Shown here one piece after another: positions 1 to 44,447 of a DNA stretch of 44,447 nucleotides (positions within the stretch are counted from its first letter, which is position 1; each line of letters begins with the position of its first letter). The position numbers were made by a program, and so were the translations under genes. The DNA lies in the IMG/VR virus record IMGVR_UViG_3300000553_000080, positions 1 through 44,447 of that record. One strand, given 5' to 3'. The stretch is from a virus. The notes below the pieces were generated by a model. That model saw nothing but the letters and a program-made list of their open reading frames with translations, ran no database searches and had not been told where the DNA came from.

Positions 1-1068
1 ACGGCTCCGTTTCGCCCGCGGCTCCAACTCATTGAAGGGCATCGCGTCGGCACCCCGCCGAACATGGCCGGGGAAGAAGGCCGAACCATTATTGACGGCG
101 TGACGATTGATTCCAAGGGCCGGCCAACCGGGTATTGGATGCAAACGGGCTTGGACATGGAGACGTACACATGGGTTGACGCCGCCAATGTGATTCACGT
201 GTTTGAGCCTACTCGCGTGTCAATGTATCGGGGGATAACTCATTTCTACGCCGTGCTGAATCTGATGCACGACATGGACGATTTAGCCCGGTGGGAAATG
301 GCCAAGGCGAAAGAGGCGGCGGACACAACGGCCATCATCAAAACGCCAACGGGAGAAGTACTCGACGAGGCAGCGCAGTTTGACGCGAATCAGGAAAACT
401 TGGATGCCCTGACGACCTACAATCTAGGCGCGCAAAACCCGCTGACGGAGTATTACCAGCGCGTCTTTGGACCAACCAAGAAGGTGATGAAGATTGGCGA
501 CGAGTACGATGTACCGACGCCGAACAATCCGACCGCATCGCAGCAATGGTATTGGCGCTACATTGCCGAACAGATTTGCAATGGCGTTGGTATCGCCATC
601 ATTCTGATTTACCCCGAATCAATTCAGGGGACAGTTTATCGCGGCATTCTCGATAAGCAGAATTCGCAGTTTCGCGCCCGCTCCGCCTTGCTCGCCTCGA
701 AGTTCAAACAGGTTTGGATTTACGTCATCAGCACTGGCTCGAGCCAAGATCGCCGGATTGCAAATAAGCCCCAAGATTGGACCAAGCTGGCAGTCCGCCC
801 GCCGCGTGCCGTCAATGTGGATGTTGGTCGCAACACTAGCGCGTTGCTGGCCGAATGGCGGGCCGGCAACCGGACCATGCAGTCTATCTGCGGCGAAATG
901 GGCGATGACTGGATGGAAACGCTGCGGCAAAAGGCGCGGGAACTCAAAGCTCTGAAAGCCGTGGCGGTTGAATTTTCGTTGGACCCTAATGACATGACCG
1001 ATTTGCTCGCGCCGCCAGCGCAGCCGATAAGCGTCTCCTCGACTCCCCCGGCAAATCCGCCGCGTTGA
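1..1068 (+). CDS. Portal protein, C-terminal part (cut by window edge)
   Basis: This is the dodecameric portal of the lambda gpB-like family, the channel through which DNA enters and leaves the head. The frame is open from base 1 and continues the gene starting at 43166; joined across the circular overlap, the protein is 515 residues, a normal length for this family. The part here holds the central region (GYWMQ, VIHVFEPTRVSMYRGITHF, then an acidic and basic helix after DMDDLARWEMAKAKEAADT) and a variable, Pro-rich tail. The ATG at 64 is only an internal methionine. It lies between the 136-residue protein upstream and the protease-capsid fusion downstream, the standard head-gene order. The family call rests on motif style and position. 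Confidence 0.85.
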   Translation, partial: TAPFRPRLQLIEGHRVGTPPNMAGEEGRTIIDGVTIDSKGRPTGYWMQTGLDMETYTWVDAANVIHVFEPTRVSMYRGITHFYAVLNLMHDMDDLARWEMAKAKEAADTTAIIKTPTGEVLDEAAQFDANQENLDALTTYNLGAQNPLTEYYQRVFGPTKKVMKIGDEYDVPTPNNPTASQQWYWRYIAEQICNGVGIAIILIYPESIQGTVYRGILDKQNSQFRARSALLASKFKQVWIYVISTGSSQDRRIANKPQDWTKLAVRPPRAVNVDVGRNTSALLAEWRAGNRTMQSICGEMGDDWMETLRQKARELKALKAVAVEFSLDPNDMTDLLAPPAQPISVSSTPPANPPR

Positions 1069-1086
1069 AAAGTTGACGTTCACCCC
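1068..1086 (+). repeat. Dispersed gene-junction element, copy A
   Basis: AAAAGTTGACGTTCACCCC begins on the last base of the portal stop codon and ends 9 nt before the ATG of the protease-capsid gene. It is identical over 19 nt to 9359-9377 and related to 39888-39905 and 42732-42748. TTGACG looks like a -35 box, but no -10 follows at 17 nt. Confidence 0.75.
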
Positions 1087-1095
1087 CTAGTAGCG

Positions 1096-3279
1096 ATGCC
1101 AAATAATTACAAATGGTTCACGGTCAAGAATGCGGCGACTACCGAGGCGACCGACATAATGATCTATGACAAGATCGGCAAGACTTGGGTAGGTGATGAC
1201 GGCATCGCCGCAAAAGACTTCGCGGCTGCGTTGAAAGACATCCCGGTAAATAATGAAATCCTCGTTCATATCAATTCCCGTGGCGGCAACGTATGGGACG
1301 GCGTGGCGATTTACGGGATGCTGCAAGGTCGGAAAAATAAAGTGACCTGTCAGGTTGAAGGCGTGGCAGCTTCCATCGCGGCAATCATCGCTTGCGCTGG
1401 TAAGAAAACGGTTTTTCTGAATGGGGCGCTGGGAATGATTCATCCGCCATCCGCCTTGCCGCAAGACTCCATGAATGCCAGCGATTGCCGCGATCTGGCG
1501 GATAAGCTGGATGTTCACGCGCAGTCTATCGCTTCCATCTTGGCGGAGAAAACGGGAAAAACTCAGGCGCAATGTCTGGCGAAGATGAATGAAGGCGAGA
1601 CATGGATGTCTGCTGACGATGCAGTCGCATTCGGTCTGTGTAACGAAATCTCCGGCGTAACCGCCACTGCTTTTCTGAATGAAGCCAAAGCATTCGACTT
1701 TTCCAATTTCGGCAAGACACCGGATAAGCTCAAAAATATACCCGTCGTCAGCGACGACAAAACCAAAAACACAACCATGAAAAAAGAACAAGTAATTGCA
1801 TTCTTGAAAGAGAATGGCTTTGTCGTCGCCGATGATGCGAGCGATGAAGTTATCAACGCAACCCTCAAGCTGGTGAGTGCCAAGCTGAAAGTTCCTCCCG
1901 CTGCGCCGCCGCCTCCCGAGGCGGTGGATAATGCCGCGCTGAAATCGCAGCTTGATTTGATCACGGCGCAGATGACGGAACAAAAAAAGATGCGCATTGA
2001 AAATGCCGTGGCTGATTTGGTCACTAATTGCCAAGTCTCTGCCGAGGAAGCTCCAAAAGCGGTGCTGCGGGCGGTCGCTGACGAAACCTACCTTGCCGAG
2101 TTGCAGGCGCGTCCGCAGGTATTGCCGGGCGCTCCGGGATTGATTGGCAGTCCGGCAGTCATCACCAAAGACGTTTCTATCCGCAATGCCCTCAAGGAAT
2201 TGAACCTTGGGGTGTGCAACAAATCCGGGGAACATGCTTTTGGTACGGCAGTGGACCGCAGCCAAAAAGTGTCTTTGGTTTATGCCGAATCGCGCGACAA
2301 GATTCTGCCCGTGTTGAATGCGGCGGCGGTCAACACCATTGACGTGGGTTTGAAGCGCGTGTTGATCATGCAGGAAACCGTCCGCGACTTCGCTACGCGC
2401 GTTCTCCCGGCCCGGTTGTTCGCCACGATCTTCGGCAATGTGCCGTTGCAAGGTACCGACACGGTAGTGGTGCCTTACTACCCGTTGCAAGCCGCGGCCA
2501 GTCTGGATTTTGTGGATGGTGATGGCACGGGGGGTACCGGCTACCAATTTGGTCAGGGCACCAACACGAATAGCAAGACGATCACGGTCAACAAACGGAA
2601 ATTTCAACCGTTGGATTATTCGTCCAACACGTTCCGCCGGCAGCCGTACTTTGATTCGGTTCGCCTTGGGAAAATCAATGCGGAAAAACTCGGCGTGGAC
2701 ATCCTGCTTGATTTGCTGACGGTCTTCACTCCGGCAAACTTTCCGACCATTGCGCAGGCCGACCCCGCGTTCAACCCGAATTTGAACATGGCGGCGGGTG
2801 GCTACGACAGCAACCAGATCAAAGATTTGGAAACGGTGGCCACGAACTTGAATTGGCCAGACGGGGGCCGCGCGTTAATCGTCGGGACCACGCTGGATAA
2901 TGTGTTGGCCAAAGACCCGACCTACAAACTGGCGTTGAACATCGGTACCACCAGCGTGATTCAGGATGCGCAGTTCCCGAAACTGTCCGGCTTCGATTAC
3001 GCCAAGATGCCGGCATTCCCGGCCAATGGTTGTAATTTGCAAGGCATCATCGCCTTTGCTTCGGCGCTGGCGTCGGCGTTCGCACCCATTGACCCGGCGG
3101 CGGGTGTGCGGCAGCAATTGGTTTCGTATGACATCGCGACGGATTTGACGACGGGCATCAGCTTCAACCATCGCCATTGGGGTCTCGCACAGGCCGACCG
3201 CGACTTTGAAGTCATTGAGTCCGCCTATGGCTACGCGCCGATTCTGGCCCGGGCAGCGCAGTTGCTCACGCATCCGTAA
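1096..3279 (+). CDS. Head maturation protease / scaffold / major capsid fusion protein
   Basis: A 727-residue polyprotein. Residues 1-190 are a ClpP/S14-type serine protease: INSRGGNVWDGVAIYG near residue 58, catalytic Ser93 in GVAASIAA and His116 in GMIHPPS. Residues about 228-350 are charged and helical, like a scaffold or delta domain, with a Pro-rich patch (PPAAPPPPEA). Residues about 355-727 have the length and composition of an HK97-fold capsid subunit, and no other gene here is a better capsid candidate. Protease, scaffold and coat are separate genes in most phages; here there is no stop between them. An ATG at 1777 (residue 228) has the same leader style as neighbouring genes and may give a separate scaffold-coat product. 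The protease call is firm. The coat call rests on position and size. Confidence 0.8.
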   Translation: MPNNYKWFTVKNAATTEATDIMIYDKIGKTWVGDDGIAAKDFAAALKDIPVNNEILVHINSRGGNVWDGVAIYGMLQGRKNKVTCQVEGVAASIAAIIACAGKKTVFLNGALGMIHPPSALPQDSMNASDCRDLADKLDVHAQSIASILAEKTGKTQAQCLAKMNEGETWMSADDAVAFGLCNEISGVTATAFLNEAKAFDFSNFGKTPDKLKNIPVVSDDKTKNTTMKKEQVIAFLKENGFVVADDASDEVINATLKLVSAKLKVPPAAPPPPEAVDNAALKSQLDLITAQMTEQKKMRIENAVADLVTNCQVSAEEAPKAVLRAVADETYLAELQARPQVLPGAPGLIGSPAVITKDVSIRNALKELNLGVCNKSGEHAFGTAVDRSQKVSLVYAESRDKILPVLNAAAVNTIDVGLKRVLIMQETVRDFATRVLPARLFATIFGNVPLQGTDTVVVPYYPLQAAASLDFVDGDGTGGTGYQFGQGTNTNSKTITVNKRKFQPLDYSSNTFRRQPYFDSVRLGKINAEKLGVDILLDLLTVFTPANFPTIAQADPAFNPNLNMAAGGYDSNQIKDLETVATNLNWPDGGRALIVGTTLDNVLAKDPTYKLALNIGTTSVIQDAQFPKLSGFDYAKMPAFPANGCNLQGIIAFASALASAFAPIDPAAGVRQQLVSYDIATDLTTGISFNHRHWGLAQADRDFEVIESAYGYAPILARAAQLLTHP
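1777..3279 (+). other. Probable internal translation start giving scaffold-capsid alone (500 residues)
   Basis: ATG 1777 is in frame with the 727-residue gene and begins MKKEQVIAFLKENGF. Its leader, AAAAACACAACCATGAAAAA, closely resembles the true start at 3979 (AAAACACACCATGAAAAC) and at 11451 (AAAAACACCATGAAAAAT). It falls exactly at the linker between the protease and the helical domain. This would parallel lambda, where the Nu3 scaffold starts inside the protease gene C. The start is inferred, not shown. Confidence 0.5.
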
Positions 3280-3351
3280 TGGCAGTGGTTTCATCCTACC
3301 CCTGACCTTAACCGGCGGGGGCAGACGTGGAATCAAAACACCAATAAAAAT

Positions 3352-3948
3352 ATGCGCCTTTCTATTCTATTAGTCCGCAATCACGGGGAAGAATTATTTA
3401 CCCTGCTGGCTGGCCCGGAAGTGCCAATCGCTACGCAAGAACACATCATGCGGGAGCATTTGATTCTGGGCAACGTACACCCGGAGGTAGCGGAGATTCA
3501 GCGATGGGAGCCGGACTACAACATTTTCCGCTCGCAGAAATTTGTCAAACCAGAGGATGCCAAGGCGGCTTTGGATAAAGTCAAAGCCGATCAGGCCGCG
3601 CATCAAAAGTTGATGGATAATCCGGCGCTGGCGGCGAAGCTCAAAAAGGCGGCGGACAAGAAAGCGGCGGACGAACTCGCGGCCAACAATAAGAAAAAAC
3701 ATGAGCAAGTAACCGATGAAGCGGCGAAGGCAAAGAAAGCCGCCGATGAACTTGCGGCCATAAATGTTGAGGCACACCAAAAGGCAACCCTCGAAATGGC
3801 ACAGCGCCGGGCGAAAGCGGACTTAGCCCTAGCGGAAATGGCCGGGGAAAAGGTGGCAGTAATCAATGAGGAAATCGCTTCTTTGCCGGTGGTCCCGCCG
3901 TTGGAAGTTACGGCTCCCGTTCCGCCGCCTGCCGGCTCTGATTTGTAA
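3352..3948 (+). CDS. Ala/Lys-rich coiled-coil structural protein, unknown
   Basis: A 198-residue protein. Residues 1-65 are mixed and possibly folded (MRLSILLVRNHGEELFTLL...). Residues about 66-170 are almost pure Ala/Lys/Glu with heptad-like spacing (KAADKKAADELAANNKKKHE and a second, related AKKAADELAAI block), predicting a long coiled coil. The tail is Pro-rich. It sits directly after the capsid gene, where head completion or decoration proteins are usual, but no family is recognised. The leader is A-rich (CACCAATAAAAATATG) with no Shine-Dalgarno. Confidence 0.65.
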   Translation: MRLSILLVRNHGEELFTLLAGPEVPIATQEHIMREHLILGNVHPEVAEIQRWEPDYNIFRSQKFVKPEDAKAALDKVKADQAAHQKLMDNPALAAKLKKAADKKAADELAANNKKKHEQVTDEAAKAKKAADELAAINVEAHQKATLEMAQRRAKADLALAEMAGEKVAVINEEIASLPVVPPLEVTAPVPPPAGSDL

Positions 3949-3978
3949 GTCAAAAAAAACACACCATAAAAACACACC

Positions 3979-4419
3979 ATGAAAACGATCAATAAACTCA
4001 TCATTGTCTGCGCGGCGCTTTTGGTTGCGTCGGTCACTACCAGTACCGCCCAGACATTGGCTTATGCCGGGACGCTTAACGGGGGAACGAATACGGTTTC
4101 GGCCCTGACGACCAATAGCTATCAGAACATTACGATTAACTATTCCAAATGGTTTTCTTTTCAGCCGGAATTCGCGGTGTTCAATGGGGCCAATACGGGC
4201 GCAAGCAATGTTACGTTTGTGGTGCAAAACAGCGTAGATAGCGCGGTGTGGAATACCGTGACCAACTACGTTGTGGCCGGCAATGGAACGAACATTGTAG
4301 GGCCGGTGTTTGCGGTGGATTCAGGCGGTACGCTTTATTGGCGCGTGCAGGTGCAAAACACGAATACGGTGCCGCTGACGAATGTGGCGCTGCCGTTTGG
4401 GAAACGATCTGGCTTGTAA
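3979..4419 (+). CDS. Secreted beta-rich protein with Sec signal peptide, unknown
   Basis: A 146-residue protein starting with a textbook signal peptide: MKTINK, a hydrophobic core (LIIVCAALLVASV), and a cleavage-like TSTAQ at residues 21-25. The mature part is rich in Asn, Thr and Val (TYPE of sequence seen in beta-sandwich surface proteins). It lies between head genes and the tRNA. A signal peptide on a protein in this position is odd for a virion subunit. It could be a decoration-like protein exported to the envelope, or cargo. The start is supported by the leader AAACACACCATG, shared with other genes here. Confidence 0.6.
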   Translation: MKTINKLIIVCAALLVASVTTSTAQTLAYAGTLNGGTNTVSALTTNSYQNITINYSKWFSFQPEFAVFNGANTGASNVTFVVQNSVDSAVWNTVTNYVVAGNGTNIVGPVFAVDSGGTLYWRVQVQNTNTVPLTNVALPFGKRSGL

Positions 4420-4426
4420 CTTTAAT

Positions 4427-4503
4427 CGCGGGGTAGATCAGTCAGGTAGATCGTTCGGCTCATAACCGAAAGGCCGTTGGTTCGAATCCAACCCCCGCAA
4501 CCA
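4427..4503 (+). tRNA. tRNA-fMet (anticodon CAT), initiator-like
   Basis: A complete 77-nt cloverleaf. Acceptor CGCGGGG (4427-4433) pairs with CCCCGCA (4493-4499) except for C1 and A72, the mismatch that marks bacterial initiators. The D stem GATC/GATC has the A11:U24 pair, another initiator mark. The anticodon loop CTCATAA (4459-4465) carries CAT at 4461-4463. T stem and loop: GTTGG-TTCGAAT-CCAAC. Discriminator A and an encoded CCA end at 4503. The anticodon stem TTCGG/CCGAA has a C29:G41 pair where E. coli has the first of three G:C pairs. It is transcribed with the late genes, 8 nt before the spike gene. Confidence 0.93.
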
Positions 4504-4511
4504 ACCATCAC

Positions 4512-7500
4512 ATGAAATTCATCTTGGGATTCTGTCTGTGCGCCACTGCGGCATTTTCCGCAATGGCGCAAACCAATCAAATCACCGTCAACGTCGGCGG
4601 CAACTTTGGTTTGAAATACCCCAACTGGCCGGTGAGTTGGACTCCCTTGGCGACGCAGCGGACCACTGGCGGATTGTTCGTACCGAAAGCGACTTACACC
4701 GGCTACACGGGGACAAACTTTGTGGCGACATTCACCAATGTATTTGCCGGAGATTATTTGATTTGTCTGCCAAGTAGCAAAGCGCCGAATGCAGCTTTCG
4801 TTTCATTCCGGGTATCAGTGCTGACGAACACCATTGGCAATTGGGACGCCTCGAATCTTCCATATACTCCAGCGCCGGTGACGACCGATATTTACACGGC
4901 AGAACAGATCAATGCCTTGCTCGCCGGTTTGGTACTTACCAATGGAAGCGGTTCGACTAATAATGGGCCTAGCATTACAGCATGGCAGTCTTTCACAAAC
5001 GGCAGCGCCGGGTGGGCAAATTATTTGTTGGCTTCGGATTACGCGGCTGGCTGGGGAAATTTTAACACCAATATACTTGCATCGTTTGTTAGTACAACAG
5101 CGGGGGTAGCGGTTGTAACGACTTTGCAAGCGACGGCAATTTCACCTTCGCCGGCCTCCGGCGGTAGACTGAACCTCAATCTTGGCAGCGGTTCACTCAC
5201 GGGAAATTCGCTCTCGGTCGGCAGCGGGGTAGTTTCGGGCAGCTTGGTAGCGGGAAGCTTCACCGGAGATGGTTCCGGCCTCACCGGCACATTTACCGGA
5301 ATCCATTCTGGTAATGGCAGCGGTTTGACGGCATTGAGCGGCGGCGCCATTGTTGGCGCGATTCCGCCCGGGGCACTGCCGCCAGTTGCGATAACTAATA
5401 GCGCCGCAATGAGTCCAATCCGCGCTGCCGCGTGGCAGGTCAGTCAAAACCCATTTCCGAACCTGCTTGGCGCGGAGCCTCAATACGCCTACACCGCAAA
5501 ATATCCCCTTACCATTGCGCCGGACTTGCTGGGGAACCTGATTGTCAATCCCGACAATGACAGTATTCAGGGCCAGACTTTCGCTTTTTCTACTTTCACG
5601 CCGCCGCCGGGTACCACCAACATCCTGTTGAGCGCCGCCATCGCCAGTTTGGCGGGAACTCACAGCCTGAATTTTGGCGTGTCGTCAGTTACATACCAGA
5701 GTCTGGGCTATCAATCGTACTCAGTGGGAACCACGTTCCAAAACATTACGCAAAACGGAAGTCCGGCAGACAAAAACAGCTTGTTAATACAATGCACTGA
5801 CACCTCTGGAACTTTTATAATTTCAAACCTGTCAATGGTTTTTCAGCCGACCCCAACAAATGTGGCGATGTCCAATCCGTTCACGCGCTACGAGGTTTTG
5901 AAAAACAACATCTACCCCAATTTCGGGCCCGCTACGATTAGCGCCGGGGCAACCACCTCTTGGGAATACGCCCATCAACCGGGCAGCGCCGCCTTAAAAT
6001 TCACCACCACAAGCCCAGTGCTGACGTTGGAAGCATTTGTTGGCACTGCAAACAGCCGGATTTTTTACATTTACACAAATTCGACTTATTGCCAAACCGC
6101 TTCCTGTCCGTCAACCAATTCGTACCAATGGATAGACGTTGTCGGGCTGCCGACGAATAGCGTGAACGAAGTTGAAGTGGTGAGCGGCTCGTCCACTGCG
6201 CAGCAAAATGATTCGATTGTGGCGGTTCTGGTTCCCAAACAATTCACCGTTAGATTTTATGAATATCCCATCAGCCAGAAAATCTATCTGAATGGTGATT
6301 CTATTCTGGCGTCAGTTTCGGAAACGACCAACTTTTTGCGCACCACCCGCTCAGCCATTGAGCGATTAACGGAATACACGGTTCAAAACTCAACCAGCGG
6401 CGGGGCTGAACTGTGGAACGACATGGCCCGGATTGGCTCTCGGATGAGCGACATTGGCGCGTCTGGCCCCGCGATTATCTGGAACGAATTGGGATTTAAT
6501 GACTGGTATTACAATAGTTACGGCGGAACCAATGCGTTTTGCTTGGCCTACGGCCAATATCTGGACGCGGTGCATCTGGCGGCTCCGGGCGCCATCATCG
6601 TTGCGCAAACCCCCATTGGCTCACTTCTGGATGGTACCACAGTGGGTGGCTATACTTTGGAGCAGTATCGCCAGTCAATTCGCAATGCAGCGTTTACGAG
6701 ACCGTGGGTGAATCTGGTCGAAGGTTCCACTTTGTTTCAAACGAATAATCTTAATCCTGACGGCATTCACCCCAGTCCGAACGGCGCGACACAATACGGC
6801 AAACGGATCGCGCTTTGGATCTTCAACAACTCGGTTCAGACCAATGGGCCAATTTTCAACTACGCCGGCACGTTCACCGGCAACGGCGGCGGCCTGACCA
6901 ATGTAAACGGGGGAGCCATCACCGGCACGGTGCCATTGATTGCCTTGCCGGTGGGCGTGGTGACGAACAACGCGACGGGGTTGACCCTCACCGGCACATT
7001 TACCGGAATCCATTCTGGTAATACCGACGCGACAACCAATGGCAACCGGCTTTCGCAGTTCTTCGGCAGCGGAACATCTCTGACCTACATCGCACAAGCC
7101 GGCGACATCCTTTTGGTGTATGGCCTTGATTACAACCCAGTCATCACCAATTTCAACGATGGTGTCAGCACATTTTATGGCGTGACGACGAACAACACCG
7201 GAGGCGCTTATTCGTTTTACTATGGGTACGCCTACGCAACCAATCTGTCGTCTGGCACTCGAACCATTACCATGCAGGAATCTGGCGCTGGTGGCTCGCC
7301 CACTATATTTGCCATTGTGGTTCATGGGTATAGCGTGTTGGCGACCAACACGATGACCACCAATGCTTATACCATTCCGGTCGTCGGTAGCGGTTCGTTT
7401 TTGCTGACCACCTCGTTTCAGAGATACGGTGCTTATGGCGTTCCTTCACAGCCCTGCATGGATAGCTTCAATCAACCCAAATACGTTTGGAATGCCCAAG

Positions 7501-7631
7501 CAACCTCTACTTATTGGTCAACACTGAATGCTTGGCCGCAAACTTTTGCGGGGACGAATTATATTCGGTATGCCGCGCCAGCCGGCGGTTACAACGAAGC
7601 AATTCCCCAGATGACCTACCTTTTGAAATAA
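4512..7631 (+). CDS. Secreted spike/adhesin with SGNH esterase domain
   Basis: A 1039-residue protein. A Sec signal peptide (MKFILGFCLCATAAFSAMAQ) is followed by beta-rich Thr/Gly/Ser sequence. Two GTFTG-type repeat blocks near residues 255-300 and 780-838 share a 36-nt identical DNA stretch. Between them is an SGNH/GDSL hydrolase: block I GDS at residues 595-597 (Ser597), GFND at 661-664 (Asn663) and DGIH at 750-753 (Asp750, His753). Such domains deacetylate or de-esterify surface glycans. The protein is likely a receptor-binding or depolymerising spike. The signal peptide is unusual for a tail fibre and leaves a secreted adhesin possible. The leader AACCATCACATGAAA is identical to that at 22029. 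Confidence 0.8.
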   Translation: MKFILGFCLCATAAFSAMAQTNQITVNVGGNFGLKYPNWPVSWTPLATQRTTGGLFVPKATYTGYTGTNFVATFTNVFAGDYLICLPSSKAPNAAFVSFRVSVLTNTIGNWDASNLPYTPAPVTTDIYTAEQINALLAGLVLTNGSGSTNNGPSITAWQSFTNGSAGWANYLLASDYAAGWGNFNTNILASFVSTTAGVAVVTTLQATAISPSPASGGRLNLNLGSGSLTGNSLSVGSGVVSGSLVAGSFTGDGSGLTGTFTGIHSGNGSGLTALSGGAIVGAIPPGALPPVAITNSAAMSPIRAAAWQVSQNPFPNLLGAEPQYAYTAKYPLTIAPDLLGNLIVNPDNDSIQGQTFAFSTFTPPPGTTNILLSAAIASLAGTHSLNFGVSSVTYQSLGYQSYSVGTTFQNITQNGSPADKNSLLIQCTDTSGTFIISNLSMVFQPTPTNVAMSNPFTRYEVLKNNIYPNFGPATISAGATTSWEYAHQPGSAALKFTTTSPVLTLEAFVGTANSRIFYIYTNSTYCQTASCPSTNSYQWIDVVGLPTNSVNEVEVVSGSSTAQQNDSIVAVLVPKQFTVRFYEYPISQKIYLNGDSILASVSETTNFLRTTRSAIERLTEYTVQNSTSGGAELWNDMARIGSRMSDIGASGPAIIWNELGFNDWYYNSYGGTNAFCLAYGQYLDAVHLAAPGAIIVAQTPIGSLLDGTTVGGYTLEQYRQSIRNAAFTRPWVNLVEGSTLFQTNNLNPDGIHPSPNGATQYGKRIALWIFNNSVQTNGPIFNYAGTFTGNGGGLTNVNGGAITGTVPLIALPVGVVTNNATGLTLTGTFTGIHSGNTDATTNGNRLSQFFGSGTSLTYIAQAGDILLVYGLDYNPVITNFNDGVSTFYGVTTNNTGGAYSFYYGYAYATNLSSGTRTITMQESGAGGSPTIFAIVVHGYSVLATNTMTTNAYTIPVVGSGSFLLTTSFQRYGAYGVPSQPCMDSFNQPKYVWNAQATSTYWSTLNAWPQTFAGTNYIRYAAPAGGYNEAIPQMTYLLK
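5280..5315 (+). repeat. 36-nt direct repeat in spike gene, copy 1
   Basis: Identical to 6987-7022. It encodes LTGTFTGIHSGN in both places, on either side of the esterase region. This repeat style is common in long verrucomicrobial and phage adhesins. Recombination between copies would delete the esterase domain in frame (separation 1707 nt, divisible by three). Confidence 0.9.
6987..7022 (+). repeat. 36-nt direct repeat in spike gene, copy 2
   Basis: Second identical copy of 5280-5315, after the SGNH domain and before the C-terminal beta-rich region. Confidence 0.9.
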
Positions 7632-7658
7632 TTCAACCTGTAACAAGGTGTTTCTAAA

Positions 7659-7850
7659 ATGAACGACCACACCAAAAACATTATTGGCAGCGTAACGAGC
7701 GGAGCCGGATTTCTGGGCGGGATCACACTCAAGTCGGCGAATGATTGGGCGGCGCTAGCGTGTTCGGTGTTCGGCACCGTCGCGGCCACCCTAACCATCG
7801 CCAGTATCGTCTATGGCTGGTGGAATAAACGGAAACACAAAAAAAAATAA
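7659..7850 (+). CDS. Small membrane protein, holin candidate
   Basis: 63 residues with two hydrophobic stretches (about residues 9-24 and 29-52) and a strongly basic end (WNKRKHKKK). Size, topology and the adjacent second membrane protein and lipoproteins fit a class II holin that would open the inner membrane at lysis. No specific holin family is recognised. It ends 1 nt before the next start. Confidence 0.55.
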   Translation: MNDHTKNIIGSVTSGAGFLGGITLKSANDWAALACSVFGTVAATLTIASIVYGWWNKRKHKKK

Positions 7851-7851
7851 C

Positions 7852-8223
7852 ATGGAACTCATCAATCAATCGGCGGGCGAATTATTCGTCGGGCTAAAAA
7901 ACAATCCGGCCTGCCTCATTCTTTGGCTGGCGCTGAACTTGTTGGGCGTGGTGCTCCAGCAAACAAATTTCTGGCCCAATGTCTGGAACAAATACATTCC
8001 CCTGCTTTTGCTGATGCTGGGAATGGCGCTCGCGCCCGCGCTGATTCCGGTCACGATCCTGCCGTCGGCGCAACCCAATCCGCGCCTGTTGCTGGTGGTG
8101 CTGGGATTTATTTTTGGCGTGGTCGCGTGGCTGGTGCATAGCTATCCGCTCCAGTGGGCACTGAAAAAGTTTCTGCCGGGAGTGCCGGCGGACGTGGTCA
8201 ACAACAACAATCAAATCAAATAA
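7852..8223 (+). CDS. Multi-pass membrane protein, holin/antiholin candidate
   Basis: 123 residues. Three or four hydrophobic segments are visible: CLILWLALNLLGVVL (about 22-36), YIPLLLLMLGMALAPALI (about 47-64) and LLLVVLGFIFGVVAWLV (about 77-93). The tail is hydrophilic (PADVVNNNNQIK). The start at 7852 is chosen because it follows the stop of 7659-7850 directly and has the leader AAAAAAAATAACATG; an in-frame upstream ATG at 7813 lies inside the previous gene. It may act with that gene in lysis timing. Confidence 0.6.
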   Translation: MELINQSAGELFVGLKNNPACLILWLALNLLGVVLQQTNFWPNVWNKYIPLLLLMLGMALAPALIPVTILPSAQPNPRLLLVVLGFIFGVVAWLVHSYPLQWALKKFLPGVPADVVNNNNQIK

Positions 8224-8227
8224 AAAT

Positions 8228-8731
8228 ATGAAATTCAAAAAATGGACAATCGGTTTCGTGGCGGCGGCGGTCGTGGCTGTTTCGCTATTCACTGGCTGCG
8301 GTTGCAAGACCGGCTCAGGCAATACATCTGTCATTGGCACCGATACCAACGGGCTGCTGTTCGTTTTGGGAAACCCGGTCAGTACCAACCAGTTCGCCGC
8401 AACCATGAAGCTCACCGGGGTAGCGGCGGCAACCATCGCTGGCCGCTCCGATACTAACAGCATCGCCTATTTGCAGGCGGTGGCGACTGGCATTGAGGAT
8501 TTAGTCGGCAGTGGTTCCACGGACCCGAATGCGGTACAGAATATCGCCAATGCATTCACTACTGGAGTTGACCCCAGCGTCATCGCTGGCGTCAATGCAG
8601 GCGTGGCAGCGTACCAGACGTTTCTGGGATATGCGCTGGACCAGAAGTTGAGCAATTGGTCGCTCTACGCAGTGCCGGGACTCACATCATTTGCGCAGGG
8701 TATTTTAACCATTTACCCCACCAGTAAGTGA
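8228..8731 (+). CDS. Putative lipoprotein of the lysis region
   Basis: 167 residues. A basic N-terminus and hydrophobic stretch (FVAAAVVAVSLF) end in a lipobox-like FTGC followed by GC, predicting lipidation at Cys22 or export. The rest is Ala/Thr/Gly-rich and possibly helical. Position after two holin candidates suggests an envelope role such as an outer-membrane spanin, but it lacks a Pro-rich spanin signature. The leader TAAAAATATG has no Shine-Dalgarno. Confidence 0.55.
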   Translation: MKFKKWTIGFVAAAVVAVSLFTGCGCKTGSGNTSVIGTDTNGLLFVLGNPVSTNQFAATMKLTGVAAATIAGRSDTNSIAYLQAVATGIEDLVGSGSTDPNAVQNIANAFTTGVDPSVIAGVNAGVAAYQTFLGYALDQKLSNWSLYAVPGLTSFAQGILTIYPTSK

Positions 8732-8934
8732 ATCCGATCACCTCCATGTTCACCGCTGCGTTCTCAGCGGTGAAAGAAATCTTTTCTTGGGCGTCTGGCC
8801 GAAGCGCCTTGAAGAATGCGGCCAACGTGCAGGCGGCGGCAGCGGCCCAGAACGAAACCGATGCCAACTCAGCGACAAATGCAGCCATCGCCAAAAAGGA
8901 CACCAATGAAATCCGTGAAGAAATCGCAGAATGA
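8728..8934 (+). CDS. Small Ala/Asn-rich protein, unknown
   Basis: 68 residues from a GTG that overlaps the previous stop (GTGA). It begins MNPITSMFTAAFSAVKEIFSW, a possible amphipathic helix, then an Ala/Asn/Glu-rich helical region. The following lipoprotein gene starts inside it. The overlapped arrangement recalls Rz/Rz1 spanin pairs, although this protein has no clear membrane anchor. Confidence 0.5.
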   Translation: MNPITSMFTAAFSAVKEIFSWASGRSALKNAANVQAAAAAQNETDANSATNAAIAKKDTNEIREEIAE

Positions 8935-9289
8935 TTTTTTGCCGTGCCTTTTAGCCGCCGCCATGATTGTAGGGATTCTTTGCCTGCAATCTGGTTGCGT
9001 GTCAACGGTTACGCCAACGGTGGTTAAATCCACAACGGCATCGTGGGATGGTGCAGAGCAAAATAGCGGCTTGCTCGGTTGGACCACCAACGGGCTGGCC
9101 ATCATCACGCCGCACGCTCGCGACCGCTACAATGCATTGGTAGGTGAATACGGGAAACAGTTTGCGCCGACGCTGGTTTGGAATTACGGCATCGGAACCA
9201 CCAGTAGCAACGCATTTACCATCACCCCGGAAGCGTTGGCAGACTTCGCCCGCATGAACCGTTGGCGGAAGGCGGGTAAAACCTTTTAG
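8906..9289 (+). CDS. Lipoprotein, possible outer-membrane spanin-like partner
   Basis: 127 residues starting at ATG 8906, inside the end of the previous gene and in another frame. A basic start (MKSVKKSQ), hydrophobic core (CLLAAAMIVGILCL) and lipobox LQSGC give lipidation at about Cys32. The mature domain (about 95 residues) is compact and ends in a basic stretch. It is the last gene of the lysis-like cassette; a GC-rich hairpin follows. Overlap plus lipobox suggests a spanin analogue, but the mature domain is longer than a typical Rz1. Confidence 0.6.
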   Translation: MKSVKKSQNDFLPCLLAAAMIVGILCLQSGCVSTVTPTVVKSTTASWDGAEQNSGLLGWTTNGLAIITPHARDRYNALVGEYGKQFAPTLVWNYGIGTTSSNAFTITPEALADFARMNRWRKAGKTF

Positions 9290-9320
9290 TTTTCGCGGTT
9301 TCCGCGATGTCTCCAAAAAT

Positions 9321-9348
9321 GGGGCGGATGCGTGATGGCGTCCGCCCC
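9321..9348 (+). terminator. Strong hairpin, possible terminator without U-run
   Basis: GGGGCGGATGC and GCGTCCGCCCC form an 11-bp stem with one G:U pair and a six-base loop GTGATG. Only AATCTATTTC follows, so it is a poor intrinsic terminator. It may stabilise the 3' end of the lysis message or pause polymerase before the tail genes. Confidence 0.5.
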
Positions 9349-9358
9349 AATCTATTTC

Positions 9359-9377
9359 AAAAGTTGACGTTCACCCC
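9359..9377 (+). repeat. Dispersed gene-junction element, copy B
   Basis: AAAAGTTGACGTTCACCCC, identical to copy A at 1068-1086 and ending 9 nt before the ATG at 9387. The constant distance to the start codon argues for a role in initiating expression, or a conserved boundary for module exchange. Confidence 0.75.
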
Positions 9378-9386
9378 TTTGTGGAC

Positions 9387-9743
9387 ATGGGACTCACTGT
9401 TGCACAACAAATGCGGGTAGTCGGATTCAAGGGAAGCCTTGGAGTTCGCGGACGCACAGTCGTTCCCTTCGCCGCTGGCGTCTCCGGCGACGCAATCCTC
9501 GTACTCGTGCAAGAGTTGCCGCCGGTCATGGACATGATTCATTCCGCGCAGGGCGAGAATCCCGTCTATGTGAGCATTACGGCCTTTGCGGGCGGGGTCA
9601 GCAATCCGCGCACGATCACCAATTTTACCGAAGTGGGCGACGACGGAATCCCCTCTGGAAAAAATCACCAAGTCATCGCCTACGAGGAGAACGCCGCCAA
9701 TGTCATTTGCTGGCGTTGGAAGTGTGAATCGCAGCGCAGTTAA
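9387..9743 (+). CDS. Small tail/connector protein, unknown
   Basis: 118 residues (MGLTVAQQMRVVGFKGSLGV...). ATG 9387 is chosen over GTG 9381 because it keeps the 9-nt spacing to the repeat seen at 1096. The protein is beta-rich, with no signal peptide. It is the first gene of the tail module, where head-tail connector or stopper proteins are usual. The next gene begins inside its 3' end. Confidence 0.6.
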   Translation: MGLTVAQQMRVVGFKGSLGVRGRTVVPFAAGVSGDAILVLVQELPPVMDMIHSAQGENPVYVSITAFAGGVSNPRTITNFTEVGDDGIPSGKNHQVIAYEENAANVICWRWKCESQRS

Positions 9744-10554
9744 ACCGGCGCTCCTTGCTATGCCCGTACAAACCGCACAATTCAAAGTGTTCTACCCAGA
9801 GTGGCAGGATGCTTTCGAATACTGGCGTGAAGTCGCTGGCCTAGACATCGTGGCGGCGTGGCGGCAGCAGGCCAAATTGATTGCCGAGCGGCTTATCGGT
9901 GGCGTCGGCGGGGCAAGCAATTGGAATCGCGCCACACCGCCCGGCACGCGGCAACAGGGCGAGAATGCCCTTGTGCGGGATATTTACCGGGCGGTCAAAC
10001 CGTTGAAGGCAGAAGGCTTCCGTGACGTAAAGGTCCGTAAGCGGGTGAATGTGGCTGTCCGGGATAGTGACATCCCGGCCTTACAGGAATTGATTCGTAG
10101 CGGTGTCTTCGGTTCGGCAATGGTGACAGCGACCGTTTTACCGGCGGGCAATGAGTTCACAGCCCACCAGAATTCCCGCAGATCACGCGGACGGGTGACG
10201 ACCAAACATCCGGGCTATGCCGTGCCCGGTGATGCCTACCTGAAAGCCTACGTCAAGGAAGCGAAGGCAACCGTGGGTAACGGCAAAGGCGGCTGGGTGC
10301 CGTCCCTCTTTGCTTTGGGCGGCACTTGTAACGACTGGATTAGCCGTCATGCACGGGCGGGTACTTGTGTGGACAATCTCCGAGTCGGTCAAGAGCCGTT
10401 GAATTTCTCGATGATTAACCGCTCGAAATGGGCCGAGGGCGGCGATGAGGACCGCATTATTGATACGGTGATGGAAGACAGGGCCGAAGCGATTCAAAAA
10501 GACATCGCCTACCGGCTGGAAAGTTCCTTCGCCGGAAGACGGAGGCAAACATGA
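9700..10554 (+). CDS. Tail completion/minor tail protein candidate
   Basis: 284 residues from ATG 9700, which has a rare good Shine-Dalgarno here (GAGGAG, 10 nt upstream). ATG 9760 is an alternative giving 264 residues. The protein is mixed alpha/beta with a basic middle (HQNSRRSRGRVTTKH) and a helical, charged end. Length and its place before a tail-terminator-sized gene fit lambda gpZ or HK97 gp10-like completion proteins. No diagnostic motif is visible. Confidence 0.6.
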   Translation: MSFAGVGSVNRSAVKPALLAMPVQTAQFKVFYPEWQDAFEYWREVAGLDIVAAWRQQAKLIAERLIGGVGGASNWNRATPPGTRQQGENALVRDIYRAVKPLKAEGFRDVKVRKRVNVAVRDSDIPALQELIRSGVFGSAMVTATVLPAGNEFTAHQNSRRSRGRVTTKHPGYAVPGDAYLKAYVKEAKATVGNGKGGWVPSLFALGGTCNDWISRHARAGTCVDNLRVGQEPLNFSMINRSKWAEGGDEDRIIDTVMEDRAEAIQKDIAYRLESSFAGRRRQT

Positions 10555-11024
10555 GCGTGCAACGCTATGACATCGAATGGGCGGCAGCTTCGGGTTTCGC
10601 CTTGTATTTACAATCCAAGATTGATGCCGCCCTGCAAGTTGCTTCGCCGGTCGTTACCATTTTCGACCCCATGGCGGTGGATGAAGCCAATCGCTTTGTG
10701 GTGGAAATCCCGAAGGCGCAGACGATGAATGAAGAAATGGGCAATTTCAATGCTACCTGCAAATGCACGGTCAAAAGCCGCTGGGCACGGGTGACAGTGC
10801 AAGGTGATCTGAATGCCCATTTCAACCGGAGTAATTGGCTGCGCGATGCATTGATGGCCGATTCATTGGTAGCTGATTTGGCGACGTTGCTTATTGCCGG
10901 CGGTGGCGGGCTGGTGATTGATTTTATCCAGCCAAAAAAGAACATGGAAACGGTAGTCCAAGAAAACGGATTTATTTACAGCCACTTTACTTTTGATTTT
11001 AACGGGCATTTCTCAACGACTTGA
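10551..11024 (+). CDS. Tail terminator-like protein
   Basis: 157 residues, translationally coupled by ATGA overlap. It contains an N-terminal helix (YDIEWAAASGFALYLQSKIDAAL) and alternating strands, a pattern typical of gpU-like tail terminators that cap the tube. The assignment rests on size, predicted fold and order between completion and tube-like genes. Confidence 0.5.
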   Translation: MSVQRYDIEWAAASGFALYLQSKIDAALQVASPVVTIFDPMAVDEANRFVVEIPKAQTMNEEMGNFNATCKCTVKSRWARVTVQGDLNAHFNRSNWLRDALMADSLVADLATLLIAGGGGLVIDFIQPKKNMETVVQENGFIYSHFTFDFNGHFSTT

Positions 11025-11031
11025 TGATTTT

Positions 11032-11424
11032 ATGAAACACACGCTCCTATCCCTTATCGGCGTCGCGGCCATTGTGCTGGCGACGATGACATCCCACGCC
11101 ACGCCTACCATGCTGGTCGGCACGCTGGGGACGGTTTCGACGACGCCCTCGAATAGTCCGCCTACCACGGCGCTGACTTACATCCCGACATTGCAACAGT
11201 TCTCGGTGACACACGGGGCGCTGACTTCCACGAACGAAGCCTTGCTTTACTTTCGCGTGACCGTTGACCAGACCAACTATGTAGTCATTGGCAGTTGGTA
11301 TCCGTCTTTTACCAATCCTTGTACGGAGATTGTGAATCAGGGGCAATACAACATCACCAACTTTGTCAACGTGCAATATGTGGCCACGAACACTATCAGC
11401 ATCGGCATCAATTACGGGCAATAA
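11032..11424 (+). CDS. Secreted beta-rich protein with Sec signal peptide, unknown
   Basis: 130 residues from ATG 11032. The signal peptide MKHTLLSLIGVAAIVLATMTSHA has a cleavage-like SHA site near residue 23. The mature chain is Thr/Asn-rich (TNYVVIGSWYPSFTN), similar in flavour to 3979-4419 but not evidently homologous. It is a second exported protein within structural genes. It could be a moron or a displayed accessory protein. Confidence 0.6.
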   Translation: MKHTLLSLIGVAAIVLATMTSHATPTMLVGTLGTVSTTPSNSPPTTALTYIPTLQQFSVTHGALTSTNEALLYFRVTVDQTNYVVIGSWYPSFTNPCTEIVNQGQYNITNFVNVQYVATNTISIGINYGQ

Positions 11425-11450
11425 AACAACCAACAACCAAGAAAAACACC

Positions 11451-11678
11451 ATGAAAAATAAAGCACAATTGTTACAGGCCGCGCAGAAATCCGCCGCTGA
11501 ATCTCTCGGCGAAGTCAATCCGCTTACCTTGCACAAGTTGAAGGCGACCGAGTTTGACGCGCTTGGAATCAGCGCGGAGCATTTCGTTGAATTCTCGCAG
11601 TTCTTCGATCAGGCGCGGGGCGCATACCAGACGTTGACCGCTCACCCGGTCAAGCCGCTGGATGCGGCCAGCGTGTAA
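11451..11678 (+). CDS. Small helical protein, unknown
   Basis: 75 residues from ATG 11451, with leader AAAAACACCATG as at 3979. It is helical (KNKAQLLQAAQKSAAESLG). The following LTLHKLKATEFDALGIS resembles small phage proteins placed just before the tail tube. An upstream in-frame start at 11295 would overlap the previous gene heavily and is rejected. Confidence 0.6.
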   Translation: MKNKAQLLQAAQKSAAESLGEVNPLTLHKLKATEFDALGISAEHFVEFSQFFDQARGAYQTLTAHPVKPLDAASV

Positions 11679-11712
11679 TTGGAAACCACCGAAACCTTAA
11701 CCAAGGATTATT

Positions 11713-12150
11713 ATGGCGAATGACCATATCGGAGTAGCAGGTAACGCGATGTATCGCGGCATCCCGGCGTTTGTTATCACTTGGGGGGCATACTCCCTCA
11801 CCATCTTTAACAGCGTGGACAAGAACCCGAAGGCGGATGTTAAGATGTCAAAGAACAATGTGGGCCAAACCATTGAGATGAATCGGACGGACAAACGCAT
11901 TCAGGTCAAGTCGGCGGCAAAACCCGTGGGAGCAAACGCGGCAGCGGCACAAGCGATTGCGGCCAACCTGCCGCAAGAAATGGACATCATCACCGTGACC
12001 GCAACGGCGGCGGGCGACCCTAGCATTGATTCATCGGCGGGAACGTGCATTGTGGATTCTGCTTCCGCAAAGTGGAGTCCAGAGGGCGAGTTGACCGTTG
12101 ACTTAGCATTCACCAATTGGTTGGGGCAAACTTACGGTGCCTTTGCCTGA
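11713..12150 (+). CDS. Major tail (tube) protein candidate
   Basis: 145 residues, beta-rich with regular strands (GIPAFVITWGAYSLTIFNSV, QEMDIITVTATAAGD, GELTVDLAFTNWLG). Size and fold type match small tube subunits, and it is followed by a chaperone-sized gene and the tape measure, the canonical order. No family motif is certain. Its stop overlaps the next start (TGATG). Confidence 0.55.
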   Translation: MANDHIGVAGNAMYRGIPAFVITWGAYSLTIFNSVDKNPKADVKMSKNNVGQTIEMNRTDKRIQVKSAAKPVGANAAAAQAIAANLPQEMDIITVTATAAGDPSIDSSAGTCIVDSASAKWSPEGELTVDLAFTNWLGQTYGAFA

Positions 12151-12743
12151 TGAATCGTTTCGCCAACAGCATGGAAACGGTGCCGGTGCCGTGTCGAGTT
12201 TTCGGCACGGCACTGCGCCCGTTTTCGTTGGGACATCACTTGCTGTTTGCCCGGTTGGGGTTGCCGTATGCAGATAATCCGCTAGCCAGCGCAGGCGCGG
12301 ATAAGTTCATGCAGGCAATCTTTATCTGTGCCCATACCTACGAGAGCAATCTTGAAGGGCAGTTAGACGGCACTTGGGGAGAAACGTGCGAAGCGTGGAT
12401 GTTTCGCGTGCGCGACACCCAGCCGGATTATTCGGCGGCGGGGCACGTGTTTCAAGCACACTTGCAGGATGGCTACCGGATAGCTCCGGTGTGGCGGCAC
12501 GCAAATAAATCCAAGATTTCACTTTCCGCACCGTGGGAAGAGCTCCTGAAATGCCGGTTGGTGATGGCGGGCTTTACGCTTACCGAAGTTCTCAACGGAT
12601 ATTTGCCGGCGCTCTGGTATGACTATTTTACAGTAATGGAACTGGATATGTTGAAGCATTGCACTGACCCGAAGGACTGGAAAAAGATATTCTACACATT
12701 GGAAGATGCCGTGAACGATAGTCCGCCGGAGGGAACGCCATGA
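12150..12743 (+). CDS. Tail assembly chaperone-position protein
   Basis: 197 residues starting at ATG 12150, overlapping the tube-candidate stop; an in-frame start at 12117 is less likely. It is mostly helical with aromatic residues (FMQAIFICAHTYESN, YLPALWYDYFTVMELDM). It lies between tube and tape measure, where chaperones gpG/gpGT are encoded. No slippery heptamer or -1 extension is seen. It ends in an ATGA overlap with the tape measure gene. Confidence 0.55.
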   Translation: MNRFANSMETVPVPCRVFGTALRPFSLGHHLLFARLGLPYADNPLASAGADKFMQAIFICAHTYESNLEGQLDGTWGETCEAWMFRVRDTQPDYSAAGHVFQAHLQDGYRIAPVWRHANKSKISLSAPWEELLKCRLVMAGFTLTEVLNGYLPALWYDYFTVMELDMLKHCTDPKDWKKIFYTLEDAVNDSPPEGTP

Positions 12744-14035
12744 AGGAATTGAGAGTGGACATTGTGGGTACTACGCGAGGTTTTCAGCAAGCCACGGATG
12801 AGGCCGTGGGTATTGCCAAGAGTGCCGCCGCGCAGATGGAAGAGCGGCAAAAAAAAGCCGACATGCAGGCGACAGACAGCTATGTTAGTTTCTGGCAAAA
12901 TGCGATTCAGAAAAGGGAAGCTTCCGACATGCAGGCGCACGAGAAACGCATGGCGCAAATGCAGAAAGAACTGGAAAGCTATACCCTTACCCAGCAAGAG
13001 ATGAAAAACGGCAGCGGCGGCTACGGCTGGCGCACGGATGAAACGGCAATGCGGGCCAAAGGCGGCGGCGGCGGACGCATGGCCGGCATGATGGCGGGTC
13101 AGGCGGCAATGGGGTTGGCAAGCGGGGCCGGCTTGAAGGAGGTGACACATGGCGCTTTAATGATTTCCGGGTCAATGGGAATAGAAGAGTTTGTGAAACA
13201 TCTGATTGAGGGCAAGGTTGAAGGATTGCGCCGCCTGCCGAATGAGATCATGCATGTGGTCAAGGGTTTCAAAGCATGGGGGGCGTTGATTGCCAGAGGA
13301 ACGCTGGTATTAGCCGCCATCGCGGGGGTTTATGAAATCATTAAAGCCGGTTTGATTTATCACGGTATCGGCACGGCAAAAGCATCGGAGAAAAAGTATG
13401 GGGCGGCCCAAAACACCGAACTGGATAAGGATGGGGAAAGGTTGCGGGGAATTATTGACGAGCGTGAAAAATCGGGGGCATTGAGTAGTAAGCAGGCGGA
13501 AACATTACGCAGTCAGTTAGCCACCCACGCGGGGATTTTGTCCGTGATGAAACAAATGGTGGCATTACAATCCGATGCTTTTGTAAAAGAACAGCAGGCG
13601 GCGGCTCACCGGGCGACTCTCGCTCAACTCGCGGTTCACGAGCGCAATGAAGTGGAATCCGAAGTGAATGCGAAAACGCGGATGATCATGCTGATGCAGG
13701 ATGAAGCGGCGTTGAAACGGGAAATTAAGGCGGCAGAATCCGCCCATGACGAGGGGGCTTATTACAGCAAATATATTGAGTTGTTGCATAAGCAGCATGA
13801 GATATTTGAAACGGGCAAGGAATTACAAAAGGAAGCCAGCAAGGGCCAAAAGACGGACCATGCAATTAGCCACCAGTCGCAGCATGTTGATTCATCCTCC
13901 AGTATGGGGTTATTTCAATCGGTATCGGCGGCGACGAACAATCCACTTTTGGAAGTCAATCAGCGGATGGAAAGGCATCTGGCGAAGATTTCCACGAATA
14001 CCGGGAAGCACGCAACAGACATTCACGCACCATGA
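12740..14035 (+). CDS. Tape measure protein (short)
   Basis: 431 residues. The N-terminus (LRVDIVGTTRGFQQATDEA) is typical of tape measures. Long helical regions flank a hydrophobic middle: a Gly/Met-rich segment near residues 110-140 and a strongly hydrophobic one at about 175-205 (ALIARGTLVLAAIAGVYEII). Tape measure length scales with tail length, so the tail should be short, roughly 60-70 nm by the usual 0.15 nm per residue. Coupled to both neighbours by overlaps. Confidence 0.75.
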   Translation: MKELRVDIVGTTRGFQQATDEAVGIAKSAAAQMEERQKKADMQATDSYVSFWQNAIQKREASDMQAHEKRMAQMQKELESYTLTQQEMKNGSGGYGWRTDETAMRAKGGGGGRMAGMMAGQAAMGLASGAGLKEVTHGALMISGSMGIEEFVKHLIEGKVEGLRRLPNEIMHVVKGFKAWGALIARGTLVLAAIAGVYEIIKAGLIYHGIGTAKASEKKYGAAQNTELDKDGERLRGIIDEREKSGALSSKQAETLRSQLATHAGILSVMKQMVALQSDAFVKEQQAAAHRATLAQLAVHERNEVESEVNAKTRMIMLMQDEAALKREIKAAESAHDEGAYYSKYIELLHKQHEIFETGKELQKEASKGQKTDHAISHQSQHVDSSSSMGLFQSVSAATNNPLLEVNQRMERHLAKISTNTGKHATDIHAP

Positions 14036-14874
14036 CTACACCAGACAGAATCAATTCGACCGGCCAGATCGTGCTAGAGTCCGAGACGCTGGAGAATAAT
14101 TTATCATCCGGCAATGGATATACCCGTGTTTTCACTGGTTCGCTGAACGTCATAAGGTCGCAGCGAGCGATTGAACTGGCGGCGGGCGCAACAATGGTAA
14201 AGGCCGAGAGTGCGGACAACGGCAATTACAAGCTGACGGCGCACTATCCGTATGACGTGCTCAATGGCTCGAATGCGGAAAGGCCGATAAATCAGCACGA
14301 GTTGGACATCGGGTTCGAATCCGTGGAAGTCTATTCCAGTGATGTGATGTTTGCCCAACTGGTTGCGAGTTTTGGGGGTCTGGCCGGGGCGAATGGTGCC
14401 AAAGCCTATTTAAGAGCTTGGGCAGAATGGTTTAAGGAATCGCCGGGGGATGCAGAGGCGATAGCGTATGCGGAGGCTAGTTTTGCAGCAACTTATGCCG
14501 GAGCGCAGTTGGTGCTGATGCTGAATCTATTTCGCGGAATCGCCTATCATGGGCAGGCCAATGCCCAGCAGGTGGTTTCCTCTTACCGCCGTCGCATCAC
14601 CGCCGCCTCCTATTTACAGGTGCAAGGTGCATTTACTGGCGTTGGTCAGATATGGTCGTCGCTGGATGTCACCGCCTTTGAGGGCATCCCGGCCCTTGGG
14701 TTTTTCTCGCTCCCGGCAAACTATCTTTGGCTCAAGAGCGGTCCCCGTGTCGCTATGATTGCCGGCCAGAAAACAGAGGTTTCTTACGAGTACAAATCAT
14801 GCGTGTATGCATGGTCTGGAATTAATGTGGCCTATACCGAAGGCAGCTATCCCGTGACGCTGTTATCTTTCTGA
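14032..14874 (+). CDS. Distal tail protein, unknown
   Basis: 280 residues, coupled by ATGA overlap to the tape measure. Mixed alpha/beta without motifs that identify it: an N-terminal beta region (TGQIVLESETLENNL), a central Ala-rich helix (AKAYLRAWAEWFKESPG) and a beta C-terminus. In siphoviruses this position holds the distal tail protein. Function is inferred only from order. Confidence 0.55.
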   Translation: MTTPDRINSTGQIVLESETLENNLSSGNGYTRVFTGSLNVIRSQRAIELAAGATMVKAESADNGNYKLTAHYPYDVLNGSNAERPINQHELDIGFESVEVYSSDVMFAQLVASFGGLAGANGAKAYLRAWAEWFKESPGDAEAIAYAEASFAATYAGAQLVLMLNLFRGIAYHGQANAQQVVSSYRRRITAASYLQVQGAFTGVGQIWSSLDVTAFEGIPALGFFSLPANYLWLKSGPRVAMIAGQKTEVSYEYKSCVYAWSGINVAYTEGSYPVTLLSF

Positions 14875-14876
14875 TT

Positions 14877-15305
14877 ATGTCTCGCTTGCCCGACAAATTA
14901 TCTGCGAACACGCATGAAGCCGTCCGAATAAATCTGATCATTGATTATCTGCGAAGCCTCACGCCGCACAACTCTGCGACGGCCTTACGAAATAATTTGC
15001 GCCGGAATTGGCCCCCGCCGATTTACGACAAAACGAAATACTATCTCGTTGGCAATTGGGTTTGGGTACGGGCGGCGGATACAATTTGCACGGCGGGAGT
15101 AATTGACCCACTAACAGGACTTACGGTTAAGTCTCTACCCGGCCTTTGGCGGTGTCTGCGAGCGTCTGGCCCGGTCGTTACCACGCCGCCGGGCAATGCG
15201 GCGGGAACGTACTACCGCATTCCGCAAACGCCCTACCCGACGCCGGATGATCCAACGGCGAAAAATATGTTTTGGCTACTGATTTCGCCGGCAGTGAATT
15301 GTTGA
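14877..15305 (+). CDS. Small baseplate-region protein, unknown
   Basis: 142 residues starting 2 nt after the previous stop (TTCTGATTATG). A helical start (EAVRINLIIDYLRSL) is followed by a proline-rich and Trp-rich domain (RNWPPPIYDKTKYYLVGNWV). No family is recognised. It is probably a tail-tip component by position. Confidence 0.55.
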   Translation: MSRLPDKLSANTHEAVRINLIIDYLRSLTPHNSATALRNNLRRNWPPPIYDKTKYYLVGNWVWVRAADTICTAGVIDPLTGLTVKSLPGLWRCLRASGPVVTTPPGNAAGTYYRIPQTPYPTPDDPTAKNMFWLLISPAVNC

Positions 15306-15307
15306 TT

Positions 15308-17950
15308 ATGGGAAATTTCCGACCATACCGCGAGCCGTGTCACGGGCAAAACCCTTGTTTTCCCGGCAGCAAATACCGGCATTTTGATGCTTCTTTAAAT
15401 GGCATTACTAACCTTAAAAACGCGACGCATGTTCCCATAGATACCGCGCCCGGTTGGCAATCGCCATTTCCGCGAAACAATCCTCTGTACGGAACTACCT
15501 GCACGCCGGAAGGCAACAATGCCATTAACGACATATCTTGGCCGTGCGGCCCGTGGCCGGAAGTGTTTGGCGTGCCCGGTTCGGCGAGCATTCCCGGCAA
15601 CGCCTACGCGGGCGATGGCACACATACGGATTATGCGACCTGCCGCAACTACGGCTTCAACGTGGTGCAAGCAGCGCGAAATTGGCATGGCATGTGGGGC
15701 TTTGACGTGGACGCCACCACGGGCATTCCTTGCGCGGGCGGGGCCAAGCAAAATTACAAGTATCTGCAAATGACGGTGCTCGTGGAGGTTGGCGGCGGGT
15801 ACACACAAACCCAAAAAACTTACGATACTTCGACCACGCCGGAAACATTGCTTAGCGAACAAACTTTTGAAAACACTGGTGGTTACACAAAAAATTTAAC
15901 CGTCACCGTTAATCCACAAAGTGGCGAGGTCACGCAAACCAATCCTGACGCTGTTTCGACTTTGGAATATATTAACATCGTGGCGGGCGTGCCATCGGTC
16001 TTGCAAACGGACATGTTTTTTGCTTTGGACACCAGCACCGTGTTTGGTGGTGTTAGCAACATGTTCAATAATTGGGGCTGGGATTGCACCACGTTGCGGT
16101 TTGCCAATAGTTCGGGGCCAACCGACTATCAAGGCACCATTGCAGAGATTACGGCTGCATTCGCCGCATGGAGCGTTACGCAAGGAGTTTGGGGATCGGT
16201 TGCTGTGGACACGCTGACGCGCTCCGGCGATACCATTGAACTGCATTTAACCGGCACGCCGGGGACTTGGAGTTATGTGCCAACCTCGCCGCCGAATCAG
16301 CGCGTGGATACCGTTGGCACCGGCACATGCACGTTTCACCTCAAAGTCACGCTGAGCCAAAAGAATTACCTTGGAAGCCATACCACGGCGGGCGTTGCGG
16401 ATGGGGTTTATGACGATGTTTGCGCTTTGCTGGGGCAATGGCGGTTTGACAACCCGCAGCATTTCCCGACTTTTCGCCACAAAGTTGATACCAACATTGA
16501 CCCCAACGTGACGCTTGCGCCGTTTGTGACGCGGAACGAGGTTGCCACCGAAGCAACACCGCACCAGTTTAATCCGCGTCAAGTCCCCGATTATTCGCAG
16601 ACGTACAGCGGAACGGGGCCGACACCGATGCGCGATTGGTTTGACCCGAATTGCTACCAATGGGTTTATCACATTGGGCATTCCGAAGAATACGGGCAGG
16701 GTCAGCTAATTCAAATTCGAGACGGTACCATTCGCGGCGCTCCGTTGGCATTGGGTTATGGGCCGGTGTTCGATTATCGCCACGCCAATTATCATGACGG
16801 CGAGGATACGCCATACAGTTTCGGCGCGTTCACCAATGGATTTTTACCGCCGCACACGCCGCAATGGACGCCGGATGTGTTGAAAAGCGTTTTGTGGCCC
16901 TGCGCGTTTGTGTCCAACAATGCCGTTTTGGGCAGCACGTCGCCCGCGTTGCTTTATTCGTTGGTCGCGCAGAAATGGTGCGAAACCTTGATGCAACCTC
17001 CGGCTGGCTCCATGAACATGGCGCGGCCTTTTGGGGCTGACCGCAAACAAGTGGACTGGACGAAAGCCACGCAATGTATTGACGGCATTCCGGCAGATGC
17101 GGATGGCGTGCTGCTTGATGGCAGCGTTACCATTCCCGACGCCGATTTGCTGTTTCCGAATTGTCCCGGCTTTGGTGGTCGGCTGGCCGTAACTGCGGTT
17201 GGCAACACGCTGACGTTTTCGGCTTTTACCGGCAACACCATTCTGGCAGGCGACACCATTGATATTTTGAATGACTCTGGCGGCGTGCTCGCGTCTGCCG
17301 TTGCGGTTGCCAGCCCGACCGGCACCAGCGTAGATGTCGGCGCGCATTACGCTTCGGCGGCGTGGATAGTGCCGCATTTGCTCAATGACGGCGCGACCAG
17401 CGGGCAGAAATGGTATTGGGACGATACGGACTATAAAAATTCGTATGTTGTTCGGCAATGGACATTGGACAGCAGCAATACCGTTTTGACCCATTCCAAA
17501 GGGCAAGGTTGCCTTAGCTTTTACCCGTGCTATCCGTCCATTGTGTGTTGTTCGCCTAACGGTGAAGAATTTTCCAATGGCGTGGTAATTCCTTTTTCGC
17601 CCGCCGCGCCGGATGGCTCATGGTTGTGTCAATTTGAGAAATGGATGGATGATCCATTGTTTTTTGAGGGCAAAGCTTGCAACGAATCCGAAGATTTAGT
17701 TCCAATCGTTCAATGCTATGCCGGTTGCGAAGATGGCGGCAGTTGTGAGCATTTAATTCCGCAGGTTGAAGCTATGTGTTTCAAACCCGGCACCAACGGC
17801 ACCACCGGCGCGGGCATGTCGCAATCCGAAGCTGCGCCGGATATGCCAACCACTGCCGCGTATGACTACACCGCAGACATGGCACCACCGGCCAAAGGTA
17901 GCGGGGCATTGCAACCGTGGAATAAGTACGACCTTTGCTATGCGCCCTAA
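15308..17950 (+). CDS. Large Cys-rich tail-tip protein
   Basis: 880 residues from ATG 15308, 2 nt after the previous stop; an upstream in-frame ATG at 15272 lies in the prior gene. It has about 25 cysteines in clusters (SIVCCSPNGEEF; YAGCEDGGSCEHL), many Trp, Tyr and Asn, and beta-sandwich-like stretches. No signal peptide is present. Size and position fit the main tail-tip or host-contact protein. The high Cys count is unusual for a cytoplasmically assembled virion protein and may mean metal binding or disulfides formed after release. No family is recognised. Confidence 0.6.
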   Translation: MGNFRPYREPCHGQNPCFPGSKYRHFDASLNGITNLKNATHVPIDTAPGWQSPFPRNNPLYGTTCTPEGNNAINDISWPCGPWPEVFGVPGSASIPGNAYAGDGTHTDYATCRNYGFNVVQAARNWHGMWGFDVDATTGIPCAGGAKQNYKYLQMTVLVEVGGGYTQTQKTYDTSTTPETLLSEQTFENTGGYTKNLTVTVNPQSGEVTQTNPDAVSTLEYINIVAGVPSVLQTDMFFALDTSTVFGGVSNMFNNWGWDCTTLRFANSSGPTDYQGTIAEITAAFAAWSVTQGVWGSVAVDTLTRSGDTIELHLTGTPGTWSYVPTSPPNQRVDTVGTGTCTFHLKVTLSQKNYLGSHTTAGVADGVYDDVCALLGQWRFDNPQHFPTFRHKVDTNIDPNVTLAPFVTRNEVATEATPHQFNPRQVPDYSQTYSGTGPTPMRDWFDPNCYQWVYHIGHSEEYGQGQLIQIRDGTIRGAPLALGYGPVFDYRHANYHDGEDTPYSFGAFTNGFLPPHTPQWTPDVLKSVLWPCAFVSNNAVLGSTSPALLYSLVAQKWCETLMQPPAGSMNMARPFGADRKQVDWTKATQCIDGIPADADGVLLDGSVTIPDADLLFPNCPGFGGRLAVTAVGNTLTFSAFTGNTILAGDTIDILNDSGGVLASAVAVASPTGTSVDVGAHYASAAWIVPHLLNDGATSGQKWYWDDTDYKNSYVVRQWTLDSSNTVLTHSKGQGCLSFYPCYPSIVCCSPNGEEFSNGVVIPFSPAAPDGSWLCQFEKWMDDPLFFEGKACNESEDLVPIVQCYAGCEDGGSCEHLIPQVEAMCFKPGTNGTTGAGMSQSEAAPDMPTTAAYDYTADMAPPAKGSGALQPWNKYDLCYAP

Positions 17951-18113
17951 TTTCGCCAGCAAGAAAATACGCGGGCTGGGGGATGTGGTTTATTACGCCG
18001 CCAAACCCATTGCAATGGCGAGCGATGCGGTGTTGAAAACGAATTTTCAACAATGTCCGCGCTGCAAGCGCCAGCGAGAGCACTTAAACCAACAAGTACC
18101 GTTCACGCCGTGA
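17940..18113 (+). CDS. Small CxxC protein at end of tail operon
   Basis: 57 residues from ATG 17940, overlapping the previous stop. The core is GLGD followed by a helix, then CPRCKRQREHLNQQVPF. This GLGD...C-x2-C...LN...PF layout is like a small uncharacterised protein often found after tail genes in diverse phages (from memory). It overlaps the 3' end of the convergent integrase gene by 11 nt. Confidence 0.6.
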   Translation: MRPNFASKKIRGLGDVVYYAAKPIAMASDAVLKTNFQQCPRCKRQREHLNQQVPFTP

Positions 18114-19224
18114 GTTTCCAGAATTTCTCCGCGTCTGCCGGTGACACCAAAGCGCGGTAGTGGCGAAACAGCATATCGTAATCCCCGTGGCCAAGCGCGG
18201 CCACGGTCTTTTCAACTCCGAACGCGGCAAGGCTCATACTGGCAAACGTGTGGCGCATACAATCCTGTTTCCACCCCTCTAGCAGCCCCGCCGCCTGACG
18301 CACGGCTTGAAACCGTCTCCGTAGGTTCCTTGGGGGCAAATCGCCCGCCGCCGGCCCGCAGGCGTCGCCCGCAGGGCTTCCCAGCAAATCAGCCAAAGCG
18401 GGATGAATAACGACGTGGCGGCGCTGTCGCGTCTTGGCGTTTAACCCGCGCACAAGGATTTCGCCTCCCACGTCCTGCCAATTCAGTTTCGCCGCCTCCC
18501 GTTCTGGCCGCAGGCCCGCGAACAGGCACAAGCCAACGTAGGGCAAAAGACCCGCATCTGTCGCCCGCGTGGCCACCAGCAAAGCTTTACACTGCTCCCC
18601 GGTCAAAACGTGCGGCTCTTGATCCATGTCTGCAATCCGGCGCTCGTTAATCTTCAGCACGGATGCTGCCGGGGATTCGCTTAGAAATTTCTTTCTGATA
18701 CACCAGCGAAAAAAGGTGTTCAGACTCGTGAGGTAGGCGTTATAGGTTCTGGGGTGACTCGTCGGGTGACTCGTCGGGTGAAACTGTTCTAGCCAGTCCG
18801 TTACGTCTTGGTGGCACAGGGCGGTCATTTTCCTGCCGGCACAAGTGCGGACAAAGCGCCCGACATTCGAGCGGAGTTGGGCAACCGTTCGCCGTGAAAG
18901 AAATTCCCGCTGTCGGTCGGCAATGAAATCATCGTAGGCCGCTTGGGCACGTTTGGGGATCAATTTCGCTGGCTTGTACGCGTCCAGCGCCGCCCGCAAG
19001 TTCACGCCGCGCTTTTCGGCTTCCGTCCACACCGCATAAATCTCGGCCCGCTGGGGCGCTGTTAGCGACAGCCACACTTCGCCAGCGGTATTCTGTTGGA
19101 GCCGCATTCCCTCGGCTTCCGTGTCCGCCTCCGTTCTCGTCTTGAAAAACTTCCGCACTCGTTTTCCGCCCGCCGGACACCAAGACACCATGAACCTACG
19201 CTTCCCGCGCAGAGCAACCGCCAT
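18103..19224 (-). CDS. int: Tyrosine integrase
   Basis: 373 residues with start at 19224 (MAVALRGKRRFMVSW). An upstream in-frame ATG at 19290 would read through the arm-type DNA sites at 19250-19269, so the inner start is preferred. Order: an AP2-like/SAM-like N-terminal domain, then the catalytic domain with Arg in FAGLRPEREAAKL, a Lys in the NAKTRQRR hairpin, QDCMRHTFAS (box II, with Asp-Cys-Met before Arg in place of the usual His-x-x), LGHGDY and the nucleophilic Tyr in FRHYRALV. A HPTSHPTSHP duplication is present. It catalyses recombination between attP, located upstream, and a host tRNA-Thr gene. Confidence 0.92.
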   Translation of the reverse strand: MAVALRGKRRFMVSWCPAGGKRVRKFFKTRTEADTEAEGMRLQQNTAGEVWLSLTAPQRAEIYAVWTEAEKRGVNLRAALDAYKPAKLIPKRAQAAYDDFIADRQREFLSRRTVAQLRSNVGRFVRTCAGRKMTALCHQDVTDWLEQFHPTSHPTSHPRTYNAYLTSLNTFFRWCIRKKFLSESPAASVLKINERRIADMDQEPHVLTGEQCKALLVATRATDAGLLPYVGLCLFAGLRPEREAAKLNWQDVGGEILVRGLNAKTRQRRHVVIHPALADLLGSPAGDACGPAAGDLPPRNLRRRFQAVRQAAGLLEGWKQDCMRHTFASMSLAAFGVEKTVAALGHGDYDMLFRHYRALVSPADAEKFWKLTA

Positions 19225-19249
19225 CACAGATATTTTCAAGGCGGAGAGT

Positions 19250-19269
19250 GTTGCCACTTGTTGCCACTT
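19250..19269 (+). promoter_or_regulatory. Integrase arm-type sites, left pair (candidate)
   Basis: Two tandem GTTGCCACTT copies lie 125 nt left of the attP core. The same decamer recurs on the other side at 19490-19499, with a one-mismatch copy at 19502-19511, all in the same orientation. This flanking layout is what arm-binding domains of lambda-type integrases recognise. Confidence 0.6.
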
Positions 19270-19393
19270 TTTGCAAGCAGAATACCGCATCTAGTCCGCA
19301 GCATGTCCGCGCCAAGTCCGCATGGTGTTATTTGAAAACCGACGAAACCCATTGATAAACAAGGTGAATACGCTGTTTATACTGGTGAAAGTA

Positions 19394-19438
19394 TGGAGCC
19401 AGCTGTCGGGCTTGAACCGACGACCTGCTGATTACAAA
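19394..19438 (-). other. attP: attP core: 3' part of tRNA-Thr(UGU)
   Basis: On the minus strand these 45 nt read as a tRNA from the anticodon loop to CCA: loop TTTGTAA (19438-19432, anticodon TGT), TCAGC stem half, AGGTC, T arm GTCGG-TTCAAGC-CCGAC, acceptor strand AGCTGGC, T, CCA (19396-19394). The sequence that should form the 5' anticodon stem (GCCTA) does not pair, so identity stops at the loop. This is the classic attP that restores the host tRNA on integration. Confidence 0.88.
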
Positions 19439-19489
19439 TAGGCTTACAATTAAGCGGTTTGCCAACAATTCTAGCCTTTCTCCATTTTC

Positions 19490-19511
19490 GTTGCCACTTC
19501 TGTTGCCAGTT
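19490..19511 (+). promoter_or_regulatory. Integrase arm-type sites, right pair (candidate)
   Basis: GTTGCCACTT at 19490-19499 and GTTGCCAGTT at 19502-19511, about 52 nt right of the attP core, matching the left pair. The stretch 19270-19511 has no gene on the plus strand. Confidence 0.6.
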
Positions 19512-19880
19512 TCAGGGCAATAATTGCAACAGGTGCCAAAGCAACTCCATCAAAAAACCAAATAGCACCAGCATTAAAACCGCTCCCACGGAAATCTTCC
19601 ACAGTTTCCGATACAACCCACTTTCATATTCTCCACAGTGCGGACAGAAGAGCGCGCGGCGACTGACTTCATTCCCACAGTCGAGGCAGGGAATTATTCT
19701 CGGCTCCATCTGGTTCTTTGCCTTGGCAGCGATGCTGGCGGCGGTATTGGTGAAGGCTTTTCCCGGCAGCAAAAGGCGGGTTTGTTGGCCGCACGCGGGA
19801 CACGGAAAGAACTGGCCGGAGGATTCAGCCTCGAATTCAATGGGCTGGTTACAGTGCTGGCAATTACCTTTGGCGATCAT
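19512..19880 (-). CDS. Zinc-ribbon membrane protein
   Basis: 122 residues. Two zinc-ribbon modules: Cys7/Cys10 with Cys27/Cys30, and Cys65/Cys68 with Cys79/Cys82. A hydrophobic segment at about 96-120 is a C-terminal membrane anchor. It sits between attP and the RHH-like gene, so it stays at one end of the prophage after integration. It is a candidate lysogenic-conversion or superinfection-exclusion gene; this role is inferred only from place and topology. The 180 nt upstream (19881-20061) hold no gene that can be supported. Confidence 0.65.
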   Translation of the reverse strand: MIAKGNCQHCNQPIEFEAESSGQFFPCPACGQQTRLLLPGKAFTNTAASIAAKAKNQMEPRIIPCLDCGNEVSRRALFCPHCGEYESGLYRKLWKISVGAVLMLVLFGFLMELLWHLLQLLP

Positions 19881-20061
19881 GGTTGGAATAGTTGTTCACT
19901 TGGACAGCCTTTGTCTTACTGGCGGGCGCAGGATAGGCGAGGATGAGATGCAATGCAATTGCCATTCACGGGCGCGGGTATTGACGAGAAATTCTATTTG
20001 GCAGGCCGCTTGCTTAATCCTCGGTATGATGCAAAACACTATGAAAAAAAACCTCCGTAAA

Positions 20062-20274
20062 TCACTTGGCCTTGCTTCCGCCTACCGTCTTTGTGAAGTG
20101 CTCCAAAAGCAGGGCCTTTGCCCGCTCAATGTCAATACCCACTTCGCCTGCGTAACGGGCGATGCAATGCTCCATGACCTCGGTTTCCGAGACGCCGTGG
20201 GTGGCTGCGACTTGGCGCAAAAGATTCGCCGCATTGCTGCTCATCCGAAAATTCTTTTGTTTTAGTTTAGCCAT
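20062..20274 (-). CDS. Ribbon-helix-helix-like DNA-binding protein
   Basis: 70 residues: KQKNFRMSSNAANLLRQVA, then a helix-turn-helix-like stretch (THGVSETEVMEHCIARYAGE), matching the strand-helix-helix order of Arc/CopG regulators. It is divergent from the similar 60-residue gene at 20361, with two GTATAGC-type palindromes between them. It has an AAAGG Shine-Dalgarno about 10 nt before ATG, better than most genes here. It is a candidate lysis-lysogeny repressor. Confidence 0.6.
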   Translation of the reverse strand: MAKLKQKNFRMSSNAANLLRQVAATHGVSETEVMEHCIARYAGEVGIDIERAKALLLEHFTKTVGGSKAK

Positions 20275-20298
20275 ATAAATAAGCCTTTCGACAATTAA

Positions 20299-20320
20299 TG
20301 TATAGCCGACTCGCTAAAAA
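20299..20320. promoter_or_regulatory. Operator-like palindrome O1 (imperfect)
   Basis: TGTATAGC-CGACTC-GCTAAAAA: one intact half site, a 6-nt spacer and a degenerate half. On the minus strand it places TACATT as a -10 for the 20062-20274 gene, with a weak -35. The same half-site and spacing occur at 20339-20360 and 38534-38555. CTTTCGACAATTAAT next to it (20285-20299) recurs with one change at 38564-38578. Confidence 0.6.
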
Positions 20321-20333
20321 GAAAGTTTTATTG

Positions 20334-20362
20334 TTGACCGTATAGCGTATAGGCTATACGAT
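20334..20362 (+). promoter_or_regulatory. Promoter overlapped by perfect operator O2
   Basis: TTGACC (20334-20339), 17 nt, TACGAT (20357-20362). The spacer is almost filled by the perfect palindrome CGTATAGC-GTATAG-GCTATACG (20339-20360). A bound repressor would block polymerase. The predicted transcription start, near 20369, falls at the second ATG of the downstream gene. Confidence 0.65.
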
Positions 20363-20543
20363 GCTCGAAATGAAATTTAAGAAGATTGGACGGCCAGCAA
20401 CTAAGACGCCGCGCGAATTGATGGCGTTTCGGTTTCGGCAGAAGTACGCGGCGCTGTTGCGTAAAATTGCCAGCAAAAAGGGACTTTCGCAGGTGCGGGT
20501 GCTGGAAATGGCGATTGATTGTGCCTTTAAGGAGATCGCATGA
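20361..20543 (+). CDS. Small RHH-like regulator of the rightward early region
   Basis: 60 residues from ATG 20361, or 57 from ATG 20370. The core AFRFRQKYAALLRKIASKKG, then LSQVRVLEMAIDCAF, resembles CopG/Arc strand-helix-helix proteins and is related in layout to the divergent 20062-20274 gene. The promoter overlaps the first ATG, so the second ATG, 1 nt after the predicted transcription start, is more likely, making a leaderless message. It is coupled to the next gene by ATGA overlap. Confidence 0.6.
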   Translation: MLEMKFKKIGRPATKTPRELMAFRFRQKYAALLRKIASKKGLSQVRVLEMAIDCAFKEIA

Positions 20544-20797
20544 AATCATCCCCCAATTCATCCCCGGTGCATTTGGATGATTTGCTGGACTTGGAAGCCG
20601 CTGCGACGTGGCTGAAACTTTCGCCGCGCGAAGTGCTGGCGAAGTCCAAGGGGCGCAATCGGAAGATTATGGCGTATTGGATTAATGCCCGCGTTGTCCG
20701 ATTTCATCCCCGTGCCGTGCAAGCCAAAATGGCTTTGGATAACGGGATGTCGCTACCACTGATTGCCGCCATGTTCGGAGAAATTAAAACACCATGA
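20540..20797 (+). CDS. Excisionase-like / helix-turn-helix protein
   Basis: 85 residues. LEAAATWLKLSPREVLAKSKG, followed by a wing-like INARVVRFHPRAV, matches the MerR/excisionase-type HTH layout (LTxxEAAxxLxVS...RRIPAWRIGRxWRFxxxxV). It probably acts as a recombination directionality factor or regulator. It lies directly after the RHH-like gene in the operon led by O2. Confidence 0.6.
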   Translation: MKSSPNSSPVHLDDLLDLEAAATWLKLSPREVLAKSKGRNRKIMAYWINARVVRFHPRAVQAKMALDNGMSLPLIAAMFGEIKTP

Positions 20798-20880
20798 AAA
20801 TCAAACACCTCAATTTCTCCCCGCTGTCTCCGTCAAGTGTGGCCCGACCTCTGCCGTTTGGCAACAGGCCGGAAATTTGA
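20794..20880 (+). CDS. Possible 28-residue leader peptide
   Basis: ATG 20794 overlaps the previous stop (ATGA) and has the leader AAAACACCATG used by other genes. It encodes 28 residues (MKIKHLNFSPLSPSSVARPL...) and stops at 20880. Its codons contain the 5' arm of the large RNA stem, and its stop abuts the 3' arm. It may exist to couple translation to folding, as in attenuators. It could equally be chance. Confidence 0.35.
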   Translation: MKIKHLNFSPLSPSSVARPLPFGNRPEI

Positions 20881-20896
20881 AAGACGGCGGGGAGGA
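20815..20896 (+). promoter_or_regulatory. Structured RNA leader before the annealing-protein gene
   Basis: Outer stem: CTCCCCGCTGTCT (20817-20829) pairs with AGACGGCGGGGAG (20882-20894), 13 bp with one U:G pair, extendable by two more at 20815-20816/20895-20896. Inside is a hairpin: CCG/CGG (20844-20846/20870-20872), CCT/AGG (20848-20850/20866-20868) and TGCC/GGCA (20852-20855/20860-20863) with loop GTTT. It lies in the leader of 20920-21957. No known riboswitch class is recognised. Confidence 0.6.
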
Positions 20897-20919
20897 TACA
20901 ACACACCTGAATAAATAAT

Positions 20920-21957
20920 ATGACCGAACTGAACAACAAATCGCTGGTTAGCGCCGCCAAGTCCATTGACATGATCTCCTGCCGGGCGATGGAATCTTTT
21001 GGCGGGGCGGAATCGTTTGAAAAGGAATTAGCCGTCGCCGTCGCCGTCCAAGAATTGCGGGCCGCGCTTACCCCGGAAGTGATGCAACCCATCATGGCGC
21101 TGATGAATACGAGCCTCGGATTCAAAACCGACCAAGACCCGAAACGGCCATCGGCCAGCAATCCCGCGCCGACTCCTTACTCGGTGGATGTCGTCCGCGA
21201 AGTGTTCATCGAATCGCGGTTGCGCGGTTTCCACATGGTGGGAAATGAAGTGAACATCATTGCCGGAAACTTTTACGGCACGGCGGCGGGATTTGAGCGC
21301 AAGGTGAAACAGAATCATAAGGTGGCGAACTTCAAAGAAACCTATGAAGTGCCGCGCTCAGTTGGGGACCGGGGCGCGACCGTGAAATGCAAAGCGGAAT
21401 GGAGTCAGCAGGATGCCAGCGGGAAATTTGTGCCGCAATCATTGGAGCGGGAATTTGCTATCCGCGTCAATTCCGGCATGGGCGCGGATGCGGTGACGGG
21501 CAAAGCCAAACGGAAATTGCTCGCTGCCGTGTTCGGTCAGTTGACGGGGATGATCACGCCCGAAGGCGATTCGGCGGACACCTTGCCCATTGAGGCAAAA
21601 GCCGAACAAGTTGCGGCTCCCGGAGCCGGGTTGTTTGCCAGACCGGCGGCGGCGGCGGCGGCGGCTCCGGTGGCAGCTGACGAGGTGCCAATGAATGGGC
21701 CGACGCCGTTGGCATCCAGCCCGATAGCCTTATCAATCGCAAATGAATTGTCTAAATCACTGAATACTAATGGGGTCAGCTTCGATGAATTCCGCACGTT
21801 TATTGGGGTCAAGAATATCGCCAAGAATACCGATTCCTGGGCTTCGTTTGAAGATGTGCCGTTGTCGGTCTGGACGGCGCTGAAAAATGCCCCCAAAACA
21901 ATGGCCGAACTGGTTAAGAAATTCGGCAAACCCTTCCCCCAGACGGCAGCACAATAA
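20920..21957 (+). CDS. Recombination protein candidate (RecT/SSAP-like), partner of RecE-type nuclease
   Basis: 345 residues. The N-terminal 230 residues include VFIESRLRGFHMVGNEVNII followed by AGNFYGTAAGFERKVKQN, a layout seen in phage proteins encoded beside exonucleases. A poly-Ala/Pro linker (about 240-260, from a GCG repeat in the DNA) leads to a small helical C-terminal domain. Pairing with the RecE-like gene at 22309 suggests a single-strand annealing protein. Classic RecT motifs are not obvious, so a divergent family is possible. The leader has ACACCTGA (20903-20910), 9 nt before ATG. Confidence 0.5.
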   Translation: MTELNNKSLVSAAKSIDMISCRAMESFGGAESFEKELAVAVAVQELRAALTPEVMQPIMALMNTSLGFKTDQDPKRPSASNPAPTPYSVDVVREVFIESRLRGFHMVGNEVNIIAGNFYGTAAGFERKVKQNHKVANFKETYEVPRSVGDRGATVKCKAEWSQQDASGKFVPQSLEREFAIRVNSGMGADAVTGKAKRKLLAAVFGQLTGMITPEGDSADTLPIEAKAEQVAAPGAGLFARPAAAAAAAPVAADEVPMNGPTPLASSPIALSIANELSKSLNTNGVSFDEFRTFIGVKNIAKNTDSWASFEDVPLSVWTALKNAPKTMAELVKKFGKPFPQTAAQ

Positions 21958-22028
21958 TTCCCGCCTGTGTGCGGAAGTGAACGCCCACCGATAGCAGGCG
22001 TGACAGCCGGAGAGACGGCAACCATCAC
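21958..22028 (+). promoter_or_regulatory. Structured intergenic RNA with two hairpins
   Basis: CGCCTG (21962-21967) pairs with CAGGCG (21995-22000), enclosing a GC-rich sequence able to form GCG/CGC (21971-21973/21982-21984). A second hairpin GCCG-GAGAGA-CGGC follows (22006-22019). It ends in AACCATCAC before ATG 22029. It may be a processing or translational control element; its class is unknown. Confidence 0.4.
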
Positions 22029-22304
22029 ATGAAACTTATCCCATTTGCAGAACAAACCGTAGTCATCGGCGAGGGCCAACCGGAGTATCATCCCCTGCCC
22101 GCCCATCAATTCCCGCCCGATGGCCCCAACATGGTTTCCCCGAATGAATCACGGCTGGCTTTTTGCTGGCAACTCACTTGGCGCGAGCGGTTCAAGATTC
22201 TTTGCACCGGAATTATCTGGCACCAAGTTTTGACCTTTAAGCAGCCATTGCAGCCCCAGCTTTTGACCGTCCAGAAACCCGAAATGATCATCCCGAAAAA
22301 ATAA
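22029..22304 (+). CDS. Conserved-type small phage protein, unknown
   Basis: 91 residues. The middle, CWQLTWRERFKILCTGIIWH, then VLTFKQPLQPQLLTV, is a pattern I recognise from small uncharacterised phage proteins encoded among recombination genes. No enzymatic motif is visible. It lies between the annealing candidate and the RecE-like nuclease. Confidence 0.6.
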   Translation: MKLIPFAEQTVVIGEGQPEYHPLPAHQFPPDGPNMVSPNESRLAFCWQLTWRERFKILCTGIIWHQVLTFKQPLQPQLLTVQKPEMIIPKK

Positions 22305-22308
22305 TCCC

Positions 22309-23244
22309 ATGAATCTACCCGCGACCATCACCGCCGGAGTATATCTAAACATCGAAGACGCCGACTACCGGAAGGCTCCCGGCGTGAGCAATTCGATGCT
22401 GAAAGTTTTACGTTCCCGCTGGAGTCCTGAATATACCAAGCAACGGCTGGCGAAACCAAAACCGCCGTCTGACGCAATGGCATTCGGCAAAGCATTGCAT
22501 GGCTCGTTGCTCACCCCGGAGGTGAAGCCGACGTTTGTGGTACTGCCTGCCGATGCCCCGAAATATCCCACCAAAGCACAGATCAACGCGAAGGTGCCAT
22601 CGCCGGAAACCGTGGCGGCAATTAAATGGTGGAAGGATTTCGAGACGGCAAACGCGGGTTTAGACGTGCTGCAACCACATGGCAATTACGGGGGCCGGCG
22701 GCTCGAATGCACGCTCAATAAATTCCGGTCGCATCGGATGGCGATGGCGGCAATCGGCGAAGGCCATGCGGAGGTTAGCGTTTTTGCGCCCTTCAATCTC
22801 GGCGGCTCGGTGATGCGGAAGATGCGGGCAGATTGGGTTTGCGCCGGCCCGACGATTGTTGACTTGAAAACGTCAATGGATTGTTCGCCGAAGTGCGCGG
22901 GTAAGCGGGATGAGTTCTCAGCCCAACTCTACGATTTAGATTATGACATGCAGGCGGCGTACTATCTGGACACCTACAACGCCGCGAAACCAGACGACCG
23001 GAAAGACAACTTTGTTTTCGTGGCAATGGATTGGGACGAAGATACGGAGTTTGTCGGAATCCGCGTCGGCAACAGCGACGAGGCGTTGCTCAAATCCGGG
23101 CGCGAGAAATACGTCGAAGCCTTGACGAAGTGGATTGAGTGCGACCGGGATGGCAAATGGGGCGAAGGCTATGACCCAGAAGTGACCTCGCTTTCCATCC
23201 CTGAGTTTGCCGCCAAGAAATTTCGCAGCATTCAACTGGTATGA
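22309..23244 (+). CDS. RecE-type exonuclease (PD-(D/E)XK)
   Basis: 311 residues. Visible elements: an N-terminal SNSMLKVL, GKALHGSLLTPE (the conserved G-x3-H-x2-L), MRADWV, then IVDLKTSMDCSP carrying the D-x-K core, and YDMQAAYYLDTYN, the Q-x3-Y helix of RecE/YqaJ/Cas4-like nucleases. It digests duplex DNA 5' to 3' to make 3' tails for an annealing partner. It fits the neighbouring 20920-21957 gene as a two-component recombination system. It overlaps the next gene by ATGA. Confidence 0.85.
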   Translation: MNLPATITAGVYLNIEDADYRKAPGVSNSMLKVLRSRWSPEYTKQRLAKPKPPSDAMAFGKALHGSLLTPEVKPTFVVLPADAPKYPTKAQINAKVPSPETVAAIKWWKDFETANAGLDVLQPHGNYGGRRLECTLNKFRSHRMAMAAIGEGHAEVSVFAPFNLGGSVMRKMRADWVCAGPTIVDLKTSMDCSPKCAGKRDEFSAQLYDLDYDMQAAYYLDTYNAAKPDDRKDNFVFVAMDWDEDTEFVGIRVGNSDEALLKSGREKYVEALTKWIECDRDGKWGEGYDPEVTSLSIPEFAAKKFRSIQLV

Positions 23245-23528
23245 AAAGTATCTTTACCCGGTTCGCGAAGAAGAAACCGCAATCGGCGGCGGTGGCGACA
23301 GATGAGCCGACGCCGGCAATGGAAGGCGAGAAGAAACCGAAGACCCGCAAGCCGCCAGTGCGCGGAGTGTTTGGCCGAGTCCGCGTCAAAATGGATAATC
23401 GGGATTGGGTTTTTGAACAGCGCAAAGACGGAATTTATTTCAAGGTCCTGCACGGTCGCCGATGGAACCGCATCGAGTTTTCCGTGATCTACGATTTACA
23501 CATTCAACAATTTCCTTTGCCGATATGA
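23241..23528 (+). CDS. Small basic protein, unknown
   Basis: 95 residues. The N-terminal half is Lys/Pro-rich and disordered-looking. The C-terminal half (RDWVFEQRKDGIYFKVLHGR, then RWNRIEFSVIYDL) is a compact beta domain. It is coupled on both sides by ATGA overlaps, between two nuclease-associated genes. The basic character suggests nucleic-acid binding. Family not recognised. Confidence 0.6.
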   Translation: MKSIFTRFAKKKPQSAAVATDEPTPAMEGEKKPKTRKPPVRGVFGRVRVKMDNRDWVFEQRKDGIYFKVLHGRRWNRIEFSVIYDLHIQQFPLPI

Positions 23529-23845
23529 GCGAACAACGAACGTACACCAACAGCGGGAAGCTATATCGGAACCGGAATAAAAACCAACCGAAGCACCCGG
23601 ACTACACCAGTTTTCCCAGCGCCGCCCACATCACTTGTCCGCATTGCCAGAAGATGACGCCTTGGAAGATGGTGGCATGGATTAAGAATGGCCGGATTCC
23701 GGGAACTAAGTTTATGTCCATCGCTTTCCAGATTGATACGCCGAAAGCCCCGGCGGGAATGGCTCCAGCGCCGGATGCTCCAGCGCCGGCAGAGAATCCA
23801 ACTGGCGAGTCCACCACCACGGCAGGCCCGGAGGTCCTATTTTGA
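23525..23845 (+). CDS. Phage protein with HPDY and CxxC motifs, unknown
   Basis: 106 residues from ATG 23525. GKLYRNRNKNQPKHPDYTSF is a motif common in short phage proteins of DNA-metabolism regions (GxLFxNxxKxxxxHPDYxG). CPHCQKM adds a possible metal site, and the tail is Ala/Pro-rich. Function unknown. Confidence 0.6.
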   Translation: MSEQRTYTNSGKLYRNRNKNQPKHPDYTSFPSAAHITCPHCQKMTPWKMVAWIKNGRIPGTKFMSIAFQIDTPKAPAGMAPAPDAPAPAENPTGESTTTAGPEVLF

Positions 23846-23846
23846 T

Positions 23847-24314
23847 ATGTCACAGTTTGACTCCAATTGGTTGCGGTCTTACGAGTCGCGCAATGCCCCG
23901 GCAATCCGCCGGGAAGGCCACGCCACGCCACCGGACGGTGTTTCACGAGAGATTGCCGGGCTGCATGGTCCCATCATCGAAGAATGCAAGCGGCGGGGCT
24001 GGAAATATATTCATAGCGACCCGTCCCGGCCTACGACTTGCGGCGAAGGAGTTTGTGACTTTGTGATCTACGCCCATTCAGTGCGCTGGATGTGCCCGAA
24101 ATGCTTTTATGTTTCCAAGGCTCCGGGGGGATGCTTGCCGGATTGTGAGACGCTCTTACCCGTCCCTAGAATGTTCCACATAGAATGTAAGACGGTTAAG
24201 GGCAAACTTACCATTGACCAACTGGCTTTCATTCATTGGATAACCAAGCTGGGCCACACGGCACACGTCATCACCGGGATGAGTGAATTCTTTGCCATCA
24301 TTGATGAAAAATGA
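23847..24314 (+). CDS. VRR-NUC-type nuclease with zinc insertion
   Basis: 155 residues from ATG 23847. EECKRRGWKYIHSDPSRP, CDFVIYA, FHIECKTVKGKLTIDQLAF and ITKLGHTAHVITG give the PD-(D/E)XK layout of VRR-NUC enzymes: catalytic Asp in CDF, E-x-K in IECK, and the Q-x-x helix. A Cys-rich insert (CPKC...GGCLPDC) between the catalytic Asp and E-x-K elements probably binds zinc. Stand-alone phage members act on branched or flap DNA (known for the family). Confidence 0.72.
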   Translation: MSQFDSNWLRSYESRNAPAIRREGHATPPDGVSREIAGLHGPIIEECKRRGWKYIHSDPSRPTTCGEGVCDFVIYAHSVRWMCPKCFYVSKAPGGCLPDCETLLPVPRMFHIECKTVKGKLTIDQLAFIHWITKLGHTAHVITGMSEFFAIIDEK

Positions 24315-24351
24315 GCGTCGCAAAATCGTATCGCCAATGCCGCCATAACCT

Positions 24352-24729
24352 ATGAACGCACCGACTGCAACTGAGACGCCCAATGGCGGTTGGCTTCGGC
24401 GATGGGTTAGACCACGACCGGGGGACACATGGGAAATCAGAAGGCCGAACCGTCCGAAAATAGTTAAGCGCATCGGCAAAATAAGCCGCATCTGGATTCG
24501 GTCAAAAGATGGTCGCGGCGAATTTGGGAGCGTGCGCCGAATCTACATCCAATGGTATCGGCTACCAAAAGGCCGATACAGCGGAATAACTCTGAAAGGG
24601 CTGCTCAAATACGGGCGGCTCATACAATCAAACGCTGACCGCATGGCACAAGACGAGGCTCAAAGAAAGCGCGTAGATGCCAAGTGGTCTAACGGTAAGT
24701 CCAGCGAAGATGCTGGTCAAAAGGAATAA
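24352..24729 (+). CDS. Small basic protein, unknown
   Basis: 125 residues. Very Arg/Lys-rich N-terminal half (WLRRWVRPRPGDTWEIRRPN), then GKISRIWIRSKDGRGEF and a YSGITLKGLLKYGRLI segment. It is probably nucleic-acid binding. A 14-codon reading frame (24311-24355) bridges the previous gene and this one by ATGA overlaps on both sides, too small to call. Confidence 0.55.
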   Translation: MNAPTATETPNGGWLRRWVRPRPGDTWEIRRPNRPKIVKRIGKISRIWIRSKDGRGEFGSVRRIYIQWYRLPKGRYSGITLKGLLKYGRLIQSNADRMAQDEAQRKRVDAKWSNGKSSEDAGQKE

Positions 24730-24730
24730 A

Positions 24731-25090
24731 ATGGATGCCGACATAGACCTATCAAAACCGGATAAAGTGCCAGAGTGGGCGAGACGCGAAGCATCTTTCG
24801 CTGCGACGCATGATGTCGGCTGGACTGAACTCGCTGTCCTGACCGCCAAAGAATACGCCGAAAGCCTGCGCGTCCCGCAATACGACCGAGAGCTACGGCT
24901 GGCCGGTGAGGAAATCGCCAAGTGGAAAGAAATCGCCCGCCGCCTGTATCTGGCACGCGGTTGCAAGAAAAACGAACACCTGCGAATCCAAGCCGAGGCG
25001 GCATACCTAAGCGCCAAGGCAGCTAACGAAAAGCTCTGCCGCAGCCGTGGGGACGCGGATGGAGCGCAAACAAAGGAAACCAATGACTGA
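24731..25090 (+). CDS. Helical protein, unknown
   Basis: 119 residues from ATG 24731, 1 nt after the previous stop. It is largely helical and charged (REASFAATHDVGWTELAVLT; EEIAKWKEIARRLYLARGCK). No family motif. It overlaps the start of the peptidase-like gene by 8 nt. Its GC-rich codons resemble the next gene more than the upstream recombination genes, so the pair may have arrived together. Confidence 0.55.
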   Translation: MDADIDLSKPDKVPEWARREASFAATHDVGWTELAVLTAKEYAESLRVPQYDRELRLAGEEIAKWKEIARRLYLARGCKKNEHLRIQAEAAYLSAKAANEKLCRSRGDADGAQTKETND

Positions 25091-25649
25091 AACTCTCGAA
25101 CGTAAAGCGCCAACGGCTGTTGGCAGCAGCGACCTTGTTCGGCTTCCCGTCCGATTCTCGCTGGAAGATGCGAACAAAGCTGGCGAATCATGGCGCTTCA
25201 ACTGTGGCCCTGGCGCGCTGTGTGCCGTGCTGAATCTGACGCCCGATGAACTCCGGCCAATGATGGGCGACTTCGAGCAAAAGGGATACACAAACCCGAC
25301 GCTCATGCTCGACGTGCTGAAACGCTCCGGCGCGCAATACCGCCAGACGTATCGCAGCGACGAACCCAAAGGCTTCCCGATGCTGAAACATGGACTCGTG
25401 CGCGTGCAATGGGGCGGGCCGTGGACGAAACCCGGCGTGCCGTTTGCCGCCCGCTACCGCCAGACGCATTGGGTGGCTATGCGTGACGCCAGCCGCGAAG
25501 TGTTCGACATAAACGCGATGTGCGCGGGCGGCTGGCTGCCGTTCCGCGAATGGCATCACCAACTCGTGCCGTGGCTTTGCAAAGAAGTCGTGCCGAAGTG
25601 GGATGGAAACTGGTGGCCGACTCACGCGCTCGAAGTGACGCCGAACTAA
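25083..25649 (+). CDS. Papain-like cysteine peptidase-fold protein
   Basis: 188 residues from ATG 25083. A Cys-His-Asp set is visible: Cys41 in FNCGPGALCAVL, His129 in YRQTHWVAM and Asp142/Asn144 in FDINAM. The order and spacing fit papain-like/C39-type proteases or transglutaminase-like folds. There is no signal peptide, so it acts inside the cell. It sits among DNA-metabolism genes and has no obvious substrate. It may disarm a host protein; this is speculation. Confidence 0.55.
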   Translation: MTETLERKAPTAVGSSDLVRLPVRFSLEDANKAGESWRFNCGPGALCAVLNLTPDELRPMMGDFEQKGYTNPTLMLDVLKRSGAQYRQTYRSDEPKGFPMLKHGLVRVQWGGPWTKPGVPFAARYRQTHWVAMRDASREVFDINAMCAGGWLPFREWHHQLVPWLCKEVVPKWDGNWWPTHALEVTPN

Positions 25650-25653
25650 ATTT

Positions 25654-25833
25654 ATGCCACAGGAACCAATCTATTTCTGGGAGATCGAATTTATACCGGA
25701 AGATCGGGCGATTGAATCTTTGCCCAACCATGAATTCACCGGCACGCGGGCCGAAGTCGAGGCGGAAGCAAAGCGTGTTCATCCCGACTACCAGTGCGAA
25801 AAGATTGTCCTACATCGTCGCGGGCAGAAATAA
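25654..25833 (+). CDS. Small acidic protein, unknown
   Basis: 59 residues: MPQEPIYFWEIEFIPEDRAI and then a helix rich in Glu and Arg. It fills the gap between the peptidase-like and winged-helix genes, with start 4 nt after the previous stop. The composition (FTGTRAEVEAEAKRVHPDY) resembles small phage proteins of unknown role. Confidence 0.5.
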   Translation: MPQEPIYFWEIEFIPEDRAIESLPNHEFTGTRAEVEAEAKRVHPDYQCEKIVLHRRGQK

Positions 25834-25838
25834 AACTT

Positions 25839-26135
25839 ATGACACTTAAACCTCTTTCACCCCAAGCTCTGCGCATCTTAGATGCCCTAATGGCCGCAGA
25901 TGGCCCCATTGACATGCCGACGTTATCCCGACTTGGCAGCGGCAAATCCACCGGCTTTTGCGGCTCGTTCACCCGGCGCGTGTCGGACCTCCGGGAAGCG
26001 CTCGCCGCCAGCGGTAAAACCGTGATAAGGACGGAGGAGTTTAGGGACGGTTTTCGCCATACGTTCTACCAGATAGCTCCTATTGGCTTAGGCAAATTGA
26101 TCGAAACCAGCCAGCAACATTTCGGAAGGAACTGA
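25839..26135 (+). CDS. Winged-helix-like DNA-binding protein
   Basis: 98 residues. SPQALRILDALMAADGPIDM, then a recognition-helix-like stretch (SFTRRVSDLREALAASGKTV) and a beta wing (EEFRDGFRHTFYQIA), is a clear winged-helix layout. It precedes the replication initiator, so it may aid initiation or regulate the operon. Confidence 0.55.
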   Translation: MTLKPLSPQALRILDALMAADGPIDMPTLSRLGSGKSTGFCGSFTRRVSDLREALAASGKTVIRTEEFRDGFRHTFYQIAPIGLGKLIETSQQHFGRN

Positions 26136-26136
26136 C

Positions 26137-26790
26137 ATGATTTACCGCATAAAAGATTGGGCTGAGCAGTACGAAAATAACCGTTCGCGGGAGTTGAAGA
26201 AACTGGACTGGTTCGCGATGCCAAATAAACAGGATGGGGATGGCTATACCTACCTCGTCGAGCTGGAAAATGGGGCGGCAATCTTTGGGGCATGGTGTGC
26301 CTGCGCTCAGATCGCATCACGGTGCGACCCGCGCGGCACCCTCCTGCGGGATAACAAAAAACCGCATGACGCGCAGTCCCTTGCGAGAATGTCGCGCCTG
26401 CCTGCGGGAATTATTCAGGCGATGCTGGAGGCCTGTTTGAGCGAAGAAGTCAATTGGCTGGAAACCATTGATAACATTGAGGTTATTGATTTACCGGCAC
26501 CGGCTGGCGAGATTCCCGCACCGTCCCGCGAGATTCCCGCAGGAGGGTGCCTAGAAGGGAAGGGAAGGGAAGGGAAAGAAGGGGAGGGAAAGAAGGGAAG
26601 CGAAGTCCCCCCGGTTTTGAAATTAAGTGAGCGGATTAGTCTGGAACGCGAGTTGAAAGCCATCGGCAAGGAATTGGCCGGCCTTGGTGAACTGACGGAC
26701 CATGACCGGTCTGACGCCAGCTACAAACGGATTGTCGAATTGACGCTCAGGCAATCCATGTTGCGCAAGATGCTGGGGGTAGTCGCGTGA
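26137..26790 (+). CDS. Replication initiator / replisome organiser-like protein
   Basis: 217 residues. The N-terminus (IKDWAEQYENNRSRELKKLD, WFAMPNKQDGDGYTYL) and the helical domain (ARMSRLPAGIIQAMLEACLS) are typical of phage initiators encoded just before DnaB-type helicases. A low-complexity Gly/Lys/Glu linker comes from a purine tract in the DNA. The C-terminal helix pair may contact the helicase. Stop and helicase start overlap (GTGA). The gene probably contains the replication origin, as lambda O does. Confidence 0.65.
   Translation: MIYRIKDWAEQYENNRSRELKKLDWFAMPNKQDGDGYTYLVELENGAAIFGAWCACAQIASRCDPRGTLLRDNKKPHDAQSLARMSRLPAGIIQAMLEACLSEEVNWLETIDNIEVIDLPAPAGEIPAPSREIPAGGCLEGKGREGKEGEGKKGSEVPPVLKLSERISLERELKAIGKELAGLGELTDHDRSDASYKRIVELTLRQSMLRKMLGVVA
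26507..26600 (+). other. Candidate replication origin (iterons plus purine/G4 tract)
   Basis: Two exact copies of GCGAGATTCCCGCA (26507-26520, 26528-26541) are 21 bp apart, two helical turns. A 48-nt pure purine run follows (26553-26600), containing four GGG blocks separated by AA (26557-26574), a G-quadruplex pattern. Lambda's origin also lies inside its initiator gene beside iterons. The usual AT-rich unwinding element is not evident. Confidence 0.4.
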
Positions 26791-28271
26791 TTGATTCCGT
26801 GTCAGAGTCGCTCGAAGAGATGGCCGATGCCAGCGCCAAGCTGGCCAAGACGCAACGCCAGCCCTGGAAAGCGCAGCTTGTCCCCCTCGACCGGCTCCCG
26901 CCGTTCTCAGAGGCGGCGGAGCAAGGGGTGCTCGGTTGCTGTTTGCTGGACCCCAACGAAAGTATTAACGAGTGCCTTACGAAACTTGGCACGGATGGCA
27001 AGTTGGCGTTCTACGATCTCAGGCATCAGGCGATTTACCATTGTCTGGCCACCTTGCGGAACGAGAATTCGCAGATTGATTTAATCATCGTGCAGCAATG
27101 GTTTCAGGATAAAAATCAGTTGGAGCAAATCGGCGGCATTGCCTATCTCAGCCAATTGCAGGACGCCGTACCCAGCGCGGCCAACCTGAGCTACTATCTG
27201 GACATCGTTCGGGAGAAATTCACCTTGCGGCGGTTGCTGGCAACCTGCACGGGCATAGTCGGACAAATCTATGAATACAAAGGCGAAGTCGAGTCGCTGC
27301 TAGACGAGGTAGAAAAAGAATTCCTAGCCATCGGCTCCAGCAAGAATGACGTGTTGATGCCGACCGCCAAAGAATTCATTTACGAGGCGATTAACAACAT
27401 CGAAAAGGCGTGGAATAACAACGGCCAGCCTTCCGGCCTATCCACTGGCATTGCCGATTTAGACAAGCAGACGGATGGATTGCATCCCGGTGAAATGATT
27501 GTCATTGCCGCCCGGCCATCTATCGGCAAGACCTCGTTGGCCATGAACATCGCGGAGCATGTGGCGCTGACATTAAAGTTGCCTGTGGGGGTGTTTTCTT
27601 TGGAAATGACCGGAGCCAGTTTAATGGAGCGGATGCTTGGCAGTGTGGCCAAGGTGAATATCCGAAAACTCAAGCAGGGTTTCTGCATGGAGTCGGACAC
27701 GCCCAAAATCACGCTCGCCGCCGGCAAAATCGGGGATGCAAATATCCAGATTGATGACACGTCCGGGCTGTCAATCATACAACTACGAGCGCGAGCGCGG
27801 CGAATGCACCAACAGCACGGCATCAAGCTTTTCGTCATTGATTATCTCCAGTTAATTCACGCCACAGTGAATAGCAGTGACAACCGGGAACGTGAAATAT
27901 CAGCGGTGTCGTCGGGCATCAAAGAACTGGCGAAGGAACTTAAAGTCCCGATCATCGTGCTGTCTCAATTCAACCGGGAACTGGAAAAGGAAAAGCGCAA
28001 ACCCCGGCTGTCCGATCTGCGCGAGTCTGGCTCCATTGAGCAAGATGCCGATGTGGTCGGCTTATTGTACGCGGCGAAGGCGGAGGAACCAAAGTCTCAG
28101 GCCGAATCAGATGCCGGCATGGCAGTCAATCTGCTAATCGCCAAACAGCGCAACGGGCCGCGTGACGTTTTGGTCCACCTGACATTTCTGAAAGAGTTCA
28201 CGCGCTTCGAGCAGGCCGCGCATTTTCACGAAGAAGATTTGCCCGCATTTAACCAACAACATAACGACTAA
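26787..28271 (+). CDS. dnaB: Replicative DNA helicase, DnaB family
   Basis: 494 residues from a GTG overlapping the previous stop. N-terminal DnaB domain (PPFSEAAEQGVLGCCLLDPN), then the RecA-like motor: Walker A in ARPSIGKTSLAM (about residues 240-250), Walker B in KLFVIDYLQLI, sensor SQFNRELEKE, RLSDLRESGSIEQDADVV and a C-terminal KQRNGPRD (arginine-finger region). It unwinds DNA at the fork as a hexamer. Loading would depend on the adjacent initiator. No primase gene is seen, so the host's is presumably used. Confidence 0.95.
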   Translation: MIDSVSESLEEMADASAKLAKTQRQPWKAQLVPLDRLPPFSEAAEQGVLGCCLLDPNESINECLTKLGTDGKLAFYDLRHQAIYHCLATLRNENSQIDLIIVQQWFQDKNQLEQIGGIAYLSQLQDAVPSAANLSYYLDIVREKFTLRRLLATCTGIVGQIYEYKGEVESLLDEVEKEFLAIGSSKNDVLMPTAKEFIYEAINNIEKAWNNNGQPSGLSTGIADLDKQTDGLHPGEMIVIAARPSIGKTSLAMNIAEHVALTLKLPVGVFSLEMTGASLMERMLGSVAKVNIRKLKQGFCMESDTPKITLAAGKIGDANIQIDDTSGLSIIQLRARARRMHQQHGIKLFVIDYLQLIHATVNSSDNREREISAVSSGIKELAKELKVPIIVLSQFNRELEKEKRKPRLSDLRESGSIEQDADVVGLLYAAKAEEPKSQAESDAGMAVNLLIAKQRNGPRDVLVHLTFLKEFTRFEQAAHFHEEDLPAFNQQHND

Positions 28272-28273
28272 TT

Positions 28274-28702
28274 ATGTCCAAACCAATCAAAGACGGTTTC
28301 AACGATTCCTACGTCGGCAAGCACGTCGCGCCGGAAGTACCCACGACGACGCCAGACGAGGAACTACACAAGAACGAGAGATTATTTCCGCGCGAGAGAG
28401 ACGAAGCCATCGCCATGCAGACTGCCCTGCTCTGCGAGATATTTTCTTTCATTCTCGCGACCAAGGTAAAGACGAGCGACAAGCGTTATCTGAAATCCAT
28501 CGCGCTCCGCTCAATTGCCGTGGCATGGGTATGCAATCCAAAGAACTTCACGGCTGACTTCACGTCATCCGACTCAAAAAGCCTCCGCAGCATCGCGGCG
28601 GACATTGGGGTCGAAGCAACTTCACTGTCCAATCTGACGGCTGAGTTTAGCCGGATTGCCAATACTAAGAACCACTGGCAGAGCCATGATTGGCGTAATT
28701 AG
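28274..28702 (+). CDS. Unknown protein after helicase
   Basis: 142 residues. Charged N-terminus, then helical segments (AIAMQTALLCEIFSFILATK, LKSIALRSIAVAWVCNPKNF) and a C-terminal stretch with an HTH-like feel (SLRSIAADIGVEATSLSNLT). It may bind DNA. Start is 2 nt after the helicase stop. Confidence 0.55.
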   Translation: MSKPIKDGFNDSYVGKHVAPEVPTTTPDEELHKNERLFPRERDEAIAMQTALLCEIFSFILATKVKTSDKRYLKSIALRSIAVAWVCNPKNFTADFTSSDSKSLRSIAADIGVEATSLSNLTAEFSRIANTKNHWQSHDWRN

Positions 28703-28750
28703 ATAAGATAAATAATAACTATACTTAGAAATCATTAGTCAAGCATAAAC

Positions 28751-28867
28751 ATGAAACACTCCATCTATTCACTTGCCGGTTTCTATGTACTAAACATTGT
28801 GTGGCTGGCCATCGGCGTCGTCACATTGTTTCTCCTGATTCCGATTCTGATTTGCAAAAAACTATGA
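28751..28867 (+). CDS. 38-residue single-span membrane peptide
   Basis: MKHSIYSLAGFYVLNIVWLA and then a continuous hydrophobic run ending in ICKKL. Its stop overlaps the next gene's start (ATGA). The leader is AT-rich (AAGCATAAACATG). Bases 28703-28750 are AT-rich and may hold a promoter, but no clear boxes were found. Confidence 0.5.
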   Translation: MKHSIYSLAGFYVLNIVWLAIGVVTLFLLIPILICKKL

Positions 28868-29748
28868 AAACCAAAACCCTCACCCCTACGATCATTCCCG
28901 TGAAAGATGCCTTGTATCATCTGGAGCGTAATTACAAAGCGATTCCCACGGATGCAGCCCGCGCAAAGTATCTGGACACGTTGTCCAAAGATGACCGGGC
29001 CAGACTGGAAAAAACTTTGTTCAAACCCAAGCATCGCAACCTGAATGAAATCCATGAGTTGCAGCAATTAACTCGTGCCATTAAATCCGGGCATGAATGC
29101 ACACAGGGATTAGTCAAGTCGGCGCAAGAGCGGTCGTGTGAAGCATTGGCCGAAGCCATTATCTGCGGCGGCAAACTGGTTCGCGCCAAAGAACTGATTG
29201 GGTACGGCGGCTTTATGAATTGGTGCAAGTCGGCACTGAAAGAAATAAGCCACCGAACAATTAGCAATTACATGGCGCTGTACAATGCGTTCGGGAAAGA
29301 ATCGCAAGGGCTTGCCAATCTCCCTGCAACGAATCTCCACAAAGCGTATAAAATCTTGGGCATCGTAAAAGAGGATGATTTGAAACCGGATGCCGCCGTG
29401 GTTGCCGGCAAAGATGCAGTCGAAAATAAATCATCCAGCAACGCACAGACGCATGGGACATTGAAGTCACAATCGAATAACTCCGCGAGCGCGTCGTCGT
29501 CAAAGCCAATCCATAAAGGAGTGAATAAAACCACCATCCCACAACCCACACTGACAAAGGGAAAGACAGCGACACGAATTGCCAGCATTGAACCGGGGGT
29601 AGCGCTGAGCCGTGCGAAATTCTTGGCGAGCGAACTGACTAAGAATTTAATTACTGTATATCAATTTAAGCAGTCAAGCCTTAAAGAGATCGAAGACACC
29701 ATCATCACTCCATTGTTGGATGCTGTCGCCAAGCTCAAAAAACCCTGA
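28864..29748 (+). CDS. DUF3102-like DNA-binding protein
   Basis: 294 residues from ATG 28864. Residues about 75-145 (EALAEAIICGGKLVRAKELI, GYGGFMNWCKSALKEISHRT, then ISNYMAL) match the layout of DUF3102/KorB-like proteins, in which a helix-turn-helix follows an AxxxGxxLxxAK helix. A Ser/Asn-rich linker precedes a C-terminal helical domain. It may be a regulator or partition-like factor. Confidence 0.55.
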   Translation: MKTKTLTPTIIPVKDALYHLERNYKAIPTDAARAKYLDTLSKDDRARLEKTLFKPKHRNLNEIHELQQLTRAIKSGHECTQGLVKSAQERSCEALAEAIICGGKLVRAKELIGYGGFMNWCKSALKEISHRTISNYMALYNAFGKESQGLANLPATNLHKAYKILGIVKEDDLKPDAAVVAGKDAVENKSSSNAQTHGTLKSQSNNSASASSSKPIHKGVNKTTIPQPTLTKGKTATRIASIEPGVALSRAKFLASELTKNLITVYQFKQSSLKEIEDTIITPLLDAVAKLKKP

Positions 29749-29751
29749 TAA

Positions 29752-29868
29752 ATGGATTGTCCTGAATCCAAACACATCAAAGGAATCTCTTGGACGCCTA
29801 CGCAAATGCGGGTTTGGTGTCACCCCGTCAACCGTGTGATGTTGGGCATTTTCCAATGTCTCACTTGA
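29752..29868 (+). CDS. Possible 38-residue protein
   Basis: ATG 29752 to TGA 29868; MDCPESKHIKGISWTPTQMR and then a short hydrophobic end. It fills the gap after the DUF3102-like gene but has no Shine-Dalgarno or recognisable family. Confidence 0.3.
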   Translation: MDCPESKHIKGISWTPTQMRVWCHPVNRVMLGIFQCLT

Positions 29869-29908
29869 AACGAGGTACGCCCAAAGCAGACCGGAACCGA
29901 ATTGAAGC

Positions 29909-30202
29909 ATGAAAACTATCCCAGCAATTAAAGACCGCCAACGCGGCCCGATGACAGTCCCCAACCTTTTGGCGATGGGGACACACCATGACCTGCTGCT
30001 AAACTCACTCAGCCGCGTCACGACCGAAGTGGAAGGAACTCGCGTGGCAGTGTATTGGAGAGCGAGTGTGTTTATGATGCCAGCGGAAAAGTACAAACCA
30101 ACCTTGGTCTTCTCTGGAGTTGGTCAAACCCCGACTGAATCCGTTCTTAAAGCCGTGGAAAAAATCGCGCAGCACAAAATGGATAATGCCCCGAAGGGTT
30201 AG
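29909..30202 (+). CDS. Small protein, unknown
   Basis: 97 residues. Basic start (MKTIPAIKDRQRGPM), a beta stretch (EVEGTRVAVYWRASVFMM) and a C-terminal helix (TESVLKAVEKIAQHKMDN). It is the last gene of the rightward early region, just before the convergent terminator. Confidence 0.5.
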   Translation: MKTIPAIKDRQRGPMTVPNLLAMGTHHDLLLNSLSRVTTEVEGTRVAVYWRASVFMMPAEKYKPTLVFSGVGQTPTESVLKAVEKIAQHKMDNAPKG

Positions 30203-30220
30203 GCGTCCACCACGAAACAA

Positions 30221-30266
30221 AAAATCCCCGCCGCCAGCCGTGAGGCCAGCGACGGGGATTGCTTTT
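30221..30266. terminator. Bidirectional terminator between convergent operons
   Basis: AATCCCCG (30223-30230) and CGGGGATT (30253-30260) form a stem around a GC-rich loop. The plus strand continues TTGCTTTT; the minus strand continues with a T run (AATCCCCG preceded by AAAA). It separates the gene ending at 30202 from the minus-strand gene ending at 30284. Confidence 0.75.
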
Positions 30267-30283
30267 ACTTCCAGAGTTCTAAT

Positions 30284-30706
30284 TCACTTGGAACCTAATT
30301 CCGGCAGTTGAATCCAATGGTCTATGATGACTTCATCGGAGAGCATTTTAGCAACGGACATTCCGTTGGTGAAGTGCCAGCCTTTTGACTCGCCTTGGTT
30401 TTCCGTCCAGCGGATTTGATTCCAGAACGGTTCAGCCTGTGTGCAGGCTTCCTCGGTGTATATGATTCGGCCAAATGCCATGATGGCAGTTCCGTCTTTC
30501 GGCGGGTCCGCTGTTTGCCAGCCTGATGACGTTTTTTCAACGGACACGGGTTTGTTGTTTGTGCCGATGAAAACGCCCTTGCCCCGAAGCAAAGCCGTCA
30601 GCGCGGCGAGTATAGATGACAACATCGCCCGTTCGTCTCTGTGGAAGGTTGCGGTGATCGCGGCGTCGAGATTTTCGACCGCCTGTGTTAATGGATGGAT
30701 GTTCAC
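30284..30706 (-). CDS. DUF551-like small protein, unknown
   Basis: 140 residues from a GTG overlapping the upstream stop (GTGA). N-terminal helices (LTQAVENLDAAITATFHRDE), then SGWQTADPPKDGTAIMAFGR with a Trp-rich C-terminus (WNQIRWTENQGESKGWHFTN). The W-x-x-A-x-x-P-P-x-D-G pattern resembles DUF551-type proteins common in phages. Last gene of the leftward operon. Confidence 0.55.
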   Translation of the reverse strand: MNIHPLTQAVENLDAAITATFHRDERAMLSSILAALTALLRGKGVFIGTNNKPVSVEKTSSGWQTADPPKDGTAIMAFGRIIYTEEACTQAEPFWNQIRWTENQGESKGWHFTNGMSVAKMLSDEVIIDHWIQLPELGSK

Positions 30707-30846
30707 TTGGCACCCCCTTTCTTTTTATGGAGCGCGTGTTTTTTCTTTAACAACTCAGTCGGAACTGAAGCGCGGCGGATGCGTGCCCAAAAACGGCAGC
30801 AGTACCAGCATTTGCAATTCACGGTTGAATCACATTTGGTTTTCAT
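30703..30846 (-). CDS. 47-residue Cys-rich basic protein
   Basis: ATG 30846 to TGA 30703. MKTKCDSTVNCKCWYCCRFW followed by a very basic tail (KKKHALHKKKGGAK). Five cysteines in 13 residues suggest a metal knuckle. It overlaps the next gene's GTG and starts inside the 24-codon frame upstream. Confidence 0.5.
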   Translation of the reverse strand: MKTKCDSTVNCKCWYCCRFWARIRRASVPTELLKKKHALHKKKGGAK

Positions 30847-30904
30847 AATAGCTTGTATCCTTTCGCCCGAAGGTATCGATGTCGGTTTCTGTTTGAGTTT
30901 TCAT
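30830..30904 (-). CDS. Possible 24-residue peptide
   Basis: ATG 30904 overlaps the AAA+ gene's stop (ATGA) and stops at 30830, inside the Cys-rich gene. It encodes MKTQTETDIDTFGRKDTSYY and four more residues. It may only serve to couple translation. Confidence 0.35.
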   Translation of the reverse strand: MKTQTETDIDTFGRKDTSYYENQM

Positions 30905-31542
30905 GCGAGTTTGGCGTCGAGGATGGATTGCGTGTCGAGAAGGGCGGCGCGGACATTCGTACCGCAGCCGACAACGATTTGGCTGATGGTCATTTTGTTC
31001 AGGCCAAACTTGGTGAGTAATGCGGTCAGTGCTTTTTCGTCCGGTGCCTTCACGTTGAATTGCTGGAGCCGGGTTTGAAACCGTTCGTGCAGGTCCGTGA
31101 TTTTCAGATTCGACGTGCCGATGATGGCAGTCCGTGTGGGTAGCTCGTCAAGGTAGGTGAGCGTCAAGTCTTGCGACTCCATAGACATGGTGTCTAGCTC
31201 GTTGACGATCTTAACGGACCACCCCGTCGCCATGTAGCGAGCTTGTTCCTGCCATTTGCGAACAAGGTTTAGATTCACGTTGCGGCCATTCACCGATTCG
31301 ACATTGAACGATTGGCCGTTGCGGATTGTTTCCCCGGTCAGTTGGGAGGCCAGGAATTCGGCCAGTTTGGTTTTGCCAATGCCGGGCGTGCCGGTGAGTA
31401 CATATTTGAGGGATGCGGTGCGGTCGGCCATCAGAGTCTTTGCTTTGGTGGCAAAGATGCGGGCGAGTTCACGGGCCGGGCCGATGAATTCATCTGGACT
31501 TGTAGGGCAGTATTGAGCAGGTTGTATTTGCTTCGGTTTCAT
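30901..31542 (-). CDS. Small AAA+ ATPase, clamp-loader/RuvB-like
   Basis: 213 residues. Walker A GTPGIGKTK (about 49-57), a Walker B region KIVNELDTM (about 110-118, with Asn-Glu where Asp-Glu is usual), sensor 1 IIGTSN and an Arg-finger-like FQTRLQQF. A small helical lid ends the protein. The motor would remodel DNA-bound or protein partners. It is second-to-last of the leftward AAA+ genes. Its leader has ACACCTGA (31550-31557), 7 nt before ATG. Confidence 0.7.
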   Translation of the reverse strand: MKPKQIQPAQYCPTSPDEFIGPARELARIFATKAKTLMADRTASLKYVLTGTPGIGKTKLAEFLASQLTGETIRNGQSFNVESVNGRNVNLNLVRKWQEQARYMATGWSVKIVNELDTMSMESQDLTLTYLDELPTRTAIIGTSNLKITDLHERFQTRLQQFNVKAPDEKALTALLTKFGLNKMTISQIVVGCGTNVRAALLDTQSILDAKLA

Positions 31543-31570
31543 AACTGTATCAGGTGTTGTATTGAAGCGG

Positions 31571-31604
31571 TCCCCGGCGCATCGAAAGACGCGCCGGGGA
31601 TTTT
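31571..31604 (+). terminator. GC-rich hairpin downstream of the LRR gene
   Basis: TCCCCGGCGC (31571-31580) and GCGCCGGGGA (31591-31600) form a perfect 10-bp stem with loop ATCGAAAGAC, followed on the plus strand by TTTT. On the minus strand, the direction of the surrounding genes, there is no T run, so it may be a pause or processing site. A run of nine G (31610-31618) lies beside the LRR stop codon. Confidence 0.45.
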
Positions 31605-31618
31605 GCTTCGGGGGGGGG

Positions 31619-33001
31619 TTATTTTTTGCCAGACTGGAGATTTGAGTATTTTATTTTCAAGTCTCTCCTCAGGTCGAGGGTCTTGCAGTCAGCCGGGAAC
31701 GTCACGCCTTCGGGTAACGTGGTGAGACTGCTCAGGTCGAGGGTCTTGCAGTTAGCCGGGAACGTCACGCCTTCGGGTAACGTGGTGAGACTGTTCAGGT
31801 AGAGGGTCTTGCAGTCAGCCGGGAACGTCACGCCTTCGGGTAACGTGGTGAGACTGCGCAGGTAGAGGGTCTTGCAGTCAGCCGGGAACGTCACGCCTTC
31901 GGGTAACGTGGTGAGACTGTTCAGGTCGAGGGTCTTGCAGTCAGCCGGGAACGTCACGCCTTCGGGTAACGTGGTGAGACTGTTCAGGTAGAGATACTCG
32001 CACTTAGCCGGGAACGTCACGCCTTCGGGTAACGTGGTGAGACTGTTCAGGTAGAGGTACTCGCACTTAGCCTGGAACGTCACGCCTTCGGGTAACGTGG
32101 TGAGACTGCTCAGGTCGAGGCACTCGCACTTAGCCGGGAACGTCACGCCTTCGGGTAACGTGGTGAGACTGCTCAGGTCGAGGGTCTTGCAGTCAGCCGG
32201 GAACGTCACGCCTTCGGGTAACGTGGTGAGACTGTTCAGGTAGAGATACTTGCAGTTAGCCGGGAACGTCACGCCTTCGGGTAACGTGGTGAGACTGCTC
32301 AGGTAGAGGCACTCGCACTTAGCCGGGAACGTCACGCCTTCGGGTAACGTGGTGAGACTGTTCAGGTAGAGGTGCTCGCACTTAGCCGGGAACGTCACGC
32401 CTTCGGGTAACGTGGTGAGACTGCTCAGGTAGAGGTACTCGCACTTAGCCGGGAACGTCACGCCTTCGGGTAACGTGGTGAGACTGTTCAGGTCGAGGGT
32501 CTTGCAGTCAGCCGGGAACGTCACGCCTTCGGGTAACGTGGTGAGACTGTTCAGGTAGAGGCACTCGCACTTAGCCTGGAACGTCACGCCTTCGGGTAAC
32601 GTGGTGAGACTGCTCAGGTAGAGGTACTCGCACTTAGCCGGGAACGTCACGCCTTCGGGTAACGTGGTGAGACTGCGCCACACGTCTGAATACTTTTCGT
32701 GGTCTGCAAAGTATGAATCAACTTTTTTTCCGGTCAATAAAGCCTGAAGCTTTTCATAGTGGTTGCGGATTTTATCTTTCAGCTTTTCTGGGCATTCGTC
32801 GTGATTGCGAATTAGTTTTGAATCCGATGGAAACGCGCCTTCGCCATTCCATTCTGCTTCAAATACGCGAATGATTTCATTCGGTTTATTGTCCCGCCAG
32901 TTAGCGGCCTTAATCATCCCTGAGTGGGAGTTAGTTGAGTTGTGGTAAAGCTCGGCTGTTTCTCCGAGCATCCGACCAATGATTGAATGGAACGTACACA
33001 T
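31619..33001 (-). CDS. Leucine-rich-repeat protein with 16 near-identical repeats
   Basis: 460 residues. Residues 1-109 are a unique domain (MCTFHSIIGRMLGETAELYH ... NWRDNKPNEIIRVFEAEWNG), a style I associate with phage proteins of unknown role. Residues 110-445 are sixteen 21-residue repeats of SLTTLPEGVTF-(P/Q)A-x-C-x-x-L-x-L-x. The last 15 residues are basic. Repeat variation is confined to six positions (12, 14, 16, 17, 19 and 21), the pattern of a binding surface. YopM/IpaH-type LRRs are similar in length. No signal peptide is present, so it acts in the cytoplasm or on the virion. Role unknown. Confidence 0.8.
   Translation of the reverse strand: MCTFHSIIGRMLGETAELYHNSTNSHSGMIKAANWRDNKPNEIIRVFEAEWNGEGAFPSDSKLIRNHDECPEKLKDKIRNHYEKLQALLTGKKVDSYFADHEKYSDVWRSLTTLPEGVTFPAKCEYLYLSSLTTLPEGVTFQAKCECLYLNSLTTLPEGVTFPADCKTLDLNSLTTLPEGVTFPAKCEYLYLSSLTTLPEGVTFPAKCEHLYLNSLTTLPEGVTFPAKCECLYLSSLTTLPEGVTFPANCKYLYLNSLTTLPEGVTFPADCKTLDLSSLTTLPEGVTFPAKCECLDLSSLTTLPEGVTFQAKCEYLYLNSLTTLPEGVTFPAKCEYLYLNSLTTLPEGVTFPADCKTLDLNSLTTLPEGVTFPADCKTLYLRSLTTLPEGVTFPADCKTLYLNSLTTLPEGVTFPANCKTLDLSSLTTLPEGVTFPADCKTLDLRRDLKIKYSNLQSGKK
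31667..32674 (-). repeat. 63-bp tandem repeat array, 16 copies
   Basis: 1008 bp of tandem units encoding the LRR region. Long stretches are identical in all copies (for example CGCCTTCGGGTAACGTGGTG), showing recent expansion or homogenisation. Copy number is likely unstable by recombination or slippage. It is not CRISPR: units are contiguous and coding. Confidence 0.95.
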
Positions 33002-33032
33002 ACTATTATCTATTTATTTTGTTGATGGTTGA

Positions 33033-33374
33033 CTATTTCTTTGAGGGTTTAGCTGACTTGATGGGTTTATCCGCTTTGGCGGCGGCGGCGATGACATCCA
33101 CTCGCCCGGAAGATGCCGGATTCGCTTTGTCGCCGCGCACTTCGGCGGCGAGTTGTTTAATCAGGTCTAGCTGTGACTTCAATTGAGTTTCGAGCTGGTT
33201 GATCTTGTTGGCGTAGATACCGACGATGGCGTCGTCAGGGATGGACCAACCGCCGGTAGCGAACAGGTCAGCGAGGACAAGGCCGAGCACTTCCTTGCCG
33301 GCATCGGTTTGCAGGGCGGCACAAAGGGCTTCATCGGTTACGGCGGGGACAACTGCATTTTTGATTTTTGACAT
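33033..33374 (-). CDS. Small helical protein with basic tail, unknown
   Basis: 113 residues. Helical N-terminal half (DEALCAALQTDAGKEVLGLV), a coiled-coil-like middle (NKINQLETQLKSQLDLIKQL) and a Lys/Ala/Pro-rich tail. Leader ACACCTGA at 33389-33396. Between the Ycf46-like ATPase and the LRR gene. Function unknown. Confidence 0.55.
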   Translation of the reverse strand: MSKIKNAVVPAVTDEALCAALQTDAGKEVLGLVLADLFATGGWSIPDDAIVGIYANKINQLETQLKSQLDLIKQLAAEVRGDKANPASSGRVDVIAAAAKADKPIKSAKPSKK

Positions 33375-33466
33375 ATGGTTATTTTCTTTCAGGTGTTAAT
33401 TGCGGTGTGTTTGTTAATGGTTGTTTGAAGGGCTGGGTTAGTAACTCCCCCGGCTTGTTTGGTTAA

Positions 33467-34954
33467 TCAGGCGGCGAGCTTGCGTCCACCCCGTTTGATT
33501 TCTTCCGGCGCGCTGGCGGACATGGCGCGGTTGGCGAGGCGCTTGCGGCGTTTCTCAATCACGTCGGCCATCAGTACGGAGGTCGGCACGAACGTCTTGG
33601 CGACGGTGACTGCATCCTTCATGGACGGTTCCCGTTTGGCGTTGAAGGCGACCGTCATTGCCTTTATCCAGACTTGTTCAATCTGCCGGCCAGAGAAACC
33701 CTCAAGGGCGGCGGCGATTTCCGGCAGGTCGAATCCCTTGGCTTTGCGGCCATACTTTTCGATCTGTATTTTCAGGATGGCTTCGCGCTCCGCTTGGTTC
33801 GGCAGGTCAACGCTCCAGACATCGAGCCGGTCAATTAGCGGGTCGGGTAATCCGTCAATGTCATTCGCGGTGAAAACAAAGAAGATGTTTTCACCGTTGA
33901 ACTGCATGTCTTGCAGGATGGCCTTAATGACGCGGGCGGTCGTGCCGCCGTCCGTCTTGCCGGACGACTCGCTACCGGCGAACAATCCGTCCACTTCGTC
34001 AATCCACAGAACACAAGGCGCGACAGCCTTGGCCGTTGCAAACGCCGTCCGCCAGTTGCGCTCCGATTCACCGACGAGCGAGCCGAAGATTTTGCCGGCT
34101 TCAAGTTTCAAGAGCGGTAGGCCGAACACGGAGGCGCAGGCTTTGGCACACAGGCTCTTGCCCGTGCCGGCCTGTCCGCAGTAGAGTTGCCCGCGTGGCG
34201 TAGGCAGACCATATTCACGAGCGGCTTTGCTGAACAGGTTGCGCTTCATGTTAAGGTCGGCCTTTAAGATTTCTAAGCCGCCGATGTCGTCCAACGTGAT
34301 CTTGTCGGTGACGATTTCGAGCAACCCGTTTTTCTTGACGGTGTTGGATTTCTCACGGGCGACGATGGCCGGGAGAACGTCCTTTGCTTCGATGATGGAT
34401 AGGGCGTAGGCATTTTCCGCTTCGGTGGATGTCAGTCCGCCAGCGGCATCCAATACTTCATCGGTGTGACCGTTGAGGACTACGCCGTTTTCTTTGGCAA
34501 TCGTTTGCAGGATGACATGCAGTTGTTCCCGGTTGGGCAAGCGATGTTCAATGACGGTGATTTCTTTTTCGAGTTCGGGCGGCAGTTTTAACTGACAGCC
34601 GACGATGACGATAACCCGGTTGGAATTTTTGCCGATGGCTAGTTGATCGCGCAACTTGCGGAACATCAGCGGGTTGACATCCGCCAGCATCAGATGAAAG
34701 TCACGCAAGAGGATGATGGTTTTCTCACCCAGCTTCGGCAGCGAGTCGAGCATGGTGAAAGGGTCGTTTGAATCAGCGACTTCCGATTCGCCAGCCTGAT
34801 TCATAATCCCTTCGGTGATGGACCACCAATACAGTTTGAATTTTGTTTCGGTGGCGACGGCGAGCATTTCTTTTTCGACCCGTTGCTCTTCGTGGCTGAC
34901 GATGTACAGACCGGAGTAACCAGCGCGGACGTAGTTGGCAATTTGATGTTTCAT
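33467..34954 (-). CDS. Ycf46-like AAA+ ATPase
   Basis: 495 residues. The N-terminal domain (YVRAGYSGLYIVSHEEQRVE and FKLYWWSITEGI) matches the start of Ycf46 proteins of plastids and cyanobacteria. The C-terminal motor has IGGLEILKADL, Walker A GQAGTGKS (about 260-267), Walker B CVLWIDEVDG (about 312-321), sensor FVFTANDIDGLPDPLIDRLD with Arg finger, and a basic tail. Ycf46 is a FtsH-related ATPase without a protease domain, function poorly known. In this operon it sits near the DUF2997 and DUF1257/Ycf35 genes. Leader ATACCTGA at 34965-34972. Confidence 0.82.
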   Translation of the reverse strand: MKHQIANYVRAGYSGLYIVSHEEQRVEKEMLAVATETKFKLYWWSITEGIMNQAGESEVADSNDPFTMLDSLPKLGEKTIILLRDFHLMLADVNPLMFRKLRDQLAIGKNSNRVIVIVGCQLKLPPELEKEITVIEHRLPNREQLHVILQTIAKENGVVLNGHTDEVLDAAGGLTSTEAENAYALSIIEAKDVLPAIVAREKSNTVKKNGLLEIVTDKITLDDIGGLEILKADLNMKRNLFSKAAREYGLPTPRGQLYCGQAGTGKSLCAKACASVFGLPLLKLEAGKIFGSLVGESERNWRTAFATAKAVAPCVLWIDEVDGLFAGSESSGKTDGGTTARVIKAILQDMQFNGENIFFVFTANDIDGLPDPLIDRLDVWSVDLPNQAEREAILKIQIEKYGRKAKGFDLPEIAAALEGFSGRQIEQVWIKAMTVAFNAKREPSMKDAVTVAKTFVPTSVLMADVIEKRRKRLANRAMSASAPEEIKRGGRKLAA

Positions 34955-34978
34955 ATAATTTGGTTCAGGTATTGATTG

Positions 34979-35281
34979 TTAGTTGTTAGCTGCGTTGTTT
35001 TGGGAAGGCCCGACGAAGGAAATTCGCGGGTTGATGTGGTTGCATTTTTCGCCGCGCATGTTCTGGAAAAATTCCCATGCTTCGGCTTTGGTGGTATTCT
35101 CTAGGAAGTGAAGGACGATTGTGCCCCGGTCGTTGGTGCCAAGCAGGTAGGTTTCGGAATCTATCTGAATGATGCCGTCGCAAATAAGTTGCGGCGGGAC
35201 GGGTTTGAACACTTCCAAGGCTCCCATTTCACTGAGGGCGAATAGGTTTTGCGCTTGGTCCTTAGACGTGGTTACTTTCAC
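34979..35281 (-). CDS. Small protein, unknown
   Basis: 100 residues from GTG 35281, which overlaps the upstream gene's end; an ATG-initiated version (35353) would overlap it far more. Beta-rich core (ETYLLGTNDRGTIVLHFLEN) and a helix with EAWEFFQNMRGEKC. No family recognised. Confidence 0.5.
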   Translation of the reverse strand: MKVTTSKDQAQNLFALSEMGALEVFKPVPPQLICDGIIQIDSETYLLGTNDRGTIVLHFLENTTKAEAWEFFQNMRGEKCNHINPRISFVGPSQNNAANN

Positions 35282-35609
35282 GGGTGAGCCTTTCGTTGAG
35301 TGATTTGATTTCCCAATTGATACAGACGCGGCGGGACGGGTGAGTGAAGACAACGCGCTCCGGGCAGTTGGCCCATGTCACTTGCCACGGTCCCCGCCAA
35401 CGTCGCTGCCATTCGGCGATGCGTCCCCGTTCACCGAAGATTGCCCGAATTAGCCGGAAGGCGAATCGCTTGCCGGCGTGGCAAGGTAGGACGTGGGAGG
35501 CGCGGGTGGTGATGACCTCACCGAATCCATTAGTCAGGATGGCGGCAAGCGGCTCAGTGCGGATGCCGATAATGTTTCCATCCGGCGTGATACGAATAAG
35601 GGACTTCAT
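35262..35609 (-). CDS. Basic small protein, unknown
   Basis: 115 residues. Beta start (MKSLIRITPDGNIIGIRTEP), then an Arg-rich region (RIAEWQRRWRGPWQVTWANC). It overlaps both neighbours by a few bases (ATGA with DUF2997), so the five genes 36256-34979 are tightly coupled. Family not recognised. Confidence 0.5.
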   Translation of the reverse strand: MKSLIRITPDGNIIGIRTEPLAAILTNGFGEVITTRASHVLPCHAGKRFAFRLIRAIFGERGRIAEWQRRWRGPWQVTWANCPERVVFTHPSRRVCINWEIKSLNERLTRESNHV

Positions 35610-35803
35610 TGTCCACCCCCTGCCGTCTGCTTTGCTGTGGCCGACGTTTGCGCGGAATACTCCGGCTTGTTCACCCGTTTGATTTGGATGCCGAGAGACT
35701 TTTCAAGTTCAGACATTGCCTTGTCGCAAGCCGTACCTTTGAAGCCGACGCCTTCCATAGTGACCTCGCCGTCGCCGTTAATGGTGCAGATGATTTTTTT
35801 CAT
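35606..35803 (-). CDS. DUF2997-like protein
   Basis: 65 residues: MKKIICTINGDGEVTMEGVG, then FKGTACDKAMSELEKSLG. This KKI-x2-T-I-x2-DG...EG-x2-GF-G-x-C layout is DUF2997, a small protein usually encoded beside DUF1257/Ycf35 and Ycf46. Its biochemical role is unknown. The tail (EYSAQTSATAKQTAGGGQ) is flexible. Confidence 0.72.
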   Translation of the reverse strand: MKKIICTINGDGEVTMEGVGFKGTACDKAMSELEKSLGIQIKRVNKPEYSAQTSATAKQTAGGGQ

Positions 35804-35806
35804 AAT

Positions 35807-36256
35807 TCAGAGGGAAACGATTTCGAGTTTGATGTCGCCGTTGGTTTGATGCTGGCGATTTACGAGCCAACCTTTTTTCTTGGACTCCATTGTGAGTTTG
35901 TGGGCGGAGTAGATTTGCAGGAACTTCTGGCCGTTGGTGCCGATGACTTGCTGAATCTGTCGGCCTTGTCCGTAGAAATCGAAGTACAGTTTGTACCCGC
36001 CGGTTTCTGGATTCTGGAGCAAGCCGATGTCGTAACCGCAGCCGGGGACTTCGATGGCGTGGTCACTGGTGCCGTATTGGTCAGGCTTGATGCCGAGTTT
36101 GTAGGCCGCGTTGTCGCGGTCGTAATCGTCCACCCAACGGCCAAACCAGCGGATTGTTTTCTGATTCTCTTTGAACTTCAAACCGAGTTCGAGGCAGGCG
36201 GCTTTGACGGCGGCCAGATCGCGCAACTCAGCTTTGATGGATACAACGTGTGACAT
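35807..36256 (-). CDS. DUF1257 / Ycf35-like protein
   Basis: 149 residues. It begins MSHVVSIKAELRDLAAVKAA, continues CLELGLKFKE, and has IEVPGCGYDIGLLQNPETGG, YKLYFDFYGQG and a terminal QTNGDIKLEIV. These match Ycf35 (DUF1257: MSHF-x-T-I-K-x-Q-I-x-D, YDIGF, DGSIRL). Ycf35 is conserved in plastids and cyanobacteria with no settled function. Leader ACACCTGA at 36263-36270, 6 nt before ATG. Confidence 0.75.
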   Translation of the reverse strand: MSHVVSIKAELRDLAAVKAACLELGLKFKENQKTIRWFGRWVDDYDRDNAAYKLGIKPDQYGTSDHAIEVPGCGYDIGLLQNPETGGYKLYFDFYGQGRQIQQVIGTNGQKFLQIYSAHKLTMESKKKGWLVNRQHQTNGDIKLEIVSL

Positions 36257-36276
36257 ATTTTTTCAGGTGTTAATGG

Positions 36277-36816
36277 TTAAAGGACGTTTGGATTTTTAAT
36301 TTTCAGGAGGTTAGAAGTAAGACCGCATTCGTAGCGGGTGATTTTCGGATTGCGAATCATAATGCCTTCACCGCCGCATTGCAGGGTCATGGCAACCGCT
36401 GTTTGAAGTTGGGCGATGGATTCAACCACCCAACCATTTACTGTATGAGCTACCGGGCAGTTGTGGTTTATCATCGCGGCAGTTTCGATGCGTTGTGCCC
36501 AATTGCCGAATGCTTGGGGCACGTCGTAAATCATAAACATCGGTTCGATGCCTTTCGGCCAGTGCCCATATTGACAGAGCTTGCGGGCGGCTTCCTGTCC
36601 ACCGCGCCCGCAGTAGATACCACCGTCCAACTCAATGCCTTTGGGCATTTGTTTGGTGAAGGATGCGGGCAACTTGGGTTGCTTGCCGCCGCGTGTCCAG
36701 AATTTGGAACCATCCCAATAACAGCGGATGTCCCAAAGTTTTTCCGATGCGTACCAACCCACGGGGTCAACAGCCCGCGTGTAATCGGTGCCGAGTGTCA
36801 TTTGTTTCTCGTTCAT
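36277..36816 (-). CDS. DNA-ligase-like nucleotidyltransferase domain without OB fold
   Basis: 179 residues from ATG 36816; a longer frame to 36972 would overlap the upstream gene. The layout follows LigE-type ATP-dependent ligases: motif I SEKLWDIRCYWDG (catalytic Lys kept, but K-x-D-G is K-L-W-D), motif III ELDGGIYCGRG (Gly where DGEL has Glu), motif IV EGIMIRNP and motif V NLLKIKNP at the very end. The protein stops after motif V, so the OB domain is absent. It may be inactive, a non-canonical nucleotidyltransferase, or an enzyme completed by a partner. Confidence 0.65.
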   Translation of the reverse strand: MNEKQMTLGTDYTRAVDPVGWYASEKLWDIRCYWDGSKFWTRGGKQPKLPASFTKQMPKGIELDGGIYCGRGGQEAARKLCQYGHWPKGIEPMFMIYDVPQAFGNWAQRIETAAMINHNCPVAHTVNGWVVESIAQLQTAVAMTLQCGGEGIMIRNPKITRYECGLTSNLLKIKNPNVL

Positions 36817-36817
36817 A

Positions 36818-37675
36818 TTAGTTCGTGGAGAGTTTGCGTTTGCCGAGAGAGCCGAAGCGGTTGAGGATTTCAGCCGCCTTTTCGGCGACAACCTTGCGCT
36901 CCACTTTGTTTTCCCGCAGAACAGCCACGTCCAAACTGGCGAGGGTTGACTGAATGACGGTGGCGGCTTCATTCATTTTCTTATCCCCGGTGATGTTCAA
37001 GAGCGGAATCATGCTGGCCATTTCCTTCACGTTATCTACGAGGGTGTCGCGGAAAATGGCGTCGGGGCTGGCAAGTCTTTCCGCCATCAGTTGCACGGGC
37101 TTGATTAACCGCTCCCATGTATCGGCAACGGCGTCGCCAAGTTTCTTTTCGGTCAGGGCTTCGAGGCCGGCACCATAAAGCGTTTTCATGTCCGAACTGA
37201 AATGGTCCGGCTTGGGGACGGGGAAGTATTCGCGGGCGATGCCGAACATACAGCGACAGGTGGCCCACTCTGGATAATCCGATTCGTCAAAGGTGCTGGC
37301 GTGCATCACTTTGGCGTGTTCAATCCAATTCGGGTATTGGGTGCCGAACTCGTCAACGAGCTTCATATATTCGGAATAGAAATAATCCATCTTGGCGTCG
37401 TATTCGGGACGGGCCTTGCCGGATAGCAGGCGGGAACCTTCCTCCCACGGCGAAGTGAAGTTGTAATGATAGCCGCGAATGAGGGTGGCATATTCGCGGA
37501 TGGCTTTGAGCGATTCGTCAGGCAGTTTGTATTTAACCCACTTGCCGGCCCCCTGCCCCAACGCTTTGCGCATCTTGACATCATCGGTGATGGCGCGATC
37601 TTGGCGCTGATTGGAGAACATACTAATGGAGAGCCGCACGACGACGGCGTTGATGTTGTTGCTGTTATTTTTCAT
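36818..37675 (-). CDS. DUF3150-like protein
   Basis: 285 residues. VVVRLSISMFSNQRQDRAIT, then an Ala/Gly/Lys stretch, NFTSPWEEGSRLLSG and YDAKMDYFYSEYMKLVDEFG match DUF3150 (VxLxLSIxxWxAxKxD...TxPWxDxGxRLL...). In other phages DUF3150 genes lie next to AAA+ (MoxR/CobS-type) genes (from memory), consistent with the two AAA+ genes here. The C-terminus is helical and basic. It ends 1 nt before the ligase-like start region. Confidence 0.6.
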   Translation of the reverse strand: MKNNSNNINAVVVRLSISMFSNQRQDRAITDDVKMRKALGQGAGKWVKYKLPDESLKAIREYATLIRGYHYNFTSPWEEGSRLLSGKARPEYDAKMDYFYSEYMKLVDEFGTQYPNWIEHAKVMHASTFDESDYPEWATCRCMFGIAREYFPVPKPDHFSSDMKTLYGAGLEALTEKKLGDAVADTWERLIKPVQLMAERLASPDAIFRDTLVDNVKEMASMIPLLNITGDKKMNEAATVIQSTLASLDVAVLRENKVERKVVAEKAAEILNRFGSLGKRKLSTN

Positions 37676-37705
37676 GGCTGTGTTTTGTTGGTTGTGGTTT
37701 AGCGG

Positions 37706-38122
37706 TCAGTTGTTCATTACATTTACAAATCCCCCCCGGCGGGCAATCAGTGCGGCGGCGGCGGCTACGTCCACCCCCCGGCGGGTGGTAGCGGTGATGT
37801 GGCTGGTGATGTCGGCGGCGGTGATTCCGTGATTGATGTAGCCGGCGACTTTGGCGGCAAACAGTTTCCAACTGCGATTGCCGCGTGATGAATTGCACTT
37901 GTGGCAGCAGGTAACTAAATTGCATGGCTCGTTGCTGCCGCCTTTGCTGTGAGGTTTCAGATGGTCCAATGTCAGCTTGGCATCATCTTCGATACCGTTG
38001 CCGCAGTAGCAGCAGGCCAGTCCATCCCGGAGATAAATGGCGAGCCGTTTTTCTTTGCGAATCCAGTTCATACCTTGTCCTTGTCCGTTTGATTTGTGGT
38101 GGCGGTCGTTAATCGTTTTCAT
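37706..38122 (-). CDS. HNH endonuclease
   Basis: 138 residues. A zinc-bound HNH core: C-x2-C (CCYC, 37-40), LDHLKPHSKGGS (52-63), N-L-V-x-C and C-x2-C (HKCNSSRG, to about 81). The C-terminal helix pair is extra. First gene of the leftward operon and not next to terminase, so it is more likely a free-standing or homing-type nuclease than a packaging HNH. Its leader contains TCACCTGA (38126-38133), 3 nt before ATG. Confidence 0.82.
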   Translation of the reverse strand: MKTINDRHHKSNGQGQGMNWIRKEKRLAIYLRDGLACCYCGNGIEDDAKLTLDHLKPHSKGGSNEPCNLVTCCHKCNSSRGNRSWKLFAAKVAGYINHGITAADITSHITATTRRGVDVAAAAALIARRGGFVNVMNN

Positions 38123-38526
38123 GTATCAGGTGAATTTTATTGGTGTGGTTTCGGCGGGTTACTGACCCGCCATCATCAGGCCGAAGAAGTTTTCGGCGAC
38201 CACCCCCCGGCTGGACTGTCCACAATTTCCTTTCGGAAAAATGACATCTCAATGACGGGATTTTCTTCCGTCTTAATTCACCGGGGGATTTTTTCGGAAA
38301 GTCAAATACTCTAGGTTCGCCCAAAAAACCGTTTCTAAATCTCGTTTGATGGTTTGTTTCGATAACTTCCGAAGCCCGCGAACTACTTGGATTCGTTTCA
38401 CGGGTTGGATGACGGTTGCGTCACCAGTTTTGATTTTGCGTCCTGACGGTGGTTTGACAGCCTCGCGGCCTGCCCCGTCTCGCAGAGTGTTTGTTTTTGG
38501 TCGGTGTCAATCTCACAATCACCGTA
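38123..38526. other. Leader/intergenic region of the leftward operon
   Basis: About 400 nt lie between the leftward promoter and the HNH gene. A perfect hairpin GGCGGGT-TACTG-ACCCGCC is at 38153-38171. A minus-strand reading frame of 71 codons (38324-38109) starts MGEPRVFDFPKKSPGELRRK; it overlaps the HNH start, is Arg-rich and not convincing. No other gene is supported. The long leader could hold antitermination or attenuation signals. Confidence 0.45.
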
Positions 38527-38560
38527 TTGATAATGTATAGCCATTGCGCTATACAGTCAA
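38527..38560. promoter_or_regulatory. Divergent promoters sharing perfect operator O3
   Basis: Rightward: TTGATA (38527-38532), 17 nt, TATACA (38550-38555). Leftward: TTGACT (38560-38555), 17 nt, TACATT (38537-38532). Both are covered by TGTATAGC-CATTGC-GCTATACA (38534-38555). The leftward promoter has the same layout as that at 20334-20362. One repressor could shut off the leftward operon and the rightward gene at 38674. Confidence 0.75.
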
Positions 38561-38656
38561 CATCTTTCGGCAATTAATTCCGGTGTGTATTCCCCAATGA
38601 ATACGGTGGTGTTGTGATATTTTATTTTGGTTTTGGCTTGATACGCTAGGCTCGGC

Positions 38657-38664
38657 GCTATACA
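38657..38664 (+). promoter_or_regulatory. Operator half-site before the PP-loop gene
   Basis: GCTATACA, an exact half of O3, ends 9 nt before ATG 38674. An upstream TTGATA (38638-38643) would pair with TATACA at only 15 nt, so a promoter here would be weak. The left half-site is absent. Confidence 0.4.
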
Positions 38665-38673
38665 CTTAACGAA

Positions 38674-39411
38674 ATGGAATTGAAACCACAATTTGAACGG
38701 GTCGTATTTCCCGGTGTCGAAAACTCGGAAAAGGTGATGGAGCGGATTGCCGCAACGACGGACACGGTGATTCTTTCGTTCTCTGCCGGGAAAGATTCAA
38801 TCGCGGCATGGCTGGCACTCCGGCCCTACTTCAAGCGAATTGTCCCGTACTTCCTATACATCGTGCCAGACTTGGAATTTGTCGAAAACTCGCTGCGGTA
38901 TTACGAAGACTTTTTCGAGACACGGATTTATAGACTGCCGCATCATGGACTTTGGCGGATGCTGCGCGGCCTGACATTCCAGCCGCCGGGTAGGATTTCG
39001 ACAATTGAATCATTCGAGTTGGGGGATTTGGACTATGAAGAGCTACGCGACATGGTTTGCGTGACGGCGGACATTCCCCTCCGAACTTTTGACGCCAAGG
39101 GAATCAGGGCCGCAGATTCGATCATGCGCCGGTCCAACTTCAAGCTGCGTGGTGGTATCAATTGGAATCGGAATTTCTTTTATCCTGTTTGGGACTGGCG
39201 CAAAGCGGAATTGGTTCACCGGATAAAAGAGTCGGGCGCTTTGATGCCGATTGACTACCAACTTTTCGGACGGAGTTTTGACGGAGTTGATTTCCGTTTT
39301 CTCTATCCGGTCAAACAACACTTTCCAGATGACTACGCGAAGATTCTGGAATTTTTCCCCCTCGCGGAACTGGAATTGAAACGATACGAATATGCGAAAA
39401 CAACCTACTAG
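38674..39411 (+). CDS. PP-loop ATPase, PAPS-reductase-like
   Basis: 245 residues. The PP-loop SFSAGKDSIAAW begins at residue 35, followed by a Rossmann-like order of strands (VPYFLYIVPDLEFVENSLRY) and a conserved-looking FYPVWDW region typical of the phosphoadenosine phosphosulfate reductase family. Such phage proteins activate substrates by adenylation; actual substrates are unknown and may relate to sulfur chemistry or nucleic-acid modification. First gene of the rightward late region, under O3. It overlaps the next gene by 20 nt. Confidence 0.75.
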   Translation: MELKPQFERVVFPGVENSEKVMERIAATTDTVILSFSAGKDSIAAWLALRPYFKRIVPYFLYIVPDLEFVENSLRYYEDFFETRIYRLPHHGLWRMLRGLTFQPPGRISTIESFELGDLDYEELRDMVCVTADIPLRTFDAKGIRAADSIMRRSNFKLRGGINWNRNFFYPVWDWRKAELVHRIKESGALMPIDYQLFGRSFDGVDFRFLYPVKQHFPDDYAKILEFFPLAELELKRYEYAKTTY

Positions 39412-39895
39412 CCAACCGGCCCCATCACAAAGCGATTTAGAATTAGAGCAGGCCATGTCTGCGCTGAGCGCTGACGACGTACAGTTGCCAGACTTGGACG
39501 CGGAACTCGGAAAACTTGACCGGGTGAATCCAATGGATGCCGTACCGGAAACCGGGGATGCCGAGAAGGACTGCAAGGGAATGATGTCCGCCGCACTGGT
39601 AGCCTTCAAGAAAGCGGCGACGGGTGAGGCCCAGACCTTCAAGGATAACACCGACACGGAATACTGGTTCGCGGTGTGCTTCCAAAGCCGGGAACAAAAG
39701 GACGCCTTTCTAAAGGCGATGGATTGGGCGAATCACGGGGACAAATACCTCGACGGTAAATTTGTCGCCAAACGGCTGGGGGTAGAATTGCCGACTATCA
39801 CACGAAAATTCAACACGGGTGAGACGGAAAAATCAATGGTGGGCATGGGTACGATTCCGGCGAATTTCAAGTCCAAGAAAAAACTAGAAAGTTGA
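39392..39895 (+). CDS. Phage protein often paired with PP-loop gene, unknown
   Basis: 167 residues. Acidic N-terminal half, then DTEYWFAVCFQSREQKDAFL and a GDKYLDGKFVAKRLGVELPT segment, a motif recognised from uncharacterised phage proteins next to terminase or PP-loop genes. It ends in a basic patch (KSKKKLES). Its stop codon is part of the dispersed element at 39888-39905. Confidence 0.6.
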   Translation: MRKQPTSQPAPSQSDLELEQAMSALSADDVQLPDLDAELGKLDRVNPMDAVPETGDAEKDCKGMMSAALVAFKKAATGEAQTFKDNTDTEYWFAVCFQSREQKDAFLKAMDWANHGDKYLDGKFVAKRLGVELPTITRKFNTGETEKSMVGMGTIPANFKSKKKLES

Positions 39896-39905
39896 CGTTG
39901 GCCCC
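39888..39905 (+). repeat. Dispersed gene-junction element, copy C
   Basis: AAAGTTGACGTTGGCCCC supplies the stop codon (AGT TGA) of the previous gene. The next ATG is 50 nt further on (39956), unlike copies A, B and D, which end 9-10 nt before a start. Confidence 0.7.
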
Positions 39906-39955
39906 TTTGGTGTACCCGGTAGCGGGAAAACAAAAACCTCAACCAAAGAAATAAT

Positions 39956-40108
39956 ATGGCCAAAGCAAAATCAATCGCGCAGTTGAAAAAACAGTACAAC
40001 GCCGTTAAGAAGAAAACCGGCATCGGTGCGGGCAAATCCAAACCGAGCAAGAACAGCAAGTCGGTTAGCAAGGGCGCGAGCAAAAGCAGCGGTAGCTCAG
40101 GTTCCTAA
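39956..40108 (+). CDS. 50-residue Lys/Ser-rich basic protein
   Basis: MAKAKSIAQLKKQYNAVKKK, then a Gly/Ser/Lys-rich tail (KSKPSKNSKSVSKGASKSSG). Strongly basic and low-complexity, like small nucleic-acid-binding or virion-internal proteins. Leader ACCAAAGAAATAATATG. It is followed by the terminator at 40133. Confidence 0.6.
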   Translation: MAKAKSIAQLKKQYNAVKKKTGIGAGKSKPSKNSKSVSKGASKSSGSSGS

Positions 40109-40132
40109 TCCGTTGCCACATGCCCTGACTAT

Positions 40133-40159
40133 GGCGTCCCTTTCGGGGACGCCTTTTTT
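40133..40159 (+). terminator. Intrinsic terminator immediately before terminase
   Basis: GGCGTCCC (40133-40140), loop TTTCG, GGGACGCC (40146-40153), then six T (40154-40159). It is the best intrinsic terminator in the window, yet the small-terminase ATG is at 40162, only 2 nt after the T run. There is no room for a promoter or leader, so terminase expression must come from read-through. Confidence 0.85.
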
Positions 40160-40161
40160 AT

Positions 40162-40863
40162 ATGGCTAATAAAAAACCCGACCCGGAGCAAAAGAATCCC
40201 GCGTCCACCCCGCCGCCGGGCGTAGTGGCGACGGCGAGTAATTCTGGTATCACGAAGGAGCAGGCCAAAAAGATTCTTACCTCTGATCTAACCAACATGG
40301 TGAAGAAAGTTGCCAGCGGTAAAATTCTGGCGACGCAAGAGCGGTTGTTACTCCAGCAAATTGCGGATGGAGCCGGCGGCTCCCCAGAAACCCTGCTGCC
40401 GAAGTGGGCTGACAATCAGGTGAAGCTGGCGCAAATGCTAGGGGTCACGCGCAAGACGATTCAGCGATGGTTGAAAGAGCCAGACAATCCGGGCGCGGCA
40501 GAAAATGGAAAGCTGGAGGTAGCCAAGTGGAAAGCCTACGCGAAATCAAAGGGACATGAATTCCCAGATGATGACGGAGCCGGCGGCAAGGCATCCAGCG
40601 CGAAAGCCGAGCAGATTCTTTTGCAGAATGAAAAGCTGCGGGACCATCTTTTCAGGTCACGAGAGGAATTGATTCCCAAGGTGATGGCCAAGCAGGTTTT
40701 TTCCAAGCTGTTGCTATCGGCCAAGTCCCGGACTTTTACCAGTGTGAGCCGACTGGTGATGTTGGCGCGGATGGCCCCGGACACGGCGACGGCGGCAGTG
40801 GAGATTCAAAAGGAACTCACTTCAATCTGGAAAGCATTGGAGGATAGTAAATGGCTAAAATAG
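40162..40863 (+). CDS. Terminase small subunit
   Basis: 233 residues. An N-terminal Pro-rich segment, then a HTH (QVKLAQMLGVTRKTIQRWLK, about residues 92-111) for recognising the packaging site, and a helical C-terminus (EILLQNEKLRDHLFRSREE type) for contacting the large subunit. Directly precedes and overlaps the large-subunit gene by 13 nt. Longer than lambda Nu1 but of the same layout. Confidence 0.75.
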   Translation: MANKKPDPEQKNPASTPPPGVVATASNSGITKEQAKKILTSDLTNMVKKVASGKILATQERLLLQQIADGAGGSPETLLPKWADNQVKLAQMLGVTRKTIQRWLKEPDNPGAAENGKLEVAKWKAYAKSKGHEFPDDDGAGGKASSAKAEQILLQNEKLRDHLFRSREELIPKVMAKQVFSKLLLSAKSRTFTSVSRLVMLARMAPDTATAAVEIQKELTSIWKALEDSKWLK

Positions 40864-42740
40864 TTCTCAATCTTGAGGACTGGAAAGACGCGGAAGCGGA
40901 GTTTGCCGCCTTTCTTTCGGACCTGTGTTCGCCGCCGGACATGGAGCCAACCGAAGTTTGGGCGGAACGAAATGTCACCGTGCCGGATGGCCCGTTCGCA
41001 GGCAGTAATTGGCGAGTCCAATTCACCCCGTTTGCAAAATTCATTTTTGCCGCCATGCGGACGCCGGGGATGAAGCGGGTAGTCATTCAAATGTGCGCCC
41101 AATACGTCAAAACGACGGCGCTGTTTATTGATTTTCTCCGCAACGTCAAAGAGGACCCGGCAGATACCATGTGGGTTATGGCGGAGGCGGACCATATGAA
41201 TGAATTTATCCCGAAGCGGTTGATGCCGTACATCGAAGGATGTGAGCCGGTGGCAAAGCTGCTACACGGGCGAAGCAAGGGGCTGGTGCAATTCGAGGGA
41301 ATGAATCTCTTGCTGCGGGGTTCAAACTCGCGGGCAAAGTTGCAATCTGACCCTATCCGCCGAATTTACTGTGACGAGCGCCGGGAGTGGAAAAAAGGGA
41401 GCATTGATTTGCTGCGGAAGCGGATGCGGACATTTCCAAACTCGCTGGAAATTTCGGCGGGGACGGCGGGGAACGAGGGCGACGAATTGCACACCGATTA
41501 CATGGAGGGGACACAGACACGGGCGCATTATCATTGTCCGAAGTGCAACCACAGTCAGCCGATTCGATTTGGCCGGGAGGCTACAAGTCTCTGGCCCAAG
41601 GCGCGGGAGGATGGCGGCTTTCGTTGGGACACGAACGAGGAAACGAAACCCAAAGGGGTATGGAACTACACGGAGGTAGCGAAGACGGTTTATTTTGAAT
41701 GTGAAAACCATGAATGCAAGCACCGCATCACCAACGCTGATAAATACGAACTCATTCGCACCATGCATACACACGACTATAACCCGACCGCATCGCCGGG
41801 CTACGCCAGTTTCAGCGGTTGCGCCTTTGAAGCCGTTTGGGAATCCTGCGATTGGGACAAGCTCGTCGTGGAATTTCTTAAAGCGGTTGAGCAGGCAAAA
41901 GGCGGCAACCCGGAACCTCTAAAGGCATTCATCACCGAAACCCTGGGTGAGCCGTGGCAGGACCGGCTGGGGGTGATCGAAGATGCCGGATTCTTAGAGG
42001 CCCGAAAATTCAACTACGCCTACGGGGAGGTATGGCCGGAAGCCAAGCGCCGGTTCATCTCAGCCGACGTGCAGGAAAAGGGCGGCGTGCATTATCCGTA
42101 TGTGATTCGGGAATATGGAGACTTTGGAAAAAGCCGGCTCGTGATGCATGGGACCGCACGGACACTGGCCGAACTGCAAACCATCCGTAATGATAATAAA
42201 ATCGGCCCGACATCGGCGCTGATTGATTCGGGTTTCAAGGCCCAAGAGATTTACCGTTTCTGCCTTGCATCCAACTGGAAGGCATTCAAGGGGGAGAGCC
42301 GCGATTATTTCTTAGTCACCAAACCGCATCCGAGCAATCCGGCGGTGAATATGACCGCCCGACAGATTTGGAATCGGACGGTGGCCACCGTCTATAACCC
42401 GCAGACACGGGCGCGGGTTGCCACCATCCCGCTGTACATGCACTGCAACGATGCCACGAACGATTTGCTCGCCGAATACATGACGGGGTTGCTGGGCGAA
42501 TGGACGCTGCCAGCCGAAACGGCAAAAGATTACATCCTGCAAATGGTGGGAGATGTTCGCCGGGAGGTCGTGGATTCTCGCGGGGTAACAAGTTACAAGT
42601 GGTTCACGGTGGGACCGAACCACATGCGAGATTGCGAGCGCAACATCCTGATTGCTGCCATCATCACCGGCATTCTCGCCCCGCCGCCGCCCCCGAAAGT
42701 GGTGAGCAAGGACGCCGAAAAACCCGCCGCCAAAAGTTGA
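40851..42740 (+). CDS. terL: Terminase large subunit, lambda gpA family
   Basis: 629 residues. ATPase part: a variant Walker A (QMCAQYVKTTALFIDF), Walker B RRIYCDERREW and a coupling SAGTAGNEGD. A C-x2-C/C-x4-C zinc-like insertion (HCPKCNHSQP, CENHECKH) is followed by the nuclease domain with catalytic Asp in FISADVQEKGGVHY. gpA-type enzymes usually cut at cos sites, so cohesive ends are expected; no cos was identified. Stop codon lies in dispersed element copy D. Confidence 0.92.
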   Translation: MAKIVLNLEDWKDAEAEFAAFLSDLCSPPDMEPTEVWAERNVTVPDGPFAGSNWRVQFTPFAKFIFAAMRTPGMKRVVIQMCAQYVKTTALFIDFLRNVKEDPADTMWVMAEADHMNEFIPKRLMPYIEGCEPVAKLLHGRSKGLVQFEGMNLLLRGSNSRAKLQSDPIRRIYCDERREWKKGSIDLLRKRMRTFPNSLEISAGTAGNEGDELHTDYMEGTQTRAHYHCPKCNHSQPIRFGREATSLWPKAREDGGFRWDTNEETKPKGVWNYTEVAKTVYFECENHECKHRITNADKYELIRTMHTHDYNPTASPGYASFSGCAFEAVWESCDWDKLVVEFLKAVEQAKGGNPEPLKAFITETLGEPWQDRLGVIEDAGFLEARKFNYAYGEVWPEAKRRFISADVQEKGGVHYPYVIREYGDFGKSRLVMHGTARTLAELQTIRNDNKIGPTSALIDSGFKAQEIYRFCLASNWKAFKGESRDYFLVTKPHPSNPAVNMTARQIWNRTVATVYNPQTRARVATIPLYMHCNDATNDLLAEYMTGLLGEWTLPAETAKDYILQMVGDVRREVVDSRGVTSYKWFTVGPNHMRDCERNILIAAIITGILAPPPPPKVVSKDAEKPAAKS

Positions 42741-42748
42741 CGTTGGCC
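42732..42748 (+). repeat. Dispersed gene-junction element, copy D
   Basis: AAAAGTTGACGTTGGCC supplies the terminase stop codon and ends 10 nt before ATG 42759. The TTGACG-to-ATG gap (15 nt) matches copies A and B (16 nt). Confidence 0.75.
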
Positions 42749-42758
42749 GGTTGGGTAG

Positions 42759-43169
42759 ATGGCTGAGATTAGAAGTCAGGACAAACGCGACAAGCTCCGC
42801 TTGATTTTCGCACAGTGCGCCCCGGAAAAGTCTTTGCAGGCTTTGCTGTTGGCAGGGCTGGCCACATGCGACGCGGCCATCAATGGCCCGACGCCGGGGA
42901 CATGGCTGGCATCTTCACAGGAGGCGGGCGGCGGCTCTTCGTTTCAAATGCTGCATGACTTTTCTCCGATCATCGCCAAACGAATGATGGGTGAATTGTG
43001 CGACGCCTACGATCTCGCGTCCGCTGCCATCCTGAGCAATACGGGAGCGGCGGGGACGGACGCGCAGATTTACCAGCAGATGATGACGGTAAATCTGCGC
43101 TCAGTCAGAAAGTTTCGCAGCGACTTCACGGGCGGACGTTATGGAATCGGTTACTTCCTCGGCCAATGA
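42759..43169 (+). CDS. Head-region protein between terminase and portal, unknown
   Basis: 136 residues. Helical (KSLQALLLAGLATCDAAING and SPIIAKRMMGELCDAYDLAS). Lambda has gpW here, but that is half as long and not obviously similar. It may be a head-tail joining or packaging accessory protein. Coupled to the portal gene by ATGA. Confidence 0.55.
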   Translation: MAEIRSQDKRDKLRLIFAQCAPEKSLQALLLAGLATCDAAINGPTPGTWLASSQEAGGGSSFQMLHDFSPIIAKRMMGELCDAYDLASAAILSNTGAAGTDAQIYQQMMTVNLRSVRKFRSDFTGGRYGIGYFLGQ

Positions 43170-44447
43170 AAAATACTCCAGCTACCTTTAATCGTGCCGT
43201 ACTGCCGCCGCGTAGGAATGAAGCGTTACGGCATTTGAAACTGCCGCGCTCTGGCGTCACGATTGAAAACTTTTACGAGGCTGGCCGGCGCTTCCAGTTG
43301 GGGGACCGAACCAACATTTGGAGTTTTACGACGGATGCCAGATTTGACGCGAATCAGGCGACGCGGCTGGAGCTAATGCGCAAGGCGCGGTACTTCGAGC
43401 AAAATTGTTCGCTGGTTCAGGCGTTGGCGGATGTCTTCGAGCAATACGTCGTCGGTGCCAATGGTCTAATCTTGTCTCCCAATGGGGACAACGAAAGTTG
43501 GACCGCTCTGGCGAAACAGTATTTCGATGAATGGAGCGTGTACCCGGACTTGACCAGCTTGCAAGACTGGCCTTGCCTGCAAGGGTTGATTGCGCGGACA
43601 TGGTTTATTGACGGGGAAGTATTTCTCATAAAGACGCGCGGCGACACGGCTCCGTTTCGCCCGCGGCTCCAACTCATTGAAGGGCATCGCGTCGGCACCC
43701 CGCCGAACATGGCCGGGGAAGAAGGCCGAACCATTATTGACGGCGTGACGATTGATTCCAAGGGCCGGCCAACCGGGTATTGGATGCAAACGGGCTTGGA
43801 CATGGAGACGTACACATGGGTTGACGCCGCCAATGTGATTCACGTGTTTGAGCCTACTCGCGTGTCAATGTATCGGGGGATAACTCATTTCTACGCCGTG
43901 CTGAATCTGATGCACGACATGGACGATTTAGCCCGGTGGGAAATGGCCAAGGCGAAAGAGGCGGCGGACACAACGGCCATCATCAAAACGCCAACGGGAG
44001 AAGTACTCGACGAGGCAGCGCAGTTTGACGCGAATCAGGAAAACTTGGATGCCCTGACGACCTACAATCTAGGCGCGCAAAACCCGCTGACGGAGTATTA
44101 CCAGCGCGTCTTTGGACCAACCAAGAAGGTGATGAAGATTGGCGACGAGTACGATGTACCGACGCCGAACAATCCGACCGCATCGCAGCAATGGTATTGG
44201 CGCTACATTGCCGAACAGATTTGCAATGGCGTTGGTATCGCCATCATTCTGATTTACCCCGAATCAATTCAGGGGACAGTTTATCGCGGCATTCTCGATA
44301 AGCAGAATTCGCAGTTTCGCGCCCGCTCCGCCTTGCTCGCCTCGAAGTTCAAACAGGTTTGGATTTACGTCATCAGCACTGGCTCGAGCCAAGATCGCCG
44401 GATTGCAAATAAGCCCCAAGATTGGACCAAGCTGGCAGTCCGCCCGC
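43166..44447 (+). CDS. Portal protein, N-terminal part (continues at base 1)
   Basis: The true portal start, ATG 43166, overlaps the previous stop. The first 160 residues (NFYEAGRRFQLGDRTNIWSF, LELMRKARYFEQNCSLVQAL, IDGEVFLIKTRG) precede the overlap point at 43646 and join in frame with base 1. After that the sequence duplicates 1-802. GARR-like N-terminus, clip and stem elements fit the lambda portal family. Confidence 0.9.
   Translation, partial: MKNTPATFNRAVLPPRRNEALRHLKLPRSGVTIENFYEAGRRFQLGDRTNIWSFTTDARFDANQATRLELMRKARYFEQNCSLVQALADVFEQYVVGANGLILSPNGDNESWTALAKQYFDEWSVYPDLTSLQDWPCLQGLIARTWFIDGEVFLIKTRGDTAPFRPRLQLIEGHRVGTPPNMAGEEGRTIIDGVTIDSKGRPTGYWMQTGLDMETYTWVDAANVIHVFEPTRVSMYRGITHFYAVLNLMHDMDDLARWEMAKAKEAADTTAIIKTPTGEVLDEAAQFDANQENLDALTTYNLGAQNPLTEYYQRVFGPTKKVMKIGDEYDVPTPNNPTASQQWYWRYIAEQICNGVGIAIILIYPESIQGTVYRGILDKQNSQFRARSALLASKFKQVWIYVISTGSSQDRRIANKPQDWTKLAVRP
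43646..44447 (+). repeat. 802-bp overlap with window start (circular genome)
   Basis: Exact copy of 1-802. It begins and ends inside the portal gene, so it reflects linearised circular assembly. Removing one copy gives 43,645 bp. Confidence 0.95.

Follow-up and report, generated by a model that had tools for sequence, protein, structure and literature searches.

A single tRNA gene with a CAU anticodon lies inside the head-tail gene run of the phage analysed here, which raises the question of whether this phage carries an initiator tRNA of its own and what such a tRNA could be for. Few tRNAs are as constrained as initiators, and the pair at 29:41 in the anticodon stem of this one is unusual.

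A tRNA gene in the structural region of a temperate phage

The window (the whole stretch of DNA analysed, 44,447 nucleotides) is a viral record with an exact direct terminal repeat of 802 bp at 1-802 and 43646-44447. The join of its ends is crossed by a relative, L002, in which the repeat is present as a single copy, so the genome amounts to about 43,645 bp and is closed in the assembly. The genes found include a portal, a head maturation protease/capsid fusion (1096-3279, plus strand), which served as synteny anchor, a GpA-type terminase large subunit (40851-42740, plus strand), which served as query for finding relatives, a tail fibre, a holin, DnaB and a tyrosine integrase (18103-19290, minus strand). 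This gene set, integrase included, identifies a temperate tailed phage.

The tRNA gene occupies 4427-4503 on the plus strand. ARAGORN calls one tRNA-Met(cat) with exactly these ends, the sole tRNA of the window, and the Rfam model RF00005 gives it 67.1 bits (E 1.3e-12), where 29 is the gathering score. Minimum-energy folding yields the cloverleaf minus pair 1:72, at -24.5 kcal/mol; its z-score is just -1.7, so that folding energy by itself is weak evidence for a tRNA. The gene is tightly packed between its neighbours. A 7-nt leader, CTTTAAT (4420-4426, plus strand), separates it from the stop codon of the upstream ORF, and an 8-nt spacer (4504-4511, plus strand) links its CCA to the ATG of the next gene. 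TTAAT likewise stands immediately 5' of the tRNA in the relatives L475 and L476. The upstream ORF (3979-4419, plus strand) has a signal-peptide-like N-terminus and is weakly similar to its positional counterparts in L475 (E 2e-5) and L476 (E 0.003), while the downstream ORF (4512-7631, plus strand) is tail-fibre-like and matches phrog_5240. Between 3200 and 4800 of the window, no promoter or terminator was found above chance.

Identity marks place the tRNA among the initiators

Read pair by pair, the acceptor stem contains C1xA72, G2:C71 and C3:G70 and is followed by an encoded CCA. The D stem contains A11:U24 and U12:A23, and the anticodon arm is formed by U27:A43, U28:A42, C29:G41, G30:C40 and G31:C39 with the loop CTCATAA. 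The marks named earlier for an initiator (the C1xA72 mismatch, A11:U24, the CAT anticodon and the encoded CCA) are therefore all present. In the counts of a survey of 9917 bacterial CAU tRNAs, comprising 4438 initiators, 2762 Met and 2717 Ile2 tRNAs (PMC5143459), A11:U24 occurs in 4430 of the 4438 initiators and in none of the Met (0/2762) or Ile2 (0/2717) tRNAs, and CxA at 1:72 occurs in 3392/4438 initiators compared with two Met and one Ile2 tRNA (3/5479 elongators). Together, the two features assign the phage tRNA to the initiators and not to Met or Ile2; the scoring as an elongator that the earlier note had posed as the opposing outcome thus turned out as initiator by the survey's pair frequencies. 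Moreover, G2:C71 and C3:G70, described as formylation aids (PMC7949028), are both present. The sequence therefore strongly supports an initiator at 4427-4503. The phage tRNA shares with the E. coli-type tRNA-fMet the 1:72 CxA, G2:C71, C3:G70, A11:U24, CAU, G30:C40, G31:C39 and the templated CCA, and differs from it in having C29:G41 in place of G29:C41 and in being phage-borne between structural genes.

An elongator-type anticodon stem

In the survey's list of initiator stems (positions 29-31,39-41), GGG,CCC is found in 3849 genes, AGG,CCU in 522, AGG,UCU in 34 and GGG,UCC in 18, together 4423 of 4438 (PMC5143459). The CGG,CCG stem of the phage tRNA occurs there in 0/4438 cellular bacterial initiators and is a leading elongator stem, with 869 Met and 974 Ile2 genes, so the phage tRNA joins an initiator body to an elongator-type stem. 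This stem is what would favour reading the gene as an elongator Met or a lysidine-type Ile2 tRNA; that reading is nevertheless very unlikely, since the phage tRNA lacks the paired 1:72 and the C11:G24 of those classes and instead carries A11:U24, seen in 0/5479 elongators of the survey, and a CxA 1:72 seen in 3/5479 (PMC5143459).

Of the three G:C pairs expected at G29:C41, G30:C40 and G31:C39, the phage tRNA keeps the latter two and has C:G at 29:41. The earlier claim that C29:G41 breaks the usual GGG/CCC stem is borne out, and this pair is the most unusual part of the tRNA. The three-GC feature is common and not universal, given its 522/4438 AGG,CCU initiators in the survey (PMC5143459) and a host phylum without G29:C41 (0/194 genomes, see below), and the phage tRNA is accordingly filed as a variant initiator. 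Its stem is properly compared with that of the host phylum's own initiators, which carry A29:U41.

The 16S residues A1339 and G1338 are reported to contact pairs 30:40 and 29:41 of the P-site tRNA; a flip of 30:40 loosens the 16S grip, and the contact of G1338 is made with the 2'-OH of base 41 (as described in PMC11497404). Given its absence from all 4438 cellular initiators of the survey (PMC5143459), CGG/CCG could impair use in the P site. G30:C40 is retained in all four phage lineages compared below, and the variation falls elsewhere in the arm. A flip of 29:41 is probably milder than one of 30:40, and hosts with A29:U41 already tolerate a non-GC pair there. E. coli is able to live on unconventional initiators resembling those of some Mycoplasma and Rhizobium.

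Initiators of the host phylum

A capsid relative of 67% identity lies in a Verrucomicrobiales MAG (G001). Together with the tRNA-Thr attachment matches described below, this makes Verrucomicrobiota a well-supported host assignment, at phylum level. The A29:U41 (AGG/CCU) initiator pattern was found in 171 of 194 Verrucomicrobiota genomes (G001 to G197), the G29:C41 pattern in 0/194 and the C29:G41 pattern in 0/387. The remaining stem pairs and some of the D arm are held constant in these patterns, and initiators of other types fall outside the counts. AGG,CCU was already on record as a minority type, so its use across the phylum is a detail and not a discovery. The A29:U41 pattern is present in a single copy in 161 of the 171 genomes, where collapsed repeats in MAGs are possible. 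The anticodon arm 27-43, TCAGGCTCATAACCTGA, is identical in 66 of 74 host initiators from 70 loci, all of them retrieved with the window tRNA as the similarity query. Position 1:72 is often UxU in the fetched Verrucomicrobiota initiators.

The comparison with the host initiator called for in the earlier note gives 84% identity to Verrucomicrobiota initiators, for example that of G001 (L133). The acceptor stem of the latter is the same as in the phage tRNA, whereas the host has the stem AGG/CCU and the D-stem pair G12:C23 and the phage CGG/CCG and U12:A23. Relative to G001, the changes in the anticodon stem stay paired, with 28:42 going from C:G to U:A and 29:41 from A:U to C:G. Within arm 27-43, the distance to the nearest fetched host initiator is four bases for the window tRNA, three for L474, three for L475 and one for L476, and the window tRNA has seven further differences from that host outside the arm. 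A second, divergent initiator with a U31xU39 mismatch is present in one host genome (L455 18171-18247, contig C87 of G193) and may be prophage-borne.

Conservation among related phages

The terminase scan yielded nine loci, seven at least 61% identical and two just 23%; neither of the latter has a tRNA. Among contigs with a terminase of at least 61% identity, six reach the site (the window, L002, L472, L474, L475 and L476), and each carries a lone CAU tRNA with A11:U24, a 1:72 mismatch and CCA. L002 and L472, the latter on the same contig as L003, belong to the window's own lineage, so that the sample comprises four lineages, a small number (window, L474, L475 and L476). L473, on the contig of L004, and L477 stop short of the site and show no tRNA. 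The 1:72 mismatch is CxA in the window, L475 and L476 and UxU in L474, and G2:C71, C3:G70, G30:C40 and CCA are common to the four. The anticodon arm differs among them: C29:G41 in the window, a C31xA39 mismatch in L474, C:G at 27:43 with U:G at 28:42 in L475, and C33 in the loop of L476.

Between the window and L472, one of 77 tRNA bases differs, and the following ORF is 79% identical over its first 178 aligned residues. L475 and L476 have another major head protein (phrog_247), and their tRNA still lies between structural-region genes; they share the gene 3' of the tRNA with each other (47%). The capsid-only relatives L005 and L126, which have no terminase match, contain no such tRNA. In 387 Verrucomicrobiota genomes, the only prophage found with a close terminase is that of G221 (E 2.6e-91, 31% identical), and the 19 kb fetched there contain no tRNA.

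Initiator tRNAs in other viruses

Phage-borne initiators have a record going back to T5, whose tRNA-fMet appears in a 1975 title; they are also described in cyanophages (PMC4810235) and in a huge phage (PMC10747093). The earlier view that they are rare holds for cultured phages, where at most 77 of 50,697 deposited records match the tRNA over at least 80% of the query. It is less apt for IMG/VR, where the A29 and G29 initiator patterns each have at least 120 matches on contigs that can hold host flanks, and the T5 title takes from rarity its value as novelty. The C29:G41 pattern is found there in 14 stretches with 12 distinct tRNAs, two of which represent the window's lineage, and some of the 14 have a paired 1:72 or no CCA. 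Flanks of at most 40 nt on both sides are not a general viral rule among the matches listed (0/14 C29, 2/105 A29 and 7/113 G29 loci, many of them cut by contig ends).

BLAST matched 219 deposited phage records, many of the weaker matches being tRNA-Lys cross-hits and not initiators; among 40 rows spread across the set, many are such cross-hits from mycobacteriophages. From 30 records hand-picked for variety (loci L483-L512), 23 initiator-type tRNAs were counted, leaving out EBPR2, R6L, B1VFA, Philippe, ZS04 and RHph_X66 (mixed types) and MT835577 (no ARAGORN call). Their stems are UGG/CCA (8), AGG/CCU (8), GGG/CCC (3, two from records marked UNVERIFIED), AGU/GCU (2), AGC/GCU (1) and GGU/GCC (1). 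Thus 20 of the 23 are without the GGG/CCC stem and 19 without G29:C41, and 12 fall outside the four cellular stem types listed in the survey (PMC5143459). U29:A41, frequent in these phage initiators, is absent from that survey's initiator list. As the set includes several close relatives, was gathered with a C29 query and stands uncompared with its hosts, this trend is a lead and not a proof. The initiators of T5, cyanophages, large Caulobacter and Vibrio phages and Mycobacterium phage Myrna are likewise phage-borne and often lack G29:C41; many of those fetched sit in tRNA arrays of large phages, whereas here a lone gene is carried by a small temperate phage.

We tentatively suggest that phage initiators as a class may be freed from the cellular three-GC rule, keeping A11:U24 and G30:C40 with stems that are almost never used in the initiators of cells. 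The CGG/CCG of the window might then be an extreme case, selected to escape an enzyme that reads the arm or to alter start-site or subunit-joining checks in favour of the phage. In the open-licence PMC literature, nothing was found on departures of phage initiators from the three-GC rule or on initiator tRNAs of Verrucomicrobiota phages.

Six fetched phage CAU tRNAs (L486, L487, L488, L489, L504 and L507) show the opposite hybrid, an initiator-like CxA at 1:72 with an elongator-like Y11:R24. In R6L and ZS04, such a tRNA directly follows the terminase gene. In the prophage Streptococcus phage Javan74, a lone initiator-type tRNA that lacks annotation lies next to the small terminase gene (L509 301-373).

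Possible roles of the phage initiator

From the identity marks, position, conservation and host comparison, we infer that the tRNA is probably a functional phage initiator used in the P site. It would be transcribed within the head-tail late mRNA, cut at its 5' end by RNase P and processed at its 3' end at the templated CCA. Charged with methionine and formylated, it would enter the ribosomal P site and, in late infection, raise or replace the pool of initiators in hosts whose phylum mostly shows a single initiator gene. Initiator abundance is reported to affect initiation fidelity in E. coli (PMC7949028), and an initiator copy on a replicating phage genome among late genes could raise the supply a good deal. 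The chance that the benefit lies in dosage or replacement seems about even. The earlier note had treated late genes without a Shine-Dalgarno as a special feature, which found no support: in a test using simple four-letter words, mechanically chosen ORFs and one host genome, Shine-Dalgarno-like words precede 6 of 45 phage ORFs (shuffled 14%) and 4 of 34 host ORFs (shuffled 15%), background in both. With no enrichment in phage or host, missing Shine-Dalgarno sites give no clue to the role of the tRNA.

Alternatively, the phage tRNA might replace a host initiator that a defence enzyme, such as a VapC-like nuclease acting on the anticodon arm, has destroyed or modified, with its changed arm being resistant. 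VapC cleavage of initiator tRNA and changes of phage tRNAs near cleavage sites are described (PMC10264068), and it would fit this role that the host arm is nearly frozen (66/74) while the phage tRNAs are one to four bases off. The published evasion changes, however, fall in the loop at the cleavage site, whereas the window loop is unchanged from that of G001 and the phage changes lie in the stem; the same source describes phages as generally avoiding tRNA-fMet where VapC targets it (PMC10264068), and the seven differences outside the arm also speak against this possible, rather doubtful, role. A defence scan of 10 window ORFs gave IetA-like, HNH and weak PDC-type matches, none tied to tRNA. 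Less likely still, the tRNA fold would persist chiefly because its processing divides the late mRNA into a head and a tail portion. The close packing (7/8 nt upstream/downstream in the window, 9/7 in L475 and 7/6 in L476), the same place in all relatives and the missing promoter or terminator would fit this improbable role, yet any tRNA would serve it, while initiator marks and CCA are kept in all four lineages; in L474, moreover, 92 nt separate the tRNA from the next ATG, that of the large tail ORF.

The phage is temperate and has an integrase, and the tRNA could for that reason be taken as an attachment-site remnant or as part of tRNA-dependent lysogeny. The integrase, however, adjoins an inferred attP core of 46 nt (19394-19439, minus strand) that corresponds to the 3' portion of tRNA-Thr(UGU) genes in the hosts. 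Among 387 genomes of the host phylum, 14 contain this stretch with 1-2 mismatches and none contains it exactly; in G210 an integrase-like ORF reads directly beside such a tRNA-Thr half. About 13.6 kb separate the initiator gene from the integrase. Since the tRNA-Thr half adjoins the integrase, an attachment-site origin of the initiator was rejected, and the chance of this whole reading is very slight. The tRNA-dependent lysogeny described in PMC10865867 likewise combines a temperate phage, a tRNA gene and a tRNA-targeted integrase. Its att core of about 10 bp does not rebuild the tRNA, whereas the inferred 46-nt core here, running through CCA, would; in addition, the att tRNA here is Thr(UGU) and the phage tRNA CAU fMet.

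As a natural initiator with an elongator-type stem, in a phage whose hosts have A29:U41, the functional initiator favoured here could readily be used to test what the ribosome requires at 29:41. It also offers a test of whether phages carry initiators for dosage or to survive tRNA-directed defence.

Other features of the window

A 63-bp unit is repeated 16 times (93% matches) at 31668-32676, within a minus-strand ORF at 31619-33001. This ORF is flanked by two AAA ATPases on the minus strand, at 33467-34954 and 30901-31542, the former of which has a PADLOC match (E 3e-23) to IetA, a member of a defence pair.

What the first reader, a model, noticed from the sequence alone, without database searches (positions are those of the whole stretch)
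31619..33001. LRR protein with sixteen near-identical repeats varying only at surface positions
Each repeat is 63 bp with almost invariant DNA, while six codons per repeat vary (K/D/N, E/K, Y/C/T/H, Y/D, S/N/R and P/Q). Recombination among copies could quickly make new binding surfaces without a reverse transcriptase. It may bind a host or rival-phage protein.
Basis: partly seen in the sequence, partly recalled or inferred. Interest (0 to 1): 0.7.

Follow-up and report, generated by a model that had tools for sequence, protein, structure and literature searches.

The report
Phage accessory protein with variable arm
A bacterial virus carries an optional early gene whose protein joins a fixed head to an arm of sixteen almost identical repeats that differ only on their exposed face, and related viruses carry the same head on quite different variable arms, which looks like a quickly re-shaped binding tool.

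Summary
ORF 31619-33001 (minus strand, 460 aa) holds sixteen in-phase 63-bp units in which six codons vary and fifteen are identical in DNA. AlphaFold gives a confident LRR solenoid. The variable residues lie on and beside the concave strand, not in the core, and variation is almost purely amino-acid-changing (10 columns to 1).

The first ~109 residues are a separate conserved head, unmatched in the libraries searched, found in 14 other viral contigs (two near-duplicates) and 3 Verrucomicrobia genomes. It is joined to at least four other, unrelated repeat arms, several varying in the same way. A phage 98.5-99.2% identical over more than 8 kb lacks exactly this gene, so it is accessory. It lies in an early replication/recombination region. 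Cultured phages show the same behaviour: Riemerella CRP5 and CRP6 have 4 and 2 repeats in otherwise near-identical genes; Edwardsiella Edno5 and GF-2 have 7 and 1.

Best reading: an accessory, probably intracellular protein whose re-shapeable arm binds a fast-changing partner, most likely host defence or a rival element. Binding and target are inferred. No reverse transcriptase was found. Closest concept: high-internal-conservation repeats of fungal NLRs.

The parts
31619..33001 (-). head + LRR array gene, 460 aa
   Evidence: ORF and translation; AlphaFold2 pLDDT 93.1, pTM 0.86
32675..33001 (-). constant head domain, residues 1-109 (MCxFHSI...NSHS...EAEW...HY), no known family found
   Evidence: 14-sequence alignment, invariant M1 C2 F4 H5 S6 G13 H20 N24 S25 H26 N38 E48 E50 I78 H81 Y82 F98; no Pfam, PHROGs (E<=0.1), NCBIfam or PDB-sequence match
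31667..32674 (-). sixteen 63-bp units, SLTTLPEGVTFPADCKTLDLS type, variable at codons 12, 14, 16, 17, 19, 21
31622..31666 (-). short C-terminal helix capping the array (RDLKIKYSNLQSGKK)
   Evidence: sequence and predicted helix 446-457
31617..33030 (.). segment absent from the 98.5-99.2% identical phage L172; ends share AACC, plus a C-run of different length (9 C here, 5 in L172)
   Evidence: alignment and junction sequences
33033..33374 (-). 113-aa gene directly upstream, unknown; present in L172
33467..34954 (-). AAA ATPase (phrog_8638), upstream neighbour; also just upstream of head genes in L026 and L035
30901..31542 (-). small AAA / clamp-loader-like ATPase, downstream neighbour

Best explanation
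The gene is an optional (moron-like) early gene of a temperate phage. It makes a protein, probably acting inside the cell, with two parts: a constant head of unknown activity, and an LRR arm whose concave face is the variable surface. The arm most likely grips a fast-changing protein partner, a host defence protein or a component of a rival element, while the head does a constant job such as inhibiting, recruiting or blocking. Units are gained, lost and homogenised by recombination or slippage, and amino-acid changes at exposed strand positions are favoured, so new surfaces arise without a reverse transcriptase. Shown: anatomy, confident fold prediction, exposure of the variable sites, excess of amino-acid changes, presence/absence between near-identical phages, unit-number change between near-identical cultured phages carrying genes of the same kind. 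Inferred: intracellular location, binding, the target class, and that the window's own array changes in number.
For: Sixteen units with only six variable codons. Exposed-face mapping: strand at unit 17-19 in all 16 units with variable 17 and 19 flanking buried L18 and L20; in L011, variable 3, 5, 7 alternate with buried L4 and V6. One synonymous to ten amino-acid-changing variable columns in the window array, p=0.009 against equal rates at all synonymous and exposed non-synonymous sites; five arrays pooled 1:26. The same head is joined to different arms: LRR (window, L025, L026), GGxLxVxGxAKLDA beta-helix (L007, L011), SGSVxVxxxATFTAP (L008-L010, L012-L014, L040), SSGDYSKAA (L017), YADAAAYAA (L015/L016, L018). 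The AKLDA and ATFTAP array families also occur joined to an unrelated C-terminal domain (L046, L049, L092, L120, L128). Near-identical phage lacks exactly this gene. CRP5 4 units and CRP6 2 units (132 bp = 2 x 66), upstream 2671 bp 99.96% identical; PT03 lacks just that gene. Edno5 7 units, GF-2 1 unit, same constant ends. Early-region setting: AAA, ligase and helicase here; exonuclease VIII, ERF and YqaJ genes beside other members; GF-2 array gene between N and cIII.
Against: No binding partner or phenotype is known. PADLOC gives no hit for the LRR protein; that library holds defence systems, not counter-defence. The window's array has no second allele in the data. The head has no assigned activity. 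The L012/L014 heads are 84% identical in DNA yet the array framework is identical outside the variable codons, so some arrays may be exchanged as wholes or constrained in DNA for another reason. Copy number in metagenomic arrays rests on assembly; the longest exact internal repeat here is 114 bp.
Confidence: 0.45

Rival explanations
1. A prophage-borne sensor: expressed in the lysogen, the arm recognises an incoming rival phage and the head triggers or performs exclusion, as in NLR-like systems with high-internal-conservation repeats.
For: Temperate phage (integrase 18103-19290); repeats of this style are the sensor domains of fungal NLRs (PMC12222747, PMC4986451); prophages carry hotspots of anti-phage systems (PMC9122126).
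Against: Sits in the replication/recombination early region rather than at a lysogenic or late-end cargo site; no NTPase, nuclease or death domain recognised in the head; no PADLOC hit; no promoter of its own above chance.
Confidence: 0.2
2. Ordinary recently expanded coding minisatellite: core constrained, surface free to drift, no selected variability.
For: Tandem arrays expand and homogenise by default; some related arrays (Edno5, L120, L007) do carry synonymous differences.
Against: Neutral surface drift predicts about as many synonymous as exposed-site changes; observed 1:10 (p=0.009), pooled 1:26 in five arrays, of which L012 and L014 are related. Several unrelated arm types behind the same head vary at the corresponding exposed sites.
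Confidence: 0.13
3. A modular nucleic-acid reader, each unit's exposed residues contacting DNA or RNA as in TALE proteins.
For: Near-identical units with a few linked variable positions (14/16 fully linked); neighbours act on DNA.
Against: LRR and beta-helix arms mostly bind proteins or sugars (own knowledge); variable residues include many acidic ones (D, E); the array types are unrelated folds, so no shared code is likely.
Confidence: 0.07
4. Virion or secreted adhesin or receptor-binding protein varying for host range.
For: BspA-type LRRs and beta-helices occur in adhesins and tail fibres; DUF5649-like repeats, which resemble the L007 arm, are mentioned in a study of fibrillar adhesins.
Against: The gene lies in the early region among AAA, ligase and helicase genes, far from the portal, protease and fibre genes; the N terminus (MCTFHSIIGR) does not look like a signal peptide by eye; neighbours of the relatives are recombination genes.
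Confidence: 0.05
5. A diversity-generating retroelement (or other targeted mutator) acting on NNC codons.
For: Most variable codons are NNC with changes at positions 1 and 2 (TAC, GAC, AAC, AGC, ACC, CAC, TGC, CGC), as in DGR targets; A is one of the states in 39 of 58 variable columns over nine arrays.
Against: No RVT_1 match in this record or in nine others checked; no second copy of the unit elsewhere in the window; several variable columns lack A (14.3, 17.3, 19.1). Selection for polar residues gives the same bias.
Confidence: 0.03

Closest known systems
High-internal-conservation (HIC) repeats of fungal NLRs (Podospora het-d, het-e; PMC12222747, PMC4986451)
   Same: Near-identical solenoid or propeller repeats, variation confined to exposed positions, repeat-number polymorphism, concerted evolution, modular N-terminal domains.
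   Different: Here in phage early accessory genes, with LRR or beta-helix arms and a head unlike any NLR part; no NACHT or NB-ARC domain.
Lamprey and hagfish variable lymphocyte receptors (own knowledge)
   Same: LRR solenoid whose concave-strand residues vary.
   Different: VLRs are assembled somatically by gene conversion; here the variation is inherited, in a phage genome.
TALE-type repeat proteins (PMC11417379 for context)
   Same: Near-identical units with a few variable, specificity-type positions.
   Different: Different fold; no evidence of DNA reading.
Bacterial and giant-virus LRR proteins (Leptospira LIC11098, YopM, CroV588)
   Same: LRR superhelix: VIA-align Z 25.3, 24.3 and 24.3.
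   Different: From own knowledge their repeats are far more diverged from one another; no MCxFHSI head. NCBIfam SlrP and Xop scores are far below their cut-offs.
Riemerella phages CRP5/CRP6 'ribonuclease inhibitor' and Edwardsiella phage GF-2 'collagen-like protein'
   Same: Early accessory array genes beside recombination genes; present or absent, and longer or shorter, between near-identical or closely related phages.
   Different: Other constant domains and other repeat types; no MCxFHSI head.

Membership tests
Leucine-rich repeat proteins | Repeating LxxLxL units forming a curved solenoid with one strand per unit | tested here: met
   21-residue CxxLxLxxLxxLP unit; AlphaFold pLDDT 93.1, one strand per unit; TLR3 Z 25.5 rmsd 3.2 over 350 residues. 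No Pfam LRR model is listed for it.
HIC-repeat recognition proteins | Repeats over 85% identical, variation at exposed sites under diversifying selection | tested here: met
   15 of 21 codons invariant, mean identity between units about 18 of 21 residues; 1 synonymous to 10 non-synonymous columns, p=0.009
HIC-repeat recognition proteins | Repeat-number polymorphism between alleles | tested here: inconclusive
   Not seen for this gene (only one allele found); seen in genes of the same kind: CRP5/CRP6 4 and 2 units, Edno5/GF-2 7 and 1
HIC-repeat NLRs | NACHT/NB-ARC NTPase in the same protein | tested here: not met
   Head has no Pfam match; no P-loop in the sequence by eye
Diversity-generating retroelements | Reverse transcriptase gene nearby | tested here: not met
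   No RVT_1 match in the 44-kb record or in nine other records
Diversity-generating retroelements | Template repeat copy | tested here: not met
   The framework stretch occurs only in the array
Phage moron / accessory gene | Present in one phage, absent as a unit from a near-identical one | tested here: met
   L172, 98.5-99.2% identical flanks, gene absent
Phage moron / accessory gene | Own promoter and terminator | tested here: inconclusive
   Two promoter-like sites found against 1.7 expected, none between the upstream gene and the start codon; 31-bp gap to the upstream gene suggests co-transcription
Known anti-phage defence systems | Match to a PADLOC model | tested here: inconclusive
   No hit for the protein or head; the library dates from 2023
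Type III secreted LRR effectors (SlrP, XopAE, XopAC) | NCBIfam score above the curated cut-off | tested here: not met
   78.7 vs 1113, 44.4 vs 600, 41.9 vs 450 bits
Counter-defence (anti-immune) proteins | Neutralises a host defence in an assay | not testable with these tools
   Needs plaque assays

The most novel reading that the evidence does not exclude
Phages maintain a shared stock of interchangeable, hypervariable solenoid arms (LRR, beta-helix, short-repeat and helical) that are combined with a few constant domains as optional early genes, and re-shape them by unit recombination and selection: a reverse-transcriptase-free recognition toolkit against changing intracellular targets.
Probability: 0.35. 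Interest if true: 0.82.

Novelty: new variant of a known kind. Interest (0 to 1): 0.62.

Why it matters
Fast-changing recognition in phages is usually ascribed to tail fibres and retroelements. If optional early genes with near-identical repeats do the same inside the cell, there is a second route to new binding surfaces, and a head domain unknown to the libraries searched to study. The cultured pairs CRP5/CRP6 and GF-2/Edno5 make it directly testable: otherwise near-identical or closely related phages that differ in array length.

Tried and rejected
Pfam DSRB and Phage_tail_APC hits above cut-off: rejected, the best stretches are only 11-16 residues and no single stretch passes. LPEGVTFP pattern in viral contigs: five of six loci read; no repeat array around the match. 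P0001 in genome contigs: no relative confirmed; the head alignment found one. Head against cultured phages and plasmids: no match. Head profile against PDB sequences: none. Higher-order block repeats in the window array: none beyond shuffles. Search of nine records carrying the upstream AAA for the head: none, but several are fragments. DNA comparison of the window region with cultured phages: none. Papers on phage proteins of this kind: none found. DGR: no RT, no template.

Full report
WHAT IS THERE. The ORF at 31619-33001 on the minus strand is 460 aa. Residues 110-445 are sixteen units of exactly 21 aa, all in phase, without indels. Fifteen codons per unit are identical in DNA in all sixteen; six vary: P/Q at 12, K/D/N at 14, E/K at 16, Y/C/T/H at 17, Y/D at 19, S/N/R at 21. 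A 30-base framework stretch occurs sixteen times in the window and nowhere else in it, against 0.00 expected by chance. Positions 14 and 16 are fully linked (K with E, D or N with K), which suggests two founder unit types; positions 19 and 21 are combined with either type. Fourteen of the sixteen units are distinct, and the order has no repeated pairs or lag signal, so this is not a simple run of fresh duplicates.

FOLD AND POSITION OF VARIATION. AlphaFold2 gives pLDDT 93.1 and pTM 0.86 for the whole protein. The arm matches solved LRR proteins: TLR3 Z 25.5, rmsd 3.2 over 350 residues; Leptospira LIC11098 Z 25.3 over 349. The strand falls on unit positions 17-19 in all sixteen units; L18, L20 and C15 are the inward positions of the LRR motif and never vary, while 16, 17, 19 and 21 are exposed positions of the LxxLxL motif. 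Four of the five canonical exposed positions vary (p=0.011).

SELECTION. If the surface merely drifted, synonymous change in the framework should be about as common as change at exposed codons. In the window it is 1 column against 10 (p=0.009); pooled over five arrays 1 against 26 (L012 and L014 are related, and the arrays were chosen after the fact). Smaller arrays (Edno5, L120, L007) do contain synonymous differences.

THE HEAD. Residues 1-109 are a separate domain (MCxFHSI...NSHS...EAEW...HY). It was found in 14 viral contigs other than the window, two of them near-duplicates, one Verrucomicrobiales MAG and two further genomes of that phylum. It has no match in Pfam or NCBIfam, none better than E 0.1 in PHROGs, none in PDB sequences, and none in cultured phages or plasmids. 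Invariant residues include C2, H5, H20, H26, E48, E50, H81 and Y82. One divergent member, L041, has lost H5 and H81 together, so a paired role such as a metal site is possible but untested.

ONE HEAD, MANY ARMS. The same head carries unrelated arms: LRR units (window, L025, L026), a 20-aa GGxLxVxGxAKLDAPxLTxV unit (L006, L007, L011), a 19/20-aa SGSVxVxxxATFTAPxL unit (L008-L010, L012-L014, L040), a 9-aa SSGDYSKAA unit (L017) and an alanine/tyrosine-rich array (L015/L016, L018). L011 is predicted as a beta-helix, pLDDT 91.7, closest in the PDB to beta-helical proteins, Z 15.9. In L011, apart from a two-codon length difference, only codons 3, 5 and 7 vary, alternating with buried L4 and V6. The AKLDA and ATFTAP array families also occur joined to a different, C-terminal constant domain (L046, L049, L092, L120, L128). 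The arms therefore behave as exchangeable modules.

ACCESSORY GENE. L172, from another metagenome, is 98.5-99.2% identical to the window over more than 8 kb and lacks exactly this gene. The join reads AAATAGTCAACCCCCGAAGC; both window ends carry AACC, and the C-run differs in length. I saw no transposase gene and no target duplication. A second optional gene differs a few hundred bases on (L172 8640-9287), so this is an accessory pocket.

PARALLELS IN CULTURED PHAGES. Riemerella phages CRP5 and CRP6 carry a BspA-type LRR array plus the same C-terminal domain as L092/L120. They are 99.96% identical over 2671 bp upstream and into the gene, yet the array has four units in CRP5 and two in CRP6, an exact in-frame difference of 132 bp. 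Ten listed relatives match only 71% of that stretch at about 98% identity; in PT03, the one aligned, the gap is just that gene. Edwardsiella phages Edno5 and GF-2 have seven and one LRR-like units between the same constant ends. GF-2 also has a 20-unit SSG array, variable only at codons 4, 5 and 7 of 9, between genes annotated as N and cIII, a region where lambda-like phages keep anti-host genes (own knowledge).

SETTING. The window is a temperate phage: integrase, portal, protease, terminase, DnaB helicase. Around the gene lie two AAA ATPases and a ligase-like gene. The phrog_8638 AAA also lies just upstream of the head gene in L026 and L035. Exonuclease VIII lies beside it in L025 and L030, ERF and YqaJ beside it in L033. 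This argues for an early, cytoplasmic role rather than a virion part; it does not prove one.

MECHANISM. Shown: the anatomy, the predicted fold, the exposed position of the variable sites, the excess of amino-acid change, gene presence/absence, and unit-number change in cultured phages carrying genes of the same kind. Inferred: that the arm binds a changing protein inside the cell, that the head acts on it or brings it to something, and that the partner is a host defence protein (most likely) or a rival element. Two observations remain unexplained: most variable codons are NNC, as in DGR targets, although no reverse transcriptase was found in ten records; and the array framework of L012 and L014 is identical in DNA although their heads are only 84% identical, which points to exchange of arrays or to a constraint not understood.

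NOVELTY. The logic is that of high-internal-conservation repeats, known from fungal NLRs (PMC12222747, PMC4986451). I found no paper describing it for optional early phage genes with exchangeable arms, within an open-access library only. Hence new variant of a known kind.

CAVEATS. Assembly: the longest exact internal repeat is 114 bp, so 150-base reads could resolve the array, but the copy number is not certain; several relatives' contigs end inside their arrays (L002, L004, L010, L013, L026). The host is probably a verrucomicrobium (head in three such genomes; DnaB 61% identical to one) but this is weak.

Noticed in passing
L172 8640-9287 (window counterpart 30708-30898): A second optional gene (216 aa, ...GWQNPKSWNYGCRFIIHRRWLTVVGDLGEAVYEWSE...) replaces ~190 bp of the window right after the small AAA gene; no Pfam or PADLOC match.
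   Followed up: partly
L046, L049, L092, L120, L128, CRP5/CRP6 (L222, L223): A second constant domain (AHGxTIxEAVxDLxFK...ITGACExG...) of unknown function recurs C-terminal to several array types, in viral contigs and in Riemerella phages.
   Followed up: partly
L012 4001-5536 and L014 2486-3727: Heads 84% identical in DNA, but the repeat framework is identical outside four positions, all four in variable codons.
   Followed up: partly
window 31667-32674; L224 3149-4195; L011: Variable codons are nearly all NNC with changes at positions 1 and 2, the pattern of DGR targets, without any reverse transcriptase.
   Followed up: partly
L041 (Verrucomicrobia genome G104): A head copy with H5 to L and H81 to I lost together, hinting at paired roles for these histidines.
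   Followed up: no
window 31573-31601: Perfect GC-rich inverted repeat (CCCCGGCGC / GCGCCGGGG) downstream of the array gene; present in L172 too, so it belongs to the phage backbone.
   Followed up: no
window 38674-39411: Phosphoadenosine phosphosulfate reductase-like gene (phrog_2302), an auxiliary metabolic type of gene.
   Followed up: no
window 4427-4503: tRNA-Met (CAT) gene among the structural genes.
   Followed up: no

Follow-up and report, generated by a model that had tools for sequence, protein, structure and literature searches.

We found that a Ycf46-like AAA+ ATPase, a DUF1257/Ycf35 protein and a DUF2997 protein are encoded together in one operon of this viral DNA (the window, 44,447 nucleotides in all), and that many unrelated phages, bacteria and archaea carry the same set, which is therefore a real, widespread and apparently undescribed protein machine. 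All three families have long been orphans, recognised chiefly as reading frames conserved in plastids and cyanobacteria, and their linkage as one module in phages and many bacteria makes of three separate orphans one testable machine. New here are the invariant cysteine of DUF2997, the Met-Ser start of DUF1257, the link of radical-SAM genes to DUF2997 (31/31) and the ferredoxin neighbours (10/10). We tentatively propose, with a probability of about 0.4, that the ATPase, judging from sequence, is a remodeller of the Cdc48/Rix7 class which would act with a dedicated DUF1257/DUF2997 cofactor pair on a phage DNA-replication/repair complex, the substrate being suggested by the neighbouring genes.

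Organization of the operon

The operon runs leftward from 38122 to about 30901 and joins the ATPase, DUF1257 and DUF2997 to a DUF3150-family protein and a ligase-like protein. Its genes and the region upstream are as follows.

30901..31542, minus strand: clamp-loader-like AAA+ protein (match 3.4e-12), putative operon member
33033..33374, minus strand: small protein downstream of the ATPase, putative operon member from its shared strand
33467..34954, minus strand: Ycf46-like AAA+ ATPase, 495 aa (Pfam AAA 1.6e-25; PHROG 8638)
34979..35353, minus strand: u124, small protein, open reading frame with an uncertain start codon
35262..35609, minus strand: u115 family, small protein adjoining DUF2997, with a PSRxxCxxWE motif
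35606..35803, minus strand: DUF2997 (PF11211), 65 aa (Pfam 3.1e-10, above the curated cut-off)
35807..36256, minus strand: DUF1257/Ycf35 family (PF06868), 149 aa (single-sequence E 3.3e-4), adjoining DUF2997
36277..36816, minus strand: ATP-dependent ligase-like nucleotidyltransferase domain (PRK09125 1.4e-31; PHROG 114 7.5e-12)
36818..37675, minus strand: DUF3150-family protein, 285 aa, assigned through its relatives
37706..38122, minus strand: HNH endonuclease, first gene of the operon (match 1.3e-19)
38532..38670, no strand: divergent intergenic region with a weak sigma-70-like site and, twice, a 14-nt operator-like motif

These gene positions agree with those of the original prediction, which had also placed an HNH nuclease and a second AAA+ protein beside the module, as we found. 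Where it had several genes overlapping by 1-20 nt, there is one clear overlap (4 nt, between DUF2997 and u115), most other neighbours being 1-30 nt apart, and two small unknown proteins rather than three lie inside 33467-37675. The sigma-70-like site lies on the minus strand (38560-38532) and is overlapped by the 14-nt motif. The window holds four copies of this motif where 0.27 would be expected, and two of them (38548-38561 and 38657-38670) lie in the divergent intergenic region; the proposed repressed early promoter is thus plausible, while the repression itself is a prediction.

Purifying selection acts on the genes for the ATPase, DUF1257, DUF2997 and DUF3150 (dN/dS about 0.11-0.26), and the ligase-like gene is under weaker constraint (0.47). 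The frame of the latter opens at 36972, and its true start is probably the ATG at 36816. The PRK09125 and PHROG 114 matches cover the adenylation domain only, and the protein is truncated, ending after motif V without the C-terminal OB domain. In motif I the catalytic lysine is kept and the DG of KxDG is replaced (KLWD); one relative (L006) has a canonical motif I. The gene is absent from most relatives, and this absence, the altered motif and the weaker constraint were counted against the remodeller reading.

The protein families

The match of the ATPase to PHROG 8638 (2.9e-104) spans the whole protein, which has the two-tier architecture of Ycf46. As read from its sequence, the N-terminal AAA half is degenerate and the C-terminal half carries the active-site motifs (Walker A G260-x-x-G-x-G-K266, Walker B D319-E320, sensor N364); across 29 diverse members the AAA motifs are invariant, and Walker A is absent from the N-terminal half. 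The likeness to Ycf46 of cyanobacteria and plastids extends to the same superfamily, the degenerate first tier, a length of about 500 aa and an alignment nearly end to end. The name Ycf46-like is correct, but the phage protein is not cyanobacterial Ycf46: in a quick tree without bootstrap the window's ATPase falls in a clade of 25 rows (support 99) made up of phages, Verrucomicrobiota and one Planctomycetota, and it does not group with the cyanobacterial rows, which are placed elsewhere. Among solved structures, the phage protein is closest to the second AAA tier of Cdc48/p97 and to Rix7.

The window DUF1257 protein scores 21.3 bits, just below the Pfam cut-off of 22.2; its assignment to Ycf35, as originally made, is supported by relatives in the same profile, which reach 3.9e-9 and exceed the cut-off, and by the homologue of Rhizobium phage RHph_I4, which is already annotated as DUF1257. 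An N-terminal Met-Ser is invariant in the family, and the window protein begins with MS(H). Its structure model is confident (pLDDT 87.6, pTM 0.83); only one viral protein matched it strongly (A0A7S5REL3, E 2.3e-10), and all PDB matches had E values of 0.12 or worse. When named phages were searched by tblastn, the window DUF1257 and two other queries gave no match, and that of L003 was the only one to give matches.

DUF2997 had been named correctly, scoring 40.2 bits against a curated cut-off of 24.1, and its Cys26 corresponds to the sole invariant residue of the family. The confidence of its structure model is too low for folds to be compared. The idea of a TusA-like sulfur carrier arose from the spacing GxxC and from DUF1257, 32 residues of which matched the fold of a SirA-like protein locally; homology of DUF2997 to TusA was rejected because the hhalign profile-profile alignment gave a probability of only 0.4%. 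Apparent C-terminal DUF2997 fusions in two loci (L088 and L094, ORFs of 233-235 aa) were also discarded, their N-terminal parts looking low-complexity and out-of-frame.

The DUF3150-like protein of the window gave no match to PF11348 on its own, and the name holds through its family, of which 13/20 aligned members match (best 1.2e-27). The u115 motif is common to phage and Verrucomicrobiota relatives, and conservation of u124 extends to the nearest phages only. Sequence searches with DUF1257, DUF2997 and DUF3150 against solved structures returned nothing credible.

Recurrence in phages and cells

The set recurs in related and unrelated phages, so that the condition which the original prediction had named for its refutation did not hold. 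DUF1257 and DUF2997 both occur in 29/42 non-redundant viral AAA loci, usually within 3 kb, and neither occurs in 11/42 within the stretch read, which was counted against the remodeller reading. In a search anchored on DUF2997, and so independent of AAA, DUF1257 or AAA lay within about 1.5 kb in 26/26 cyanobacterial and Verrucomicrobiota loci. Cultured phages that carry DUF1257 are Pseudomonas SM1/PaMx31, Rhizobium RHph_I4 and L338C, and Aeromonas HJ05, and the whole trio is found in SM1, RHph_I4 and HJ05, that is, in all three whose neighbourhoods were read, which makes the module open to simple gene deletion. In the literature that we could search, we found no phage paper on DUF1257, DUF2997, Ycf46 or DUF3150.

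Among cells, the trio occurs in Verrucomicrobiota, other bacteria and archaea. The order DUF3150-DUF1257-DUF2997-u115-AAA is identical in phages and in a Verrucomicrobiota block (L061, L064, L107 and others) that lies in a neighbouring clade of the ATPase tree; the block differs in that the ligase-like gene and u124 were not detected and that a PD-(D/E)XK nuclease gene and one for a beta-clamp-like protein lie upstream. In cyanobacteria, the claim that all three families occur together is not supported as stated: DUF2997 and ycf35 adjoin, with a ferredoxin gene beside them in 10/10 loci inspected, but the ATPase is usually elsewhere in the loci examined. Cluster g of Synechocystis (duf2997-ycf35-fed7; PMC4284462) has the same adjacency with ferredoxin as partner, whereas the phage has the ATPase, DUF3150 and u115. 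The cyanobacterial members suggest photosynthesis or redox, which was counted against a DNA role.

A possible remodelling machine and its alternatives

In our preferred reading, the cluster would be a dedicated ATP-driven protein-remodelling machine. The ATPase, presumably a hexamer, would be a two-tier AAA+ protein with a dead first and a live second tier, for which Cdc48/p97 and Rix7 may, as its motifs suggest, serve as models of action. DUF1257 and DUF2997 would form or present its substrate-binding end, and the invariant cysteine would be a reactive or metal/redox-sensitive residue needed for function. Cdc48/p97 and Rix7 use other adaptors and are not known to act with DUF1257 or DUF2997. 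The core may be portable and its partners exchangeable: some branches would add a 4Fe-4S protein (radical-SAM NrdG-like or ferredoxin), and the phage/Verrucomicrobiota clade has DUF3150 and u115, joined here by the ligase-like protein and HNH nuclease.

Early in infection, the machine of this clade would most likely load, dismantle or recycle a phage DNA-replication/repair complex. This phage encodes DnaB, exonuclease VIII and a Holliday-junction-resolvase-like protein besides the HNH, ligase-like and clamp-loader-like proteins, and in SM1 and RHph_I4 DnaB and DNA polymerase I lie shortly downstream of the module. The position among DNA-metabolism genes was thus borne out here, in cultured phages and in Verrucomicrobiota, and it fits the suggested nucleic-acid machine, a role drawn from neighbourhood; since replication genes are common neighbours in phage early regions, this proximity is weak evidence for it. 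The alternative suggestion of a host-takeover machine was not supported as stated.

Thiol or radical chemistry might instead be central, which we consider rather unlikely. DUF2997 would then be a small carrier whose cysteine is reduced, persulfidated or radicalised by an adjacent ferredoxin or NrdG-like radical-SAM protein, with DUF1257 as scaffold and the ATPase separating the partners, and phages without an Fe-S gene would use the host's. All 31 loci with an NrdG-like radical-SAM gene also carry DUF2997 (Fisher p 3e-10), the radical-SAM gene in many of them sitting between DUF2997 and DUF1257 or directly beside them, and the invariant cysteine and the cyanobacterial ferredoxin point the same way. 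However, a profile search detected no radical-SAM gene in the loci of the window's ATPase clade, and the failed match to TusA and the low confidence of the DUF2997 model also count against this reading. The adjacent, divergent PAPS-reductase-like gene (38674-39411) was dropped as an Fe-S partner because it has only one cysteine. A broader synthesis seems to us quite improbable: the trio would be one ancient portable machine of phages, bacteria, archaea and plastids, in which a 4Fe-4S protein charges DUF2997, as a cysteine carrier or radical protein, and the ATPase recycles it, and phages would have adapted the machine to DNA replication by swapping the Fe-S partner for DUF3150/u115.

Unlikely, too, is that the module belongs to anti-phage systems of bacteria and serves phages for counter-defence or competitor exclusion. 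Cellular copies do lie in conflict-like clusters that include Hsp70-like genes, an SF1 helicase between the ATPase and DUF2997/DUF1257 that matches Mokosh MkoA (9e-81) and, by eye, a kinase-AAA gene with candidate reverse transcriptase and FGE-like genes, and DUF2997 is patchy (9/195 Verrucomicrobiota genomes). FtsH-ternary conflict systems likewise combine a dead first and a live second AAA+ tier, some with a radical-SAM effector, and their defining feature is a MoxR-vWA pair (Kaur et al. 2020, PMC7159879), which was absent from the Pfam and PHROG matches of the operon proteins scanned. Moreover, the cyanobacterial copies seen lay outside such clusters, and PADLOC gave no match for DUF1257, DUF2997 or DUF3150, the phage ATPase having only generic AAA matches there (IetA 3e-23). 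The study of Kaur et al. was not among the results when DUF1257 and DUF2997 were searched in full text.

A chaperone for virion assembly, the role proposed for the MoxR-vWA pairs that jumbo phages carry, is very improbable, for although a part in phage assembly has been suggested for other classes of AAA+ chaperone (PMC7824862), the operon lies on the strand opposite to the structural genes of the window and, in cultured phages, near replication genes.

A conserved gene module and its recurrence

The window, a 44.4-kb viral contig, carries a conserved gene module that combines an ATPase with one live tier, a protein with an invariant cysteine and exchangeable partners. The phage is probably temperate, because it encodes an integrase along with a DnaB helicase, exonuclease VIII-like and Holliday-junction-resolvase-like proteins, a terminase, a portal protein and a head protease. 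The original prediction, made from sequence alone, had named the families of the operon correctly.

Leftward gene run of the window, in order
38122 down to about 30901 (-), whole run
(-), HNH nuclease
36818..37675 (-), DUF3150-family protein
(-), ligase-like nucleotidyltransferase
35807..36256 (-), DUF1257/Ycf35
35606..35803 (-), DUF2997
(-), u115 and u124, small proteins
33467..34954 (-), Ycf46-like AAA+ ATPase
(-), small protein, repeat protein and clamp-loader-like AAA+ protein

Taken alone, DUF1257 scores slightly below the Pfam cut-off and the DUF3150-family protein has no match; both families are clear through relatives. Purifying selection acts on the core genes (ATPase, DUF1257, DUF2997 and DUF3150), and the operon's transcript, we infer, extends to the genes that follow the ATPase.

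A search of viral contigs with the ATPase as query gave 50 loci, most with DUF1257 and DUF2997 nearby by iterated profiles; exact peptide patterns were used, and these counts cannot give prevalence. Once ATPases at least 80% identical were removed, DUF1257 and DUF2997 were both present in 29 of 42 viral loci (DUF2997 in 28 and DUF1257 in 29 within 3 kb of the ATPase) and one or both in 34 of 60 cellular loci; the loci are limited stretches, so a partner missing from a locus may still be in the genome, and ORF calls in GC-rich loci were mechanical. Since the ATPase had picked these loci, DUF2997 was also used as an independent anchor, and matched in 34/59 cyanobacterial and 9/195 Verrucomicrobiota genomes. 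In each of the 26 loci fetched this way, DUF1257 or the ATPase lies no more than about 1.5 kb away, in a set that includes one Verrucomicrobiota genome (G002) itself reached via the ATPase. Named phages with all three genes are Pseudomonas SM1-type, Rhizobium RHph_I4 and Aeromonas HJ05; in SM1 and RHph_I4, the genes for DnaB helicase and DNA polymerase I follow a few genes downstream of the trio.

Anatomy and proposed working

In a tree built by a quick method, with SH-aLRT as its sole support, the window ATPase falls in a 25-row clade (support 99) whose members come from phages and Verrucomicrobiota, plus a single Planctomycetota locus; the Ycf46 rows of cyanobacteria are placed outside this clade. 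Walker A, Walker B and sensor residues are confined to the second AAA tier, and the closest solved structures are second-tier domains of Cdc48/p97, and Rix7. Cys26 is the sole invariant position of DUF2997 when 39 phage, bacterial, archaeal and cyanobacterial sequences are compared, three glycines being >90% conserved, and the cysteine is also invariant across 48 sequences of <70% identity; a low-confidence model places it near the start of a helix in a beta-beta-alpha-beta unit. All 36 aligned DUF1257 members start with Met-Ser, longer frames retaining an internal MSH, which suggests a functionally fixed N terminus. The DUF1257 prediction is confident (pLDDT 87.6, pTM 0.83) and had no convincing match among solved structures.

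We propose that the ATPase, DUF1257 and DUF2997 form one complex, in which the latter two would be cofactors or substrate adaptors of the ATPase; the most tentative step, read from gene neighbourhood alone, is that the substrate in the window's branch could be a replication or repair complex.

Exchangeable partners and rival functions

Within the window's clade, window-near phages and Verrucomicrobiota share the order DUF3150-DUF1257-DUF2997-u115-ATPase, and some Verrucomicrobiota loci carry upstream a PD-(D/E)XK nuclease (9.5e-28) and a beta-clamp-like protein (1.4e-5, slightly under the cut-off). Outside it, the partner that recurs is a radical-SAM 4Fe-4S protein of NrdG/PflA-like type (Pfam Fer4_12, 2.6e-36), found in 31 of 102 loci, all 31 with DUF2997 (Fisher p 3e-10, the loci's relatedness ignored). 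A ferredoxin follows DUF2997-DUF1257 in 10/10 cyanobacterial loci read, as in Synechocystis (PMC4284462). These Fe-S partners favor the main rival to an ATPase-centered complex, a thiol or radical function centered on DUF2997, but the window's own branch gives it no support.

Cellular contexts support a role in conflict, with Hsp70-like genes, a candidate retroelement cluster and, between the ATPase and DUF2997/DUF1257, a helicase like Mokosh MkoA. The complete cluster is

L098:9983-19773, Methanococcoides: ATPase, MkoA-like SF1 helicase, c14, c15, DUF2997, DUF1257, radical-SAM protein

with similar clusters at L103, L104 and L089; it may be a variant Mokosh-like defence system that is so far undescribed. 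A conflict system from the literature with a two-tier AAA+ protein (PMC7159879), which may involve the same ATPase superfamily, also favors this role, but that system is defined by a MoxR-vWA pair, and none was seen with the module here.

Three cellular loci (L093, L075 and L076) pair DUF2997 and a Ycf46-like ATPase with a kinase-AAA protein; in L093 there are also FGE-like genes plus a putative reverse transcriptase, which may make up a diversity-generating retroelement. In L015 (2591-5077) and related large phages, a ThiF/E1-like gene (Pfam ThiF 1.2e-19) lies about 4 kb upstream of the ATPase among neighbors without an assigned family, and may with them form a ubiquitin-like conjugation set.

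Other features of the window

31619-33001 (-), 460-aa protein
38674-39411 (+), PAPS-reductase-like protein
20333-20346 (-), 38548-38561 (+) and 38657-38670 (+), sites of the 14-nt operator-like motif GCTATACASTYAAC
4427-4503 (+), tRNA-Met(CAT)

The 460-aa protein consists mostly of a 63-bp unit in 16 near-identical copies (93% match), translating to LRR-like 21-aa repeats of LTTLPEGVTF type, and its repeat number is likely prone to change. The PAPS-reductase-like protein, divergent from the operon, has one cysteine only. With as many as 2 mismatches allowed, the motif matches the window 4 times where 0.27 matches would be expected, and its sites are candidate repressor sites. The phage-borne tRNA lies among structural genes.
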